Source of the DNA: Planococcus wigleyi
GTDB lineage: Bacteria; Bacillota; Bacilli; Bacillales_A; Planococcaceae
Direction of reading: 5' to 3'
Length of the DNA: 64,000 nt
Assembly: GCF_014836985.1 (NCBI RefSeq)
Contig: NZ_JACSPU010000001.1
Coordinates: 837,855 to 901,854, forward strand
Shown: positions 1 through 64,000 of the stretch, one piece after another
Layout: every line of letters starts with the position of its first letter
Position numbering within the stretch: position 1 is the first letter of the stretch
Notes under the pieces: model-generated
Database searches by the model: none
The model's input: only the letters and a program-made list of their open reading frames with translations
Told to the model about the DNA's origin: nothing
Program-made: the position numbers and the translations under genes

Positions 1-108
1 ATCAGCCCCTCGGGGTCATAAGTCCCTCTGTCCATGCGGCTGAAGAGATGCCGCACAGCCAAAGTGCCTTATGCCTGTCAGGGCTACACGATCGCTTGCG
101 CTTTTCTT
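1..108 (-). repeat. Planococcaceae-type intergenic repeat, copy A
   Basis: The reverse complement matches the unit at 3486-3606 almost base for base. Shared parts are the end motif AAAAGCG(G/C)AAGCGATCG, the GGCATAAGGCACTTTGGC block, and the CTTATGACCCCGAGGGGCTG block. The unit is probably cut by the window edge, because the terminal GGAGCTGGACA part seen in other copies is missing. It lies upstream of rny and ends just before the rny promoter. The function is unknown. Confidence 0.8.
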
Positions 109-110
109 GG

Positions 111-139
111 TTGACACGACATAAGTCCATCTATACAAT
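111..139 (+). promoter_or_regulatory. sigma-A promoter of rny
   Basis: TTGACA at 111-116 and TACAAT at 134-139 are separated by 17 bases, close to the sigma-A consensus. A palindrome, TACAATT-AA-AATTGTA, starts at the -10 and contains a second TATAAT at 148-153. The gap to the rny start leaves a leader of about 100 nt. Confidence 0.7.
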
Positions 140-243
140 TAAAATTGTATAATTTACTAATTCTTAAATAGTTGCAGTTGAAAAAATTTTTACTTATTCA
201 TCTTTTAAACTGAAAAAAATCAATAGCAAGAGGAGGTGTCCGA

Positions 244-1803
244 ATGGGTATTAACGAGTTCATCTTCGCTTTGCTTGGTATCATCGTCGGTGTGGTTGTT
301 GGATATTTTGCATTGAAAAAAGCTAACGATTCCAATATTGCAGGCGCTAAAAACTCTGCGGAGCAAATAGTCGAAGATGCAAAACGAGAAGCTGAAGCGC
401 TGAAAAAAGAAGCCTTATTGGAAGCGAAAGACGAAAATCATAAATTGCGTACTGAAACAGAATCTGAAATTCGGGAACGCCGATCTGAGTTACAAAGACA
501 AGAGAATCGGTTGTTGCAGAGAGAAGAAAATTTAGATCGCAAGGATGATGCTTTAAACAAAAGAGAAGCGAGTCTGGAACGCAAAGACGAAGCGCTCGCA
601 GAAAAACAACAGCATATTGAACAGATGGAAAGCAAAGCTGAGGAGTTAGTCCGACAGCAGCAGTCCGAAATGGAACGCATTTCATCTTTGACACGCGAAG
701 AAGCGAAATCAATCATCTTGCAGGACGTTGAAAAAGAACTTTCAACTGATATTGCTGTAATGATGAAAGAATCGGAAGCCCGCGCCAAAGAAGAATCGGA
801 CAAAAAAGCGAAAAACATTTTGTCATTGGCGATGCAGCGTTTCGCAGCAGACCATGTAGCAGAAACTACCGTATCGGTAGTCAACTTGCCGAATGATGAA
901 ATGAAAGGTCGTATCATCGGGCGTGAAGGACGTAATATCCGTACGCTTGAAACCTTAACAGGAATCGATTTAATCATCGATGATACGCCGGAAGCGGTTA
1001 TTCTATCAGGATTCGACCCGATCCGCCGTGAAACGGCGCGATTGGCACTTGAAAAACTTGTATCAGATGGCCGTATCCATCCTGCACGCATCGAAGAAAT
1101 GGTCGAGAAGTCAAGACGCGAAGTGGATGAACAAATTCGTGAAATTGGTGAACAAACCACATTTGACGTAGGTGTACATAACCTGCATCCTGACTTGATC
1201 AAAATTCTTGGGCGCCTTCGCTACCGCACAAGTTACGGACAAAATGTACTGAAGCATTCTGTGGAAGTTGCATTCTTGTCAGGCTTGATGGCAGCAGAAC
1301 TTGGAGAAGATGTTACACTTGCCAGACGTGCCGGCCTTCTGCATGATATCGGTAAAGCGATTGATCATGAAGTGGAAGGAAGCCACGTGGAAATCGGTGT
1401 GGAACTTGGAACCAAGTACAAGGAACATCCGGTTGTCATTAACAGTATTGCCTCTCACCATGGCGACACCGAAGCGACTTCAATCATTTCGGTCATCGTT
1501 GCAGCAGCAGATGCATTGTCTGCCGCTCGTCCAGGTGCACGAAGCGAAACACTGGAAAATTACATCCGCCGCTTAGAGAAGCTTGAAGAAATTTCCGAAT
1601 CGTATGAAGGTGTTGAGAAATCATTCGCCATTCAAGCGGGACGCGAAATTCGCATAATGGTTCGCCCTGAACAGATCGATGACATGACGGCGCATCGTCT
1701 GGCCCGTGATATCCGGAAACGGATTGAAGAAGAGCTGGATTATCCAGGTCATATCAAAGTGACGGTCATCAGAGAAACCAGAGCAGTTGAATACGCAAAA
1801 TAA
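244..1803 (+). CDS. rny: Ribonuclease Y (RNase Y)
   Basis: A 519-residue membrane-anchored endoribonuclease that starts bulk mRNA decay and matures some operon and riboswitch RNAs in Firmicutes. Visible parts, in order: an N-terminal transmembrane segment (about residues 5-25), a long charged coiled coil (about 30-200), a KH RNA-binding domain around residue 225 ([10 protein letters not shown]), and an HD phosphohydrolase domain with the His-Asp pair near residues 367-368 (LLHDIGKA). Length equals that of B. subtilis Rny. AGGAGG precedes the ATG. ymdB follows 65 nt downstream, as in B. subtilis, and ricA, whose product modulates RNase Y in B. subtilis, lies nearby. Confidence 0.98.
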
Positions 1804-1868
1804 TAAGGGTGAGGCTTCGATGAATGTCTATTCAAAGAAGCCTTTTTCTTATGGAAAAAGGTGAGTTT

Positions 1869-2666
1869 GTGAAAATTTTATTTATTGGAGATATTGTAGG
1901 ATCAATCGGAAGAGATGCATTGGAGTCATATTTGCCGAGATTGAAAAGAAAGTATTCGCCGGATGTCATCATCGCCAATGGCGAGAACGCCGCAGCAGGC
2001 CGCGGCATCACTAAAGCTATCTATCAGGATTTACTGTTCATGGGAGTGGACATGGTGACGATGGGCAACCATACATGGGACCAGAAAGAGATTTTTGATT
2101 TTATTGATGAAGTGGATTACTTGATCCGTCCCGCTAATTTTTCGGACGAAGCACCTGGCCGTGGCATGGCGACTGTGACGAAAAATGGCCAAACCTTGTC
2201 TGTCATCAACTTGCATGGCCGCGTCTTCCTGCCGCCGCATGAAGATCCCTTCCAAAAAGCAGACGAGCTGATAGAGGAAGCCAAAGCAATTTCTCCGTTA
2301 GTGTTTGTGGACTTCCATGCAGAAGCAACCAGTGAAAAAATCGCCATGGGCTGGCATTTAGATGGCCGTGCCTCCGTTGTAGTGGGAACCCATACGCATG
2401 TTCAGACTGCCGATGCACGTATTTTGCCAAATGGCACAGCGTATATCTCGGATGTCGGGATGACAGGTCCATATGATGAAATACTCGGCATGAATAAAGA
2501 TGCCGTACTTTACCGTTTCAAAACCAATATGCCGACGCGTTTTGAAGTGCCGAAACGCGGCCGGTCAGTGGTCAGTGGATTCTTTACGGAAGTGGACGAC
2601 CAATCGGGCAAGGCAAAATCATTTGAACGTGTATATATCAATGAAGATTATCCGTTCCAAGGCTAA
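1869..2666 (+). CDS. ymdB: YmdB family metallophosphoesterase (2',3'-cyclic-nucleotide phosphodiesterase)
   Basis: 265 residues. The family (TIGR00282) hydrolyses 2',3'-cyclic nucleotides and affects biofilm formation and RNA turnover in Bacillus. Metal-site motifs seen are GDIVGSIGR at the N terminus, NGENAAAGRG, and MGNHTWD, with late histidines in DFHAEATSE and GTHTHVQTAD. The reading frame is open upstream to 1824, but I chose the GTG at 1869. It gives the conserved N terminus MKILFIGDIVGS, follows an AAGGTGAG ribosome site at about 5 nt, and makes the length match the 264-residue B. subtilis protein. Confidence 0.95.
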   Translation: MKILFIGDIVGSIGRDALESYLPRLKRKYSPDVIIANGENAAAGRGITKAIYQDLLFMGVDMVTMGNHTWDQKEIFDFIDEVDYLIRPANFSDEAPGRGMATVTKNGQTLSVINLHGRVFLPPHEDPFQKADELIEEAKAISPLVFVDFHAEATSEKIAMGWHLDGRASVVVGTHTHVQTADARILPNGTAYISDVGMTGPYDEILGMNKDAVLYRFKTNMPTRFEVPKRGRSVVSGFFTEVDDQSGKAKSFERVYINEDYPFQG

Positions 2667-2750
2667 ATCTGCAGCTTCTTGACGAAACACCGACAATTCG
2701 AGCAGACGCCTTGTAGAACATGCGTGATTTTCAGTATAATAAGGTATCGA

Positions 2751-3058
2751 ATGAAAGTTTTTATGCAATAGAAGTCAAGGCAATACTTTCAACTTGTCCA
2801 TGCATTGTCTTCTTTTCATCGTGCGACTAAAACTTTCAGCGAATAATTGAAGGCATTGCTTGTACAAGGCGGAAATCTTGTCTGCCATATCCATTTACCT
2901 GTACAATCAGATTCAGTGGCAATAGTGAAGAATGCAGTATGCAACTATTCACGTCCGCACTGCATGGCGCATCAAGAATTACTAAAACTAAAACATGGTC
3001 ATTGAACGGTGAACTTATGGAAGTCGTATCAGACCAAGAAGTGGGTGTCTATAAATGA
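2751..3058 (+). pseudogene. miaB: Decayed miaB remnant (tRNA methylthiotransferase)
   Basis: Three pieces of MiaB can be read between ymdB and ricA, in gene order but in different frames. (1) About 2795-2833 gives CPCIVFFSSCD, recalling the radical-SAM CxxC-IVPFTRG region (weak). (2) 2847-2966 gives LKALLVQGGNLV, then CHIHLPVQSDS, then NYSRPH, matching the conserved GGNL-x-HIHLPVQSGS block; TAA stops at 2844 just upstream. (3) 2978-3058 gives ITKTKTWSLNGEL and ends at a TGA that overlaps the ricA ATG. This is the TRAM-domain end of MiaB. A full miaB is about 1.5 kb, so most of the gene is gone and what remains is frameshifted. A functional copy elsewhere cannot be excluded. Confidence 0.75.
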
Positions 3059-3483
3059 CGTATACAAAGCAGGAAATCATCGACAAAGCACGTGAAGTAG
3101 CAGATATGATCGCAGCAACAGAAGAAGTGGATTTCTTTAAACGCGCGGAAGCACAAATTAACGAGAACCAACAAATCCGCGAAAAAATCGCCAGCTTGAA
3201 GAGCTTGCAGAAACAAGCAGTCAACTTCCAGGCATACGGTAAAGAACGCGCATTGACTTTGATTGAAGGCAAAATCACTAAAATTGAAGAAGAAATTGAC
3301 GCTGTGCCGATTGTCCAGGAATTCAAACAATCGCAAAGTGACGTCAACTCTTTATTGCAGATGGTCTCAACAGCCATCGCTAACCAAGTGACAAACAACA
3401 TCATCACAGAAACAGGCGGCGACTTGTTGCGTGGCGAAACTGGATCAAAAGTCCGCAACGACACACCAGGAAGCTGCGATTAA
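3055..3483 (+). CDS. ricA: RicA/YmcA, regulator of RNase Y (YlbF/YmcA family)
   Basis: 142 residues, all helical in appearance, matching B. subtilis YmcA along its whole length (EEVDFFKRAEAQINEN, LQKQAVN, VIQEF-like, NQVTN-IIT-TGGDLL-GETGSKV). In B. subtilis RicA forms a complex with RicF and RicT that carries Fe-S clusters and steers RNase Y processing and Spo0A phosphorylation. A single cysteine lies one residue from the C terminus (residue 141), as in B. subtilis. The ATG overlaps the stop of the miaB remnant (ATGA), preserving the ancestral junction. The ribosome site (AAGAAGTGGGTG) is weak. Confidence 0.93.
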   Translation: MTYTKQEIIDKAREVADMIAATEEVDFFKRAEAQINENQQIREKIASLKSLQKQAVNFQAYGKERALTLIEGKITKIEEEIDAVPIVQEFKQSQSDVNSLLQMVSTAIANQVTNNIITETGGDLLRGETGSKVRNDTPGSCD

Positions 3484-3485
3484 TA

Positions 3486-3606
3486 GAAAAGCGGAAGCGA
3501 TCGTGTAGTCCTGACAGGCATAAGGCACTTTGGCTGTGCGGCATCTCTTCTGCCGCATTGCCAGAGGGACTTATGACCCCGAGGGGCTGATCGCTGGAGC
3601 TGGACA
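3486..3606 (+). repeat. Intergenic repeat, copy B (tandem unit 1)
   Basis: The unit runs from GAAAAGCGGAAGCG to GCTGGAGCTGGACA. Inside are three nested inverted pairs: AGCGATC with GATCGCT at the ends, GGCATAAG with CTTATG, and GGC-GTGCGGC with GCCGC-GCC. The whole unit could fold into one long imperfect hairpin. It begins 3 nt after the ricA stop, so it is probably in the ricA transcript. Confidence 0.85.
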
Positions 3607-3609
3607 AGA

Positions 3610-3729
3610 GAAAAGCGGAAACGGCCGTTCAGCTCCGAAAGGCATAAGACGATTTGGCGAAGCGGCGTTTTTTCAGCCGCATAGCCAGAGTGGCTTATGA
3701 CCCGAGGGGCTGGCCGTTGGAGCTGGACA
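3610..3729 (+). repeat. Intergenic repeat, copy C (tandem unit 2)
   Basis: Same unit as copy B, exactly 124 bases downstream. It keeps GAAAAGCGGAAACGGCCG, GGCATAAGACGATTTGGC, GCGGCGTTTTTTCAGCCGC and the end block CTTATGACCCGAGGGGCTGG. The arms have co-varied: the outer stem is ACGGCC/GGCCGT here and AGCGATC/GATCGCT in copy B, so pairing is kept while the sequence changes. Confidence 0.85.
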
Positions 3730-3733
3730 AAAA

Positions 3734-3914
3734 GAAAAGCGGAAACGATCATTTAAGGAAGGTAACCTAAGTACGCGACGTCCTGTCGCAACGGTTACCT
3801 GATCCACATCCTGTGGACCTCCGTCAGGCATAAGACAGGCCAGCAGAGTGGCGCGCTTTGCCACGCAGCTGGGTTGACTTATGACCCCGAGGGGCCGATC
3901 GCTGGAGCTGGACA
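3734..3914 (+). repeat. Intergenic repeat, copy D with internal insert (tandem unit 3)
   Basis: Starts 124 bases after copy C and ends with the same GGAGCTGGACA block, but is about 60 bases longer. The extra part (about 3757-3820) has its own hairpins: GGTAACC with GGTTACC, GCGAC-GTCCT-GTCGC, and CCACATCCTGTGG. The outer stem AACGATC/GATCGCT is kept. Confidence 0.8.
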
Positions 3915-3916
3915 AA

Positions 3917-3933
3917 GAAAAGCGGAAACGGCC
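3917..3933 (+). repeat. Intergenic repeat, truncated copy E
   Basis: Only the leading motif GAAAAGCGGAAACGGCC of a fourth tandem unit remains. The following 50 bases up to the terminator do not match the other copies. Confidence 0.6.
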
Positions 3934-3981
3934 GTGTGTTGAATACCAACACTGACTCATAACTTTTCCATCAGCATTAAA

Positions 3982-4012
3982 CTGAAAGAGCCAAAGCTCT
4001 TTCAGTTTTTTC
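3982..4012 (+). terminator. Rho-independent terminator after the ricA/repeat region
   Basis: The stem CTGAAAGAG(C) pairs with (G)CTCTTTCAG across a short loop, followed by a run of T. It separates the rny-ricA transcript from mutS. Confidence 0.8.
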
Positions 4013-4032
4013 TTTTCCCCTTTGAATTTTGG

Positions 4033-4038
4033 TATAAT
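4033..4038 (+). promoter_or_regulatory. Probable -10 element of mutS
   Basis: TATAAT in the context TTGGTATAATAG, 37 nt before the mutS start. No good -35 hexamer is visible in the T-rich terminator tail upstream. Confidence 0.5.
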
Positions 4039-4074
4039 AGAGAAACGACGAATCGATTTGAAAGAGGTTTTAAA

Positions 4075-6600
4075 ATGGCACCGACACCAATGATGCAACA
4101 ATATTTTCAAATAAAGTCCGAATACCTGGATGCGTTTTTATTTTTCCGTATGGGCGATTTCTATGAGTTGTTCTATGATGATGCCATCAACGCATCGCAG
4201 ATTTTGGAAATTACGCTGACGAGCCGCGGAGGCACTGGAGATGACCGAATTCCCATGTGCGGCGTTCCCCATCATGCAGCGAAGAATTACATCGATCAAT
4301 TAATACTGAAAGGCCATAAAGTGGCCATCTGTGAACAAGTGGAAGATCCGAAAACGGCCAAAGGAGTGGTCAAGCGTGAAGTGGTGCGCCTTGTTACCCC
4401 AGGTACGCATACAGAAGGGAAAAGCGTCGATTCCAAATCGAATGTATTCCTTGCAGCTGCTGACGAGTTATCGGATGGCTTCGGGCTATCGTATGTTGAT
4501 ATCAGTACAGGCGAAGCAACAGCTACATACATAATGGGGACAGAAAAAGCCCTTCTTCAGGAACTTCAATCGTTGAACATCCGTGAATTGGTAGTTTCCG
4601 AGCAGTTATTTGTCTTATTGACCGAAGAAGAGCAGGACCTGGTGCTGTCTATCGAAACGATGGAAGAAGCGGCTCCGTTAAGCCCTTCGCTTGTGGCTAA
4701 CTGTCCGAATGACCTGCACATGAGCTGCCACCGTCTTCTGGCGTATATTGCGCGGACTCAAAAGCAATCACTTGATCACATTCAAGCGTTTGCCTACAAA
4801 GAGAACAATCAATTATTGAGCATCGATTTCCACTCGAAGCGCAACCTGGAATTGCTGCAGTCGATCCGTGGCGGTGAAACAAAAGGCACTTTGTTGTGGC
4901 TTTTGGATGAGACCGTTACAGCGATGGGCAGCCGGAAATTAAAGCAGTGGCTGCACCAGCCTTTAGCGAATAAACGGATGATTGAAGAACGCCAGCACAT
5001 GGTGGCCGCATTGATCGATCAATATTTCGTGCGTGTAGAGCTTCAGGGGCTGTTGAAGGAAGTCTATGACTTGGAACGCCTATCCGGCCGTATCGCCTTT
5101 GGGAGCGCCAGTGGGCGCGATTTGGCGCAGCTTCGGAGCTCGCTTGAGAAAGTGCCGGTGCTGATTGAAGAATTGGCCAATTCGGGAAATCCGGCATTGG
5201 TGGAGTTCAGTGAAAAACTGGATCGCTGCATCGAGGTCTGTGAATTGCTGCAGGCCATCAGTGAAAATCCACCCTTGTCTTCAAAAGAAGGCGGCGTCAT
5301 CCGTGATGGCTTTAATCAGCAACTGGATGAATACCGGGATGCTTCACGCAACGGCAAAGACTGGATTGCAGAACTAGAACAGAAGGAACGTAAACTGACA
5401 GGAGTCAAATCCCTGAAAATCGGGTACAACCGCATATTCGGCTATTACATTGAAATGTCCAAAGCGAATATGCATTTAGCGGATTTGGAACGTTATGACC
5501 GCAAACAGACGCTGGCGAACGCTGAACGCTATACAACGCCTGAACTGAAAGAAAAAGAAGCGTTGATTTTGACAGCTGAAGAAGAAAGTCTGTCACTTGA
5601 ATATGATTTATTCGTAGCGATCAGAGATGAAGTCAAACAATACATTTCTCGTATTCAGCGATTGGCTTCCTCCTTGAGCGGGCTGGATGTCTTCCTGAGT
5701 TTCGCCAATGTAGCGGAAAAATATCGTTTTGTTAAACCTGATTTTAACGATGCCAATGAAATTTCCATCATCGAAGGACGGCATCCGGTTGTGGAAAAAA
5801 TGCTCAACAAGCAGCATTATGTGCCGAACGATTGCGTGCTCGCAGAAGGCCAGAACATGTTGTTGATCACCGGACCGAACATGTCGGGTAAAAGTACGTA
5901 TATGCGGCAAGTGGCATTGACGATTGTTTTGGCCCAGATCGGCAGTTATGTACCGGCTGAATCCGCAAATCTGCCGATCGTCGATCAGATCTTCACGCGC
6001 ATCGGGGCAGCTGATGACTTGGTGTCCGGACAAAGTACATTCATGGTTGAAATGCTGGAATCGCAATATGCCATCACCCACGCGACCAAAAACAGCTTGC
6101 TGCTGTTTGATGAAATCGGCCGAGGCACCTCGACCTACGATGGCATGGCACTGGCACAATCGATGATTGAATACATCCACCGTGAAATCGGGGCTAATAC
6201 GTTGTTTTCCACGCATTACCATGAGCTGACGGCGTTGGAAGGTACGCTTGATAAGCTTCATAATGTCCACGTGGCGGCAATGGAACAATCGGGCAAAGTG
6301 GTGTTTCTCCACAAAGTGAAAAAAGGCCCGGCGGATAAGAGTTACGGAATCCATGTCGCGGAGCTTGCGAACTTGCCGGAACCGATATTGGCACGCGCAC
6401 GCGAGCTGCTGAAAACATTTGAACAAGATAAAAAGCAACAGCCAAAAAACATTGAACAGTTATCCTTCTTTGATGAGATGGATACCGAAAAAGATGAAAT
6501 CCTTCAGACCATCACGGATGTGCAAGTTGCCGCGATGACACCGCTTGAAGCGTTGCAGCTCATTAACGAATTGCAGCAAAAACTGATTAATAAGGAGTGA
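4075..6600 (+). CDS. mutS: DNA mismatch repair protein MutS
   Basis: 841 residues, usual length for Firmicute MutS. It recognises mismatches and small loops and recruits MutL. The N terminus has the mismatch-wedging Phe-x-Glu motif in GDFYELF (about residues 30-36). The C-terminal ATPase has Walker A GPNMSGKST (about residue 600), Walker B LLLFDEIGRGTST (about 676) and the signature STFMVEM. The last 40 residues contain ELQQKL, probably the tail. An AGAGG site lies 8 nt before the ATG. mutL follows after 4 nt, so the two are co-transcribed. Confidence 0.98.
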   Translation: MAPTPMMQQYFQIKSEYLDAFLFFRMGDFYELFYDDAINASQILEITLTSRGGTGDDRIPMCGVPHHAAKNYIDQLILKGHKVAICEQVEDPKTAKGVVKREVVRLVTPGTHTEGKSVDSKSNVFLAAADELSDGFGLSYVDISTGEATATYIMGTEKALLQELQSLNIRELVVSEQLFVLLTEEEQDLVLSIETMEEAAPLSPSLVANCPNDLHMSCHRLLAYIARTQKQSLDHIQAFAYKENNQLLSIDFHSKRNLELLQSIRGGETKGTLLWLLDETVTAMGSRKLKQWLHQPLANKRMIEERQHMVAALIDQYFVRVELQGLLKEVYDLERLSGRIAFGSASGRDLAQLRSSLEKVPVLIEELANSGNPALVEFSEKLDRCIEVCELLQAISENPPLSSKEGGVIRDGFNQQLDEYRDASRNGKDWIAELEQKERKLTGVKSLKIGYNRIFGYYIEMSKANMHLADLERYDRKQTLANAERYTTPELKEKEALILTAEEESLSLEYDLFVAIRDEVKQYISRIQRLASSLSGLDVFLSFANVAEKYRFVKPDFNDANEISIIEGRHPVVEKMLNKQHYVPNDCVLAEGQNMLLITGPNMSGKSTYMRQVALTIVLAQIGSYVPAESANLPIVDQIFTRIGAADDLVSGQSTFMVEMLESQYAITHATKNSLLLFDEIGRGTSTYDGMALAQSMIEYIHREIGANTLFSTHYHELTALEGTLDKLHNVHVAAMEQSGKVVFLHKVKKGPADKSYGIHVAELANLPEPILARARELLKTFEQDKKQQPKNIEQLSFFDEMDTEKDEILQTITDVQVAAMTPLEALQLINELQQKLINKE

Positions 6601-6604
6601 AATC

Positions 6605-8419
6605 ATGGGCGTCATTCGTTTGATGGACGAACCTTTATCCAATAAAATAGCCGCTGGTGAAGTGGTCGAACGCCCGACTTCGGTCGTTAAGGAATTGGTG
6701 GAAAATGCCATCGATGCCGGCAGTACAGCAATTGAAGTGCTGCTGATCGAAGCCGGACTGACGTCCATCCAGATCATCGACAATGGTGTGGGAATGGATG
6801 CCGACGATGCATTGTTGTCGTTCTCCCGCCACGCTACCAGTAAAATTGCCAATGAACATGATTTGTTCCGGATCCGCACGCTTGGATTCCGCGGAGAGGC
6901 GCTGGCCAGTATCGCCTCGGTCTCCAAAGTGACTTTGCACACATCCAATGGAACAAGTGGGACGTTTGTACAAATGGAAGGCGGACGCCTGACAGAGCAT
7001 CGTGCCGGTTCTTTGAGAAAAGGAACCGACATTAAAATCGATCAATTGTTCTTTAATACGCCGGCGCGCTTGAAATACATGAAGACGCTGCAAACGGAAC
7101 TGGGCCATACCATCGACTTGCTGAACCGGTTTGCATTGAGTTATCCCGCCATCGCCTTCAAATTGACCCATGACGGCAGAACCATTCTGCAAACAGCCGG
7201 CAGCGGAGAAATTAAGCGTGTACTGGCAGATATCTACGGAGTGGCCATCGCCAAGAAAATGGTGCCCTTTGAGGGTCAATCGCATGATTATAAGATATCA
7301 GGTTACGCGTCACTACCCGAAATCACCCGTGCCAATAAAAACTATATTTCGTTGTTCGTCAATGGCCGTTGGGTAAAACATTACGCGATCACCAATACAG
7401 TACACCGCGCTTATCATACCTTTTTGCCGCTTGAGCGGCAGCCGATTGTGGTGATGAATATTGAAGGCGATCCTTATTTGACAGATGTCAATGTCCATCC
7501 GGCGAAACTGCAGATTCGGTTAAGCAAAGAAAAAGAATTGATGGAATTGATTCATGAAACGATCCGCCGGACGATCAGTACGGTCGTTCGTGCACCCGTC
7601 ATCGATAAACCAAAACCAGTAAAGCAGGCGCCGACCAAACAACTGGATCTGTGGAAAAGTTCCTTTACAGTCCAGGAGCCGAAGCAGCCTTTGCCTGAGA
7701 GGGCCGCGGAGGACTGGAGCGAACTGCCGATTGAAAAAGAAGTGGAGCCGGTTCGCCGGCAATCCGAGGAAGCCGCACCGGTCAAGGAAGTGCTGCAGCC
7801 ATTGCCGGAACGTGAAGAAGATGACAGCCCGCAATTCCCTGAGCTGGAAGTAGTGGGGCAGATCCACGGCACTTATATTGTGGCGCAAAGCAATGACGGA
7901 TTTTATCTCATTGATCAACACGCGGCACAGGAGCGCATCAAATACGAATATTTTCGCGAAAAAGTGGGCGATATCGACAGCAATGAGCGCCAATCACTGC
8001 TCTTGCCGTTGACGTTCCATTACAGCCGCGATGAAGCTTTGCGGTTAAAGGAAAATTTGAATGTGCTGGCAGACAGCGGGGTGTTTCTCGAGGAGTTTGG
8101 CGATACGTCATTCATTGTGCGTGAATACCCGACCTGGTTCCCGAAAGGCTTCGAACAGGAAGTCATCGAAGACTTAATTGAACAGGTCCTGACAGAACGC
8201 AAAGTCGATGTTAAAAAGTTGCGTGAAGACGCAGCCATCATGATGAGCTGCAAGCGGTCGATCAAAGCGAATCATTTTTTGCAGAAGCATGACATGGAGC
8301 GGCTGTTGGCGGATTTAAAGCAAGCGGAACAGCCGTTTACTTGTCCGCATGGACGTCCTGTAATCATTCATTTCAAAACCTATGATGTTGAAAAAATGTT
8401 CAAGCGAGTCATGAATTAG
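6605..8419 (+). CDS. mutL: DNA mismatch repair protein MutL (endonuclease type)
   Basis: 604 residues. The N-terminal GHKL ATPase shows NKIAAGEVVERP, VKELVENAIDAG, DNGVGM and the FRGEALASI loop. A variable proline- and glutamate-rich linker spans about residues 340-410. The C-terminal domain has the metal-binding nuclease motif DQHAAQERIKYE from about residue 437, and later SCKRSIKANH and CPHGRPVIIHF. This shows it is the nicking MutL type found in organisms lacking MutH. GGAGTGA ribosome site before the ATG; operon with mutS. Confidence 0.98.
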   Translation: MGVIRLMDEPLSNKIAAGEVVERPTSVVKELVENAIDAGSTAIEVLLIEAGLTSIQIIDNGVGMDADDALLSFSRHATSKIANEHDLFRIRTLGFRGEALASIASVSKVTLHTSNGTSGTFVQMEGGRLTEHRAGSLRKGTDIKIDQLFFNTPARLKYMKTLQTELGHTIDLLNRFALSYPAIAFKLTHDGRTILQTAGSGEIKRVLADIYGVAIAKKMVPFEGQSHDYKISGYASLPEITRANKNYISLFVNGRWVKHYAITNTVHRAYHTFLPLERQPIVVMNIEGDPYLTDVNVHPAKLQIRLSKEKELMELIHETIRRTISTVVRAPVIDKPKPVKQAPTKQLDLWKSSFTVQEPKQPLPERAAEDWSELPIEKEVEPVRRQSEEAAPVKEVLQPLPEREEDDSPQFPELEVVGQIHGTYIVAQSNDGFYLIDQHAAQERIKYEYFREKVGDIDSNERQSLLLPLTFHYSRDEALRLKENLNVLADSGVFLEEFGDTSFIVREYPTWFPKGFEQEVIEDLIEQVLTERKVDVKKLREDAAIMMSCKRSIKANHFLQKHDMERLLADLKQAEQPFTCPHGRPVIIHFKTYDVEKMFKRVMN

Positions 8420-8492
8420 GTGTCTCAGTTTGGAGAGTTTTGGGTAAGTATAAAGAACAGGTGATATGACTCAGTGAGGAAGGGTGTGGAGA

Positions 8493-9413
8493 ATGCAGGT
8501 ACGCAAAGATTATATGCATGTGTCTGATGGACACGAACTTTATTATGTATGCTATGAACCGCCAAACCCAATCGGACATGTCCATATCATTCATGGAATG
8601 GCAGAACATATTGCCCGCTATGAAGAGTTTGCTGAGTATTTGGCATCGCGGGGGTTTATTGTTTCCGGCCATGATCAGCGCGGCCATGGGAAAACTGCGG
8701 AACGCAACGGTGTGCAAGGCTATTTTGCAGATCATGACGGTTTTAACGAAGTCGTTGAAGATGCCCGCTCAGTCATCACTGAAGTCCAGCAGGCAACCGG
8801 CAACTTGCCGCTTATTTTATTCGGCCACAGTATGGGGTCATTTGTGGCCCGGCGTTATATGCAGCTTTACAGCGAAGACATCAGCCGGGTCGTCTTATCA
8901 GGCACAGGCGGCAACCCGGGGGCTTCCGGAAAAATGGGGTTGGCTGTGGCATTGGCCTCTGCAAAAATGCAAGGCAAACAGCAGCCCAGTAAGACTCTTG
9001 GTAAAATGACCTTCGGCAGTTTCAATAAACCTTTTGGCGACGAAGGTTCAGCGAGTGCTTGGCTATCGAGTGATAAAGAAGCGGTTGCAAAATACGAAGC
9101 GGATCCTTGGTGCGGTTTTGAATCGACCAATCAGTTTTATGTGGATTTGTTCTCAGGCTTGGCCCTCATCAACAAACCGTCCGAAATTGACCGCATCCGC
9201 AAAGACTTGCCGGTGCTGTTGATCAGCGGCGCAATGGATCCTGTTGGCGGCAATGGAAAAGGGGTTTTCAGTTCAGCAAAGCAATTCGATAAAGCAGGCA
9301 TGAAGAACGTCAAAATTTATCTTGCGGAGCAAGGACGCCATGAATTGTTGAACGAAATTGATCGCCATTTTCATTTTGAGCTGATCGGTGATTGGATGTG
9401 CGGAAATGATTGA
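8493..9413 (+). CDS. Alpha/beta hydrolase, monoacylglycerol lipase / lysophospholipase-like
   Basis: 306 residues in the serine aminopeptidase/lysophospholipase branch of the alpha/beta hydrolases. Motifs seen: oxyanion segment [26 protein letters not shown], nucleophile elbow GHSMGSF, acid [11 protein letters not shown] and catalytic histidine QGRHELLNE. The frame is open from a GTG at 8484, but the ATG at 8493 sits better relative to GAGGAAGG. The substrate cannot be told from sequence. miaA starts within its last codons, so the two are probably co-transcribed. Confidence 0.85.
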
Positions 9414-10377
9414 TGTAATAGCCATCGTTGGCCCGACCGCATCCGGCAAGACGGCATTGAGCCTCGAACTGGCTAAGCGATTGGACGGGGAAGTCATTAA
9501 TGGGGACTCGATGCAGATCTATCGGGACATGACGATAGGGACGGCGAAGATTTTGCCGGAAGAAATGCAGGGGATTCCTCACCATCTTCTGGATATTAAA
9601 AATCCGGACGAAAGTTTCTCTGTTGCTGAATACCAAACGCTGGTACGCGAAAAAATTGCAGATATTCAATCGCGCGGCAAGCTGCCGATTATTGTTGGCG
9701 GCACTGGACTTTACGTGCAGGCGGTTTTGTTTGATTACCGATTCTCGGAGGAAGCAGTGGACCAGGAACTTCGAGACAGTCTGCATCAGGAACTGGAGGA
9801 ACTGGGTCCTGACAACATGCACCGGAAATTGCTGGCACTTGACCCAGATTCGGACATCCATCCCAATAATACACGCAGGGTTATTCGTGCTATTGAAATC
9901 CTGATGAGCGGCCAGAAAAAAGGTGACCGGGAGTTAGCATTATCGCCTATGTACAATGAACTGATCATCGGCTTGGATATTTCGAGAGATATCCTTTATG
10001 AGCGCATCAATCAGCGTGTAGAGGTGATGCTTGGGCGAGGCCTGATTGCTGAGGTTGAGTCATTGCGAAACAGGGGCGTACGGGATGTCCAATCCATTCA
10101 AGCCATTGGTTATAGAGAAATCTACGCTTATTTGGACGGGCAGGCAACCCGTGAAGAAGCGGTTCGAAAACTCAAACAAAACTCAAGGAAGTATGCCAAA
10201 AGGCAATTTACTTATTTCAAGAACAAATTACCGATATTCTGGATTGATGCATTGGCAGATCCCGAAAAGAATCTGCAGGAAATAATCGCCTTCATGCAGG
10301 AAAATGACAGAGACTGTCGAATTGATAAACTGACAACAAAATTTAATACAAGTAGAGAATTAGGGGGATTTTCATGA
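9406..10377 (+). CDS. miaA: tRNA dimethylallyltransferase MiaA
   Basis: 323 residues. Transfers the dimethylallyl group to A37 of tRNAs reading UNN codons, giving i6A. It has the P-loop GPTASGKT, then [17 protein letters not shown], the [18 protein letters not shown] block, and [14 protein letters not shown]. The frame opens at GTG 9388; ATG 9406 gives the usual start and overlaps the hydrolase stop by 8 bases. hfq follows with an ATGA overlap. The partner enzyme MiaB, which would add the methylthio group, is represented in this window only by a remnant at 2751-3058. Confidence 0.96.
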
Positions 10378-10598
10378 AACCAATCAATATCCAAGATGTC
10401 TATCTGAATCAGCTTCGTAAAAATAATATTTATGTAACTGTCTTTTTACTCAACGGCTTCCAATTAAAAGGAACCATTAAATCCTATGATAACTTTACGG
10501 TGCTGGTCGAAACGGAAGGCAAGCAGCAATTGATCTATAAACATGCTATCTCAACGTTTTCTCCAGCAAAAGCTGTAGCGATCGAACACGAAGAGTAA
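10374..10598 (+). CDS. hfq: RNA chaperone Hfq
   Basis: 74 residues, Sm-like fold that forms hexamers and binds small RNAs and A-rich RNA. The Sm1 region ([30 protein letters not shown]) and the Sm2 signature ([14 protein letters not shown], with the conserved KHA core) are complete. The ATG overlaps the miaA stop (ATGA), the usual miaA-hfq arrangement. A strong terminator follows directly. Confidence 0.97.
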
Positions 10599-10606
10599 GG
10601 GAGATT

Positions 10607-10637
10607 CCGGACTGCCGTTGCAGTCCGGTTTTTTATT
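10607..10637 (+). terminator. Rho-independent terminator of miaA-hfq
   Basis: Perfect 9-bp stem CCGGACTGC / GCAGTCCGG with a CGTT loop, followed by six T. Confidence 0.92.
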
Positions 10638-10663
10638 GGGCTTAGTTTCAGTTTTCTGTCGCT

Positions 10664-10842
10664 TTGCCGAAATGGCTTATGCCTGTCCAATCTAAACGGC
10701 TGTTTCAGCTTTTCTTGATGTTCAGCTTCAGCAGCCAGCCCCTCGGGGTCATAAGTCACTCCGGCAATGCAGCTGAAAAGATGCTGCACAGCCAAAGCGC
10801 CTTATGCCTGTCGGGTCTAGACGGCTGCTTCAGCTTTTCTGG
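10664..10842 (-). repeat. Intergenic repeats, one partial and one full copy, reverse orientation
   Basis: Read on the minus strand, 10730-10840 carries AGAAAAGCTGAAGCAGCCG, a GGCATAAGGCGCTTTGGC block and CTTATGACCCCGAGGGGCTGGC, so it is a full unit of the family at 3486-3914. 10664-10718 is a shorter piece with AGAAAAGCTGAAACAGCCG and GGCATAAGCCATTTCGGC. The outer arms here are CAGCCG/GGCTGC-like, again a changed but paired stem. The units fill the hfq-rhodanese gap. Confidence 0.8.
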
Positions 10843-10909
10843 TTGACAGGTGGCTTTTGACGGTATAGCATTTTCAGTGGAAAAGGAATTACATTCAGGA
10901 GGCGTATGT

Positions 10910-11209
10910 ATGAAAACCATCACAGCAGATGAATTACAGCAACGAGTAGAAGCTGGAGAAGAACTGAACATCATTGACGTTCGCGAAGCGGACGAAGTGG
11001 CTGCGGGAATGATTCCTGGAGCTAAGCACATTCCTCTGGGGGAAGTGGCAGACCGCATCGAGGAACTGGATGCCGGGAAAGAATATCATATGGTGTGCCG
11101 TGCAGGCCGCCGCAGCGAAATGGCATGTGGGATTTTGGAATCAAACAACATCGATACAATTAACGTCGAAGGCGGCATGACTGCCTGGAACGGCGAGACA
11201 ATCGCATAA
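10910..11209 (+). CDS. Rhodanese-like domain protein
   Basis: 99 residues, a single rhodanese domain. The motif DVREADEVAAGMIPGAKHIPL is typical, and the catalytic loop CRAGRRS holds the active-site cysteine that would carry a persulfide. Such small rhodaneses move sulfane sulfur; the substrate is unknown. The frame is open from 10850, but ATG 10910 follows AGGAGG at a good distance and starts the domain cleanly. It stands alone, transcribed towards the convergent TRIC-family gene. Confidence 0.9.
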   Translation: MKTITADELQQRVEAGEELNIIDVREADEVAAGMIPGAKHIPLGEVADRIEELDAGKEYHMVCRAGRRSEMACGILESNNIDTINVEGGMTAWNGETIA

Positions 11210-11217
11210 CATAAAAA

Positions 11218-11256
11218 ATCAGACCGCCCGGGAAATTTAGCCGAGTGGTCTGTTTT
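11218..11256. terminator. Bidirectional terminator
   Basis: AAAATCAGACC ... GGTCTGTTTT forms a hairpin between the convergent rhodanese gene and the TRIC-family gene, with A and T runs on either side. Confidence 0.7.
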
Positions 11257-11861
11257 CATGAAGTTTGGATTTTGCGGGCAGGCAATCTCCATTTGAATGT
11301 ATAAGAGAGAATCCGCAAGGCTGTAATCAGCACAAACAAAGAATAGAGCATCAGGTCAGTTTGCACTAAATTAAAGCTGATAAACAATCCCGCCAAAGCA
11401 GCCCAGACCGCATAGATTTCCGCTTTCAAAACCAATGGCTTACGGCCTGCCAGCAAGTCGCGGATGATTCCTCCTCCGGATCCTGTCAGGACTGCTGCAA
11501 CGATCACTGCAAAAAGCGGCAATTCCAAATCGACCGCATAAATGGCACCTTGTACGGCGAACGCCGACAATCCGATTGCATCAAAGAAATAGCCCCAGCG
11601 ATTCCAATGGCCAAGCAATTTATGCGGGAATAAAAACACAATCGTGATAGAGATAAGGGCTAGCTGAAACATAAACTCCTGTTCCCACAGCGCCGAAACC
11701 GGCACGCCAATCAATAAATTCCGGACGGCACCGCCTCCAAAGGCAGTGACTACGCCAAGAAGGTACACGCCGAAAATATCGTATTCTTCTTCCATTGCAA
11801 TAATGGCCCCGGAAATTGCAAAAGCAATCGTTCCAATGGCGCTCAGTACTTCCCAAGCCAT
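11256..11861 (-). CDS. Trimeric intracellular cation channel family protein (UPF0126)
   Basis: 201 residues, very hydrophobic, six to seven membrane spans. The two glycine-rich repeats FGGGAVRNLLIG and GSGGGIIRDLLAG, one per half, are the hallmark of the UPF0126/TRIC family, which forms potassium-permeable channels in structural studies. B. subtilis YvgT is of this type. The physiological role in bacteria is poorly known. It is transcribed alone, divergent from ynbB. Confidence 0.88.
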   Translation of the reverse strand: MAWEVLSAIGTIAFAISGAIIAMEEEYDIFGVYLLGVVTAFGGGAVRNLLIGVPVSALWEQEFMFQLALISITIVFLFPHKLLGHWNRWGYFFDAIGLSAFAVQGAIYAVDLELPLFAVIVAAVLTGSGGGIIRDLLAGRKPLVLKAEIYAVWAALAGLFISFNLVQTDLMLYSLFVLITALRILSYTFKWRLPARKIQTS

Positions 11862-11970
11862 AGCCTTTTATCCCCCTTCGCGTACGACTCTATGAATTGT
11901 ATCAGAATTTGACGCTATTTCAAGTCGTGCCTCATAATAAGATGAGAAGTTTAACAGAATGGAGAATTGC

Positions 11971-13203
11971 ATGCATACACAGATTAGGACAATAGAAGAA
12001 ACTATCCAACTACAGCTCCAGCTGGCTGATGAAATTGCATACGTTAATCAGAAGAAAGTGCTGGATGCTTTCCATAACCAGCGTGTCAGTGATCACCATT
12101 TCAACCCGTCAACGGGCTATGGCTACGATGATGAAGGGCGCGATACGCTGGAACGCGTTTACGCAGATGTCTTTAAAGCGGAAGCGGCACTCGTGCGGCC
12201 TCAAATTATCTCTGGCACCCATGCCATCACAATTGCATTATTCGGTATCTTGCGGCCGGGAGATGAGTTGCTTTACCTTACAGGAAAACCCTATGACACC
12301 TTGGATTCCATCGTTTCAGGAGGAGAAAAAGATACCGGGTCGTTGAGGGATTTCGGTATCAGCTACCAACATACTGATTTGGATCCTGACAATAAAATTG
12401 ATTGGGGCGCTGCTCAAAATGCAATCGGTGACAAAACAAAAGTCATTGCCATCCAGCGGTCCAGAGGATATGATACACGCCCTTCATTTACAATAGAAGA
12501 AATTGAAGAGATGATAGTCCGGGTTCGTGAGATAAAACCGGATGCGGTTATTTTTGTCGATAATTGCTATGGCGAGTTTGTGGAGATGCAGGAGCCGATT
12601 GAAGTGGGTGCGGATCTGATTGCGGGCTCGTTAATCAAAAATCCGGGAGGCGGATTGGCGAAAATCGGCGGATATATCGCAGGAAGAAAGGATTTAATCG
12701 AAAAATGCGGTTACCGGATGACGTCTCCGGGTATAGGTGGAGAGGCGGGTGCTTCTCTTAATGCACTGCCTGATATGTATCAGGGCTTTTTTATGGCACC
12801 GCATATTGTTTCGCAAGCGTTAAAAGGGGCCATTTTCACTTCAGCGCTTCTGGAACAGGCTGGCATGGTGACGACGCCTCATTGGAGCGGCAAACGGACC
12901 GACTTGATTCAATCAGTGTCGTTTCAGAATGCGGAACAGATGATTGCGTTTTGCCAAACCATTCAGGCGAGTTCACCGGTCAATGCGCAGTTTGCGCCTG
13001 AACCAGCTTACATGCCGGGCTATGAAGACGATGTCATCATGGCTGCCGGTACATTTGTGCAGGGATCCAGTATCGAGCTGACTGCGGACGGTCCGATTCG
13101 TCCACCTTATACAGCATTCGTTCAAGGCGGTCTTACGTATGAACATGTAAAAATTGCCGTATTGAATTCAGTAGATGCATTAAAAAAATTGAAGTTAATT
13201 TAA
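11971..13203 (+). CDS. ynbB: YnbB-like PLP-dependent enzyme (methionine gamma-lyase / aluminium resistance family)
   Basis: 410 residues, fold-type I PLP enzyme. It shows the pyridine-binding aspartate in FVDNCYGEFVE and the likely Schiff-base lysine in GSLIKNPGGGLAKIGGY. The family (PF06838) is annotated as methionine gamma-lyase or aluminium resistance protein, but the true reaction is not established. ATG 11971 follows GGAG at 6 nt; an in-frame ATG at 11959 is less well placed. As in B. subtilis it lies directly upstream of glnRA; hflX, its usual upstream neighbour, is absent. Confidence 0.88.
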   Translation: MHTQIRTIEETIQLQLQLADEIAYVNQKKVLDAFHNQRVSDHHFNPSTGYGYDDEGRDTLERVYADVFKAEAALVRPQIISGTHAITIALFGILRPGDELLYLTGKPYDTLDSIVSGGEKDTGSLRDFGISYQHTDLDPDNKIDWGAAQNAIGDKTKVIAIQRSRGYDTRPSFTIEEIEEMIVRVREIKPDAVIFVDNCYGEFVEMQEPIEVGADLIAGSLIKNPGGGLAKIGGYIAGRKDLIEKCGYRMTSPGIGGEAGASLNALPDMYQGFFMAPHIVSQALKGAIFTSALLEQAGMVTTPHWSGKRTDLIQSVSFQNAEQMIAFCQTIQASSPVNAQFAPEPAYMPGYEDDVIMAAGTFVQGSSIELTADGPIRPPYTAFVQGGLTYEHVKIAVLNSVDALKKLKLI

Positions 13204-13206
13204 ATG

Positions 13207-13238
13207 ATTTCCCGTATGGAGCATACGGGAAATTTTAA
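13207..13238 (+). terminator. Terminator after ynbB
   Basis: ATTTCCCGTATG / CATACGGGAAAT, a perfect 12-bp stem with a 3-base loop, then TTT. It abuts the upstream GlnR box. Confidence 0.85.
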
Positions 13239-13255
13239 TGTAAGAAAACATAACA
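13239..13255. promoter_or_regulatory. GlnR/TnrA box 1 upstream of glnRA
   Basis: TGTAAGAAAACATAACA fits the consensus TGTNA-N7-TNACA perfectly. In B. subtilis the glnRA promoter likewise carries an upstream GlnR operator. Confidence 0.85.
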
Positions 13256-13260
13256 TGTTG

Positions 13261-13289
13261 TTGACAGGTAATCTGACATGATGTATGCT
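13261..13289 (+). promoter_or_regulatory. sigma-A promoter of glnRA with overlapping GlnR box 2
   Basis: TTGACA (13261-13266), 17-base spacer, TATGCT (13284-13289). A second GlnR box, TGACAGGTAATCTGACA at 13262-13278, matches TGTNA-N7-TNACA with one mismatch and covers the -35. The two boxes are centred 23 bp apart. This fits feedback repression by GlnR with glutamine synthetase. Confidence 0.85.
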
Positions 13290-13324
13290 TTAAGAGTAGC
13301 AATTATGTGAAATGGGTGAAACTT

Positions 13325-13711
13325 ATGACGAACCGGGTGCGACGAACGATGCCGCTTCTTCCAATCAGCATAGTTATGCAATTGACGGAATTGACCGCCA
13401 GGCAAATTCGTTATTATGAAGAGCATGAGTTGATCAACCCTGCCCGTACCGAAGGCAACAAGCGTATGTTTTCCCTGAATGATGTGGATACACTTCTCGA
13501 AATCAAAGAATATTTGGATCAGGGACTGAATATTGCAGGCATCAAGAAATTATATGATACAAAAGAAATCCCTAAAAACGAAAAGGCAGAGCCGAAAAAC
13601 TTAAGCGATGCCGAGTTGCGCAAACTATTGCGCGAAGAATTGAAGCACCAAGCCCGTCCTTTTGAAAAAGGCGGTTTCAGACAAAGTGATTTAACCCGTT
13701 TCTTTAAATGA
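13325..13711 (+). CDS. glnR: Glutamine synthetase repressor GlnR (MerR family)
   Basis: 128 residues. A MerR-type winged helix (PISIVMQLTELTARQIRYYEE...INPARTEGNKRMFS) is followed by a dimer helix and a charged C-terminal tail ending QSDLTRFF, like the autoinhibitory tail of B. subtilis GlnR. It represses nitrogen genes when feedback-inhibited glutamine synthetase stabilises its DNA binding. The frame opens at 13307; ATG 13325 matches the known N terminus (M-x-x-x-x-RR-x-MP). glnA follows 41 nt downstream in the same operon. Confidence 0.95.
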   Translation: MTNRVRRTMPLLPISIVMQLTELTARQIRYYEEHELINPARTEGNKRMFSLNDVDTLLEIKEYLDQGLNIAGIKKLYDTKEIPKNEKAEPKNLSDAELRKLLREELKHQARPFEKGGFRQSDLTRFFK

Positions 13712-13752
13712 GATGGGGTTACATACAATATTTATAGGAGAGTGAAGAGAAC

Positions 13753-15087
13753 ATGGGCAAGTATTCAAAAGAAGACATTCAACGATTAGTAAAAGAAGAG
13801 AACGTTAATTTTATCCGTCTGCAATTTACAGATATTCTTGGGGTCATCAAAAACGTTGAAATACCGACATCCCAATTGGACAAAGCACTCGACAACAAAA
13901 TGATGTTTGATGGATCGTCCATTGACGGTTTTGTACGCATTGAAGAATCTGATATGTACCTATACCCTGACTTGGATACATGGGTTGTATTCCCTTGGAT
14001 CACAGGAAAAGGAAAAGTTGCACGTTTAATCTGTGACATTTACAGCCCAGATGGCACGCCATTTGCTGGAGATCCACGTACAAACTTAAAACGTGTATTA
14101 AAGGAAATGGAAGAGCTAGGATTTACGCATTTCAACCTTGGACCAGAGCCGGAATTCTTCCTGTTCAAACTTGATGAAAGAGGCGAACCATCTCTTGAAC
14201 TGAATGACCACGGCGGCTATTTTGACTTGGCACCGATGGACCTGGGCGAAAACTGCCGACGCGACATCGTTCTTGAACTGGAAGAAATGGGCTTTGAAAT
14301 CGAAGCTTCCCACCACGAAGTGGCACCAGGACAACACGAAATCGACTTTAAATATGCAGATGCCGTACAAGCATGTGATGAAATCCAAACCTTTAAGCTG
14401 GTTGTTAAGACCATTGCCCGTAAACATGGCCTTCATGCTACGTTCATGCCGAAACCACTATTTGGTGTCAGCGGTTCAGGAATGCACATGAACCTTTCCT
14501 TGTTTGATGGAAATCGCAACACATTCCTGGATGAAGACGGCGAAATGAAATTGAGTGAGACAGCTTACCAATTCATCGCTGGAATCATTGAACACGCGAA
14601 AGGCTTTACAGCTGTAACAAACCCGCTTGTAAACTCGTACAAACGTCTTGTGCCAGGTTATGAAGCGCCTTGTTATATTGCATGGTCAGGCCAGAACCGT
14701 AGCCCGTTAGTGCGTATTCCAGCATCACGCGGTTTGTCTACACGTGTAGAAGTGCGTTCAGTCGATCCGGCAGCTAATCCATACTTAGCGATGGCTGTTC
14801 TTCTTGGCGCAGGCCTTGATGGAATCAGAAGAAAACTGACTCCACCCAATGCCGTAGACCGCAATATCTATGCAATGAACCAAAAAGAGCGTGAAGCAGT
14901 GGGAATCGAAGATCTTCCGAGCACACTTTACAACGCTTTGCAGGAATTGCAAAAAGATGAAGTGATGACAAAAGCATTGGGAAGCCACATTTTGAACAAT
15001 TTCGTCGAAGCGAAAGAAATCGAATGGGATATGTTCCGCACAAGCGTCCACCCGTGGGAACGCGAGCAATACTTGAAGATGTACTAA
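13753..15087 (+). CDS. glnA: Glutamine synthetase, type I (GSI-alpha)
   Basis: 444 residues, the same as B. subtilis GlnA. It makes glutamine from glutamate, ammonia and ATP and also controls GlnR and TnrA. Active-site motifs are present: [49 protein letters not shown] and [16 protein letters not shown]. The adenylylation loop of GSI-beta enzymes is absent, as expected for regulation by feedback. It is followed by a strong terminator. Confidence 0.98.
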
Positions 15088-15098
15088 AAATTACCTTA

Positions 15099-15134
15099 AG
15101 CCGTTGGTGCTGCAAAGCGCCAACGGCTTTTTTC
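15099..15134 (+). terminator. Terminator of glnRA
   Basis: AGCCGTTGGTGC pairs with GCGCCAACGGCT (one G-T pair), loop TGCAAA, then a T run. Confidence 0.92.
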
Positions 15135-15321
15135 TGTTTTCCGTCGAGTCCAGAAAGAGAAAATGAAAAAAATAATAGAAATTGAAAACTAATAGAAACT
15201 TATTCGTGTGCTAAAGCGACTAATTGGCAATGACCTGGCAGACTGAGATATTAAAAAGTTTTTAAAAAAAGAAAGTTAATATTTGACTATGTTGCTGATT
15301 AGTAAAAGAGGAGGAATCATT

Positions 15322-15450
15322 ATGTTCATGATCTTATACGCAATTCTAATTTCTCTCTGGATCACGTCTTTAGTCGCTTTCGGAAAATCGTACATCCGTT
15401 ACCACAAAGAAGAGCGTGCTTATGAAGAAAGCCACCGCGTCGATTCTTGA
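15322..15450 (+). CDS. Small single-span membrane protein, 42 residues
   Basis: Too short for most gene callers but preceded by a strong AGAGGAGG site 9 nt before the ATG. Residues 2-21 form one transmembrane helix (ILYAILISLWITSLVAFGK), followed by a charged tail KEERAYEES. No family recognised. It stands alone about 235 nt after glnA. Coding status is inferred from the ribosome site and the clean membrane-plus-tail pattern. Confidence 0.6.
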   Translation: MFMILYAILISLWITSLVAFGKSYIRYHKEERAYEESHRVDS

Positions 15451-15493
15451 TCAGCAGAATGCTTCACGGTTGAGAATTGAGTGATTCTCGTTG

Positions 15494-16158
15494 ATGGTGG
15501 AATATCTGTGTGTGTTTCCTGTTAAAGGGATTCCGGCTTCAATTGCTCCTCAAATAATTGGCGAAGCATTTCAACGGAGTTTTTAAAAGAAGCAGGCCAC
15601 GAGATTAAAGAACAGTATGCCGTTTGGAATTTAGTGAACTGGTCGGGTGTGATTCTTACTGTCTTGGAAGAAAGCGTGATAGAAATAGAGCCTAGGCTGA
15701 TGGAAGTTAACGAGCAGGCTCTCTTCGATGGAATCATTAAAATAAGTGAACTGGAGCAAAGAACCTCGGATTTACTGAACCGTTTCGGAGATATTGAAAG
15801 AACCCTGCTGATTCGTCGTACAGACATCTTTACTCTGCTCGAAAATGAATGGATAGGCATGGGCATTGAAGACACCTTGAAACTGGCTAAACGGCCATTA
15901 GAATATAAATTATTTAAACAATCAACATTGGAAAAGATACTGAAGAGACCGATAAATGAAATTTTTGTCGATTGGAGCCTCAAAGCCGATAAAGGTTATG
16001 CTGTTCTGACTCTGCAGAAAAGTAAACATGAAAACAGTTTCTCCTCGGAGATGCTGTTTTTTATGTGCTGGCAAAGAAAGATTCCAGAGGCAAGCGGATA
16101 TCTCCTTGTCTTGCTGTTGCTTGAAAATATCCTGATTCTAACTAAACAGGCTTTGTGA
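15494..16158 (+). pseudogene. Unknown protein, probably frameshifted gene remnant
   Basis: From 15634 a 174-codon frame reads like real protein (ISELEQRTSDLLNRFGDIER, RPLEYKLFKQ, DWSLKADKGYAVL). The same frame is open back to 15527 with protein-like text (STEFLKEAGHEIKEQYAVW) but no good start. A different frame from ATG 15494 (MVEYLCVFPVKGIPAS) runs into that stretch and stops near 15588. This suggests one gene with a frameshift near 15580. At the 3' end the frame runs through a hairpin with a T run (about 16029-16062), unlike a true stop. No family recognised. Confidence 0.45.
16029..16062 (+). terminator. Possible terminator inside the 15494-16158 remnant
   Basis: AAAACAGTTTCTCC / GGAGATGCTGTTTT forms an imperfect hairpin followed by T. 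It suggests the original gene ended near here. Confidence 0.45.
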
Positions 16159-16208
16159 AATTTATGATGAAAATATGCAGAGTATGCGAAGAATACCTTT
16201 TTTTATAG

Positions 16209-16236
16209 TTTACAGCCGGCGAATTAAGGTTATAAT
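16209..16236 (+). promoter_or_regulatory. sigma-A promoter of the 16320 gene
   Basis: TTTACA at 16209-16214, 16-base spacer, TATAAT at 16231-16236. It leaves an 80-nt leader before the small gene at 16320. Confidence 0.6.
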
Positions 16237-16319
16237 TAGTTGCAGCCTGAAAAGTTAATAACTCATACTGAATTTTTCTTTCTCTTGAAAGAAGAAGGAT
16301 TTTGTGGGAGGCGATTAAT

Positions 16320-16508
16320 TTGAGGAAAATCCAAGGACTTTCGAATCTTGTAGAATATTTGGAATCAGTGAATTATCCATTGGCTGCAGAGCAGATTACA
16401 GATTTAATGTCGAAAAGAAAGATTCCGCACCGCAAAGCATTCCAAGACACTGTGATCTTTAATTTAGAACACATTGACTGGTGGATTGCTGAGCAGCAGA
16501 AACGATGA
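16320..16508 (+). CDS. Hypothetical small protein, 62 residues
   Basis: No family recognised. The protein is soluble-looking and helical, with a tryptophan pair near the end (IDWWIAEQQ). I chose TTG 16320 because GGGAGG lies 8 nt upstream; the frame is open a little further. It has its own promoter at 16209-16236 and a terminator after it, so it is a one-gene unit. Confidence 0.65.
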   Translation: MRKIQGLSNLVEYLESVNYPLAAEQITDLMSKRKIPHRKAFQDTVIFNLEHIDWWIAEQQKR

Positions 16509-16538
16509 TTAATTGATGAACATGCTTGAGTAAAAGAA

Positions 16539-16592
16539 ATAACCTTGTGGTCCGTTCTGCAAAGAACGAACTGCGAGGTTATTCTTTTTTGG
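16539..16592 (+). terminator. Terminator after the 16320 gene
   Basis: AATAACCTT...GTTCT pairs with AGAAC...AGGTTATT around a GCAA loop, followed by CTTTTTT. Confidence 0.88.
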
Positions 16593-16655
16593 TAACTTTA
16601 TACACTTTTTTGCGTCTACTGTTATAATAGTCTAAAAACGGAGGGGGAATCGGCT

Positions 16656-17087
16656 ATGCGCTTTTTAATGTCTATCATTGTTTTTTTAATCTTCTTTTCG
16701 TTTGCAGGCATTGGCACATATGTTATCGGACCCGATTTGTCGACCGACCGGCTGGTTGCCGAGGCGACAGAAGAGCTTCGGAACAACGGGCAAATGGAAA
16801 AAGTGGTGGAATATGTTGAAAGTGATCCACAAATGCTTGAATATGTAGAAGAAGCCAAAATTGCAGAGGAAGAGAGTATGCCTTTGCCATTTGAAACAAC
16901 TGGAGATGCGGCGGGTACAGTCATCAAAAAGGTCGGCATTGCGGATCTGGCTAAAATGAAATCGGGAATTGAAGATGGCACGATGTCAGCAGACGAAGTG
17001 ATTCAGAAGCTTGAAGAGGATTTGAATGAAGAAGAGCTGCTTGCCCTGAAAGTGATCGTATACAAGGAATTATACAAACAGCAATAA
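16656..17087 (+). CDS. Hypothetical membrane-anchored or secreted protein, 143 residues
   Basis: The N terminus is an uncleaved-looking signal anchor (MRFLMSIIVFLIFFSFAGIG), followed by an acidic helical domain of about 115 residues (VVEYVESDPQMLEYVEEAK, EVIQKLEEDLNEEELLALK). Strong GGAGGGGG site before the ATG and a TATAAT at 16623-16628. I do not recognise the family. The domain would face outside the membrane. Confidence 0.75.
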   Translation: MRFLMSIIVFLIFFSFAGIGTYVIGPDLSTDRLVAEATEELRNNGQMEKVVEYVESDPQMLEYVEEAKIAEEESMPLPFETTGDAAGTVIKKVGIADLAKMKSGIEDGTMSADEVIQKLEEDLNEEELLALKVIVYKELYKQQ

Positions 17088-17148
17088 TAAAGGATATATG
17101 CTAAACTGAGTCACGAAGATAAAGTAAAAGTTTAAAGGAGGCTATTGC

Positions 17149-17343
17149 ATGAAACCGTTTCGCGTAGAGTTTTATTTTGATCAAGGCAATACCATCGTAC
17201 ACAATGTCCAGGCTGTAGATAAAGAATCGGCATTAAGCAAGATTCCTTCCAATGGCACTTATGAAATTTCAGATGAACAAACAGGCAATATTTATCGCAT
17301 TACTATCAATTTAGTTAAATATATTATCGTCAGCGAACTGTAG
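17149..17343 (+). CDS. Hypothetical protein, 64 residues
   Basis: Starts after AAAGGAGGC at a good distance. It reads as a small beta-rich domain (FRVEFYFDQGNTIVHNVQAVDK, GNIYRITINLVKYIIVSEL). No family recognised and no clear partner among its neighbours. Confidence 0.65.
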   Translation: MKPFRVEFYFDQGNTIVHNVQAVDKESALSKIPSNGTYEISDEQTGNIYRITINLVKYIIVSEL

Positions 17344-17440
17344 AAGATTTTTTCTCGGCAAGCTGCACTTAAGGTGTTGCTTGCGCAACTCCTTTTTTTA
17401 AAAGATTTTTTGCATGACAATTCGATTGGGAGGCAAATGA

Positions 17441-18175
17441 ATGGAATTCAGAGGATCGAGTGCTTACGAGGAAAAAGATTTTTTGAAGAACTTTCTGCAA
17501 AGAAGAAATCGGGCGGAGAGCCCTAATAACAGCATTGAAAAACCAATAATCTATGGGTTGCTTGGCAACTTTCAAAACCAGGATATACTCGATTTAGGAT
17601 GTGGAGATGCCTTATTCGGAAAAGAACTGTTGGAAGCAGGAGCGCATTATTATCATGGTGTAGAAGGGTCTGAAGAAATGATCGGCTTAGCGGCTGCAAA
17701 TTTGGAGGGTGTCAATGCCGATCTGACATTGGCAATTATGGAGTCATTTATCTTTCCTGAAAATACCTATGACATCGTCTCCTCTCGATTAGCCATCCAT
17801 TATTTACCGGAAGTGGACGAACTATTCCGAAATGTATATGAATCCTTAAAAGCTGAGGGGAAATTTGTATTTAGTGTGCAGCATCCACTGACGACCTCAT
17901 CTTTTTCAAGTAAAATGTCAGGAGAAAAAAGAAGCAATTGGCTGGTGGACGATTACTTTAAAGAAGGGGAACGGCACGAACCGTGGATCGATAAAATTGT
18001 CGTCAAGCATCACCGGACCATTGAAAGCTATTTTACTTCTTTGACAAAGGCGGGATTTAGCGTAACGAATGTTCGGGAAGGGAAGCCCGAACGTCAATAT
18101 TTCAGTTCTGATGAAGAGTATAGTAGGAGAATGAGAATTCCTGTAATTTTAGCTTTCAGCTGTCATAAACGCTAA
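17441..18175 (+). CDS. Class I SAM-dependent methyltransferase
   Basis: 244 residues. The SAM-binding motif I is DLGCGDALFG (about residues 50-59), with the acidic ribose contact at GVEGSEEM and motif IV region YDIVSSRLAIHYL. The C-terminal part is variable. The family includes small-molecule and some tRNA or quinone methylases; the substrate is not evident. The ribosome site GGGAGG is about 7 nt before the ATG. It stands alone, convergent with lexA. Confidence 0.85.
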   Translation: MEFRGSSAYEEKDFLKNFLQRRNRAESPNNSIEKPIIYGLLGNFQNQDILDLGCGDALFGKELLEAGAHYYHGVEGSEEMIGLAAANLEGVNADLTLAIMESFIFPENTYDIVSSRLAIHYLPEVDELFRNVYESLKAEGKFVFSVQHPLTTSSFSSKMSGEKRSNWLVDDYFKEGERHEPWIDKIVVKHHRTIESYFTSLTKAGFSVTNVREGKPERQYFSSDEEYSRRMRIPVILAFSCHKR

Positions 18176-18207
18176 ATCGAAATTGTTTACATAATAAAAA
18201 TATCCAT

Positions 18208-18241
18208 TAAAAAAAACCAGGGATTTCCCCGGTTTTTTTTA
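18208..18241. terminator. Bidirectional terminator between the methyltransferase and lexA
   Basis: AAAAAAACC(A)GGG / TCCCCGGTTTTTTTT, flanked by A and T runs, serves both convergent genes. Confidence 0.8.
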
Positions 18242-18859
18242 ATGGATTTGGCGGTAAACGCCTACAACTTTACCAAGAATCGATACTTGGTCTACAATGA
18301 TCGGATCCATTGATGAATTTTCAGGCTGAAGACGGAAATAATTTTCTTCTCGGAAGAAGCGTTTGACTGTTGCTTCATCCTCAGTCGTCATTGCGACAAC
18401 AATGTCCCCATTATCCGCGGTCTGCTGCTGCTTAACCACTACATAATCTCCGTTCAAAATTCCGGCTTCGATCATACTTTCACCCATGATCTCCAGCATG
18501 AAGATGTGATCATCTTCAGTGCCATAACTTTGCGGAAGCGGGAAATACTCTTCCACGTTCTCAATTGCTGTAATAGGAACACCGGCAGTTACTTTACCGA
18601 TCAAAGGAACATGCAATACCGGACTTTTATCGATTAACGCTTCATCAGTGCTTATTACTTCAATGGCTCTCGGCTTGGTGGGATCCCGTCTGATCAAGCC
18701 TTTGCTTTCAAGACGTGCTAAATGTCCATGTACAGTCGAACTGGATGCAAGACCGACTGCCTCACCGATTTCGCGTACGGATGGCGGATAGCCTTTCAGC
18801 CGAACTTCCTCTTTTATAAATGACAGAATGTCTTCCTGGCGTTTGGATACTTTTTTCAA
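18239..18859 (-). CDS. lexA: LexA repressor
   Basis: 206 residues. The N-terminal winged helix ([23 protein letters not shown]) is nearly identical to B. subtilis LexA. Autocleavage site Ala92-Gly93 (VTAGVPITA), catalytic Ser128 (GESMIEAG) and Lys166 (ATVKRFF) are all present. It represses the SOS genes until RecA filaments trigger self-cleavage. The frame opens at GTG 18868, but TTG 18859 has a properly spaced GAGGTG and gives the expected length. It is divergent from yneAB across a block of operators, so it is autoregulated. Confidence 0.97.
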
Positions 18860-18930
18860 CAGTTTCACCTCATTTGAGTAATTCTACTTGATTTCTACCA
18901 ATAGTATACCAACTCGGGCATTGAAATGCA

Positions 18931-19009
18931 AACATAGGTTCGAATTTTATTCTTGACAAAAACACCTGTTCGCATTAATATGAGAACATACATTCCGAAC
19001 ACAAATTCT
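18931..19009. promoter_or_regulatory. SOS operator cluster and yneA promoter
   Basis: Four sites fit GAAC-N4-GTTC with one mismatch each: AAACATAGGTTC (18931-18942), AAACACCTGTTC (18961-18972), GAACATACATTC (18985-18996), GAACACAAATTC (18998-19009). A near-consensus promoter reading right has TTGACA at 18954-18959 and TAATAT at 18977-18982 (17-base spacer). The second site lies between its -35 and -10 and the third just past the -10. LexA bound here would block yneAB and control lexA itself. Confidence 0.8.
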
Positions 19010-19024
19010 TAGGAGGCGGTTCAA

Positions 19025-19992
<968 letters not shown>

Positions 19993-20050
19993 AACATTGC
20001 AGAAACCTTACTTTTTTTGTACCATATGAAAAGAAGAAAGGTGGATGTCT

Positions 20051-20284
20051 ATGCTATCACCAGACAAATTAACTAGAATTAATGAGCTATCACGTAAATC
20101 GAAAACGACTGGATTATCCAAAGAAGAAGCAAAAGAACAATCTTCTTTGCGCCAGGAATATTTGCAAACGTTCCGTAAAACGATGCGTGGAACAATTGAA
20201 AATGTAAAAGTAATTGACCCGAATGGGAACGACGTAACGCCAGAAAAGGTCAAAAATATTCGAGAGAATAAGTATTTGAATTAA
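20051..20284 (+). CDS. ynzC: YnzC family protein (DUF896)
   Basis: 77 residues. Two-helix hairpin (LTRINELSRKSKTTGLSKEE, RQEYLQTFR) and a conserved tail IDPNGNDVTPEKVK, which identify DUF896. B. subtilis YnzC is the third gene of the same SOS operon; function unknown. ATG 20051 is favoured over 20045 by its distance from AAAGGTGG. The stop codon lies within the terminator hairpin. Confidence 0.9.
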   Translation: MLSPDKLTRINELSRKSKTTGLSKEEAKEQSSLRQEYLQTFRKTMRGTIENVKVIDPNGNDVTPEKVKNIRENKYLN

Positions 20285-20302
20285 ATACTTATTCTCTTTT
20301 TC
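20264..20302 (+). terminator. Terminator of yneAB-ynzC, overlapping the end of ynzC
   Basis: GAGAATAAGTATTT / AAATACTTATTCTC, a perfect 14-bp stem with loop GAATT, then TTTTT. The 5' arm encodes the last residues of YnzC. Confidence 0.9.
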
Positions 20303-20371
20303 ATTGTATTCTTTTCTATTGTTGACTAAACTAGAAAGGGATTATATTTTTGTTTGAGAGAGGATGTTACT

Positions 20372-22375
20372 ATGTCAACCCACGCAGATCAACTTGCAGT
20401 GACAACAATTCGTACACTTTCCATCGATGCAATCGAAAAAGCAAATTCTGGTCATCCAGGATTGCCAATGGGCGCAGCTCCAATGGCATATACTTTGTGG
20501 ACTAAGCATATGAACCACAATCCAAAAAATCCGGATTGGTTTAACCGTGACCGTTTTGTGTTATCCGCTGGACATGGTTCCATGCTTCTATACAGTTTGC
20601 TTCATTTAAGCGGCTATGGTTTAGAAATGGATGAAATCAAAAACTTCCGTCAATGGGATTCAAAAACACCTGGACATCCCGAATATGGCCACACTACAGG
20701 CGTTGAAGCAACGACCGGTCCACTTGGACAGGGAATTGGTATGGCGGTCGGTATGGCAATGGCTGAGCGTCATTTAGCGGCTACTTACAATAAAGAAGGA
20801 ATGAATATCGTCGATCACAACACTTTCGCTTTATGCGGTGATGGAGATTTGATGGAAGGCGTTGCCGGAGAAGCTATTTCTCTTGCGGGCCACTTGAAAT
20901 TAAACAAATTGGTTGTTCTATATGATAGCAACGACATTTCGTTGGACGGTCCACTTGGCAAGAGTTTCTCTGAAAATGTTCAAAAACGTTTTGAATCATA
21001 CGGCTGGAACTATTTGCGCGTAGATGATGGCAATGTATTGGACGACTTATCAGAAAAAATCGCACAAGCCAAAGAATCTTCAGACAAACCGACATTAATC
21101 GAAGTCAAAACCGTTATCGGTTACGGAGCTCCGAACAAATCAGGTAAAGCAGATGCACACGGCGCGCCGCTTGGTGAAGATGAAATGAAATTGGTTAAAG
21201 AATACTACGAGTGGACTTTCGATCAAGATTTCCATGTGCCGGAGGAAGTATATGAAACTTTCCAACAGGCAACTGAAGAGCTTGGGGCAAAAGCTGAGTC
21301 AAAATGGAACGAATTGTATTCACAATACGAATCAGCACATCCGGAATTGGCGGAACAATTGCAGATGGCGATCCGTGGTGATCTTCCAGAGAACTTTGAT
21401 GCAGAGTTCCCGACATATGAATTCGGTAAGAAACAAGCAACTCGTTCTTCTTCAGGAGATATGATCAATGCAATCGCTAAAACAGTTCCTTCCTTCTTCG
21501 GAGGCAGTGCTGACCTTGCTGGATCCAACAAAACGAACATCAAAGGCGCTGGCGATTTTGACGCTGAACATCCTGAAGGACGCAATATCTGGTTTGGTGT
21601 GCGTGAATTTGCAATGGGAGCAGCCTTAAACGGTATGGCTCTTCATGGCGGACTTCATGTCTTCGGCGGAACGTTCTTCGTCTTCAGTGATTATGTCCGT
21701 CCAGCAATCCGTCTGGCTGCATTAATGGGGCTTCCTGTCACTTATGTCTTCACACATGATAGCGTAGCTGTAGGCGAAGATGGCCCAACACATGAACCGG
21801 TTGAACATTTGGCTTCTCTTCGGGCTATGCCGAACTTGAGCGTTGTTCGTCCCGCTGATGCCAACGAAACAAAAGCGGCATGGCGTTTGGCGTTGACGGC
21901 GAAAACTACACCGACTTTATTGGTTCTTTCTCGTCAGGACTTGCCAATTTTGGAAAACAGCGCAGAACTTGCAGAAGCTGGCGTGGAGAAGGGTGCATAC
22001 GTTGTGTCCCCTGCTGAAAATCCACAAGCGCTATTGCTTGCGACTGGATCAGAAGTTAGCTTGGCTGTAGCTGCTCAAAAGCAATTGGCTGAAGAAGGAA
22101 TTGCGGTTTCTGTCGTTTCAATGCCATCATGGGATCGTTTTGAAAAACAGGATAAAGAATACAAGCAATCCGTCATTCCGAGAACTGTCAAGAAACGCCT
22201 GGCTATTGAAGTAGGTACTTCATTCGGTTGGGACCGCTATACAGGCGACGAAGGCGATATTCTTGCAATCGACCGTTTCGGTGCAAGTGCACCGGGAGAT
22301 CGCATCATGGAAGAGTTCGGATTCACAGCTGACAATGTTGCAAACAAAGTGAAAAATTTAATCAACGAAAACTAA
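20372..22375 (+). CDS. tkt: Transketolase
   Basis: 667 residues, same length as B. subtilis Tkt. TPP enzyme of the pentose phosphate pathway that moves two-carbon units between sugar phosphates. Present: [40 protein letters not shown], the TPP motif GDGDLMEG, and the pyrimidine-domain [16 protein letters not shown] block. ATG 20372 follows GAGAGAGGA; the frame opens 18 nt earlier. Placed after ynzC as in B. subtilis. Confidence 0.98.
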
Positions 22376-22382
22376 TATGGAA

Positions 22383-22435
22383 GGGCTGTCCCAAAAGGTC
22401 ATGAAAAATGACTTTTAGTGGGCAGCCCCTTTTCT
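22383..22435 (+). terminator. Terminator of tkt
   Basis: GGCTGTCCC-AAAAGGTCAT / ATGACTTTTAGT-GGGCAGCC, followed by CCTTTTCT. It resembles the terminator at 44479-44524, so these may be copies of one repeated terminator type. Confidence 0.8.
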
Positions 22436-22468
22436 ATTTGATGAGCAGTAAAAAAGGTGATGTTTCGT

Positions 22469-22680
22469 TTATCCCGCTTTAACGGGCAATAAGATCTCCC
22501 GCTTTTCGATCTGTAAGGGGGAGACCCCTACTGATTGAAGTTTCACTTTATCCCGCTTTAACGGGCAGTATGGTCTCCTGCTTTGACAAGCAGGAGATCC
22601 ACTGACCGTAAAAGTCCGATTGGTTCAACTAACAATCAGTAAGGGGGAGACCCCTACTGATTGAAGTTTCACTTTATTAT
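22469..22680. repeat. Composite hairpin/direct repeats in the tkt-yneF gap
   Basis: A 39-bp direct repeat occurs at 22513-22551 and 22639-22677 (starts GTAAGGGGGAGACCCCTACT, ends TTCACTTTAT). A 20-bp block TTATCCCGCTTTAACGGGCA occurs at 22469-22488 and 22548-22567. Each holds small palindromes (CCCGCTTTAACGGG, GGGGGAGACCCC, CTCCTGCTTTGACAAGCAGGAG). There are no coding frames. It lies just upstream of the yneF promoter. Confidence 0.8.
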
Positions 22681-22691
22681 TTTCCTCCTTA

Positions 22692-22720
22692 TGGTCACAA
22701 TTCCTTTTTTATAGTATAAT
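22692..22720 (+). promoter_or_regulatory. Promoter of yneF
   Basis: TATAAT at 22715-22720 with a poor -35 (TGGTCA, 22692-22697) 17 bases upstream. Confidence 0.5.
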
Positions 22721-22768
22721 CCATTGTGGTGCACTACTTATTTACGCAACACGAAGGAGGTAACAAGA

Positions 22769-23011
22769 ATGGATACATGGATCTGGATCGTAATCGTTAT
22801 CGTGGCTTTACTCGCAGGTGTTGCACTTGGATTCTTTATCGCACGTCGATATATGATGAAATATTTGCAAGATAACCCACCAATCAATGAAGAAATGCTG
22901 CGAATCATGATGATGCAAATGGGACAAAAACCGTCTCAGAAAAAAATCAATCAAATGATGACTCAAATGAATAAAGCGTCAACCAAACCTAGCAAAACTG
23001 CTAAAAAATAA
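22769..23011 (+). CDS. yneF: YneF family membrane protein (UPF0154)
   Basis: 80 residues. One N-terminal membrane helix ([24 protein letters not shown]), then the conserved cytoplasmic block [33 protein letters not shown], split here at will, which identifies the family. B. subtilis yneF also follows tkt; function unknown. ATG 22769 has a strong GAAGGAGG site; the frame extends upstream without a better start. Confidence 0.92.
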
Positions 23012-23013
23012 AA

Positions 23014-23038
23014 AGTACTCTTCGGAGTGCTTTTTTTA
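23014..23038 (+). terminator. Terminator of yneF
   Basis: AGTACTC-TTCG-GAGTGCT followed by TTTTTT. Confidence 0.88.
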
Positions 23039-23143
23039 TTTTGTTCGAATCTGCTATTAGAATTTCGGATTTCGGGTATTGAGCCAGTAAGATGCCAATT
23101 TTTGATGGCGGCTTGTATGCAGAAATCAAAGGAGGAATTCAGG

Positions 23144-23425
23144 ATGGCGGAAAATGAAGAACTGTTGTTTTATTTACCGGTCATTGAAGAAGATGACAAG
23201 GAAGCAGGGAAGTTTCATCTTGAAAGCAATCAATTGAAAAAGGCTTTTCCCGTCTCATTGGATAAGATCGATGATTTGGTGAAAGATATGACAGATTATA
23301 GCTTAGATACAATCGAACTCCACGTTACCGGTATTGTAAAAAGTGGACCGATTACGGAATTGTTCATTGGCGCTGAAGGGCAGGCAGGCATGAAGTTGGT
23401 CCTCAACAAAAAGAAGAAACCATAA
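23144..23425 (+). CDS. Hypothetical protein, 93 residues
   Basis: Strong AAAGGAGGAATTC before ATG 23144. The first half is acidic (ENEELLFYLPVIEEDDKE); the second half looks beta-rich with a lysine tail (IELHVTGIVKSGPITELF, KLVLNKKKKP). I do not recognise a family. No signal peptide. It is convergent with the hydrolase gene across a shared hairpin. Confidence 0.7.
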   Translation: MAENEELLFYLPVIEEDDKEAGKFHLESNQLKKAFPVSLDKIDDLVKDMTDYSLDTIELHVTGIVKSGPITELFIGAEGQAGMKLVLNKKKKP

Positions 23426-23430
23426 TAAAA

Positions 23431-23450
23431 AGCACTCCGCGGAGTGCTTT
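23431..23450. terminator. Bidirectional terminator
   Basis: AGCACTCC-GC-GGAGTGCT with A-rich and T-rich flanks between two convergent genes. Confidence 0.82.
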
Positions 23451-23452
23451 TG

Positions 23453-24433
23453 TCATTTTACGATAGACACGGCCGAATTTGCTGAGATAGTGTGTAGGTC
23501 CTGTTGTTTAGGCGTCAGTAAATCATACTTCATCAGGAAATTTGCAACTGCCTCTTCGTATTGATCAGGGTTGCTGTTGAAAGATTGCGCATGTGCGCCT
23601 TCTTCAAACATTTTCAATTGTTTTGGTCCTTCTTTTAATGCATAAAGTTCCTCACTCATTTTCGCCAGGACAAAATCATCATGAATACTGTGTATGAAGA
23701 GCACAGGTTTTTTTATATTGGCTACTGTTTCCCTCGGAGAAACAGTAGAAATGGAATAGCCATCACGCATTTTCATGAACAAACTGGCGAGTCGCAGAGC
23801 CAAAGTTGTGCGCAGGGGTGTCGTGGTTTTCATGACATGCAGAATCTGTTCATAAATGTCGGAATAAGCGCAATCAGAGATGTAGAAATCTGCGGTGTCC
23901 TCCATACCGGCGTAAAGCAAAGTTGTAGCAGCCCCCATGGATTCACCGTGGATGCCATAAAACAGCTCATCACCAACATGCAGTTTTAATGCAGCTACGA
24001 CAGCTTTCAAATCGATTTTTTCAAAATGTCCGAAACTGGTTGTTTTTCCTCCGGAATCTCCATGGCGCCGATGGTCATAAACCACCGAATTAAACCCTAA
24101 ACGCTCAAACATCCGTGCGTACTTAAAAGAATTGACTTTCGTTTCGGTCACGCCATGGCAAATGATGACATAGCGATTAGTATCGTGAGGTTCGAGAAAA
24201 ATAGCTTTTATCGGGTAGCCATTCTCGGATTCGATCCATTGCTCGCTTTTAGGGACATTGGCATACCAGACTTCATCATAGCGTTTAGCGCTCGTTTCCC
24301 TTTCTAGAATCAGCTTTTCATCTTTTTTCTTTACATACATCAGCCGGTTGCTGGCGATAAATCCCGCAACTGTAGCTGTTGCTGTAAGGACGCTTGATAT
24401 AATGGCGGAAGTCCAAAGCAATCTTTTTTTCAT
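23453..24433 (-). CDS. Membrane-anchored alpha/beta hydrolase
   Basis: 326 residues. An N-terminal signal anchor (residues about 6-30) precedes an alpha/beta hydrolase domain like B. subtilis YqkD. Catalytic motifs: nucleophile GESMGAA, acid at HSIHDDFV, histidine at EGAHAQSF, and the HGVTETK oxyanion region. Substrate unknown; probably an extracytoplasmic esterase or peptidase. It lies 12 nt downstream of mvaB on the same strand, so the two may be co-transcribed. Confidence 0.85.
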   Translation of the reverse strand: MKKRLLWTSAIISSVLTATATVAGFIASNRLMYVKKKDEKLILERETSAKRYDEVWYANVPKSEQWIESENGYPIKAIFLEPHDTNRYVIICHGVTETKVNSFKYARMFERLGFNSVVYDHRRHGDSGGKTTSFGHFEKIDLKAVVAALKLHVGDELFYGIHGESMGAATTLLYAGMEDTADFYISDCAYSDIYEQILHVMKTTTPLRTTLALRLASLFMKMRDGYSISTVSPRETVANIKKPVLFIHSIHDDFVLAKMSEELYALKEGPKQLKMFEEGAHAQSFNSNPDQYEEAVANFLMKYDLLTPKQQDLHTISANSAVSIVK

Positions 24434-24445
24434 GGCATAAGCTCC

Positions 24446-25345
24446 TTAAGGTTGGTTTTTATATAAGGTATACATGCCTGTGGCAACTGGATTGGTTACG
24501 TGGGGCTCGATTTTTTCGATGGCTTGACATAAAAGATTCTCATCAATTCCTGTATAGATGCCCATCCGGTGGAGCATATTGACGACATCCTCTGTGGCGA
24601 CATTTCCGGTTGCGCCTGGTGCGAATGGACAGCCTCCGAGGCCGCCTGCAGAAGCATCAAAACGAGTGACGCCAGCCTGCAACGAAGCCAGTATGTTGGC
24701 AAGGGCCATTCTACGGGTGTCGTGGAAATGGGCTGTTATCAAAACATCTGGAAATGCTTCGATTAGTTTAGTAAACAGTTCATAACTTTCCTTCGGATTC
24801 GCCATGCCAATTGTATCGGCGACACTCAGTTCGTCGACTCCCCATTCCACAAATTGGCGGCATAAATCCAGTGTCGCTTCCGGTGATACCGCTCCTTCAA
24901 ATGGACAGTAAAAGGCAGTCGATATACAGGCGCGGACAAAGATGCCTTGTTCTTTCAAGTTAAGAATCAACGGTTTTAAAGTTTCCATGCTTTCAGCCGT
25001 AGTTTTATTGATATTTTTTTTATTGAAGGTATTGGAAACGCCAACAAAGACGGCGAGTGATTGAGCTCCAGCTTCGAGAGCTGCATTGATGCCGCGTTCA
25101 TTTGGTGTCAACACGAATTGGCGCCCGGTTTTTTTCGTCTGTGTGACGATATCCCGGGCATCACCCATTTGCGGCACCCATTTAGGAGACACAAAGGATG
25201 TCAACTCCATTTCCTGAACTCCGGCGTCCTGCAAAGCAGCTATAAATTGAAGTTTATTTTCAGTAGTAACAAGTTTTCCTTCATTTTGGAGACCATCCCT
25301 TGGTCCGACCTCGATAATTGTTGCATTTTTTGGTAAACTGAACAT
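24446..25345 (-). CDS. mvaB: Hydroxymethylglutaryl-CoA lyase
   Basis: 299 residues, TIM-barrel of the DRE-metallolyase group. EVGPRDGLQNE binds the metal; ISTAFYCPFEG and AHFHDTRRMALAN carry further metal and catalytic residues; the flexible-loop cysteine is in GGLGGCPFAPGATGN. It splits HMG-CoA into acetyl-CoA and acetoacetate, the last step of leucine breakdown. The frame is open 20 codons further up, but the ATG at 25345 follows GGGGGATATT and begins the domain. Divergent from a thiolase, which would use acetoacetyl-CoA. Confidence 0.95.
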   Translation of the reverse strand: MFSLPKNATIIEVGPRDGLQNEGKLVTTENKLQFIAALQDAGVQEMELTSFVSPKWVPQMGDARDIVTQTKKTGRQFVLTPNERGINAALEAGAQSLAVFVGVSNTFNKKNINKTTAESMETLKPLILNLKEQGIFVRACISTAFYCPFEGAVSPEATLDLCRQFVEWGVDELSVADTIGMANPKESYELFTKLIEAFPDVLITAHFHDTRRMALANILASLQAGVTRFDASAGGLGGCPFAPGATGNVATEDVVNMLHRMGIYTGIDENLLCQAIEKIEPHVTNPVATGMYTLYKNQP

Positions 25346-25426
25346 AATATCCCCCCTGCTTTCCATTGTATATAGGGAAGGGATAAAAGAGCAACTAACA
25401 GACAATCACTCAAGGGGGAAAAGTAC

Positions 25427-26611
25427 ATGTCACAGGAAATCGTTATTGTAAGCGCTGTCCGTACAGCGGTAGGTTCATTTCAAGGGTCATTAAAAGACGT
25501 GCCGGCTACACAATTAGGAGCGATCGTCATCAAAGAGGCGATCGGACGCGCCGGGATTCAGCCGGAGCAAGTTTCTGAAGTCATTATGGGGAATGTTCTT
25601 CAGGCCGGGTTAGGCCAAAATCCAGCACGCCAGGCATCCATCCATGCGGGGCTGCCGGAAACTGTGCCCGCTATGACCATCAACAAAGTCTGTGGATCTG
25701 GATTGAAATCTATTCAGCTCGCTTACCAGGCGATTTATGCTGGGGATGCAGACATTGTCGTTGCAGGTGGAATGGAAAACATGAGCCGTGCACCGTATCT
25801 CATGGAAAATGCCCGCAGTGGATTCCGCATGGGGGATCAGAAAGTAGTCGACAGCATGCTCGTTGACGGCTTGACCTGTGCATTCAATGATTACCATATG
25901 GGAGTCACTGCAGAGAATTTATGTGATCGTTACGACATCACACGTGAAGAACAAGATCAATTCGCTGCCCGCTCACAAGCACGTGCCACCGCTGCAGTCG
26001 AATCTGGCAGATTTGATGACGAAATTGTGCCAGTGGAAATTCCCCAGCGCAAAGGAGATCCAGTTATCTTCAAGGCAGATGAATACATTAAGAGTGATTC
26101 CAATGAAGCGCGTTTAGGAAAGCTGCGTCCGGCTTTCAAAAAAGACGGTAGTGTGACAGCGGGCAATGCATCAGGCATTAACGATGGTGCAGCTGCAGTT
26201 GTGGTCATGTCCAAAGCGAAAGCGGATGAACTTGGACTGACGCCGCTGGCAACTGTAGTAGCAAACGGCAGTGCAGGAGTTGATCCCGCTGTAATGGGAA
26301 TCGGTCCCGTGCAAGCTGTGAAAAATGCCTTGAAAAAAGCCGATATGGCATTAGAAGACATTGAACTGATCGAGGCAAATGAAGCGTTTGCTGCGCAGTC
26401 GATTGCGGTTGACCGTGAGCTGAAGTTTAATCATGATATACTGAATGTCAATGGAGGAGCCATTGCGATTGGTCACCCGATCGGCGCAAGCGGCACACGC
26501 ATTTTTGTCACTTTGCTGCACGAAATGATCAAACGTGACGCTAAGACGGGATTGGCGACTCTTTGCATCGGCGGCGGCCAAGGGATCGCAACGGTTATTA
26601 AACGTCCTTAA
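25427..26611 (+). CDS. Acetyl-CoA acetyltransferase (thiolase)
   Basis: 394 residues. The nucleophilic cysteine is in [11 protein letters not shown] (about residue 88), the base histidine in [16 protein letters not shown], and the second catalytic cysteine in TLCIGGGQG. Length and motifs fit biosynthetic/degradative acetoacetyl-CoA thiolase. Together with the divergent mvaB it points to acetoacetyl-CoA metabolism (leucine or short fatty acid breakdown). CAAGGGGGAA site before the ATG. The direction of the reaction in vivo cannot be told. Confidence 0.94.
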
Positions 26612-26623
26612 GGAGAGAGAGCA

Positions 26624-26833
26624 ATGGCTAAAAGAAAAGAAGAATCCAACAGTATGCTGTCTGACGATGTGTTGGCAAAACTGAAGGAAACGAAAAAAGA
26701 ATTGTTGAAACACGAACAGAAGTTGGAAGAAGAAAAAGAAGCACAGCGTTTATTCGAACGCAAAGAACGCGAGAAGAATCTATCATTTGCTGAACTTCTG
26801 GAGCGCCATGGAGATAAAGGGAATAAATTTTAG
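26624..26833 (+). CDS. YqkE-like small charged protein (DUF3886)
   Basis: 69 residues, highly charged single helix (EELLKHEQKLEEEKEAQRLF type pattern) ending in the conserved NLSFAELLERHG segment, as in B. subtilis YqkE. Function unknown. It follows the thiolase by 12 nt with an AAGGAGAG site, so it is the second gene of that unit. Confidence 0.78.
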   Translation: MAKRKEESNSMLSDDVLAKLKETKKELLKHEQKLEEEKEAQRLFERKEREKNLSFAELLERHGDKGNKF

Positions 26834-26890
26834 TTTTAAAAAGGAACACAATAGTTCTTATATGAAAAGGCAACGAATCTACTCATCACA

Positions 26891-26925
26891 GCAGCCAACC
26901 TCGAAAATTGAGGTTGGCTGTTTCT
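26891..26925. terminator. Terminator after the thiolase operon
   Basis: CAGCCAACCTC / GAGGTTGGCTG, an 11-bp perfect stem with loop GAAAATT, then TTTCTGTTT. It separates convergent genes. Confidence 0.85.
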
Positions 26926-26950
26926 GTTTCAAGAAATCGGGTGGTTTGAA

Positions 26951-28132
26951 CTATTTCTGTTGAGGGCAGTGAAGATAACGTGATTTGAGAACCAGAGATA
27001 GAACGAAAATGATAAACGCCAATATTGCAGAAACAACAAGCGCTGTTTGTTCTCCGTATTTATCGATGATAAAAGTGTAAAAAATGGGTGAAATCGCAGA
27101 CAACAAGAAGCCAGGTACTAATAATTTTCCTACGGTGGCTCCGTAAGTATTGTGGTCAAACAGAATCAACGGCAGGGTTCCACGCGTAATCGTCATCAAT
27201 CCGTTGCCGGCTCCGAAAAGAAATGCAAACAATAAAGCAGCTATAAGGAACCGGCCGCTGAGAAGTCCGCTGAAAAAACCAAGGGGCAATATACCTGAAG
27301 CTAAAATTGTCAATGAAATAGGATGGAGGCGGGCGCCGAACAGAACTTCGCAGACACGCGCAAAGGATTGTCCTATTCCCCGGAGAGTTGAAATCCATAC
27401 TGAAAGAGCGGCGGTCAAACCGAGGCCGGCAAGAATAGTAATCATGTAAGTCGACATGGCAGAGTTCAAAATATTTAACAGCGTGAATATCAATGCATAG
27501 AGGCTGCCTGCGACCCATCGTTCTTTGTCTGCAGTAATGACAGGAAGGAGAGAAGGCGGCAGCTCCTTTTTATTATTGAACCGCTGTTTAGGAAGAGATA
27601 GATGCAAAGGGATGGTTAAAAGGGCAAATCCCGCATAAATTAGAAGAGCTGCTCTCCATCCGAAAGCTTCAGCTAACATGAAACCGACAGGCCAAAAGAC
27701 GCTGGAAGCCAATCCGCCCAAAAGAGTGATTTGTGAAATGGGGCGTTTTGCATGTATGCCACCTATACGCGCTAATGCTGCAAATGCCGCATCATAGAGA
27801 GTCAAGCGCATAGCAAACCCGAGCAGCACCCACGACACATAATAAATCCCAATAGAATAGGATAAAGCAATGCCGCTGCAGCCTAATGACAATAGGGCAG
27901 ATCCCCCCGACATAACGAAGCTTCCGCCATAGCGGTCGATTAATCTTCCCGTCAGTGGAGATGTAATTGCCATAATCACTAAGGCTGTTGAAAATCCACC
28001 ATAGACAGTCGTTTCGCTCCAGTCCAAATCAGCAGCGATCCGTGTCCCGAATACAGCGATCGAATAATAGGAAATTCCCCAGCAGATAAGTTGAGAGATA
28101 CCGAGTGAAATAACAGTTCGGCGAGTGATCAT
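26951..28132 (-). CDS. Major facilitator superfamily transporter
   Basis: 393 residues with about twelve membrane spans. The motif between helices 2 and 3 is present (TGRLIDRYGGSFV), and a second-half counterpart is weak. It resembles YbfB-like or oxalate/formate-type facilitators without close match to a characterised one, so the substrate is unknown. It stands alone on the minus strand. Confidence 0.85.
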   Translation of the reverse strand: MITRRTVISLGISQLICWGISYYSIAVFGTRIAADLDWSETTVYGGFSTALVIMAITSPLTGRLIDRYGGSFVMSGGSALLSLGCSGIALSYSIGIYYVSWVLLGFAMRLTLYDAAFAALARIGGIHAKRPISQITLLGGLASSVFWPVGFMLAEAFGWRAALLIYAGFALLTIPLHLSLPKQRFNNKKELPPSLLPVITADKERWVAGSLYALIFTLLNILNSAMSTYMITILAGLGLTAALSVWISTLRGIGQSFARVCEVLFGARLHPISLTILASGILPLGFFSGLLSGRFLIAALLFAFLFGAGNGLMTITRGTLPLILFDHNTYGATVGKLLVPGFLLSAISPIFYTFIIDKYGEQTALVVSAILAFIIFVLSLVLKSRYLHCPQQK

Positions 28133-28234
28133 TGTTTCACTTCCTTACTATTCCTTATCGATAAAGCCATTATAGAATTTTTTAAGGGGCTATGGTTAAT
28201 TTATAAGGAATATCTCGGATGCTATTCGGACGAA

Positions 28235-28268
28235 AAAAAAGGAACCCGCGGCTGCAGGTTCCTTTTTG
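28235..28268 (-). terminator. Terminator of the SLH metallophosphoesterase gene
   Basis: AAAAAGGAACC ... GGTTCCTTTTT, with a loop CGCGGCTGCA, directly beyond the stop codon at 28273; T run on the minus-strand side (AAAAAAAA on plus). Confidence 0.85.
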
Positions 28269-28272
28269 AAAA

Positions 28273-30600
28273 TTAATGTGTTTCATCATATTTCAATGCT
28301 CTGTCCATGAAGACAGCAAACTCTGCTCTCGTGACGTCGGCTTTTGGATTGAATTTTCCATTAGTTGAACCGATGGTGATCCCAGCAGCGTACAAAGTAT
28401 CGATATACTTATCTGACCATCCGCCCTTTTTAACATCTGGGAAGTTATGGGAGCCTTTTGCTTCGATATCAAACGCTGTTACTAGCACCTTAGCCATCTC
28501 TTCGCGTGTCAGCTTGCTTTTCGGTTGGAATAGGTTGTTATATCCTTCGAAAATTCCGGCACGTTGTGTTGCTGTGATTGCATCGAAATTCGGATGCGAT
28601 TTCGGAACATCTTTGAACGCTTTATATGGCAGTTCATTTTCTAAGTCCACTGCGCGATCGAACATTAGTGATACATGTTGACGTTGAATTCCATCTCTCC
28701 ATTTGAAAGTTCCATCTGGATGTCCTTTAATAATGCCTTCTGCTGCCATGCGCTCAATTGCTTCGTAAGCCCAAGCAGGCTTTTCAGGCGTTACATCCGG
28801 GAAAGTTGGTTTTGTCGGTTCTGGTTTTGGATCTGGTTTTGGATCCGGTGCAGTTGAACCAGTCGTAAATTGATAAATTGGTGATTTTTCACTCTCGCCT
28901 GCCGCATTGGTTATATTCATGTACCAATGATAAACGGTGTTTTTGCTTAAGCCTTTCCACTCGGCAGAAGCCACTTCGCCTGATTTCAAGTCTTTATCCT
29001 GGCCGATAGCCTGGTCGGTATAGATGTTGACGGCCATATAATCCGTTTCGATTTGTCTAGGGTTGTCTTTTGCTTTTACATCCGCCAAATCGAATTGGGC
29101 TGTAAAGCTTTCTTTTGCAGGGTCGAATTGTTCGAAATCGTAATCATTTTCGAAAGGAGAGTATGACACAAAATCCAATGTTTCATCCGTTGGATCGAAC
29201 GTCAGCTTCTTCAAATAGCCTTGTCCACGGTCAGGAGCAGTATTGCCCTGATGATTTGCCAACACTTCCAGCACTTCACGTGTTGAGCCATCTTCATTTT
29301 CAATCTGTTTGACACGGTAGTTAGCGCCGTGATGATGGCCACTGAGGACCATTTTAACATTTTCATTAGGGACGACAATTTCTCTGTTGACCACTCGTGC
29401 TTGTTCGGTTACGTATTGTGCCAACGAATTGATATTCTCATGCATGCCGACAATGGCATTGCGGTCTGCATGCTGCTTAAGAACTTTGTTTGCCCAGGCG
29501 ACGGTTTCAGCTGATCCATCTCTTCCGTAGCCAAGATATAGAAAAATGAAATCATGATCGCCGAAAGAAAACAAATCGTAATGGTTTTGATTTTCTTCGT
29601 TCATTGCTTCACCAAACCACGATTTGTCTTTAAAGCGATCGATTCCAGCGTATCTCGCGAAAATGGAATAATCATAAGTTTTGTTGAGGGTGTCGATTCC
29701 TACATCATGGTTACCGGCCAGTACCCCATACGGAATGTTGGCAGCATCGAGCCGATCCAAGTTTTCCTCTGCAACTTTCCATTGTTCCTCATCGATTACA
29801 TTATTGACAAGGTCTCCGGTATGCATGGCATACTCATAAGTTCCTTTTTTGAATTCGTCGATCATCCAATCTGTCATGGATGTCCAGACTTCAGGGAAAT
29901 CCTGTGCATAGTATTGGGTATCCGTAAACCAGACCATAGAGAAGTCTTCATCTTTGGAATCTGTCAGCGTTCCGGAATCGTGGACCATGGCCTGAACTTT
30001 TCCATCTTTGACGAATCTCTCTTTATCAATTTCAGCTTTCAGGACAATTTCTTCGCCCTTTGCATTTCCTTCCGCCTGGTTCAAAGCGACCCAGTTGCCC
30101 GCTTTATAATCCCATGCTGAAAGATTGGCTAAACCACTTGCCAAAGTTTTTCCTTCCCAATACAGCTGGATCGCGTTGCCGGCTGCCAAGTCCTTGGAGA
30201 CGTCAACTACAAAACGTTGAGAAGGAAAGCCGTTGCTGCTTTTGGTGACGGCTGTTTTTCCGTCGTCAGCTGCCATCGCTTTTATTTGTTCACCCGTTAA
30301 AGGAGCGGCATTTGTTTGGATAGGCACAGTAATCGGGTTGTCGGCTGAATCATTTGCAAAGCCGGTTATCCCTTTGCCTGCAAAATCATATTTGAATCCT
30401 TTTTTGAAATCGACGGTTTTGATGCCTGCCCCTGTTGAATCTTTTACGATAGCCTCTAAGGTGGGGGTAAGGCTGACATCTTTTGAGTAATTAGCAGGCT
30501 TTACCTGTTCTGGTTTTTGCGGAGCTGCCAGTGGAGTTAACGAAACACTGGTTAGCACTAAAGCTACTGCCGCTGTGGTGGTGAAAAACTTTTTAATCAT
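28273..30600 (-). CDS. Surface metallophosphoesterase with C-terminal SLH domains
   Basis: 775 residues. Signal peptide (MIKKFFTTTAAVALVLTSVS, cleavage after about residue 26). A calcineurin-like phosphoesterase domain (about residues 210-440) carries WFTDTQYYAQ, HTGDLVNN, LAGNHDVG, HENI and LSGHHHGANY. A fibronectin-like stretch follows (DYMAVNIYTD, WYMNITNAAGESE), then a proline linker of PKPDPKPEP type (about 595-605). The C terminus has S-layer homology repeats (FPDVTPEKPAWAYEAIERM, then a degenerate unit, then FPDVKKGGWSDKYIDTLY). It would be exported and held on the cell wall; the substrate may be nucleotides or other phosphoesters. A good GGAGGA site precedes the ATG. Confidence 0.92.
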   Translation of the reverse strand: MIKKFFTTTAAVALVLTSVSLTPLAAPQKPEQVKPANYSKDVSLTPTLEAIVKDSTGAGIKTVDFKKGFKYDFAGKGITGFANDSADNPITVPIQTNAAPLTGEQIKAMAADDGKTAVTKSSNGFPSQRFVVDVSKDLAAGNAIQLYWEGKTLASGLANLSAWDYKAGNWVALNQAEGNAKGEEIVLKAEIDKERFVKDGKVQAMVHDSGTLTDSKDEDFSMVWFTDTQYYAQDFPEVWTSMTDWMIDEFKKGTYEYAMHTGDLVNNVIDEEQWKVAEENLDRLDAANIPYGVLAGNHDVGIDTLNKTYDYSIFARYAGIDRFKDKSWFGEAMNEENQNHYDLFSFGDHDFIFLYLGYGRDGSAETVAWANKVLKQHADRNAIVGMHENINSLAQYVTEQARVVNREIVVPNENVKMVLSGHHHGANYRVKQIENEDGSTREVLEVLANHQGNTAPDRGQGYLKKLTFDPTDETLDFVSYSPFENDYDFEQFDPAKESFTAQFDLADVKAKDNPRQIETDYMAVNIYTDQAIGQDKDLKSGEVASAEWKGLSKNTVYHWYMNITNAAGESEKSPIYQFTTGSTAPDPKPDPKPEPTKPTFPDVTPEKPAWAYEAIERMAAEGIIKGHPDGTFKWRDGIQRQHVSLMFDRAVDLENELPYKAFKDVPKSHPNFDAITATQRAGIFEGYNNLFQPKSKLTREEMAKVLVTAFDIEAKGSHNFPDVKKGGWSDKYIDTLYAAGITIGSTNGKFNPKADVTRAEFAVFMDRALKYDETH

Positions 30601-30969
30601 CTGTTGTCCTCCTTTAATGGGTGTTGCGTGTTTAGTAGGTGAAAAGACTTAAACAAACAAAAATAATTATAAAAAAATAGTTTACTAGGGATATGTGTCC
30701 TTTCTTTTATTTTTTAGTGAACCTATTTATTCATAATAACAAATAAAAAATAAAAAACAACTTAATTTTCCATATTTTTAGAATATTTAATTATCTGAAG
30801 CATTACCTTCAGCTTAGATGGGATAAAACAAGTCAGGATTACCTGCTTTATAGTTGGATAACATTGTCATATACAAAGGCAAAGTTTTTGAACCTATTTA
30901 GAGGGAAGAGTAAAATGACTGGAGATTTATCAATGAATATTCATAAGATTGAAAGGGCGGCGAAGTGAA
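30601..30969. other. AT-rich intergenic region
   Basis: This 369-base gap between two divergent genes contains long A/T runs and no open frame of interest. It must hold the promoters of the SLH phosphoesterase (minus) and the oxidoreductase (plus), but I cannot name convincing hexamers. Confidence 0.5.
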
Positions 30970-32007
30970 GTGAGTAAAGATAAGATGAATGTATTAGGAT
31001 TTTATAATCCGGGATCGAAAACAGCGGCGCCGAATTTTGAGAAGGTTGAAATGGACCGTCCAAAAGCGGCAGGAAGAAATTTGCTTGTTGAAGTCCGTGC
31101 GGTGTCGGTCAATCCGACGGATCTGCGGACTCGTGACGCCAAAGGGGAAGATGATCAGACATTAACGGTCGTTGGACGTGATGCGTCAGGAATTGTTGTA
31201 GAAACAGGGGATGACTGCAGGTTGTTTCAGGTGGGAGAAGAAGTGTTTTATGCCGGTACAAGCATTGCGCTGGGAAGCCTTAGCGAAGTCCAGCTGGTAG
31301 ATGAGCGGATTGTTGGAAAGAAGCCGAAAAGAATCGGTTTTGCGGAAGCTGCAGCACTGCCTCTGACCAGCGTCACAGCCAGCGAAGCGCTTTTTGATCG
31401 GCTTGGTGTATCACGGAATCCGACTGATAACAAAGAAAAAGTGATTTTGATCATCGGTGCAGCAGGCGGGGTGGGATCTGTGGCCACTCAAATGGCTAAA
31501 TTAGCCGGATTGACTGTCGTAGGAACTGCTTCCCGTCCAGAATCAAAAGAGTGGGCGTTGAATCATAAGGCAGACTTTATCATCAATCATCACGAAGCTT
31601 TTGAACCGCAATTGGAAGCTTTGGGTATTTCGGGGGTTCATTATATATTCTGTTTAACCAATATCGATGACCACATGGAGAGCATGGCTAATGCTATCCT
31701 TCCACAAGGCAAAATCTGTTCGATCTTACCGGCAATGAAGCCGCTTCATCCAGCTTTGTTTTCAAAATCGGTCAGCTTTTCCTATGAGTTGATGTATACG
31801 CGCTCAGTGTATCAAACAGAGGATATGATTTCACAGCATCATATTCTGAACCAGTTGGCAGATTGGGTGGATGAAGGGGAAATTTGTTCGACAATGTCCA
31901 AAAAACTTGCGCCTCTCAATCCAGAGACATTAAAAGAAGCCTATGAGAACCTGCTCACAGGGCGAACTATCGGTAAAATTGTCGTTGAGGGTTCGATTTA
32001 TCCCTAA
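30970..32007 (+). CDS. Quinone oxidoreductase / zinc-type alcohol dehydrogenase-like protein (MDR superfamily)
   Basis: 345 residues from GTG 30970. GroES-like N-terminal domain (VSVNPTDLRTR, VVGRDASGIVVETG) and Rossmann fold with GAAGGVGSVATQMAKLAG. The zinc-binding cysteines and histidine of true alcohol dehydrogenases are missing, so it belongs to the non-zinc quinone reductase/enoyl reductase branch despite the usual family name. Start is uncertain (GTG 30970 or ATG 30985). Monocistronic. Confidence 0.88.
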   Translation: MSKDKMNVLGFYNPGSKTAAPNFEKVEMDRPKAAGRNLLVEVRAVSVNPTDLRTRDAKGEDDQTLTVVGRDASGIVVETGDDCRLFQVGEEVFYAGTSIALGSLSEVQLVDERIVGKKPKRIGFAEAAALPLTSVTASEALFDRLGVSRNPTDNKEKVILIIGAAGGVGSVATQMAKLAGLTVVGTASRPESKEWALNHKADFIINHHEAFEPQLEALGISGVHYIFCLTNIDDHMESMANAILPQGKICSILPAMKPLHPALFSKSVSFSYELMYTRSVYQTEDMISQHHILNQLADWVDEGEICSTMSKKLAPLNPETLKEAYENLLTGRTIGKIVVEGSIYP

Positions 32008-32057
32008 AATGCCAAAAGAAAACTGAGTCAAAATTATTCCATAAATTTTCTTCTGTT

Positions 32058-32086
32058 TTGAATAATCAGAAAAATGGTGTTATGGT
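32058..32086 (+). promoter_or_regulatory. Possible promoter of the 32156 gene
   Basis: TTGAAT, 17-base spacer, TATGGT; both hexamers are imperfect. Confidence 0.4.
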
Positions 32087-32155
32087 GAATATGTATCCAC
32101 CCACACTTCTGCTTGATGGAAATTTAGTTGACAATCATTAAAAGGAGGAACTTCA

Positions 32156-32398
32156 ATGGCTGATGAAAAAAAAACGGAAGAAACTTATTCAAGCAGGGCT
32201 GAAAGAGAACGGATTGGCCGTGAAACGAATGCAGGTTTTGCGCGAGTGGAACGTGCGGAAAGAGAAAATAGTTCCACTGATATTCCGACAGGACCCATCG
32301 GAAGAAAGTTAACTGAAGATGAAATTCGCCAAAGGGTTGGTCAAGGGAATTTTGATTCTGCAAAAGACGACAATCAAACAAGTTCAATCAATAGCTGA
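32156..32398 (+). CDS. Hypothetical hydrophilic protein, 80 residues
   Basis: Very charged and without hydrophobic core (SSRAERERIGRETNAGFARV, ERAERENSSTDIPTG), so probably disordered. Strong AAAGGAGG before the ATG. No family recognised. The composition recalls small stress-related hydrophilic proteins, which is only a resemblance. A terminator follows. Confidence 0.72.
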   Translation: MADEKKTEETYSSRAERERIGRETNAGFARVERAERENSSTDIPTGPIGRKLTEDEIRQRVGQGNFDSAKDDNQTSSINS

Positions 32399-32405
32399 AT
32401 AAATT

Positions 32406-32449
32406 AAGAGGCTGCAACTTCTATTAAAGAAGAACAGCCTCTTTTTTTG
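32406..32449. terminator. Terminator after the 32156 gene
   Basis: AAGAGGCTG / CAGCCTCTT with a 20-base internal region, followed by TTTTT. Confidence 0.8.
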
Positions 32450-32483
32450 ATTTATTCAGTTGTTCTGCTGATTCGAATCTTGC

Positions 32484-34328
32484 TTACAGATTCTCGAGAG
32501 TAGGTGCCAAAAACGTCCAGATTAGCCCTGCTTCTTCAGGAGAACGTGGGGTGATGACAGACGATTTCGGATAAGGCAAAGCGGCAATCCGTTGTTCGAC
32601 ATATTTCTTTACGTATGGATTTTGATCGATGGCTTCTATATAAGTTGTTTGAGCAGTTTGGGAAAGTATTCCTTTCTGCCGCTCCATAGACCACCTCAAC
32701 CAAGCATAGAATGCATTATCGCTGAGTTCTTCTTCGTAATGGCTGATCAGACTCTCGGCTTCTTTAAGGCGGCCCAAGGCGATTAACGCCGAAACCGCTA
32801 AATATCGTACCCCTTGATGATCTCCTGGGTTCAAACGCAGCAACTCATAATAAATAGGGAAAGCCTCTTCGAAGCGGGCTTGCTCCCAATAGAAATTTCC
32901 AAGCAAAAATAGGGATCTCAAATAAGGCCGGTTTGGAACGTACAACCAAGCTACATCCATTTCCGGTTCAAAGCGTTCTTTTCCGCTGGAAACCGCTTTT
33001 TGAAGCAATTGTTCTTTTAAGGACAAATTCTCTTCCATTTCAGCTGCCAGTAGGAAGGCATCTGTATTTTGGGGATCCAACCTCTGAATCTGCTCCACTT
33101 GGCTGGTCCGATTTATAGTTGTATAGGCACTGTAGGCAAGAAACTGAGCTTTTTCAGCTTTGGTTTTCGGTTCATAGGATTTGCTGTGGTAGTACTCCAT
33201 CTGGCGTTTCAATTCATTTTCACTTGTAATGGTCGCATTTTTCAAATGCATATATAATTGCCAATTCTGCAGTTCATTGCCTTTGGGATCCGTTCCGACT
33301 TCAAATGCATAAACGGCTCCTTTCTCTGGGTCTTTTTTGCTTTTGGCGGTGTGATAAAAAGAACCGAGGTCATTTTTGAAAAGTGTCAGTCCTTCTGTAT
33401 CCACTCCAAAATGCTGTGCGGTTTCTTCAGTCTTCCAGTCGAGCTTCACCAATTGGTGATCGATGGCAAATTGGACTGCGCCGGCGACCGCTTCTTTAGG
33501 AATCATTGCTAAGGGTTCTGCGTAATGAAAGAAGGCTTCGATTAATTCGTCACTCTTCAAATCATGGGCAATTAGGAAATTCTCCAATTCCTCCACAGTT
33601 TCAAGAACAGCATAAGCGACTTTTTCGGTGCTCAGAAGGCCACTGCTTAGGAGCTGGTAAACAGCCAAAATGTTCCGGCTGTAGAATTCCTTTGCGTTTG
33701 CCGTTTCGGATGACTGATACATCTCCTGAAGCTTTCGGACACTTTCCGGTTTCACTTTAACAGCAACCGTCAGGCTGTTCAACACCATCATGAAATGCTC
33801 GCCTATCCGGACATCGGGCAAATAGAAACCGGTGGCTATGGTTCCAGCTTCAACCGGAAAAGACTCATTAACCTCAATTTCCATAATATCTTTAGTCAGC
33901 AAATCACGGACTTGAGCTTGGTAATTGGAAACGGAAAGAACTTCGCCGGCCATAAACAGTGGGTTAAGCCAGGATTCAAGGATCAGTTTGATTTGCATTC
34001 TTTCTTCCTTGATGATCTTCCGTTCAATAAAACTATTCCATACATCGACGCGTTCAGAAAAGAAAAAGATATCTCCGATAATGCCATTCGATTTATCTTC
34101 TCCGTAAAGTGGGACGAGAAGGTTTTCGACTTTATCTTTCCATTTCACCAATTCTTTCTGTTCTGACCGACGGGGATTATTTTCAAAAAAATCCCGAAGC
34201 GTCCCTTGCAGTACTTTGTTTTGTTCTTCAATCATCAGCTTGGAGGATCCGTCCGTCCCACAGCATTTTTTATATTTTTTGCCGCTTTCACAATGGCAAA
34301 GCTCGTTTCTGCCAATCGCTTTTATCAT
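32484..34328 (-). CDS. SEC-C metal-binding motif protein with TPR-like C terminus
   Basis: 614 residues. The N terminus is a SEC-C zinc-binding motif with Cys11, Cys13, Cys22 and Cys23 (CHCESGKKYKKCCG), as at the C terminus of SecA. A long helical middle is followed by TPR-like repeats (about residues 470-560: FLLGNFYWEQARFEEAFPIY, ALIALGRLKEAESLI). Such proteins are of unknown function. Its ATG overlaps the stop of the hemerythrin-like gene (ATGA on the minus strand), so the two are translationally coupled and part of one operon, at the edge of the nitrate island. Confidence 0.82.
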   Translation of the reverse strand: MIKAIGRNELCHCESGKKYKKCCGTDGSSKLMIEEQNKVLQGTLRDFFENNPRRSEQKELVKWKDKVENLLVPLYGEDKSNGIIGDIFFFSERVDVWNSFIERKIIKEERMQIKLILESWLNPLFMAGEVLSVSNYQAQVRDLLTKDIMEIEVNESFPVEAGTIATGFYLPDVRIGEHFMMVLNSLTVAVKVKPESVRKLQEMYQSSETANAKEFYSRNILAVYQLLSSGLLSTEKVAYAVLETVEELENFLIAHDLKSDELIEAFFHYAEPLAMIPKEAVAGAVQFAIDHQLVKLDWKTEETAQHFGVDTEGLTLFKNDLGSFYHTAKSKKDPEKGAVYAFEVGTDPKGNELQNWQLYMHLKNATITSENELKRQMEYYHSKSYEPKTKAEKAQFLAYSAYTTINRTSQVEQIQRLDPQNTDAFLLAAEMEENLSLKEQLLQKAVSSGKERFEPEMDVAWLYVPNRPYLRSLFLLGNFYWEQARFEEAFPIYYELLRLNPGDHQGVRYLAVSALIALGRLKEAESLISHYEEELSDNAFYAWLRWSMERQKGILSQTAQTTYIEAIDQNPYVKKYVEQRIAALPYPKSSVITPRSPEEAGLIWTFLAPTLENL

Positions 34329-34756
34329 ATAGAAGGCTCCTGAAGCAGCAGACGTTCTTCATCGCGGCTATGGATAGCGTTCACTACCAAAAGTGCATGA
34401 AACTGTTTCATGACCTCATAGTTGAGGCCTTCTTCTGCAAGCAATATTTTGATGTCAGCCACAATGATGCGCAAGATATCATGATCGCGTGTCAAATCAG
34501 CCACTGTTTGCTTGAGTTCTGGTTTCTGGTCGATCATTTCCTGATAAAATCCTTCTTCCTCTGCATCCGCATGGCTGATGATCCGTGTTTCCCAATACTC
34601 CAGCAAATGATCCGCCGCTTGATGGGCAACTTCGTATTCTTTAGCTCTCAATAAATCTTCAACTTCTTCTGTTTTAGTTACTGCTCCAGATAAGGCGCCT
34701 TCATGGATGGCATGATGGGCATGCAGCTGGCGCAAAGATGGTCCTGACATAGTCAT
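34325..34756 (-). CDS. Hemerythrin-like HHE domain protein
   Basis: 143 residues, four-helix HHE cation-binding type. Spaced histidines and acids are seen in LHAHHAIHEGAL, EYWETRIISHADAEEEGFY, DHDILR and HALLVVNAIHSRDEE, enough for a di-iron site. Members bind oxygen or nitric oxide or repair iron-sulfur centres. GAGGGG precedes the ATG. First gene of a two-gene minus-strand operon divergent from narG, with an NreC-like palindrome 78-91 nt upstream, so induction during nitrate respiration is likely. Confidence 0.85.
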   Translation of the reverse strand: MTMSGPSLRQLHAHHAIHEGALSGAVTKTEEVEDLLRAKEYEVAHQAADHLLEYWETRIISHADAEEEGFYQEMIDQKPELKQTVADLTRDHDILRIIVADIKILLAEEGLNYEVMKQFHALLVVNAIHSRDEERLLLQEPSI

Positions 34757-34833
34757 TCATTCCCCTCATTTTTTTTCAGTATAACATGCCAAAAACCGCT
34801 GATTTTCCAGCTAGGGCATTTCCTTTGGTGAAA

Positions 34834-34847
34834 GAGGGAACTCCCTT
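34834..34847. promoter_or_regulatory. NreC-like box upstream of the hemerythrin/SEC-C operon
   Basis: GAGGG-AACT-CCCTT compared with the staphylococcal NreC consensus TAGGG-N4-CCCTA: only the outermost bases differ. Its centre is about 57 bp upstream of the minus-strand -10 at 34783-34778. Confidence 0.6.
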
Positions 34848-35094
34848 ATCCGATGAGAAACGGGGAGTTTTGAAGCTGGAAAAATAGATGGAAATCGGCA
34901 TTTTTTTTCGGTTTTTCATTGGAGAAAATAAGAATCTGCTGGAATTCACTGTCTTGAGGCATATCTCAATGAAAAACAACCTGATTTTATTGGACAGCTT
35001 ATCGGAAACCCTCGATAAATAATGGAATATGGAAATTTTGGGCTAAACAGTATTTTTGCAGTTTTCAATGAACAAGGGAATTCCAGTGCTTCTG

Positions 35095-35138
35095 TAGGAC
35101 ATTCCCTAATGGGAACTTGTATAGGGGACTAACATAAT
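35095..35138 (+). promoter_or_regulatory. narGHJI promoter with NreC-like box
   Basis: TAGGA-CATT-CCCTA (35095-35108) matches TAGGG-N4-CCCTA with one mismatch. CATAAT at 35133-35138 is the likely -10. The expected -35 position (35110-35115) is TGGGAA, a poor hexamer, which fits activator-dependent transcription. Box centre to first base of the -10 is 31.5 bp, identical to the narK promoter. Confidence 0.7.
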
Positions 35139-35211
35139 AAAAGCATACGAATGAATTTGTAATTGATTCCCTTCAATAGTTTTCATTCATGAGAAGGAGT
35201 GGGTATACGCG

Positions 35212-38200
35212 ATGAAGAAAAAATTTGGATTGAATTTCTTTAAACCAGTCGAAAGTTATTCGGGCAGTTGGTCCATCCTGGAGGAAAAAAGCCGGGATTG
35301 GGAAAATATGTACCGCCAAAGATGGTCGCACGATAAAGTAGTCCGCACCACACACGGAGTAAACTGTACAGGATCATGCAGTTGGAAAGTATTCGTGAAG
35401 AATGGAATCATCACGTGGGAAAATCAGCAGATCGATTATCCTTCCTGCGGACCTGATATGCCTGAATTTGAACCGCGCGGCTGTCCAAGGGGTGCTACAT
35501 TTTCCTGGTATGAATACAGTCCACTGCGAGTGAAATACCCTTATATGCGCGGTAAACTTTGGCGTCTTTGGAAAGCGGCGCGAGCCAGCCACCCGAACCC
35601 GGTGGATGCATGGGCAAGTATTGTAGAAGATCCTGAGAAAGCGATGTTCTATAAATCTGCCCGTGGAAAAGGCGGACACATCCGCGTCAATTGGGAAGAT
35701 GCTTTGGAATTGATCGCAGCACAATTGATCTACACCATACAGAAATACGGACCAGACCGCGTGGCTGGCTTTACGCCAATTCCAGCGATGTCGATGGTCA
35801 GCTACGCTTCAGGAGCAAGATTTATTTCACTTCTTGGTGGTGAAATGCTTAGTTTTTATGATTGGTATGCGGATCTCCCACCTGCATCTCCACAAATATG
35901 GGGAGAACAGACAGATGTACCGGAGTCATCGGATTGGTATAACGCCGGGTATTTGATGATGTGGGGATCGAATGTTCCAATGACCAGAACACCGGATGCG
36001 CATTTCATGACAGAAGTCCGCTATAAAGGAACAAAAGTGGTATCGGTAGCTCCTGATTATGCAGAGAATGTTAAATTCGCCGATAATTGGCTGGCTCCTC
36101 ACCCTGGAACGGATGCAGCACTAGCTCAAGCCATGACGCACGTTATTCTGGATGAATTCTATCAAAAGCGCCAAGAGCCGATGTTCATCAATTACGCGAA
36201 ACAATATACGGATATGCCATTTATGATTTTATTGGATCCGCATGAAGATACATTAAAAGGTGGACGATTCTTGCGCGCCAGCGATTTGGGAGATACATCA
36301 GAGCATGCAGAATGGAAACCGGTCATTTTCGACGAAGCTGCAGATAAATTGATGGTGCCGAATGGCACGATGGGGCAGCGATGGGAAGAAGAGAAAAAAT
36401 GGAACCTGATTCTCGAAAATGAAGATGGCTCCAAAGTGGACCCGGCGATGAGTGTTGTTGGCCACCAGGAAGAATGGAAGGAAATCGTCTTCCCGTATTT
36501 CGATAATCAGGGAAATGGCGTCTTCAAGCGGGTTATTCCTGCAAGAAAAGTAATATTGGCAGATGGTACAGAACGCTACGCGGCAACTGTTTATGATCTG
36601 ATGATGAGCCAATACGGAATTATCCGTACGGAAAGTGAATATAATGCAAAAGGCTACGACGATGAAACCTCATTTTATACTCCTGCATGGCAGGAAAAAG
36701 TGACATCCGTCAAAGCATCAATCGTTACGCAGATTGCACGTGAATTTGCACAAAACTCGATCGATACAGGCGGACGCTCGATGATCATCATGGGCGCTGG
36801 CATCAACCATTGGTTCAACAGCGACACGATTTACCGCGCAATTTTGAACCTGGTCATTCTGACAGCTTCCCAGGGCGTCAATGGTGGTGGATGGGCGCAT
36901 TATGTCGGACAGGAAAAATGCCGTCCGATTGAAGGATGGTCGACTGTGGCTTTCGCGAAAGATTGGCAAGGCCCTGCAAGACTGCAGAATGCAACTTCCT
37001 TCTTCTATTTTGCAACAGAACAATGGAGATATGAGGAAAGTGGCGTAGATGTGTTGACGTCACCTTTGGCAGAAGATGTCGCCTATCAGCACCCGGCTGA
37101 CTATAATGTGCTGGCAGCACGATTAGGATGGCTTCCTTCATATCCACAATTCAATAAAAATAGCTTGCTGTTTGCAGAAGAAGCTGCTGAAAAAGGTGCA
37201 AAGACCAATAAAGAGATTATCGATTACGCAGTGGAAGAAGTTATTTCCCGTAAAACGAAATTTGCGGTGGAAGATCCAGGTGCACCGGAGAACTTTCCGA
37301 GAACACTGTTCATCTGGCGTTCCAACTTAATTTCGAGTTCTGCTAAAGGCCAGGAATACTTTATGAAGCATCTGTTAGGTGCCAAAGATGGCTTGTTGGC
37401 TGAACCGAACGTCGATGAAAAACCAGAAGAAATCGTTTGGAGGGAAGATGTTGAAGGCAAACTGGATCTTATGGTTGCACTTGATTTCCGGATGACTTCG
37501 ACTCCTCTATACGCAGATATTGTCTTGCCTGCAGCGACTTGGTACGAAAAGACCGATCTGTCTTCAACTGATATGCATCCTTTTGTACATCCATTTAATC
37601 CGGCAGTCAACCCCCTGTGGGAATCCCGTTCTGATTGGGATATCTACGCTAAATTAGCTGAAAGATTCTCAGAGATGGCGAAAACACATTTGCCTGGCGT
37701 CTATAAAGATGTGGTCATCACCCCTCTTGCACATGATACAAAAAGTGAAATTTCACAGCCGATGGGTGTCGTTAAAGATTGGACTAAAGGGGAAATCGAA
37801 GCAATCCCTGGCAAAACAATGCCGAATTTCAGTATTGTAGAGCGGGATTACACCAAAATACATGACAAATACATTACCTTGGGACCTAATTTAGCTGTCG
37901 GCAAAACCGGTGCGCATGGTGTCAGCTTCTCTGTAGCGGATGAGTATGAGGAATTGAAGCACATCAACGGTACGTTCTTTGATGAAACCATCAAAAATGG
38001 TTTGCCAAAAATCCAAACGGCTCGACAAGTGGCGGATGCCATGCTGAACCTTTCATCGGCAACAAACGGACGTGTTTCACAAAAAGCATATATTGAAGCA
38101 GAAAAAGATACAGGCGTAGAGTTGAAGGATATTTCAGCAGACCGCGCAGCAGAAAAAATCACGTTCCAAAGTATCACTGTCCAACCGCGTGAAGTTATTC

Positions 38201-38886
38201 CGACGCCGGTGTTCAGTGGATCCAATAAAATGGGGCGACGGTATTCTCCATTCACAACAAATATTGAGCGTTTAGTGCCATTCCGGACATTGACAGGCCG
38301 ACAGCATTTCTATATCGACCATGAAATTTTCCAGCAGTTCGGCGAAGCTTTGCCAATCTATAAACCGACATTACCGCCGATGGTATTCGGCAAGAATGAT
38401 AAAAAGATAAGAGGCGGCGTTGATTCGCTGGTGCTGCGTTATTTGACGCCTCACGGCAAATGGAATATCCACTCCACCTATCAGGATAATCAGCATATGC
38501 TGACGCTATTCCGCGGCGGTCCGACTGTCTGGATCAACAACGAAGATGCAAAAGCACACGATATCGACGATAATGCATGGCTCGAAGTGTATAACCGAAA
38601 CGGCGTTGTCACAGCGCGCGCTGTCGTCAGCCACCGGATGCCGAGGGGTACGATGTTCATGTACCACGCTCAAGACAAACACATTCAAGTGCCTGGTTCT
38701 GAAATTACGGATACCCGTGGCGGCAGCCATAACGCGCCGACCCGCATTCACCTCAAACCGACTCAAATGGTCGGCGGATATGCTCAGCTCAGTTACGGCT
38801 TCAATTACTACGGCCCTATCGGTAATCAGCGCGATGAATACGTGGCAGTTCGGAAAATGAAGGAGGTTGACTGGCTTGAAGATTAA
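35212..38886 (+). CDS. narG: Respiratory nitrate reductase alpha subunit NarG
   Basis: 1224 residues. Molybdenum (bis-MGD) catalytic subunit reducing nitrate to nitrite at the inner face of the membrane. The N terminus has the FS0 cluster motif HGVNCTGSC ... PSC ... CPRG and the twin-Arg-like remnant is replaced by cytoplasmic-type sequence. Cofactor-binding segments YASGARF, WGSNVPMTRTPDAHF, VSVAPDYAENVKFAD, GAGINHWFNSD and the C-terminal PRGTMFMYHAQDKH are in place. Length matches Bacillus and Staphylococcus NarG. First gene of narGHJI, preceded by GAGAAGGAGTG and an NreC-like promoter. Confidence 0.98.
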   Translation: MKKKFGLNFFKPVESYSGSWSILEEKSRDWENMYRQRWSHDKVVRTTHGVNCTGSCSWKVFVKNGIITWENQQIDYPSCGPDMPEFEPRGCPRGATFSWYEYSPLRVKYPYMRGKLWRLWKAARASHPNPVDAWASIVEDPEKAMFYKSARGKGGHIRVNWEDALELIAAQLIYTIQKYGPDRVAGFTPIPAMSMVSYASGARFISLLGGEMLSFYDWYADLPPASPQIWGEQTDVPESSDWYNAGYLMMWGSNVPMTRTPDAHFMTEVRYKGTKVVSVAPDYAENVKFADNWLAPHPGTDAALAQAMTHVILDEFYQKRQEPMFINYAKQYTDMPFMILLDPHEDTLKGGRFLRASDLGDTSEHAEWKPVIFDEAADKLMVPNGTMGQRWEEEKKWNLILENEDGSKVDPAMSVVGHQEEWKEIVFPYFDNQGNGVFKRVIPARKVILADGTERYAATVYDLMMSQYGIIRTESEYNAKGYDDETSFYTPAWQEKVTSVKASIVTQIAREFAQNSIDTGGRSMIIMGAGINHWFNSDTIYRAILNLVILTASQGVNGGGWAHYVGQEKCRPIEGWSTVAFAKDWQGPARLQNATSFFYFATEQWRYEESGVDVLTSPLAEDVAYQHPADYNVLAARLGWLPSYPQFNKNSLLFAEEAAEKGAKTNKEIIDYAVEEVISRKTKFAVEDPGAPENFPRTLFIWRSNLISSSAKGQEYFMKHLLGAKDGLLAEPNVDEKPEEIVWREDVEGKLDLMVALDFRMTSTPLYADIVLPAATWYEKTDLSSTDMHPFVHPFNPAVNPLWESRSDWDIYAKLAERFSEMAKTHLPGVYKDVVITPLAHDTKSEISQPMGVVKDWTKGEIEAIPGKTMPNFSIVERDYTKIHDKYITLGPNLAVGKTGAHGVSFSVADEYEELKHINGTFFDETIKNGLPKIQTARQVADAMLNLSSATNGRVSQKAYIEAEKDTGVELKDISADRAAEKITFQSITVQPREVIPTPVFSGSNKMGRRYSPFTTNIERLVPFRTLTGRQHFYIDHEIFQQFGEALPIYKPTLPPMVFGKNDKKIRGGVDSLVLRYLTPHGKWNIHSTYQDNQHMLTLFRGGPTVWINNEDAKAHDIDDNAWLEVYNRNGVVTARAVVSHRMPRGTMFMYHAQDKHIQVPGSEITDTRGGSHNAPTRIHLKPTQMVGGYAQLSYGFNYYGPIGNQRDEYVAVRKMKEVDWLED

Positions 38887-40462
38887 AGCGCAAGTAGCGA
38901 TGGTGATGAATTTGGATAAATGTATCGGTTGCCATACCTGCAGTGTCACGTGTAAGACCACGTGGACCAACCGTAAAGGTGCAGAGTATATGTGGTTCAA
39001 CAACGTGGAAACAAAACCTGGCATCGGGTATCCGAAGCGCTGGGAAGATCAGGAACTTTATAAAGGCGGCTGGCAGCTCCGCAAAGGGAAACTGGAATTG
39101 AAGTCAGGGAATAAATTATCAAAAGTCGCGTTGGGGAAAATCTTTTACAACCCGGATATGCCGGAAATGAAGGATTATTATGAGCCTTGGACATATAATT
39201 ATGAGCATTTGACCAACGCTGGAGAATTGGAACACTCACCGGTTGCACGTGCACATTCAGCCATCACTGGGAAGAAGATGGACCTTGAATGGGGTCCGAA
39301 CTGGGAAGATGATCTGGCAGGAGCGCATATTACGGGACCGTTGGATCCGAATATCCAAAAAATCGAAGAAGAAATCAAATTCAATTTCGATAAAGCGTTT
39401 ATGGTGTATTTACCGAGACTTTGTGAACACTGCCTGAATCCGAGCTGTGTAGCATCATGTCCCTCTGGCGCGATTTACAAACGCGAAGAAGATGGTATCG
39501 TCCTGGTCGACCAGGAAGCTTGCCGAGGCTGGCGCTATTGTATGACAGGCTGCCCTTACAAAAAAGTTTACTTTAACTGGCAAACCAATAAAGCCGAGAA
39601 ATGCACATTCTGCTTTCCGCGGATCGAAGCGGGGCTGCCAACCGTTTGCTCAGAAACCTGTACGGGCCGCATCCGTTATTTAGGGGTGCTTTTGTATGAT
39701 GCAGATCGCGTGCTGGAAGTGGCTTCCACACCAGACGAAAAAGATTTATACAAAGCGCAATGTGACCTATTTATTGACCCGTTTGATCCTGAAATGATTG
39801 CGATGGCCAGAAAAGATGGCATATCAGAAGACTGGATAGAAGCAGCGCAGAACTCGCCGGTTTACAAACTGGCGATTGAACATCAACTCGCTTTCCCGTT
39901 ACATCCGGAGTACCGGACTTTGCCGATGGTTTGGTATGTGCCGCCGCTTAGTCCAATCATGAACTATTTTGAAGGCAAAGATTCTATTAAAAATCCGGAT
40001 ATGATTTTCCCGGCAATCGAAGAAATGCGGACCCCGATTCAGTATTTGGCGAATATGCTGACGGCCGGCGATACGGAAACAGTTAAGAAATCGCTGCAGC
40101 GCATGGCAATGATGCGCTCGTATATGCGTGCCAAGACAACTGGCAAGGAATTCGATGAAAGCCGCCTGGAACGGATCGGCATGACAGCCCATCAGACTGA
40201 GAAAATGTACCGCCTTCTGGCAATCGCCAAATATGAGGATCGTTTCGTCATTCCAAGTACGCATAGAGAAGGACGTGTCAATCCGTACCGTGCGCAGGGG
40301 ATGGAAGGGTTTGATACAGAAGGCATGGGAGGGTGGGGAACTGACTCCGGTGGATCCTGTGACAGCTGTGGCCCGGCAACGCCAAGCCCAACTGGAACAG
40401 CTACGAAAACCGGTAAAGAAATTTATGAAGAAAACTTCTACGGAGGTATATGGCGTGATTAA
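38876..40462 (+). CDS. narH: Respiratory nitrate reductase beta subunit NarH
   Basis: 528 residues. Four cysteine groups bind the iron-sulfur relay: CIGCHTCSVTC, CEHCLNPSCVASCP, CRGWRYCMTGCP (Trp in place of one Cys, giving the 3Fe-4S cluster typical of NarH) and CTFCFPR ... CSETC. I start at TTG 38876, 9 nt after AGGAGG, because it gives the conserved M-K-I-K-A-Q-V-A-M-V-M-N-L-D-K start; it overlaps the narG stop by 11 bases. Confidence 0.97.
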   Translation: MKIKAQVAMVMNLDKCIGCHTCSVTCKTTWTNRKGAEYMWFNNVETKPGIGYPKRWEDQELYKGGWQLRKGKLELKSGNKLSKVALGKIFYNPDMPEMKDYYEPWTYNYEHLTNAGELEHSPVARAHSAITGKKMDLEWGPNWEDDLAGAHITGPLDPNIQKIEEEIKFNFDKAFMVYLPRLCEHCLNPSCVASCPSGAIYKREEDGIVLVDQEACRGWRYCMTGCPYKKVYFNWQTNKAEKCTFCFPRIEAGLPTVCSETCTGRIRYLGVLLYDADRVLEVASTPDEKDLYKAQCDLFIDPFDPEMIAMARKDGISEDWIEAAQNSPVYKLAIEHQLAFPLHPEYRTLPMVWYVPPLSPIMNYFEGKDSIKNPDMIFPAIEEMRTPIQYLANMLTAGDTETVKKSLQRMAMMRSYMRAKTTGKEFDESRLERIGMTAHQTEKMYRLLAIAKYEDRFVIPSTHREGRVNPYRAQGMEGFDTEGMGGWGTDSGGSCDSCGPATPSPTGTATKTGKEIYEENFYGGIWRD

Positions 40463-41030
40463 TTTAGAGAAACTATATCGTTATAAATTGTCATTCGGTT
40501 TTTTTGCCCATCACTTGACCTATCCGCAGAAGCTTGATTTTCATCCATCGTTGATTGAGGAATCATTCGATGCGGATCATCCGGCGTATAATTATGTTCA
40601 GCAATATTGGGAACTGATGCATGAATTGAGCTTGGATGAAATCCAGGAAATGTATACCGATATTTTTGATTTTGACAAAGACAGCACGCTGTTCATGACC
40701 TATTTCAAGTTTGAAGATGCCAAAGAACGGGGCCAGATGCTTGCTAAACTGAAAGTCTCGTATGAAATGTTCGGTCTTGAAATGCCGGATTCGGAATTAT
40801 CCGATTTCCTGCCACTCATTTGCGAATTTCTTTATGCAGCTGAGTGGCTGGGGGATCCACGGGCGCCTCAGAGTTTCCAGATGCTGATTGCCGTTCTGGA
40901 GGATGGAACCTATCATCTGTTGAAATCACTTGAGAAAAAAGACAGCCCCTATTTCCATCTTGTTAAAGGATTGCGTGAAACGTTTAAAGTCTGTATCGAG
41001 CAGGAGGTGCCTGTCGATGGAAACGCTTGA
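40455..41030 (+). CDS. narJ: Nitrate reductase assembly chaperone NarJ
   Basis: 191 residues, all-helical TorD/NarJ family. It holds NarG while the molybdenum cofactor is inserted. Conserved segments: SFGFFAHHLTYP near the N terminus, FDFDKDSTLFMTYFKFEDAKERG, and FLPLICEFLYAAEW. GTG 40455 follows GGAGG at 8 nt and overlaps the narH end by 8 bases; the frame continues upstream in narH without meaning. Confidence 0.95.
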   Translation: MINLEKLYRYKLSFGFFAHHLTYPQKLDFHPSLIEESFDADHPAYNYVQQYWELMHELSLDEIQEMYTDIFDFDKDSTLFMTYFKFEDAKERGQMLAKLKVSYEMFGLEMPDSELSDFLPLICEFLYAAEWLGDPRAPQSFQMLIAVLEDGTYHLLKSLEKKDSPYFHLVKGLRETFKVCIEQEVPVDGNA

Positions 41031-41706
41031 TAGATTAATTTGGGTGGTCTTTCCTTACCTCTGCATGGCCATCTTCGTTTTTGGGCACATCTATCGCTAC
41101 CGAGTTGATAAATTTCATTGGACAGCCAAATCCAGTGAATTTATTGAAAAAAAACAATTAATGATTGGCAGCTTGATGTTTCACCTTGGCATTATTCCTG
41201 TCATTTTTGGCCATATCGGAGGGTTGGCAATTCCGATTGCCTGGATGAATGCTATTGGCGTCAATGATCATTTGTATCATATCGGTGCTATCTATATCGG
41301 TGGGATTTTTGGTTTCATGACGTTGATCGGCATGATTATTCTCACTTTTCGACGCTTTTCGCTGTCCAGTGTCCGCAAATTAAGTTCTTTTTCTGATCTT
41401 GCAGTAAACTCACTGCTTTTGTTCATTGTGTTCGTCGGAATGTATGCCACGTTGGTCACGAATGTAGTGCAGCCCGACTTCGATTATCGCATGACGATTT
41501 CAGTCTGGTTCAGGGATTTGTTCTTGTTTAGAGCAAATCCGGCTATCATGGCAGACGTGCCTTGGTCGTTTAAAATTCATGTTTTAACAGGCTTTGCCAT
41601 ATTTGCTTTTTGGCCGTTTACCCGTCTTGTGCATGTTTGGAGTGTACCGTTGAATTATGTAGGCAGAAGTTATATCCTGTACAGGAGACATAAACCAACA
41701 AATTAA
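41017..41706 (+). CDS. narI: Respiratory nitrate reductase gamma subunit NarI
   Basis: 229 residues, five membrane helices with two b hemes that pass electrons from menaquinol to NarH. Histidines expected as ligands appear in FGHIYRYR, FHLGIIPVIFGHIGG and the late FKIHVLTGF / TRLVHVWS. ATG 41017 follows AGGAGG and overlaps narJ by 14 bases. End of the structural genes; the sensor genes follow after 38 nt. Confidence 0.96.
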   Translation: METLDRLIWVVFPYLCMAIFVFGHIYRYRVDKFHWTAKSSEFIEKKQLMIGSLMFHLGIIPVIFGHIGGLAIPIAWMNAIGVNDHLYHIGAIYIGGIFGFMTLIGMIILTFRRFSLSSVRKLSSFSDLAVNSLLLFIVFVGMYATLVTNVVQPDFDYRMTISVWFRDLFLFRANPAIMADVPWSFKIHVLTGFAIFAFWPFTRLVHVWSVPLNYVGRSYILYRRHKPTN

Positions 41707-41744
41707 AGAGATGTTCTCTTTTTAGTTTAATAGGAGACAAAAGC

Positions 41745-42203
41745 ATGGATTATACAGAAGAATATCAATTGCAAATTGAAAAAATCCGGGAAGCTCTTGG
41801 TTGTGATATTATTGCGCTTGCTTTAGTCGAACCGGCGGAAAACTTGCATGTATTAAAATGGCAATACATTTCAGGCAACATAAGTGAACGCATAAAAAAA
41901 GTAGTGCTGCAATCAGGCAAAGGAATAGCGGGAGGCGTTTTTAAGAATGGCAAACCTATTCTGGTGGCTGATGTGGAAAAATTTGCAGCAAAGGAAGATT
42001 TATTCAACTATCCTATTTTAAAACTTGAAAACCTAAAGAGTATTGGCGCTGCTCCGTTATGGCATAGCGGAAGAGTGGTAGGGGTGCTGTTGGGCGGCTT
42101 TAGAGAACCCCATTTGATGACACCGGAAAGATTGCAGATGCTGATCAGCATGTCTAAATCCGACATAGGAACGCTGGACGGGAAGGAATTGATGTGGAAT
42201 TGA
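41745..42203 (+). CDS. nreA: Nitrate receptor NreA (GAF domain protein)
   Basis: 152 residues, a single GAF domain (ALGCDIIALALVEPAENL, GKGIAGGVFKNGKPILVADVE, LKSIGAAPLW, VVGVLLGG). In Staphylococcus carnosus NreA binds nitrate and, without it, inhibits the kinase NreB. Placement directly before nreB and after narI supports this function. GGAGA site before the ATG; nreB begins inside its last codons. Confidence 0.9.
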   Translation: MDYTEEYQLQIEKIREALGCDIIALALVEPAENLHVLKWQYISGNISERIKKVVLQSGKGIAGGVFKNGKPILVADVEKFAAKEDLFNYPILKLENLKSIGAAPLWHSGRVVGVLLGGFREPHLMTPERLQMLISMSKSDIGTLDGKELMWN

Positions 42204-43270
42204 TTTCGGGGAAAAAAGATCAATTGATTGATCTCATGCTGAAGATGTACGAAAACAGCACAGAAGCAATTTTCTTTTTTACGAGCGAAGGCAGTACCAT
42301 TTCAATGAACCCGGCAGCAGAAAATATAATGGATGACCATGTGCTGGAACAGCTGAAAAAAGGAGCCGAAAACGCCTTATGCAATGTCTGCAGAGGGTAT
42401 ACCAGCGAAAGCGATCTGACAACCTGCAAAGACTGTTATTTCACAAGTTCCAATCATGAGGACTTCACCTCTTTTCAGGTTTTTTTGGAAACAGTCGGAA
42501 AAGGCATTGTTCCGTACGCAGCAACCTTCCATGTTATCGATGCGGAAAAAGGCACGAGGGTCTTCATCTTAAGGGATTTGTCGATGCAATTTGAAACGCA
42601 AAACAAACTGCAGCAAAACAAAATGATGAAAAATGTCATTAAAGCCCAGGAAAATGAACGCAAGCGGATTTCAAGAGAGCTGCATGACAGCGTTGCGCAA
42701 GAACTTTTAAGTGCGGTCGTGGATTTGCGTGCACTTAAATACATGACAGATGACACAGAAGTCTTGAAGAAAACCAATGAAAGTACGTCAACATTAATCC
42801 GGTTGATGGACGATATCCGTAATCTGTCTGTAGAACTGCGTCCCTCAGCGCTTGATGACTTTGGGCTGGAGGCGGCTTTCCGTTCCCACTTTAAACGGGT
42901 GGAGGAAAGTTTCGGTTTAACCATTGATTTTAAGTCGACAGTCAAAAAGACCCGTTATGAAAATGAAGTCGAAACCGTATTGTATCGGATCTGCCAGGAA
43001 GCTGTTTTGAATGCGATAAAATATGCGCAAGTGGAGACTATCCAAGTTCATTTATTCGAAGAAGGGGATAGCTTGCAGTTGAGCGTAAAAGACAAAGGTG
43101 CAGGTTTTATCGTTGGAGACCATCCGATGGGCACAGGGCTTGGCCTTTATGGCATGAACGAACGAGCTGAATTGGTATCGGGAAATGTAACCATCGATTC
43201 TGAAGTCGGTAAAGGAACGACCGTGCATTTGCGTGTGCCTTTAGACGAAAAGCGGGAGGTGGCGAAATGA
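42194..43270 (+). CDS. nreB: Oxygen-sensing histidine kinase NreB
   Basis: 358 residues from GTG 42194. The PAS-like N terminus has Cys63, Cys66, Cys78 and Cys81 in the exact C-X2-C-X11-C-X2-C spacing of the oxygen-labile [4Fe-4S] cluster of S. carnosus NreB. Then comes a HisKA_3 dimerisation domain with phospho-acceptor His164 ([16 protein letters not shown]) and a HATPase domain ([34 protein letters not shown]). No membrane helix: cytoplasmic. It should phosphorylate NreC when oxygen is absent. Overlaps nreA and nreC. Confidence 0.95.
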
Positions 43271-43914
43271 AGATAGTCATAGCGGATGACCACGCGATTG
43301 TGCGCAGTGGGTTTTCAATGATCCTCAATTTCCAAGAGGATATGGAAGTGATCGCCATGGCAGCTGATGGAATTGAAGCTTACCAGATGGTAGCCAAGCA
43401 TCAGCCGGATGTGCTGCTGCTGGATTTGAGCATGCCGCCTGGCGAGAGCGGATTAGTGGCGACAGGGAAGATCAAGGAAGATTTTCCTGAAACCAAGATT
43501 CTTGTGCTGACGATGCATGATGATGAAGAGTATTTGTTTCATGTATTAAAAAATGGCGCTTCGGGTTATATGTTGAAAAGTGCGCCGGATGAAGAATTGC
43601 TTCAGGCCATTCGCGTCATCTACAATGGTGGAACCTACATCCATCCCAAAATGGCTACTTCATTGGTACGCGAATTAGTCAATAAAGACCACAAAGTAAA
43701 AGAATCGGATCCTTTTGAATTATTGTCCAAAAGGGAGATCGAAGTTCTGCCATTGGTTGCGAAGGGTTATGGCAATAAGGAAATTGCCCAAAAGCTCTTC
43801 ATTTCTGTAAAAACGGTCGAAGCCCATAAAGCAAAAATTATGGAAAAGCTCCAGTTGAAGAGCAGGCCTGAATTAGTGGAATACGTATTAAAGAAAAAAC
43901 TATTGAATTTTTGA
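43267..43914 (+). CDS. nreC: Nitrate respiration response regulator NreC (NarL/LuxR type)
   Basis: 215 residues. Receiver domain with acidic pocket Asp7-Asp8, phospho-acceptor Asp53 (VLLLDLSMP) and the T/K switch residues in VLTMHDD and YMLKSAP. C-terminal LuxR-type HTH ([38 protein letters not shown]). It should bind the palindromes upstream of narG and narK in this window. ATGA overlap with nreB. Confidence 0.96.
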
Positions 43915-43939
43915 CGAAAAGCTGGGAGTTGGTCTTTTG

Positions 43940-44467
43940 ATGACAGAAAAATCAGAGCTTCGTTTTAAGGAACCTGGTATGAGGCTATTGGAAAATGAAC
44001 ATGCTTATTTAACGTTCTTAATGAATGAATGGCATGCGCTGGTCCTGTCTTTTGAAGATGAAGGGCTTAGCCTGGAAGCTGGCCGTGAAAACATGAAGAT
44101 TTTACGCCAAAAACTTTTTGAGTTTATTGAGCCTTTTAAAAATCATACGGACAAAGAAGAAGAATTCTTTTTTCCCGCATTAGGAAATTATATCGGATTC
44201 GAGCAGGGCCCGCTCGTCGGTATTCAAGACGAGCATCAGGAGATCGATGCGTATATCGGTCATTTCTTTCACCATACCCGTGACAATATCGACTTATTGA
44301 CATTGGAACAGATGAAGACAGTCGCTCAGGATGCGGCAGAGGCATTTGAAGTCTTGACGGTCCATTTCATGAAAGAGGAAACCGTGCTGTTTCCGATGGC
44401 TGAAAAAGCCATGAAAGCAGCCGATCAGGATGAATTATACAAAAAACTGAATACCCTTATCACCTGA
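43940..44467 (+). CDS. Hemerythrin domain protein
   Basis: 175 residues, four-helix HHE domain. Candidate iron ligands: ENEHAYLTFLMNEW, KNHTDKEEEFFFPAL, GIQDEHQEIDAY and LTVHFMKEETVLFP. The H-x3-E and H-x4-D spacing fits a di-iron site that binds oxygen or nitric oxide or relates to Ric/YtfE iron-centre repair. It is the last gene of the nar-nre transcript, 25 nt after nreC, and is followed by a strong terminator. Differs clearly from the hemerythrin at 34325. Confidence 0.88.
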   Translation: MTEKSELRFKEPGMRLLENEHAYLTFLMNEWHALVLSFEDEGLSLEAGRENMKILRQKLFEFIEPFKNHTDKEEEFFFPALGNYIGFEQGPLVGIQDEHQEIDAYIGHFFHHTRDNIDLLTLEQMKTVAQDAAEAFEVLTVHFMKEETVLFPMAEKAMKAADQDELYKKLNTLIT

Positions 44468-44478
44468 AAAGCTTGAGG

Positions 44479-44524
44479 GGCTGTCCCAAAATCATAAAAA
44501 ATGATTTTGGGACAGCCTTTTTTT
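44479..44524 (+). terminator. Terminator of narGHJI-nreABC-hemerythrin
   Basis: A perfect 17-bp stem: left arm GGCTGTCCCAAAATCAT (44479-44495), loop AAAAA, right arm ATGATTTTGGGACAGCC (44501-44517), then a T run. Same type as the tkt terminator at 22383. Confidence 0.96.
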
Positions 44525-44540
44525 ATTGGTCAAGAGATTA

Positions 44541-44685
44541 GGCGCTTGCGCTTTTCTTATTTTTTCAGACTCCAGCGCCCAGTCCCTCGAGTCGCTTCGG
44601 CAATACCGACAATGGCAAGAAACGCCATTACCGGCATTTCCTCCAGCGCTGGTCGGGACTAAACGGGCGCTTGCGCTTTTCTTAA
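44541..44685. repeat. Intergenic repeat, variant with GCGCTTGCGCTTTTCTT ends
   Basis: The motif GGCGCTTGCGCTTTTCTT occurs at both ends (about 44541 and 44667), in the orientation of copy A's GCTTGCGCTTTTCTT. Inside are ACTCCAGCGCC ... CCAGCGCTGG and a small AATGGC...GCCATT palindrome. It belongs to the same family as 1-108 but lacks the GGCATAAG and CTTATGACC blocks. Confidence 0.65.
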
Positions 44686-44709
44686 TTTAAGGGTTTCCCC
44701 TCCCAGTAG

Positions 44710-44753
44710 AAGGGCTCTCCCTTATTAAAATGCAGGTACTCTCGGGATACAAT
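44710..44753 (+). promoter_or_regulatory. narK promoter with NreC-like box
   Basis: AAGGG-CTCT-CCCTT (44710-44723) is a perfect 5+5 palindrome fitting the NreC consensus TAGGG-N4-CCCTA except at the outer bases. TACAAT at 44748-44753 is the -10. The -35 position (TTAAAA) is poor. Box centre to -10 is 31.5 bp, the same as at narG. Confidence 0.7.
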
Positions 44754-44813
44754 GAAGGCAGGGAATCAATATGAAAAAATCGTACAGAAAATTCAGTGGA
44801 AAAGGTGATTTTG

Positions 44814-46343
44814 ATGATCAAGAAACTGCAATTGCCCCTTCAAACAATGAATCTCGTGGTCGGTTTTATGGTGTGGGTGATTATATCTTCCCTGATTCCA
44901 TTTATCAGCGAAGATATAACCATAGCTCCAGAAAGACTGGCTATCGTAACGGCTGTGCCGGTTGTTCTGGGCTCAATTCTGCGGATTCCACTTGGCTATT
45001 ACGCCAATGTCTTTGGAGCGCGAATTATTTTTCTAGTAAGTTTTATCCTGCTTTTGTTTCCGGTCTTTTACTTAAGTGAAGCCTCCAGTTTTACAGACCT
45101 CATCATCAGTGGATTATTCCTGGGAATCGGCGGAGCAGTCTTTTCAGTAGGGGTAACCTCGCTTCCGAAATACTATCCGAAGGAGAAACACGGACTCGTC
45201 AACGGAATTTATGGTGCCGGTAACATCGGTACAGCCGTCACTACATTTTCTGCTCCACTGATTGCCACACAGATTGGCTGGTCAAACACTGTCAAGATCT
45301 ACCTGATCCTGTTGCTGATTTTTGCAGCATTGAATTTCTTCTTTGGTGACCGCCATGAACCGAAAGTGAAAACCCCTATTATTGAGCAGATTAAGGGTGT
45401 TTATAAAAATGAAAAACTTTGGTTCTTTTCCTTGTTCTATTTCATCACATTCGGCTCTTTTGTAGCATTTACGATTTATCTGCCCAACTTCCTTGTCAGC
45501 AATTTCGGACTGGAAAAAGTGGACGCGGGCATGCGGACTGCCGGCTTTATCGCACTTGCGACTTTTCTTCGGCCGGTAGGCGGATGGCTTGCCGATAAAC
45601 TGCAGCCTTTGCTGCTGTTGATGGGGACGTTCTTCATCTATACCATCGCTGCGATCGTGTTGGCTTTTTCTCCAACAATCGGAATTTACACAGTCGGTAC
45701 GCTGGCTATTGCAGTAAGTGCGGGTATTGGCAACGGCGTAATCTTTAAACTAGTGCCGTTTTACTTCAATAAGCAGGCCGGTATTGCAAACGGAATCGTA
45801 TCCATGATGGGTGGCCTCGGCGGATTTTTCCCACCGATTATGCTGTCGATTATCTTTTCAGTTACGGGCCAATATTCAATCGGATTCATGCTCCTCTCCC
45901 AAGTAGCATTGGCGAGTCTCGTGCTGGTTGTCTGGATGTACTACCAGGACCGTCTGCAGCTGGCGGCCGAAGTTTTCAAGTCAACCGGACAAGGCATTTT
46001 GGTGACAGACATTTCCGGAAAAATAAAAACGGTGAATCCGGCTTTCACTAAATTGACCGGCTTTGAAGAATCGGATGTCATCGGCCAAAACCCAAACATC
46101 ATGAAATCCGACAGACAGCCAAAAGACTTCTATAAAGAAATGTGGCAGGAAATTGAGCAGAAGGGAATGTGGCAAGGCGAAATTTGGAACCGCCGCAAAA
46201 ATGGCGAGGAGTACCTTCAATGGTTGAATATCAGTGCAGTAAAGGATGATACGGGTGAAGTCGTCCGATATGTCGGTACATTCACTGATATCACTTCTGA
46301 ATACAAGAAAAAAACCGTCACCATTCCAGTGATGACTACATGA
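44814..46343 (+). CDS. narK: NarK-type nitrate/nitrite transporter fused to a C-terminal PAS domain
   Basis: 509 residues from ATG 44814 (AAAGGTGAT site). Residues about 1-380 are a complete NarK/NasA-type major facilitator: RIPLGYYANVFGAR, the nitrate-signature-like GIGGAVFSVGVTSLPKYYP and GAGNIGTAVTTFSAP, and in the second half SAGIGNGVIFKLVPFYF and GIVSMMGGLGGFFPP. Residues about 385-500 are a cytoplasmic PAS/PAC domain: STGQGILVTDISGKI, VNPAFTKLTGFEESDVIGQ, IWNRRKNGEEYLQWLNI, VRYVGTFTDIT. The usual bacterial NarK stops before this. The gene has its own NreC-like promoter, so transport is tied to anaerobic nitrate sensing. What the PAS domain senses is unknown. Confidence 0.93.
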   Translation: MIKKLQLPLQTMNLVVGFMVWVIISSLIPFISEDITIAPERLAIVTAVPVVLGSILRIPLGYYANVFGARIIFLVSFILLLFPVFYLSEASSFTDLIISGLFLGIGGAVFSVGVTSLPKYYPKEKHGLVNGIYGAGNIGTAVTTFSAPLIATQIGWSNTVKIYLILLLIFAALNFFFGDRHEPKVKTPIIEQIKGVYKNEKLWFFSLFYFITFGSFVAFTIYLPNFLVSNFGLEKVDAGMRTAGFIALATFLRPVGGWLADKLQPLLLLMGTFFIYTIAAIVLAFSPTIGIYTVGTLAIAVSAGIGNGVIFKLVPFYFNKQAGIANGIVSMMGGLGGFFPPIMLSIIFSVTGQYSIGFMLLSQVALASLVLVVWMYYQDRLQLAAEVFKSTGQGILVTDISGKIKTVNPAFTKLTGFEESDVIGQNPNIMKSDRQPKDFYKEMWQEIEQKGMWQGEIWNRRKNGEEYLQWLNISAVKDDTGEVVRYVGTFTDITSEYKKKTVTIPVMTT

Positions 46344-46346
46344 ACA

Positions 46347-46370
46347 AGAGACCAAAAAATCTCTTTTATA
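46347..46370 (+). terminator. Weak terminator-like hairpin after narK
   Basis: AAGAGA-CC(A)6-TCTCTT, then TT. The stem is only 6 bp and A/T-rich, so read-through into moaA is likely. Confidence 0.4.
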
Positions 46371-46400
46371 CGAATGAAGTGTTTAAGAAAGGTGGATAAG

Positions 46401-47414
46401 ATGATGGAACCATTGACCGATCAACTGGGGCGTCCAATGAGGGATTTGCGCATTTCTGTTACAGACCGCTGCAACTTCCGGTGTTCTTACTGCATGCCAA
46501 AAGAGGTGTTCGGTGACGACTATGCATTTTTGCCTAAACAGGAATTGCTGACTTTTGAGGAAATCCAAAGGCTTACCAGATTATTTGTGTCGATGGGGGT
46601 TAAAAAAATCCGATTAACGGGCGGAGAACCTTTATTGCGCAGGGGGTTGCCGGAATTGATCAAAATGATCTTTTCAGTTGAAGGAGTAGAAGATGTCGGA
46701 TTGACCACTAATGGCTTGCTGCTTAAACGGCATGGCCAGGCTTTGTACGATGCGGGACTCAGAAGGCTGAACATCAGCCTCGACGCACTGGATCCGGAAT
46801 TATTCGGAAGCTTGAACGGTCGAGGGGTCAGCTCAGAAAATATTTTGGAACAAATAGACTACGCAAAAGCTCTTGGATTTGAAATCAAAGTGAATATGGT
46901 AGTCCAAAAAAATGTCAATGATGCTGAAATCCTTCCTATGGCGGCATATTTCAAGGAACGGGAAATCACATTGCGTTTTATTGAGTTTATGGATGTCGGA
47001 AATGACAATAATTGGAGCTTTGAAAAAGTCGTAACCAAACAGGAAATCCTCCGGAAGCTCGAATCGGTTTATACATTAACGGCTGTCGACGAAGATTATT
47101 TTGGGGAAGTGGCTAAACGGTACCGTTATGAAGGCAGCGAAGCCCAAGTTGGTTTTATTACTTCCGTTTCAGAATCGTTCTGTTCTTCGTGTACAAGGTC
47201 CAGATTATCGTCAGATGGTAAATTCTACACGTGCCTTTTCGCTACGGAAGGATTCGATATCCGCAAACTTCTACGGGATGATTGGGATGATCTACAGCTA
47301 CTTGATGCAATCGGTGCAGTTTGGAGCGGGAGAAGAGATCGTTATTCCGATGAACGGACTGAAGAAAGTGCCAAAAGCCGGAAGAAAATCGGCATGTCTT
47401 ATATAGGCGGTTGA
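46401..47414 (+). CDS. moaA: GTP 3',8-cyclase MoaA (molybdenum cofactor biosynthesis)
   Basis: 337 residues. Radical SAM enzyme for the first step of molybdopterin synthesis, needed for NarG. N-terminal cluster CNFRCSYC, then [19 protein letters not shown], and the C-terminal GTP-binding cluster [18 protein letters not shown], and the protein ends in a Gly-Gly (IGG) pair, as MoaA should. ATG 46401 (or 46404) after AAAGGTGG. It is the only moa gene in the window, placed between narK and a Crp/Fnr regulator. Confidence 0.95.
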
Positions 47415-47423
47415 TCTTTCGGG

Positions 47424-47450
47424 TATAGTTAAAGGAGAGATTTAACTATA
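47424..47450 (+). promoter_or_regulatory. Perfect inverted repeat presenting a Shine-Dalgarno sequence in its loop
   Basis: TATAGTTAAA (47424-47433), loop GGAGAGA, TTTAACTATA (47441-47450): a 10-bp perfect stem with the purine-rich GGAGAGA in the loop and an ATG directly after the 3' arm. It could be a protein operator or an RNA hairpin controlling translation of the regulator gene. Confidence 0.6.
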
Positions 47451-47473
47451 TGGATCAATACAGGAGGGAAAGT

Positions 47474-48172
47474 ATGGAGAGCAATGGGTTAAAGCAACCA
47501 TCTTCGCCACATGAGCATCTATGTGTATCTATCGTTCCAATTTTTAACCATCTTGAACAAGCCGAACTGAAAGAAGTCGCTGCTACGACCAAAGGGCGAA
47601 AGTTGCCAAAAGGCGAAATTCTCTACAGGGCTGGCGAAAAATCCAATTCCTTGTACATTATCCATAAAGGAAAATTGAAAGTATACCGTTTGACTGAAAG
47701 TGGCAAAGAACAGGTGATCCGGATTTTGCAGCCGGGTGATTTCACAGGAGAACTAGCTCTTTTTACAGACAATGTCCACGATTCTTATGCAGAAGCGATG
47801 GAAGCTACAGAATTGTGTACGATCAGCAGTGGAGACATAAACGACTTGTTTTTGAAATATCCACAAATATCTTTGAAAATCATCAAGGAATTTTCATTGA
47901 GACTGGATCAGGCAGAACATCAAGTGATCAGTTTTACAACAGAAGATACGGAGACGAGAGTTGCGTTGTATTTGATCCAGCAAGCTGAATCCAGCCAAAG
48001 CAAAGAGATCCGATTGCCGATGTCGCGAAAAGATCTTGCTTCTTATCTCGGAACTACGCCGGAAACGATCAGCCGGAAATTGGCCAAGTTTGAAGATGAA
48101 GGATGGATCCAGCAATTCGACCAACGGGCCATCCGGATCGTGGATATGGAAAACTTGTCGCTTTATAAATAG
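47474..48172 (+). CDS. Crp/Fnr family transcription regulator
   Basis: 232 residues. Cyclic-nucleotide-type effector domain (KGEILYRAGEKSNSLYIIHKGKL, GDFTGELALF) and C-terminal winged helix with recognition helix TTPETISRKLAKFE. An N-terminal HEHLCV motif (His13, His15, Cys17) recalls redox- or heme-sensing relatives. The four-cysteine cluster of E. coli-type Fnr and the C-terminal cysteines of B. subtilis Fnr are absent. Two starts have ribosome sites: ATG 47450, right behind the inverted repeat, and ATG 47474, behind AGGAGGGAA; I prefer the second. Likely a regulator of anaerobic genes next door. Confidence 0.9.
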   Translation: MESNGLKQPSSPHEHLCVSIVPIFNHLEQAELKEVAATTKGRKLPKGEILYRAGEKSNSLYIIHKGKLKVYRLTESGKEQVIRILQPGDFTGELALFTDNVHDSYAEAMEATELCTISSGDINDLFLKYPQISLKIIKEFSLRLDQAEHQVISFTTEDTETRVALYLIQQAESSQSKEIRLPMSRKDLASYLGTTPETISRKLAKFEDEGWIQQFDQRAIRIVDMENLSLYK

Positions 48173-48173
48173 A

Positions 48174-48227
48174 AAACCAGCAGCAATCCCGTCGGTTAAC
48201 AACGGATTGCTGCTGGTTTTTTTGTTA
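48174..48227. terminator. Bidirectional terminator
   Basis: AAACCAGCAGCAATCC / GGATTGCTGCTGGTTT with loop of about 13 bases, and T run on the plus side. Shared by the convergent crp/fnr and aldo/keto reductase genes. Confidence 0.9.
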
Positions 48228-48235
48228 GGTTTAGC

Positions 48236-49138
48236 TTATTCTCGATGATCCTGATAGAGATCTTGGCGAGTCAGTGTTTTAGCCTCTGTGATTTGCTCGG
48301 TGGAAACCGGTGTTTTGTATGCTTGGATAGTCGTTTTGAGCTGATCGGCTGAACTGGCTCCAGCGACGACAGAACTGACCGTGTCGTGCTGCAATACGCT
48401 CTGTAATGCCAAGGCATGCAGGTTGTCATGGACTGCCGATAATTTCTGAAGAGTGGTTTTCAATTCCTCTGCCGCATACCCCATATAGCTGCCCATTTTT
48501 TCTGCACGCTGAAGTCCTTCACCAGTCAATAGACCTTTCGCAAGCGACCCGCGTGTAACGACTGATTTTCCAGCTTGTCCAATGCTGTCGAGAAGTTCTT
48601 CCGGCCGGCGGTCCAGTAGGCTGTATTGCATCATGATTGAAGAAATATTACTTTTTTCGAGAAAGCGTTTGATGACGTTAGGCCGGATGGAGGAAATGCC
48701 ATACGCACGAATGAGCCCTTCTTCTTTTAATTCTTCAAAAGCCTCAATGGTTTCTTCGGAATCATCCGTGATCATGCCGCCATGCAATTGATACAAGTCG
48801 ATGTAATCTGTCTGCAGGCGTTTTAAACTCGCGTGAATCTGTTCTTTGATATACGCTTTTGTCGGATTCCACTTGACCTCATCAGAATGCGTATTCCATT
48901 GGTTGCCCACTTTAGTGGCTAGGACAATATCTTTTCGGTGGCGCTTTAAAGACTGCCCAACTACCTCCTCATTGATGCCTTTGTTATACAAATCCGCCGT
49001 GTCGAAATAATTGATGCCATGGGCAATTGCGGCATCTACAATGATGCCTGCTTCTTTTTTTTCTGTTGGCAGGGACATGCAGCCCATGCCGATTTCACTT
49101 ACCTCAATTCCGCTATTTCCCAAAAAACGTTTCTTCAT
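48236..49138 (-). CDS. Aldo/keto reductase
   Basis: 300 residues, TIM-barrel NADPH-dependent reductase. Catalytic Tyr in INYFDTADLYNKG with the preceding Asp, Lys in VLATKVGNQW, and His in LYQLHGG. Substrate not clear; related to YdhF/YccK-type general reductases. Divergent from nudF with 79 nt between starts, where both promoters must lie. Confidence 0.92.
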   Translation of the reverse strand: MKKRFLGNSGIEVSEIGMGCMSLPTEKKEAGIIVDAAIAHGINYFDTADLYNKGINEEVVGQSLKRHRKDIVLATKVGNQWNTHSDEVKWNPTKAYIKEQIHASLKRLQTDYIDLYQLHGGMITDDSEETIEAFEELKEEGLIRAYGISSIRPNVIKRFLEKSNISSIMMQYSLLDRRPEELLDSIGQAGKSVVTRGSLAKGLLTGEGLQRAEKMGSYMGYAAEELKTTLQKLSAVHDNLHALALQSVLQHDTVSSVVAGASSADQLKTTIQAYKTPVSTEQITEAKTLTRQDLYQDHRE

Positions 49139-49217
49139 TTCTGCACCTCATTTAGTCTGTCGTATCTTATATGGTATACTTTTCCTCAGAGAAACAACAA
49201 ATGAAAAGAGGATTCCA

Positions 49218-49769
49218 ATGAAAAAGTTTGAAGAAAAGACGATCTCTTCCAATCGTATATATGAAGGGAAAATTATTAACTTGAAAGTTGACGATGTGTC
49301 TCTTCCGAATGGCCATACGTCAAAACGTGAATTGATTGAGCATCCTGGAGCGGTCGCAATCATCGTTATTACGCCCGAAAACAAAATTGTTTTGGTGGAA
49401 CAATACCGTAAAGCGCTTGAACGGTCCTTGGTGGAAATTCCTGCAGGAAAGCTGGAGCCGGGAGAGGCACCTGAATATACGGCAATGCGTGAATTGGAAG
49501 AAGAAACAGGGTACACAGCAGAGAAATTGGTTAAAATACAAACTTTTGCCACATCTCCCGGATTTGCGGACGAAGTGGTTCATTTGTTTGCGGCAGAAGG
49601 TTTAAGCAAAGCAACAAACGGCGCTGTGTTGGACGACGATGAATTTGTGGAATTAATGGAAGTAACGATTGAAGAAGCAGAACAAATGGTTTTGGACGAA
49701 CGAATTTATGATGCCAAAACAGCATTTGCGATACTGTGGGCAAAGCAACGATTATCAATTGAGAATTGA
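49218..49769 (+). CDS. nudF: ADP-ribose pyrophosphatase (Nudix)
   Basis: 183 residues. The Nudix box is present as G-x5-E-x7-RELEEETG (from GKLEPGEAPEYTAMRELEEE). It hydrolyses ADP-ribose to AMP and ribose 5-phosphate, clearing a toxic NAD breakdown product. ATG 49218 after AAGAGGA; the frame opens much earlier in non-coding DNA. Followed by fur as in B. subtilis. Confidence 0.95.
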   Translation: MKKFEEKTISSNRIYEGKIINLKVDDVSLPNGHTSKRELIEHPGAVAIIVITPENKIVLVEQYRKALERSLVEIPAGKLEPGEAPEYTAMRELEEETGYTAEKLVKIQTFATSPGFADEVVHLFAAEGLSKATNGAVLDDDEFVELMEVTIEEAEQMVLDERIYDAKTAFAILWAKQRLSIEN

Positions 49770-49817
49770 AACAATTATCACTTTGTAACGATTCTAATTA
49801 AACCACAGATAGTATGG

Positions 49818-49847
49818 TTGTAATTGAGAACTCCCTTTTGATATAAT
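49818..49847 (+). promoter_or_regulatory. Promoter of fur
   Basis: TTGTAA (49818-49823), 18-base spacer, TATAAT (49842-49847). The start is 27 nt downstream. Confidence 0.6.
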
Positions 49848-49873
49848 AGAGGCAGTTTAAGGGAGGGCGTCGC

Positions 49874-50335
49874 ATGGAAACCAGAATCGATCGGATTAAA
49901 AAGCAATTACACGCTGCGAGTTACAAATTGACGCCACAGCGTGAAGCGACAGTTCGAGTTTTGCTAGACCATGAAGAAGACCATCTGAGTGCTGAAGACG
50001 TCTATCTTTTAGTGAAAGACATTGCACCGGAGATTGGATTGGCAACTGTTTACCGAACGTTGGAGCTTTTAACGGAATTAAAAATTGTCGACAAAATAAA
50101 TTTTGGTGACGGCGTGTCGCGTTATGATTTGCGTCAGGAAGGCGCAGCACATTTCCATCATCACCTTGTCTGCTTGGAATGTGGAGCAGTCGATGAAATA
50201 CAGGAAGATCTATTGGAAGATGTCGAGAATATAGTAGAGAAACGCTGGAATTTTCAAATTAAAGACCACCGTCTTACTTTTCATGGCATCTGCTGGCGCT
50301 GCAATGACAGCAATTCTCAAAATCCATCAGAATAA
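49874..50335 (+). CDS. fur: Ferric uptake regulator Fur
   Basis: 153 residues. N-terminal winged helix (LTPQREATVRVLLDHEEDHLSAEDVYLLVK), zinc/iron residues in HFHHHLVCLECGAVDEI and the second CxxC near the end (GICWRCND). Represses iron uptake genes with Fe2+. PerR and Zur are also in this family, but the position between nudF and xerD matches B. subtilis Fur. GGGAGG before the ATG. Confidence 0.94.
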   Translation: METRIDRIKKQLHAASYKLTPQREATVRVLLDHEEDHLSAEDVYLLVKDIAPEIGLATVYRTLELLTELKIVDKINFGDGVSRYDLRQEGAAHFHHHLVCLECGAVDEIQEDLLEDVENIVEKRWNFQIKDHRLTFHGICWRCNDSNSQNPSE

Positions 50336-50344
50336 CTGATGCCA

Positions 50345-50375
50345 AAAGGACGGCCCATACTGGCCGTCCTTTTTG
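50345..50375 (+). terminator. Terminator of fur
   Basis: AAAGGACGGCC / GGCCGTCCTTT, loop CATACT, then TTTTG. Confidence 0.92.
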
Positions 50376-50447
50376 AATGGGAAAACTGTCAGATGTTTAC
50401 GAAGACTAGGATTTACTTACCGGGCAATAGATAAAGGAGGCAGACAG

Positions 50448-51350
50448 ATGAACTTTGGCAAAGATGCACTCGACGATTATGTGCATTTTCTCCGTGTTGA
50501 AAGACAGCTTGCCGACAACACATTATCGTCTTACGAACGCGATTTGAAAGCTTATTTACAGTATTTAAAAGAAGTGGAGCAGCTGGAATCCTTGAGCAGG
50601 GTCGAACGGGTACATATCTTAAATCATTTGCTCCATTTGAAAGAATCGACCAAAACTCCGCGGACAGTCGCACGCCATATATCTTCCATTCGGTCATTCC
50701 ATCAATTTCTGATTCGGGAACGGATCGTTGAAACGGATCCGACCGTCCATCTTGAGATGCCTCAAATGGATAAAAAGCTGCCGAACATCCTGTCAATTGA
50801 AGAAGTGGACGCTTTAATTCAGGCGCCCGCCACCAACAAAGCAAATGGGTTGCGGGATCAGGCAATGCTGGAATTATTATATGCCAGTGGAATGCGTGTC
50901 AGTGAATGCATCAATTTGGATATAGAAGACATCCATCTAACAATGGGATTTGTCCGATGTACTGGTAAAGGCGGAAAAGAACGAATCATTCCCTTAGGCA
51001 AATCCGCATTGAAATCATGCCAGACATATTTAGAGGTGGGACGCATGGAGTTGCTTAAGAGTGGAGAAAAAACAGACGCCATGTTCATCAATCAACGCGG
51101 CAAACGGCTGACGCGCCAAGGCTTCTGGAAACTGCTGAAGCAGCATGCCCAAAAAGCGGGAATCCAAAAAGAATTGACGCCGCATACGCTGCGCCATTCT
51201 TTTGCGACGCATTTATTGGAAAACGGAGCAGACATTCGTGCCGTCCAAGAAATGCTTGGACATGCAGATATCTCGACTACACAAATTTATACACACGTCA
51301 GCAAAACCCGTTTAAAGGATGTCTATTCTCAATTTCATCCTCGTGCTTAA
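50448..51350 (+). CDS. xerD: Site-specific tyrosine recombinase XerD
   Basis: 300 residues. N-terminal core-binding domain and C-terminal catalytic domain with Arg in ASGMRVSE, Lys in TGKGGKERIIP, HTLRHSFATHL (His-x-x-Arg), His in LGHADIS and the Tyr in TTQIYTHV. Resolves chromosome dimers at dif with XerC (CodV). ATG 50448 follows AAAGGAGG. deoB follows 67 nt later, likely with its own start. Confidence 0.96.
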   Translation: MNFGKDALDDYVHFLRVERQLADNTLSSYERDLKAYLQYLKEVEQLESLSRVERVHILNHLLHLKESTKTPRTVARHISSIRSFHQFLIRERIVETDPTVHLEMPQMDKKLPNILSIEEVDALIQAPATNKANGLRDQAMLELLYASGMRVSECINLDIEDIHLTMGFVRCTGKGGKERIIPLGKSALKSCQTYLEVGRMELLKSGEKTDAMFINQRGKRLTRQGFWKLLKQHAQKAGIQKELTPHTLRHSFATHLLENGADIRAVQEMLGHADISTTQIYTHVSKTRLKDVYSQFHPRA

Positions 51351-51417
51351 AAGAGGTCTGACTTCCGACGAGAGACGGATGTGTGGTAAAATTAAATGAA
51401 AATAAGGAGGAACATAT

Positions 51418-52605
51418 ATGACAATCAAACCATTTAAACGCGTTCATTTAGTAGTGCTGGATTCAGTGGGCATCGGCGAAGCGCCAGACGCTGAAGCTTT
51501 TGGAGATACAGGTTCAGATACATTAGGCCATATTGCGGAAGCGGTAGGCGGACTTAATATGCCGAACATGGAGAAGCTGGGTCTTGCAAACATCGTTCCA
51601 GTGAAAGGGCTTGCATCTTCGGACTCACCGGCAGCTTATTATGGTAAATTGCAGGAAGCTTCTGTCGGCAAAGATACCATGACTGGCCACTGGGAGATCA
51701 TGGGTTTGAACATTGATACACCTTTTAAAGTATATCCGGATGGTTTTCCTGAAGAATTGATCCAACAACTGGAAGAAAAAACAGGCCGGAAAGTTCTCGG
51801 CAACAAGCCGGCGAGCGGAACCGAAATACTGGACGAGCTTGGCCAACAGCATATGGAAACAGGCGCAATCATTGTTTATACATCTGCTGATCCGGTCTTA
51901 CAGATTGCAGCTCATGAAGAAATCATTCCACTCGAAGAGCTTTATCGCATCTGTGAAATTGCACGCGAACTGACGTTGGAACCTGAATACCTGGTTGGCC
52001 GCGTCATTGCACGCCCATTCTTGGGACAGCCTGGAGCTTTCAAACGGACATCGAATCGTCATGACTATGCGTTGGCGCCTTTTGAACGCACTGTAATGAA
52101 CGAATTGAAAGATGGCGGCAAAGACGTGATCGCTATCGGAAAAATAGATGATATTTATAACGGAGCAGGCGTCACGAAAGCTTTGCGTACGAAAGACAAT
52201 ATGGACGGCATGGATAAACTTGTGCAAGTCGTAGGTGAAGAATTTAATGGATTGAGCTTCCTGAACTTAGTAGATTTCGATGCGCTTTACGGCCATCGCA
52301 GAGATCCGCAAGGTTATGGCGATGCGCTTGAGGCATTTGATGCCCGCTTACCGGAAGTGCTGGAAAAAATGCAGCAGGACGACTTATTGATTATTACAGC
52401 CGACCACGGCAACGATCCAACCTTCCCAGGGACAGATCATACGCGTGAATATGTTCCGTTATTGGCTTATTCTCCGCGCTTCACAGGCGGCGAACAGCTG
52501 GAAACCGGCAAAACATTTTCGGATATCGGCGCGACGATCGCTGAAAACTTTTCAGTGGCAATGCCGAAATTCGGCAAAAGCTTTTTGGCCCGGTTAAACG
52601 GATAG
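51418..52605 (+). CDS. deoB: Phosphopentomutase
   Basis: 395 residues, alkaline-phosphatase-fold mutase that interconverts (deoxy)ribose 1- and 5-phosphate. Metal sites are visible: [13 protein letters not shown] near the N terminus, [21 protein letters not shown] at the C terminus (two blocks); the phospho-acceptor Thr is in [17 protein letters not shown] before the ATG. Upstream of pdp, a nucleoside salvage pair. Confidence 0.96.
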
Positions 52606-52661
52606 TCCAATAAACGTTGATTCACCTGATTTAAAACAAAACCAAGAAGGTGGTAAAATTC

Positions 52662-53966
52662 ATGAGAATGGTAGATTTGATTGAAAAGAAAAGAGACGGC
52701 CACGAGCTGTCGACTGAAGAAATTAAGTTCGTTATCACGGGCTATACAAGTGGCGACATCGCAGATTATCAAATGAGTGCTTTTCTGATGGCTGTTTATT
52801 TCCAAAACATGACTGAGCGCGAACGGGCTGACCTGACATTGGCGATGGCTGAATCAGGCGACCAGATCGATCTTTCTGCAATTGACGGAATCAAAGTCGA
52901 CAAGCATTCCACGGGCGGTGTCGGCGATACAACGACTCTTGTTCTGGGTCCATTAGTGGCAGCTTGCGGCGTTCCTGTTGCAAAAATGAGCGGACGCGGC
53001 CTTGGCCATACCGGCGGTACAATCGATAAATTAGAGGCGATTGATGGATTCCACGTTGAATTGTCAACAGAGGATTTCATCAAACAAGTGAACGACCATA
53101 AATTGGCGGTTATCGGACAAAGCGGCAACTTGACTCCTGCCGATAAAAAAATGTATGCATTGCGTGATGTAACTGGAACTGTCAACAGCATCCCGTTGAT
53201 TGCGAGCTCCATCATGAGCAAAAAAATCGCTGCAGGAGCCGACGCCATTGTCTTGGACGTGAAAACAGGTGAAGGAGCGTTTATGAAGACGCCTGAAGAT
53301 GCTAAGGAATTGGCTCATGCCATGGTCGGAATCGGCAACGCGACCGGCAGAAAAACAATGGCCATCATTTCTGATATGAGCCAACCGCTTGGCTTTGCAA
53401 TCGGCAACGCTTTGGAAGTCAAAGAAGCAATTGAAACCCTGCAAGGAAAAGGTCCGGAAGATTTGACGGAATTATGCATGGTCCTCGGCAGTCAGATGGT
53501 TGTAGTCGGCGGAAAAGCGGAAACTTTGGAGGAAGCCCGCACCATGTTGGAACAAGTGATTGAAAATGGACAAGCGTTGGAAGTTTTCAAGCAGTTTATA
53601 AAAGACCAAGGCGGAAATCCAGCAGTAGTGGATGATGTCACATTATTGCCACAAGCTGAATTCGTTACAGAAGTTCATTCTAAAGAAGAAGGTTACATTT
53701 CCTTCATGGAAGCGGATGAAATCGGTACAGCAGCTATGGTGCTGGGTGCAGGCAGAGCAACAAAAGAATCAGAAATCGATTTGGCTGTCGGCATCGTCCT
53801 CCACAAGAAAGTGGGAGACTTCGTTAAGGCCGGAGAATCGATTGCAACTATTTATTCCAATGCAAAAGAAGTCGCAGAATGTTCTAAAATGATATATAAT
53901 AGTATCGAATATACAAGTGAACCGGTTGATAAAATCAAGCTGATCTCAGCTTTGATCACCGATTGA
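52662..53966 (+). CDS. pdp: Pyrimidine-nucleoside phosphorylase
   Basis: 434 residues. Phosphorolyses uridine and thymidine, feeding ribose 1-phosphates to DeoB. Signature [18 protein letters not shown] is complete, with [16 protein letters not shown] and [18 protein letters not shown] 52662 after AAGGTGG (frame opens at 52650). In B. subtilis drm is followed by a purine nucleoside phosphorylase instead; here the pyrimidine enzyme takes that place. Confidence 0.96.
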
Positions 53967-53967
53967 C

Positions 53968-54003
53968 AAAAATCTTGCTGGGTAGTTGCTCAGCAAGATT
54001 TTT
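53968..54003 (+). terminator. Terminator of deoB-pdp
   Basis: AAAATCTTGCTG / CAGCAAGATTTT, 10-base loop, then TTC. It starts right after the pdp stop. Confidence 0.88.
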
Positions 54004-54034
54004 CGCATATAGACATAATCAGGAGGGGCTTTTA

Positions 54035-55357
54035 TTGCATTTATACGGCACACAAACGATTAATGAGCAGGGCCATTTGACGATTGGCGGAACCGATTCA
54101 GTTGAATTGGCGAACACCTACGGCACACCACTTTACGTCTACGACATCCAATTGTTCCGGGACCGGGCAAGAGCATTCCAGCAAACTTTCGAAGAGGCAG
54201 GAATCGGCTATCAGGTTGCATATGCCAGTAAGGCATTTTCAACGATCGCCATTTATCAAGTGGCTGCAGAAGAGAGCCTGTCGTTGGACGTGGTTTCTGC
54301 AGGTGAATTGTACACCGCCATCAAAGCCGGATACCCGGTTGAAAAAATTCACTTCCATGGCAACAACAAAAGTCTGGAAGAACTCCAAATGGCTTTCGAG
54401 GCAGGGATTGGCTGCATCGTTGTGGATAATTTTCACGAAATCGATTTATTGAAGAAACTTTCAGAACAATTGAAACGACCAATGAATATTCTATTGCGTG
54501 TAACACCGGGAATTGAAGCCCATACACACGATTACATCACGACAGGACAAGAAGATTCGAAATTCGGTTTTGACTTGAAAAATGGACAGGCTGACAAAGC
54601 ATTCCAGCAAACCTATGATCATGGCTATCTAAAACTGATGGGCCTTCACTGCCATATCGGATCGCAAATTTTCGATACAGCGGCATTCCAGCTGGCTTCA
54701 GAAAAACTGCTCCAGAAAATGGCTGCGTGGAAAGAAGAGACGGGCTATACGTGTCCGGTCTTAAACCTTGGCGGAGGATTCGGCATTCGTTATACAGAAG
54801 AAGACCAGCCGTTGGAACCGGCTGTCTATGTAAAACAAATGATTGAAACCGTCAAACAGACTTCCGAAGCATCGGGTTATCCAATTCCGGAAATTTGGAT
54901 TGAGCCGGGCCGTTCTTTGATCGGTGATGCGGGGACGACACTGTACACCATCGGCTCGATGAAGGAAGTACCGGGCACCCGCAAGTACGCAGCGGTAGAC
55001 GGCGGCATGTCGGACAATATCCGTCCGGCATTGTATGGAGCGAAATACAGTTCTCTATTGGCCAATAAAGCAAATGCTGTACTGGACGAAACCTATACCA
55101 TTGCAGGGAAATGCTGCGAGTCGGGGGATAAGCTGATTGAAGAGGCTAAATTGCCGGCAGCCGAACCTGGTGATATTTTAAGTGTTTTCTGTACGGGAGC
55201 TTATGGCTATTCGATGGCCAGCAATTACAACCGTATTGCAAGACCGGCAGTTGTTTTCGCAGAAAACGGCAATCATCAGCTGGTAGTAAAACGCGAAACG
55301 AATGAGGATCTGATTAAACAAGATCTCTCGTATTCGCAGCAGGCATTGAAGAAATGA
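54035..55357 (+). CDS. lysA: Diaminopimelate decarboxylase
   Basis: 440 residues, about the B. subtilis length (439). PLP enzyme making lysine. PLP-lysine in VAYASKAFST, HCHIGSQ, glycine loop LGGGFGIRY, EPGRS, and the substrate cysteine in CCESGDKL. I start at TTG 54035, 8 nt after AGGAGG, which yields the M-H-L-Y-G-T start; the frame opens in the pdp terminator upstream. No lysine riboswitch is visible. A tiny membrane gene overlaps its stop. Confidence 0.95.
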   Translation: MHLYGTQTINEQGHLTIGGTDSVELANTYGTPLYVYDIQLFRDRARAFQQTFEEAGIGYQVAYASKAFSTIAIYQVAAEESLSLDVVSAGELYTAIKAGYPVEKIHFHGNNKSLEELQMAFEAGIGCIVVDNFHEIDLLKKLSEQLKRPMNILLRVTPGIEAHTHDYITTGQEDSKFGFDLKNGQADKAFQQTYDHGYLKLMGLHCHIGSQIFDTAAFQLASEKLLQKMAAWKEETGYTCPVLNLGGGFGIRYTEEDQPLEPAVYVKQMIETVKQTSEASGYPIPEIWIEPGRSLIGDAGTTLYTIGSMKEVPGTRKYAAVDGGMSDNIRPALYGAKYSSLLANKANAVLDETYTIAGKCCESGDKLIEEAKLPAAEPGDILSVFCTGAYGYSMASNYNRIARPAVVFAENGNHQLVVKRETNEDLIKQDLSYSQQALKK

Positions 55358-55458
55358 GAAAAGGAAACGTAGTTTTATTGCTTTTCATCTTGGCAATGGC
55401 AGTGGCTTGGGGAATTGTTTATTGGATCTTTTTTGCAGAAAATGTCATAACCGGCTAA
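55354..55458 (+). CDS. Small membrane protein, 34 residues
   Basis: Begins in an ATGA overlap with the lysA stop, so it would be translated by coupling. The protein is a single hydrophobic helix (VVLLLFILAMAVAWGIVYWIFF) with a positive N terminus (MRKGN) and a short polar tail (AENVITG). No family recognised. Confidence 0.55.
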   Translation: MRKGNVVLLLFILAMAVAWGIVYWIFFAENVITG

Positions 55459-55537
55459 GCGATGCTCTCTTGAGTTATCGGAAGATCTATAGTAGTATGG
55501 TAAAAGCCGCTTATAGACGAAAATGAGGGATTTGACT

Positions 55538-55897
55538 ATGCTGTACAGATATAAGAAATCATTCGAGAAAATCGCTATGGGCCTGTTGTCGTTTATGCCG
55601 AAAGAGCGAGAGCTGAAAAAACTTCAGCAAACCATGCACATCTATGAAGAGAATCCCGATTGGCAATTATTCCTTTGGAAAAAAGGGGATGATTTTGTCG
55701 GGTTATTAGGAGTGGAAGTCGGCGAAGAAACTTATACGATTCACCATTTATCGGTAAATCCATCGCATCGCGGATATGGAATCGGCCATGAAATGGTGGA
55801 CAAGATCCAAGATATCATGCAGAATCGTAGAATGCTTGCAACAGAAGAAACCGAAGCATTTCTAAAAAAATGCCCAGTAAAAAAAGGCGGCCTTTAA
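55538..55897 (+). CDS. ribT: RibT-like GNAT acetyltransferase
   Basis: 119 residues, short GNAT fold with LLGVEVGEETYTIHHLSVNPSHRGYGIGHEMV containing the acetyl-CoA-binding motif (R-G-Y-G-I-G). It matches B. subtilis RibT, the last rib operon gene. Here the riboflavin genes are absent and ribT stands alone upstream of the DUF309 gene and scpA. ATG 55538 after TGAGGGA. Confidence 0.87.
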   Translation: MLYRYKKSFEKIAMGLLSFMPKERELKKLQQTMHIYEENPDWQLFLWKKGDDFVGLLGVEVGEETYTIHHLSVNPSHRGYGIGHEMVDKIQDIMQNRRMLATEETEAFLKKCPVKKGGL

Positions 55898-55921
55898 GTT
55901 AAAGGTTCCGTCTTTTTTTTT
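55881..55921. terminator. Bidirectional terminator between ribT and the DUF309 gene
   Basis: AAAAAAGGCGG-CCTTTAA / TTAAAGG-TTCCGTCTTTTTT. It overlaps the last ribT codons and serves both convergent genes. Confidence 0.82.
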
Positions 55922-56399
55922 GTTCCCGCAAACTGATGATGGAAGTGCGGTCACGAAGTCTATGTTTGTGCATCAGAAAGTAGGGATCCTGCTGTGCAAG
56001 CGGATGTTCTGAATGATAGGCATCCACTGCTTTTTTCAGCTCTTCTGAAACAATCGGGATTTCCTGCACAAAAAATGGGCGGCGGTCAGTGACAGCTTCA
56101 ATCGAATCGGTTAAAATGCTGATCAGCTTTTCGTGGTCGAAACCCTCGACCCAAACGCCTTCTGCAGCCAATTTTACTTTGGCGCGGATGAACGAGCGCA
56201 AAGCACCCGGGTAATTGCTTCTTCTCCAATGATACATGCCGACCGCCAGTTGGATCCAGCCGGTAAGCGGGTGCATTTTGTCTTTAGGGGCCACGGCTTT
56301 CCAGTATTCTTCGCCAACTTCGTGGCATTCGAAAAAGTCTTTCTCTTCATTGAAATTGATGATGTATTGAATAAACAGCGGATGTTGAAGTGGATGCAT
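55899..56399 (-). CDS. DUF309 domain protein (YpuF family)
   Basis: 166 residues. Conserved DUF309 segment: NEEKDFFECHEVGEEYWK and HPLTGWIQLAVGMYHWRR, then helical. In B. subtilis YpuF lies in the same neighbourhood before scpA but on the same strand as scpA; here it is inverted. Function unknown. AAAGGGG before the ATG. Confidence 0.87.
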   Translation of the reverse strand: MHPLQHPLFIQYIINFNEEKDFFECHEVGEEYWKAVAPKDKMHPLTGWIQLAVGMYHWRRSNYPGALRSFIRAKVKLAAEGVWVEGFDHEKLISILTDSIEAVTDRRPFFVQEIPIVSEELKKAVDAYHSEHPLAQQDPYFLMHKHRLRDRTSIISLREQKKRRNL

Positions 56400-56482
56400 T
56401 TTGATCCCCTTTCTACTATAATAAAGGTTAACTGCCCATTAATTGGGATGGATGAGTATTTTAACAGTCAGGTGGTACAGTC

Positions 56483-57256
56483 ATGTCGTACGAAGTAAAA
56501 GTGGAGGCTTTTGAAGGCCCTCTAGATTTATTATTGCATTTAATCCACCGTTTGGAAATTGATATTTACGATATTCCTGTTTCACAGATTACTTCACAGT
56601 ATATGGAACACATACGGGCGATGCAAGTCCTGGAATTGAACGAGGCAAGTGAATACCTTGTGATGGCCGCTACTTTATTGGCAATCAAAAGCAAAACGCT
56701 GCTGCCGGTCCATGAAGGAGAACTGGATGAAATTGAATTTGAATTCGATGAACAGGACCCCCGGGAAGAGTTGGTATCACGACTGGTCGAATATCGGAAA
56801 TTCAAGGAAGCTTCTGAAAATCTAAAGGACTTGGAAAGCCAGCGCTCCTTTATATACACGAAAGCACCGATGGATCTATCGGAAATACAAGCAGCCATTC
56901 CTCACGATCAAGTTGATCTTGAAGTGAACGCATACGATATGCTAGGCGCGTTTCAGAAAATGCTTCGGCGCAAACAGTTAAAAGCGCCATTATCGGCGCG
57001 TGTTGCCAGACAGGAAATTTCCATCAAGCATCAGATGACTGCAATCGTTGACCAATTAAAGATATCGAAAGGACGCACGACTTTCAGCAGTTTGTTCCCT
57101 TCAGATGATAAATCCGTACTGGTTGTGTCTTTCCTTTCGATTTTGGAATTGATGAAACGCCAAGTGGTTGCGGTAGAGCAGGAAATGAATTTCACCGATC
57201 TGATGGTGGAACTCAGAAAGGAAACGTGGGAATATGAAGACGAATCTTACGAGTAA
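56483..57256 (+). CDS. scpA: Segregation and condensation protein A
   Basis: 257 residues. Kleisin of the SMC complex: N-terminal YEVKVEAFEGPLDLLLHLI binds the SMC head, and a C-terminal winged helix ends the protein. Works with ScpB and Smc on the chromosome. GGTGGTACAGTC leads to the ATG; TATAAT at 56417-56422 may be its -10. Overlaps scpB by 23 bases. Confidence 0.96.
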   Translation: MSYEVKVEAFEGPLDLLLHLIHRLEIDIYDIPVSQITSQYMEHIRAMQVLELNEASEYLVMAATLLAIKSKTLLPVHEGELDEIEFEFDEQDPREELVSRLVEYRKFKEASENLKDLESQRSFIYTKAPMDLSEIQAAIPHDQVDLEVNAYDMLGAFQKMLRRKQLKAPLSARVARQEISIKHQMTAIVDQLKISKGRTTFSSLFPSDDKSVLVVSFLSILELMKRQVVAVEQEMNFTDLMVELRKETWEYEDESYE

Positions 57257-57824
57257 AATAGAAGCTTTGCTTTTCGTTGCCGGAGATGATGGATTGACGC
57301 TCAAGCAGCTTCAATTTTTAACGGAAGCAGATAAAGAAGAAGTGCTGGAAGCTTTGAAAGAGCTGGAGACGCGTTATCTAAACACAACCAGTGGCATTTG
57401 TTTAAAAGAATTGGCAGGCGTTTTTCAGCTTGTGACCAAACAAGAAGTGGCTGAGACGATTCAGAAACTGGTGGAAAACCCTACTGTTCAAGCACTTTCG
57501 CAGGCATCTCTGGAAGTATTGGCGATTATTGCATACAAACAGCCGATCACGCGTGTGGAAGTTGAGGATTTGCGCGGAGTAAAAAGTGAAAAAGCGCTGC
57601 ATACATTAGCTGCAAAAGGCTTGGTTCAGGAAGCGGGCCGTGTTGAAGGGACAGGAAGAGCCATTTTATATGGAACGACCAAAGAATTTTTGAATTATTT
57701 TGGCTTGAAGAATTTGGATGAGCTTCCGCCATTGCCTGAAGAAGCGGCAAATGACCTCGACGAGGATGCGGATTTGTTTATGACCAATTTTCAAGAAACC
57801 TTTAAAGAAGAAGTGAAAGTATAA
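57234..57824 (+). CDS. scpB: Segregation and condensation protein B
   Basis: 196 residues, two winged helices: SKIEALLFVAGDDGLTLKQL and QASLEVLAIIAYKQPITRVEVE, the latter highly conserved. Partner of ScpA. AAAGGAAACG before the ATG in the scpA end. Acidic tail (ANDLDEDADLFM). Confidence 0.96.
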   Translation: MKTNLTSKIEALLFVAGDDGLTLKQLQFLTEADKEEVLEALKELETRYLNTTSGICLKELAGVFQLVTKQEVAETIQKLVENPTVQALSQASLEVLAIIAYKQPITRVEVEDLRGVKSEKALHTLAAKGLVQEAGRVEGTGRAILYGTTKEFLNYFGLKNLDELPPLPEEAANDLDEDADLFMTNFQETFKEEVKV

Positions 57825-57865
57825 AGATGTTTCCGGAAGACTGAGCCATTGACAGTCTTCTTTTC

Positions 57866-58060
57866 TTTTGAGCTAAGCACTTTCGCTTTTCGGGGAAATG
57901 TGACATAATTCCGAGAGGAACGAACGGCATATCGAGTTATTGTAAAAAATTTGCAGTACTTGGCTAGGCAAGGCCGAAAGTGGGTTCTTGCACTTTTCTG
58001 CTTGTCTGGCTTCAGCCTCCTTCATTCTTTTGAATGGGAAGGTGCGTACGCTTTTCGAAA
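57866..58060. repeat. Degenerate intergenic repeat of the AAGCG/CGCTT family
   Basis: GAGCTAAGCACTTTCGCTTTTC and AGTGGGTTCTTGCACTTTTCTGC, split here into their short cores, resemble the ends of the other units (GCTTGCGCTTTTCTT). The middle is diverged. It fills most of the scpB-rluB gap. Confidence 0.45.
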
Positions 58061-58086
58061 AAAATACTAATGAGGTGAACTTATTT

Positions 58087-58818
58087 ATGGAAAGATTACA
58101 GAAAGTACTTGCACATGCAGGCGTGGCATCACGACGTAAGTCGGAACAATTGATTTTAGACGGCAAAGTGAGGGTCAACGGAAAAACGGTGAAAGAATTA
58201 GGGGTGAAAGTTTCCAGTTCAGATAAAATTGAAGTGGAAGGCGTTCAGCTTGAAAAAGAGCAGAAAGTTTATTATTTATTGTATAAACCACGGGGCGTTA
58301 TTTCTGCGGTTTCTGATGACAAAAACCGCAAAGTCGTTACCGATTTCTTTGGCGATATTGAAAAACGGATTTATCCGGTCGGACGATTGGACTATGATAC
58401 ATCTGGCTTGCTGATAATGACCAATGATGGGGAATTTGCCAACATGCTGACTCATCCGAAGTTTGAAATCGAGAAAACCTATGTAGCCCGTTTAAAAGGG
58501 ATTCCCGAAAGAGAAGACCTGAAGAAATTGGAGCGCGGCATCAAGCTGGAAGACGGCATGACGGCCCCTGCTAAAGTGAAGTTTCTGTCAGGCGATAAAA
58601 AGACGGGCAAAGCCATTGTCCAGATCACCATACACGAAGGAAGAAACCGTCAGGTCAGAAGAATGTTTGAAGCGATCGGCTATCCTGTCCAGAAATTGAG
58701 CCGGGAACAATTTGCATTCCTGACATTGCACGGACTGAATGCAGGCGAATCACGCGAGCTGTCTGCCCATGAGGTGAAGTTGCTGCGTGTTATGGCTGAA
58801 ACAGGCAAGCGCATCTAA
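58087..58818 (+). CDS. rluB: Ribosomal large subunit pseudouridine synthase B
   Basis: 243 residues. N-terminal S4 domain (MERLQKVLAHAGVASRR) and RsuA-type catalytic domain with the catalytic Asp in VGRLDYDTSGLLI and the C-terminal EGRNRQVRRMFEAIG. Modifies 23S rRNA. ATG 58087 after GAGGTGA; the frame opens 99 nt upstream in the repeat. dacB, spmA and spmB, usually between scpB and rluB, are missing. Confidence 0.95.
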   Translation: MERLQKVLAHAGVASRRKSEQLILDGKVRVNGKTVKELGVKVSSSDKIEVEGVQLEKEQKVYYLLYKPRGVISAVSDDKNRKVVTDFFGDIEKRIYPVGRLDYDTSGLLIMTNDGEFANMLTHPKFEIEKTYVARLKGIPEREDLKKLERGIKLEDGMTAPAKVKFLSGDKKTGKAIVQITIHEGRNRQVRRMFEAIGYPVQKLSREQFAFLTLHGLNAGESRELSAHEVKLLRVMAETGKRI

Positions 58819-58867
58819 CGTTCACAAACCCTTCAAAAGTCGCGATTTTTGACAGTTTAAACTTTGC

Positions 58868-58873
58868 TATAAT
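58868..58873 (+). promoter_or_regulatory. Probable -10 of resABC
   Basis: TATAAT in GCTATAATTGAG, 37 nt before resA. A TTGACA at 58849-58854 is only 13 bases upstream, too close for a normal -35, so an activator such as ResD may be needed. Confidence 0.45.
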
Positions 58874-58909
58874 TGAGTTTGCATAATATCCCTCGAAGGA
58901 GGATCATGT

Positions 58910-59470
58910 ATGGGCGAACAAGTAAAACAGAAGAAGAAGAACAAGAAACAAAAAAGAGCTGTGATGAGAACGGTCATCCTGGCGGTTTTAGTAGCCGCTA
59001 TCGGTTACACCATCTACAATAGCGCTACAGCTAAAGATGTCACGCTGCTGGAAGTCGGAGATAAAGCACCCGACTTTGCCTTAGTGGATCTTGAAGGCAA
59101 TGACCATAAATTATCGGATTATGAAGGCCAAGGAGTCTTTTTGAATTTCTGGGGTACATGGTGCAAGCCGTGTGCAAAAGAGATGCCAGCTATGGACCGG
59201 CAATACGAAGCTTTCTCTAATGACGGCGTTCAAGTGCTTGCAGTAAACATTGCTCAATCAGATTTTGAAGTCCAATCTTTCGCTGATCAATATGGTTTGT
59301 CTTTTCCAGTAGTGATTGACAAAACGAAAAGTGTGATGACGGCCTACAACATCAGGCCATTGCCAACTACCGTGCTTGTGAATCCGGAAGGGAACATCGA
59401 GCGCATCATTACGGGTGAAATGACGGAACAGGATATTGCAGGGTTTATGGAAGAAATCAAACCTGAATAA
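58910..59470 (+). CDS. resA: Thiol-disulfide oxidoreductase ResA
   Basis: 186 residues. Lysine-rich start, one membrane anchor (about residues 22-42), then an extracytoplasmic thioredoxin domain with the active site WGTWCKPCAKEMP (CxxC with Lys-Pro). Reduces the apocytochrome c heme-binding cysteines so heme can attach. AAGGAGG before the ATG; start of resABC. Confidence 0.96.
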   Translation: MGEQVKQKKKNKKQKRAVMRTVILAVLVAAIGYTIYNSATAKDVTLLEVGDKAPDFALVDLEGNDHKLSDYEGQGVFLNFWGTWCKPCAKEMPAMDRQYEAFSNDGVQVLAVNIAQSDFEVQSFADQYGLSFPVVIDKTKSVMTAYNIRPLPTTVLVNPEGNIERIITGEMTEQDIAGFMEEIKPE

Positions 59471-59483
59471 GGAGATTTTTTGG

Positions 59484-61142
59484 ATGGAAAATTTACAATG
59501 TCAATGTGGTCATACGAATCCGCCTGGTACGAAGCTTTGTGAGTCGTGCGGGCGGTCTTTGACTGAAAAAGAGCAAAACAGCAAACTCGTCGATATGCGG
59601 TACGAAGGAACGGCCAGAAGGTCGCAAACTTACAACAAATCCATCATCGACAAAATTTGGAATTTCTTTTCAAGCGTAAAAGTGGGAGTCAGCATCATCG
59701 TCATTCTGCTTGTAGCTGCAGCAATCGGTACGATTCTTCCTCAACAGGCCTTTGTGCCAGCTAGCACTGAAGCGACAATCAAGGACTACTATGCCGACAC
59801 ATATGGCAGCGTAGGGCGTGTCTACCATTTCCTCGGATTTCATGACTTATACAGTTCCTACTGGTTTATCGCGTTGGTCGGGATGCTTGCCATCTCGCTC
59901 GTCATTGCCAGTCTAGACCGTTTTGTGCCTCTTTATAAATCATTGAAAAACCAACGGGTTCTGCGCCATCCGAGCTTTATGGACAAGCAGCGGATTTACG
60001 CTGAAGGTCCGGGAGCGGAAGATACGCTGTTAAAAGCGGAAGAGAAATTAAAAGAATTGAAATACAATGTCCGCACAGATAAGAATGGCTTGCTGGCTGA
60101 AAAAGGCCGGTTCTCCCGATGGGGCCCGTATGTGAATCACATCGGTTTGATTATTTTCCTATTTGGTGTGATGTTGCGTATGGTTCCTGGTTTCTATATC
60201 GATGAAAGCCTATGGCTGCGCGAAGGAGAAACAAGAGCAATTCCTGAAGTGCCAGGCTATTATCTGGAAAGCAAAAACTTTGAGCTTGAAAACTATACGG
60301 GTGAAGACGGCGAAGAAGTATTCGGCGAAGCCCTCGACCGTGTAGGTACTGTAGCGAAAAATTACCAAACGGATGTTATTCTGTATCAGAAAGCAGAAGA
60401 GGCATTGCCGGGGGCTTCTGACAGTCAAGAGGCCGTTGGAGAATATGCGATCCGCGTCAATCAGCCTTTGAAGTTTGACGGCTATGCCATCTATCAGATG
60501 GATTACCGATTGGACGAGCTGAAAGCGATGAAATTTGCTTTCACCAACAAGGAAACAGAAGAATCCCTGGGCGAGTTGACCATCGATTTGATCGACCCGG
60601 AAAAAACGTATGAACTTGAAAGTGGTGCAAAAGTTGAATTGCTTGGGTATTATCCGGACTTTTCAGGATTTGAAGGCGGAGAACCCCAAACGGCAACACC
60701 GCTGCCAAATAATCCGGGCTTTCTTGTAAAACTGACTACTCCTGAAACGCCTGAAGGAGAGACCAGTTTTATCACCATTCAAAACACGGTTGAGCCTTTA
60801 GGGGAAAATGATTACAAATTAACTTTCCAAAGCGTAGAAACACGTGATGTTTCGGGGCTAACCGTACGGAAAGACAGCACTTTGCCGATTCTTGGACTTG
60901 GCGGTTTAATCTTCATGATCGGTGTAGCGCAAGGCATGTACTTCAACCATCGCCGTTTCTGGATTCAACAGAAGGCTGATGGTACGATCTTACTGGCTGG
61001 CCATACCAATAAAAACTGGTTTGGCTTGAAGAAAGACCTTGATCAAGTTGTTGACTATGCATCATTGCCTGCTTACACAGACCAGCAAGATGAAATCGAC
61101 AAAAAAGAGAAAGCGGAAAAGGAAGGTGAAGCATTGTCATGA
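59484..61142 (+). CDS. resB: Cytochrome c biogenesis protein ResB
   Basis: 552 residues, System II heme export/ligation partner. N-terminal zinc-ribbon-like piece [18 protein letters not shown], then four membrane helices ([21 protein letters not shown]; a second near residue 130-150; [20 protein letters not shown]; and [16 protein letters not shown]) around a large extracellular domain. ATG 59484 after AAGGAGA. It overlaps resC by 4 bases. Confidence 0.95.
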
Positions 61143-62323
61143 CGTTAGCTGAAATGAGTTCAAATCTATTATACGTTGCCTTTATTGCTTACCTTATTGC
61201 GACATTCGTCTTTGGCGGAGCAGTAAAAGGAAATAAACAAGGTACGTTCAAGTCTGAAAAACGATGGGGCATTGCCGCGATTACCATCACTTTGATCGGT
61301 TTTGCAGCCAATCTTGGTTACTTCTTTACACGTTGGGGCGCAACTGGACATCCGCCACTAAGCAATATGTTCGAGTTTACAACAGCATTCGGCATGACGT
61401 TGGTCGGTGGATTCATTATTTTGTATTTCCTCTATAGAACACCTGTCCTTGGCATGATTGTATTGCCTGTCGCTTTATTGATTATCGCATTTGCAAGTAT
61501 GTTTCCAAGTGAAGTCAGCCCGCTTATTCCGGCTCTTCAAACAAACTGGTTGGCGATCCACGTCAGTACAGTAGTGATTGCAGAAGGAATCCTGGCCATC
61601 AGTGCGGCTGCGGGTCTGATTTATCTATTGAAAGTTGTGGATCTTACAAAGAAATCAAAACAGCGTTTTTGGCTTGAAGCCATCATGTATTCATTGGTAT
61701 TGGTAGTTGGCTTTGTAGTAGCCAGTTCGTTCTTCTCGTTGACCGGTTATGAAGCTGAATTCAACTATGTGGATAAGGAAGACAATGAAGCGGCTATTAC
61801 CTATGCTATGCCTCCTGTCTTTGGTATGAACGAATACGTGGCGTTGACAGATGACGCCATGACGCCATTAGTTGAAACACCGGCAATGGTTCATGCCGGA
61901 AAATTGACGACAGTGTTCTGGTCAGTGCTGTTCGGTACCGTTATTTATTGGCTGATCCGCTTGATTTTCAGAAAGCGCATTGCCGGCATATTGAAACCGT
62001 TCGTCAAGAACGTCAATCTGCAATTGATGGATGAAATCAATTACCGCGCCATTATTATCGGCTTCCCGATCTTTACTTTGGGTGCTTTGATCTTTGCTAT
62101 GATTTGGGCGCAAATCGCTTGGTCACGCTTCTGGGGCTGGGACCCGAAAGAAGTATGGGCATTGATCACTTGGTTGTTCTATGCCGCTTACTTGCATTTA
62201 CGATTGGGCAAAGGCTGGCAGGGCGAGAAATCCGCCTGGTTGGCTGTGATCGGTTTTGCCATCATCATGTTCAATCTGGTCGCAGTAAACTTAATAATCG
62301 CGGGATTGCATTCCTACGCATAA
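61139..62323 (+). CDS. resC: Cytochrome c biogenesis protein ResC (CcsA)
   Basis: 394 residues, about eight membrane helices. The tryptophan-rich heme-handling motif [14 protein letters not shown] is present, with histidines at [10 protein letters not shown] and in the late helices. Works with ResB. ATGA start overlapping resB and a strong terminator after it, so resD begins a new unit. Confidence 0.96.
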
Positions 62324-62340
62324 AGCTGGATGAACAAATG

Positions 62341-62371
62341 GGCCTTTTCCGGAAACGGAAAAGGCCTTTTA
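62341..62371 (+). terminator. Terminator of resABC
   Basis: GGCCTTTTCCG-GAAA-CGGAAAAGGCC followed by TTTTA. Confidence 0.95.
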
Positions 62372-62376
62372 TTGAT

Positions 62377-62414
62377 TGTTCGGGCTTAGACGTTGAGATA
62401 TGGCGTGGGTTAGC
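62377..62414. repeat. Partial intergenic repeat
   Basis: CGGGCTTAGACG ... GGGTTAGCGCTTTTCTTT resembles the end of the repeat at 44541-44685 (GACTAAACGGGCGCTTGCGCTTTTCTT). Short and degraded. Confidence 0.4.
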
Positions 62415-62483
62415 GCTTTTCTTTATTTTTGACAGGGTTATCGTTACAATAGAAATTAACAGAAGAAAGTTGGAGGGGTTAGC

Positions 62484-63200
62484 ATGTCTGAAGAGATAAC
62501 GGTATTGGTAGTAGACGATGAAGAACGGATTCGGCGCTTGCTGAAAATGTATCTGGAGCGTGAAGGATATTTAGTGGAAGAAGCCGAAAATGGCTTACAG
62601 GCATTGGATATGGCAATGGAAAAAGATTATCATTGCATCCTTCTCGATCTGATGATGCCTGAAAAAGATGGCGTCGAAGTGGCAACTGAACTTCGCGAAA
62701 CGAAAATGACCCCGATAATTATGCTTACCGCTAAAGGGGAAGAAGCTAACCGTGTAGAAGGCTTTGAATCTGGAGCGGATGATTATATCGTCAAGCCGTT
62801 CAGCCCGAGAGAAGTCGTGTTGCGTGTTAAAGCAATCTTGCGCAGATCATCGGCCTATTCTCCGGTTTCCAATTCCACCGTTTCAAAAGATTTGGTCGTC
62901 TTTCCACATCTGACCATCGATCACGATGCACATCGCGTAACAGCTGATGGTGTGGAAGTAAATTTGACGCCAAAAGAATACGAACTCTTATACTTTTTGG
63001 CGAAGGCGCCGGATAAAGTATTCGACCGGGAACATTTGCTGAAAGAAGTTTGGCATTACGACTTTTTCGGTGATTTGCGGACTGTCGATACGCATGTTAA
63101 GCGCTTGCGCGAAAAATTGAATCGTGTGTCTGAATCTGCAGCGAAAATGATTGTCACTGTATGGGGCGTCGGTTATAAATTCGAGGTTGGCAATGAATAG
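62484..63200 (+). CDS. resD: Response regulator ResD (OmpR type)
   Basis: 238 residues. Receiver domain with Asp-Asp near residues 11-12 (VVDDEERI) and phospho-acceptor Asp in ILLDLMMPEKDGVE; winged helix in the C-terminal half (LTPKEYELLYFLAKAPDKVF, RTVDTHVKRLREKL). Controls aerobic/anaerobic respiration genes and often resABC and fnr. GGAGGGG before the ATG. Overlaps resE. Confidence 0.96.
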   Translation: MSEEITVLVVDDEERIRRLLKMYLEREGYLVEEAENGLQALDMAMEKDYHCILLDLMMPEKDGVEVATELRETKMTPIIMLTAKGEEANRVEGFESGADDYIVKPFSPREVVLRVKAILRRSSAYSPVSNSTVSKDLVVFPHLTIDHDAHRVTADGVEVNLTPKEYELLYFLAKAPDKVFDREHLLKEVWHYDFFGDLRTVDTHVKRLREKLNRVSESAAKMIVTVWGVGYKFEVGNE

Positions 63201-64000
63201 AATATGGAATAGTGTCGTCGGGAAGCTTTGGATTACGATCCTGCTTCTCGTTTCCTTTGTCCTTTTTATTGTGACAGTCCTGCTTTTGGAGTTTCTTGGG
63301 AACTATCACAGTGAAACAGTGGAAGAAGCACTGAACAGTGAAGCGAACATGATTGCCAACATTTTTAACGAACATGACGAAGTGGAAACTTCACTCGAGG
63401 TCATTAAAGATGTATTAGGTCCGGAGACCAATGCGGTTATCGCTGAGGAGCCTTATGAAAACAGCTATTACATTCATGATGGGTTGAATGGCGATGACAC
63501 GAGAGAAAAAATATTAAATGAACCGTCCTTCCAAAAAGTTTTTGAAACCAGTGAAACTGTCATGAAGGAAATGCTGTTGCCTTCATTGACAGAAGAAAAT
63601 CGCCTTGAGTCCTATATTGTTCTGGCAAACCCTCTAAAGACCAGTGAAGAGCAGCATGGCGTAGTATTTATCTATCAATCCCTTGAAGTGATGGACCGAA
63701 CAGCAGAGCGGACTACAAATATCGTCTTTCTGTCCGCATTTATCGCTCTAGTATTAACGACCTTTTTTGCGTTCTTTTTGTCGTCGCGGATTACGTCGCC
63801 GCTCCGTAAAATCCGGGAAGGCGCATTCGAATTGGCGAAAGGGAACTTCGATACTAAGGTCACAGCCTCTTCAAGTGATGAAATCGGCCAATTGGCTACT
63901 GCTTTTAATCAGATGGGCCGCCAGTTGAAGCATCATGTCGAAGTGATCAATCAGGAGAAGGAGCAATTATCCAGTATTTTGACATCCATGGCCGACATCG
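63193..64000 (+). CDS. resE: Sensor histidine kinase ResE (partial, runs off the window)
   Basis: Starts at ATG 63193, 8 bases inside the resD end, after GAGG. The first 269 codons show a membrane helix (LWITILLLVSFVLFIVTVLL), an extracellular sensing loop of about 130 residues, a second helix (IVFLSAFIALVLTTFFAFFL), a HAMP domain (SSRITSPLRKIREGAFELAKG) and the beginning of a PAS region (LSSILTSMADI). The kinase domain is beyond the window edge. Confidence 0.93.
   Translation, partial: MNRIWNSVVGKLWITILLLVSFVLFIVTVLLLEFLGNYHSETVEEALNSEANMIANIFNEHDEVETSLEVIKDVLGPETNAVIAEEPYENSYYIHDGLNGDDTREKILNEPSFQKVFETSETVMKEMLLPSLTEENRLESYIVLANPLKTSEEQHGVVFIYQSLEVMDRTAERTTNIVFLSAFIALVLTTFFAFFLSSRITSPLRKIREGAFELAKGNFDTKVTASSSDEIGQLATAFNQMGRQLKHHVEVINQEKEQLSSILTSMADI

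Follow-up and report, generated by a model that had tools for sequence, protein, structure and literature searches.

A NarK-type transporter gene carrying its own C-terminal PAS domain was found in the window, the 64,000-nucleotide stretch of the Planococcus wigleyi genome analysed here. The fusion is conserved among relatives, its junction has a fixed length, and its PAS domain resembles flavin-binding ones. The best explanation that we can offer for this architecture is that a flavin redox sensor built into the transporter gates the import of nitrate, a reading on which our confidence is evenly divided between acceptance and doubt.

Gene Structure and Genetic Surroundings

The narK-PAS gene occupies positions 44814–46343 of the forward strand (509 amino acids, TGA stop at 46341–46343 included), and the presence of MFS_1 and PAS_9 within this one unbroken frame confirmed the original prediction of a narK gene continuing into a PAS domain. 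The candidate starts were a GTG at 44796 and the ATG at 44814, the latter being the better one, with a likely ribosome-binding site (AAGGTG, 44802–44807, forward strand) read directly in the sequence. A putative promoter-like site (TTAAAA-17-TACAAT, 44725–44753, forward strand) was found by consensus match only (9/12). In addition, the interval between narK-PAS and the preceding hemerythrin-like gene (43937–44467) contains a strong terminator-like hairpin of 20 pairs followed by a T run (44475–44521, forward strand), which suggests that narK-PAS is a transcription unit of its own. Two near-identical small hairpins with T tails (44540–44553 and 44665–44678) were also detected in the intergenic region upstream of narK-PAS.

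The placement of the gene in a nitrate respiration island was borne out as well, as narK-PAS lies downstream of narGHJI (35212–41706, forward strand, NCBIfam matches), nreA-nreB-nreC (41745–43914, forward strand, profile matches) and the hemerythrin-like gene, the latter located between nreC and narK-PAS and present at 46 of the 80 named loci (best 80 of 330 relatives). The product of narGHJI would be the nitrate reductase fed by the transporter, and nreABC, described as nitrate and oxygen sensing for transcription (PMC8139620), is a layer of control separate from narK-PAS. The rest of the genome gave a single weak MFS match (3.7e-4) and no second match of NarK strength.

The Transporter Half

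Residues 1–378 (44814–45947, forward strand) correspond to the NarK transporter part according to Pfam, PDB alignment and structure match. MFS_1 was recognized at residues 15–339 (E 2.1e-39), and the best NCBIfam match of the protein was TIGR00886 NarK (E 7.6e-64), with a score (about 216–217.4 bits) below the family cut-off of 311.7 bits; this cut-off was taken as too strict for the group because four PAS-less NarK proteins (209.6–260.8 bits) miss it too. Only three sequence matches were obtained in the PDB, all of them NarK and NarU chains, and the predicted structure is a 12-helix MFS fold with NarK/NarU as its nearest solved relatives (Z 42.3 to 4iu8 and 42.2 to 4u4w). The E. coli NarK and NarU structures (4u4t, 4jr9, 4iu8) share the full MFS fold and are the top structural matches (Z 40–42), but they are only about 25% identical to the window protein, and their chains stop after TM12, without a PAS domain. 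Residues R57, Y209, F213, and R253 align with R89, Y263, F267, and R305 of E. coli NarK, of which R89 and R305 are the substrate arginines; R57 and R253 are kept in at least 98% of 126 fusions. By kinship, the window protein is a NarK-type nitrate/nitrite transporter, with transport as its predicted function.

Conservation and Distribution of the Fusion

The second half of the protein was assigned to PAS_9 at residues 393–494 (E 2.9e-17). In a set of 126 distinct fusions, entry to which required a frame matching both halves, the junction from W374 to T398 measures 25 residues and the PAS core 93 residues without exception. Eight relatives were compared pairwise for selection, with dS saturated in six of them, and the two usable ones, the nearest, gave PAS dN/dS values of 0.037 and 0.036, indicating strong purifying selection. 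Divergence of the transporter and PAS halves was correlated (r 0.86 over 1,500 sampled pairs). The constant junction, together with the low PAS dN/dS, shows that the fusion is due neither to chance nor to sequencing error. The concern attached to the original prediction, that a sequencing frameshift might have joined separate genes, was checked and dismissed: frameshift, assembly, and sequencing artefacts are ruled out by the single junction length, the single core length, the selection on the PAS domain, and the fusions found in other genomes.

A scan of named genomes yielded 330 relatives, the best 80 of which belong mainly to Planococcus, Sporosarcina, Paenibacillus, and Bacillus-like genera, the nearest named one among these 80 being that of Planococcus sp. 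4-30 (98% identical). A full-length copy was present in 48 of 200 genomes of the window's family, and 398 Bacilli genomes contained 67 PAS-bearing places in 66 genomes (the own genome and two partial copies counted), along with 37 places at which a member of that clade lacks the PAS. Hence, the premise that bacterial NarK proteins end after the last helix holds generally but fails within the clade of the window protein. A thin sample of the phylum (398 genomes) gave the full fusion in seven genomes, the own one included, all of the same class. Other phyla were covered through plasmids and the named-genome scan (best 80 of 330); the plasmid search returned 66 records, with one clear fusion among the 25 matches listed, from Niallia (Bacilli), and other listed rows aligned past the transporter part, to residues 450–453. 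Two of these, from Paracoccus and Rhizobium plasmids, were rejected as NarK-PAS proteins, since they hold two NarK units in one frame and no PAS domain. These sequences (L188 and L189, from Paracoccus aminovorans and Rhizobium sp. CB3171) represent a different kind of NarK fusion, NarK-NarK.

Additional copies were seen in two genomes. In the first, a partial second copy (G095:C2:457225-457926) covers residues 264–497, that is, the C-terminal part of the transporter plus the PAS domain, with 79% identity, and lies about 6.5 kb from the full narK-PAS gene. In the second, two NarK-PAS genes are separated by about 4 kb, an interval that contains kinase- and regulator-like genes (L164:5962-13374), and a third, PAS-less copy (L138) is present elsewhere in the genome.

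No publication describing a NarK-PAS protein came up in literature searches for PAS with NarK or MFS, and, as far as these searches go, the conserved clade is uncharacterised. According to a 2023 review (PMC10710835), MFS transporters fused to PAS domains do occur, and the MFS proteins with C-terminal regulatory domains discussed there (citing Willson et al. 2019) belong by architecture to one class with the window protein, in which an MFS transporter continues in a single frame into a PAS domain at the C-terminus. The accessible part of that review names neither a nitrate transporter nor a cofactor or mechanism for the MFS-PAS proteins. Thus, the suggestion of an undescribed device has to be narrowed, as fusions of this general kind were already on record.

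Relatives and Cofactor Residues of the PAS Domain

The PAS domain (residues 385–497, 45966–46304, forward strand) is NifL/MmoS-like in Pfam, sequence, and fold matches. In sequence and profile searches, its best solved relatives were MmoS and NifL PAS1, Aer being significant too (5.7e-11). MmoS owes its top place in this list (2.1e-26 for the whole chain) solely to the adding up of its two PAS copies, as its best single copy reached 54.5 bits, below the 64.9 bits of NifL PAS1 (5.6e-17). The best fold match of the isolated PAS model (pLDDT 94) was also NifL (2gj3; Foldseek 7.5e-12, Z 19.6 over 116 residues). Flavin LOV domains made up most of the matches ranked below it, and flavin domains in general accounted for nearly all of the 50 matches listed per search. 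In NCBIfam, the best named family for the window PAS was the phosphodiesterase DibA (146.9 bits), with NifL at 82.8 bits.

As stated in PMC10468136, a Trp on F-alpha is the primary determinant of FAD binding, whereas Asn and His play a secondary part. The window protein has a Trp at this position (W444, codon 46143–46145, forward strand) and an Asn at the position of NifL Asn102 (N459, codon 46188–46190, forward strand; PMC12540587), both of which are kept in 126 of 126 fusions, in line with the F-alpha Trp plus at least one of Asn and His that PMC10468136 calls for; F490 is equally invariant (126/126). MmoS provides an internal control, as its PAS-A has the FAD-determining Trp and binds FAD, whereas PAS-B, listed without a cofactor in PMC8694187, has a Gln there.

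The resemblance to NifL PAS1 of Azotobacter vinelandii extends to the Trp, Asn102, and Tyr110 positions, the last being Tyr in 118 of the 126 fusions, but not to the whole of its redox network, which comprises Ser39, Glu70, Asn102, Tyr110, and His133 and in which alanine at Ser39, Asn102, Tyr110, or His133 abolishes oxygen sensing (PMC12540587). Three of these five residues are replaced by nonpolar ones: the position of Ser39 is Leu396 in the window protein (L, M, I, or V across the family), that of Glu70 is Pro427 (Pro in 125/126), and that of His133 is Phe490. The flavin chemistry should therefore differ from that of NifL. The output differs as well, since NifL signals via PAS2 to kinase-like domains, whereas that of NarK-PAS would reach a transporter helix.

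MmoS PAS-A (3ewk) and the Aer PAS (8dik), whose sequence matches were strong and significant, respectively, share the Trp with NarK-PAS. Two further flavin positions are occupied by His and Arg in MmoS and Aer (PMC9668731) but hold Pro and Phe in NarK-PAS. The flavin positions of Aer were placed with a residue numbering that we presume to be correct. Among the 200 genomes of the family, the nearest PAS outside the clade belongs to a DibA-like PAS-GGDEF-EAL protein (L176), about 50% identical to the window PAS and with the same Pro and Phe, although its output is cyclic-di-GMP turnover rather than transport.

Other sensor chemistries were considered and rejected. The window PAS contains neither His nor Cys, and the whole window protein has no Cys, so it lacks the adduct Cys of a LOV photoreceptor and the cluster-ligating Cys of an NreB-like Fe-S PAS, and thiol control of the transporter is impossible in it. 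Across the 126 fusions, Cys appears in the PAS of 5, in no conserved column, and only 33 whole proteins are Cys-free, whereas 70 have a Cys at position 296, so thiol control would be conceivable in the relatives. A haem PAS of the FixL, Aer2, or DosP kind was discarded on the same basis, as some His is present in the PAS of 73 fusions but no column exceeds 30% His. These residues make LOV, Fe-S, or His-ligated haem chemistry improbable. Binding of flavin is likely. From the original proposal that the protein senses redox, haem, or nitrate/nitrite and adjusts its own activity, the redox part is retained as the best reading, with a flavin-type PAS, and haem is abandoned for want of a His in the PAS domain.

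Gain and Loss of the PAS Domain

The history of the domain was analysed on a tree of 70 transporter halves, derived from 172 rows (171 frames plus the window), leaving out PAS rows that share more than 70% of their three-letter words and any row shorter than 250 amino acids, and rooted on ten other NarK-like proteins, two of them with very long branches. Six changes of the PAS label were needed on this tree, with 18 of its 67 inner branches open. This reads as one gain of PAS in one NarK clade followed by about five losses, a count of changes alone being unable to separate gain from loss. The loss lineages are L141–L146, L139 plus L140, L136, L137, and L138; apart from the missing PAS, the operon of L136 is the same. 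The first appears to be Staphylococcus-like, partly from its operon, and the second B. subtilis-like because argS and fnr, read by eye, adjoin narK in L140 (narG being there too), which we take to be the B. subtilis gene order. The PAS-less NarK/NarT proteins of both lineages belong to the same NarK clade (54–65% identity), and the absence of PAS from them is read as secondary loss.

No PAS remnants were detected downstream of PAS-less narK at 11 loci (two chance-level matches, E 6.7 and 7.5). Similarly, a search for MFS positions that relax once the PAS is lost, and so might mark the interface, revealed 11 that deviate in two or three of the five loss lineages, none in more than three, and no clear surface. 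As the domain was apparently lost about five times while the transporter was kept, it seems to be dispensable.

Operon Types Around narK-PAS

Genomic context was classified at 100 PAS-bearing loci with flanks, using our own score thresholds (250 bits for NreB) and leaving NarJ out of the counts. Both nar and nre genes adjoin narK-PAS at 75 of these loci, nar without nre at nine (one of them, L173, a cut contig), a NasC-like operon that also encodes a Rieske protein at eight, and nre with narI at one (L034), the other seven being other or cut contigs. Nitrate-reductase-type genes are thus found beside 93 of the 100 copies (L034 counted), and the fusion genes do not always sit beside nar/nre. 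An NreB-like kinase scoring below the threshold (105–127 bits) was found at L076, L078, and L164, the first two being NasC-like loci, so that, after L173, L076, and L078 are set aside, 14 of the 17 nar-only and NasC-like loci are clean PAS loci without nreB within their flanks. The PAS-less loci show seven cases of nar plus nre, two of nar only, and two NasC-like ones. As the same three settings occur with and without PAS, the domain follows the transporter and not one particular reductase or kinase.

The NasC-like operon (L157:10419-15312; also at L076, L078, L084, L156, L162, L171, and L175) encodes a molybdoenzyme similar to NasC, a 4Fe-4S protein, a Rieske protein whose start is twin-arginine-like, and a protein of membrane type for which Pfam gave no match. 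The molybdoenzyme of L157 scored 888 bits, under the assimilatory NasC cut-off of 1100, and this operon may encode an undescribed nitrate reductase complex. At L076 (9530-13122), narK-PAS is followed by genes for a kinase, a regulator, and another kinase, whose two PAS domains are MmoS-like in sequence (DHRIINSG) and possibly flavin sensors too.

A Proposed Flavin Gate on Nitrate Import and Its Alternatives

In the AlphaFold2 model, a continuous helix is predicted from TM12 into the start of the PAS domain (residues 354–390, 45873–45983, forward strand; mean pLDDT 90.1). The PAS core closes with F490, beyond which the 126 fusions have only 4–27 residues, and this leaves the N-terminal helix as the sole covalent path that a signal could take. 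In the mechanism that we propose, the PAS domain would bind a flavin, most likely FAD, which would report the redox or respiratory state of the cell, and a flavin-driven change at the PAS start would act straight on TM12, favouring or blocking the transport cycle, because a continuous helix of fixed length joins both and no output domain follows. Under oxygen-starved respiration, the reduced flavin would switch nitrate import on, and upon the return of oxygen the oxidised flavin would throttle it, more quickly than the transcriptional layer of Nre/Fnr could. To our knowledge, NarK2 of M. tuberculosis has no PAS domain; as it is also inhibited by oxygen, the PAS would not be the general cause of oxygen control. 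According to PMC3445494, oxygen inactivates respiratory nitrate transport through the redox state, by a mechanism described as unknown; in NarK2, control is exerted at the transporter itself, and it persisted in all of the mutants made, which covered 23 residues. A flavin PAS on NarK could provide control of this kind directly. In NifL, the redox signal travels through the helices on either side of PAS1, and the length of the linker has an influence (PMC3466315).

The flavin gate is favoured by the fixed and selected fusion, the kinship with NifL and MmoS, W444 and N459, the single helix, the reductase neighbours, the reported inactivation of nitrate transport by oxygen, and the fact that this is the sole match of NarK strength in the genome; against it stand the replaced NifL redox residues, DibA as the nearest NCBIfam family, the oxygen inhibition of NarK2, and the dispensability of the domain, and a PAS of fixed length could equally serve dimerisation. 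PAS domains commonly dimerise, and in this one the module might pair transporters or hold NarK at the nitrate reductase without sensing anything, which we regard as unlikely. NifL PAS1 dimerises via its A'-alpha helix (PMC3466315), a position occupied here by the end of the TM12 helix, and most copies adjoin reductase genes, but the invariance of W444, N459, and F490 exceeds the need of a pure dimer interface, and the association of the same PAS with three operon types makes one fixed reductase partner improbable. Reception of another ligand (nitrate, nitrite, or a metabolite), as in feedback on import, with the flavin likeness as mere ancestry, would agree with the nonpolar residues at the Ser39, Glu70, and His133 positions and with human PDE8, which belongs to the NifL cluster and whose putative site carries hydrophobic residues (PMC10468136). 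The retention of the flavin-site Trp and Asn in every fusion and the flavin domains that dominate the fold matches make us think this quite unlikely.

A PAS domain without a present role, as a relic or spacer, would fit its repeated loss from transporters that were themselves kept, but a dN/dS near 0.04, the fixed length, and the invariant pocket positions render it very unlikely. Docking of the PAS to the kinase NreB, reporting transport or redox, had been put forward in the original prediction and could be read into the 75 loci with nar and nre, the nre genes of L034, and the three sub-threshold kinases; the 14 clean loci with the fusion and no nreB nearby, together with the seven PAS-less loci that keep nar plus nre, leave it hardly probable at all. 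We thus return to the flavin gate as the preferred reading, and the specific claim that the PAS domain moves TM12 with the redox change of its FAD, giving in-protein oxygen control of nitrate uptake, is put forward tentatively, with doubt slightly outweighing belief.

If true, this claim would supply the control of nitrate uptake by oxygen that was described decades ago and whose mechanism still counts as unknown, and NarK-PAS would be one of the few transporters to be regulated by a redox domain of their own. If the PAS-less lineages are indeed those of B. subtilis and the staphylococci, the domain was lost in the two best-studied Gram-positive model groups, a loss that would account for its having been overlooked. 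With a NarK whose last helix bears a flavin-type sensor, the question of oxygen control becomes directly testable, the PAS-bearing and PAS-less relatives serving as natural controls.
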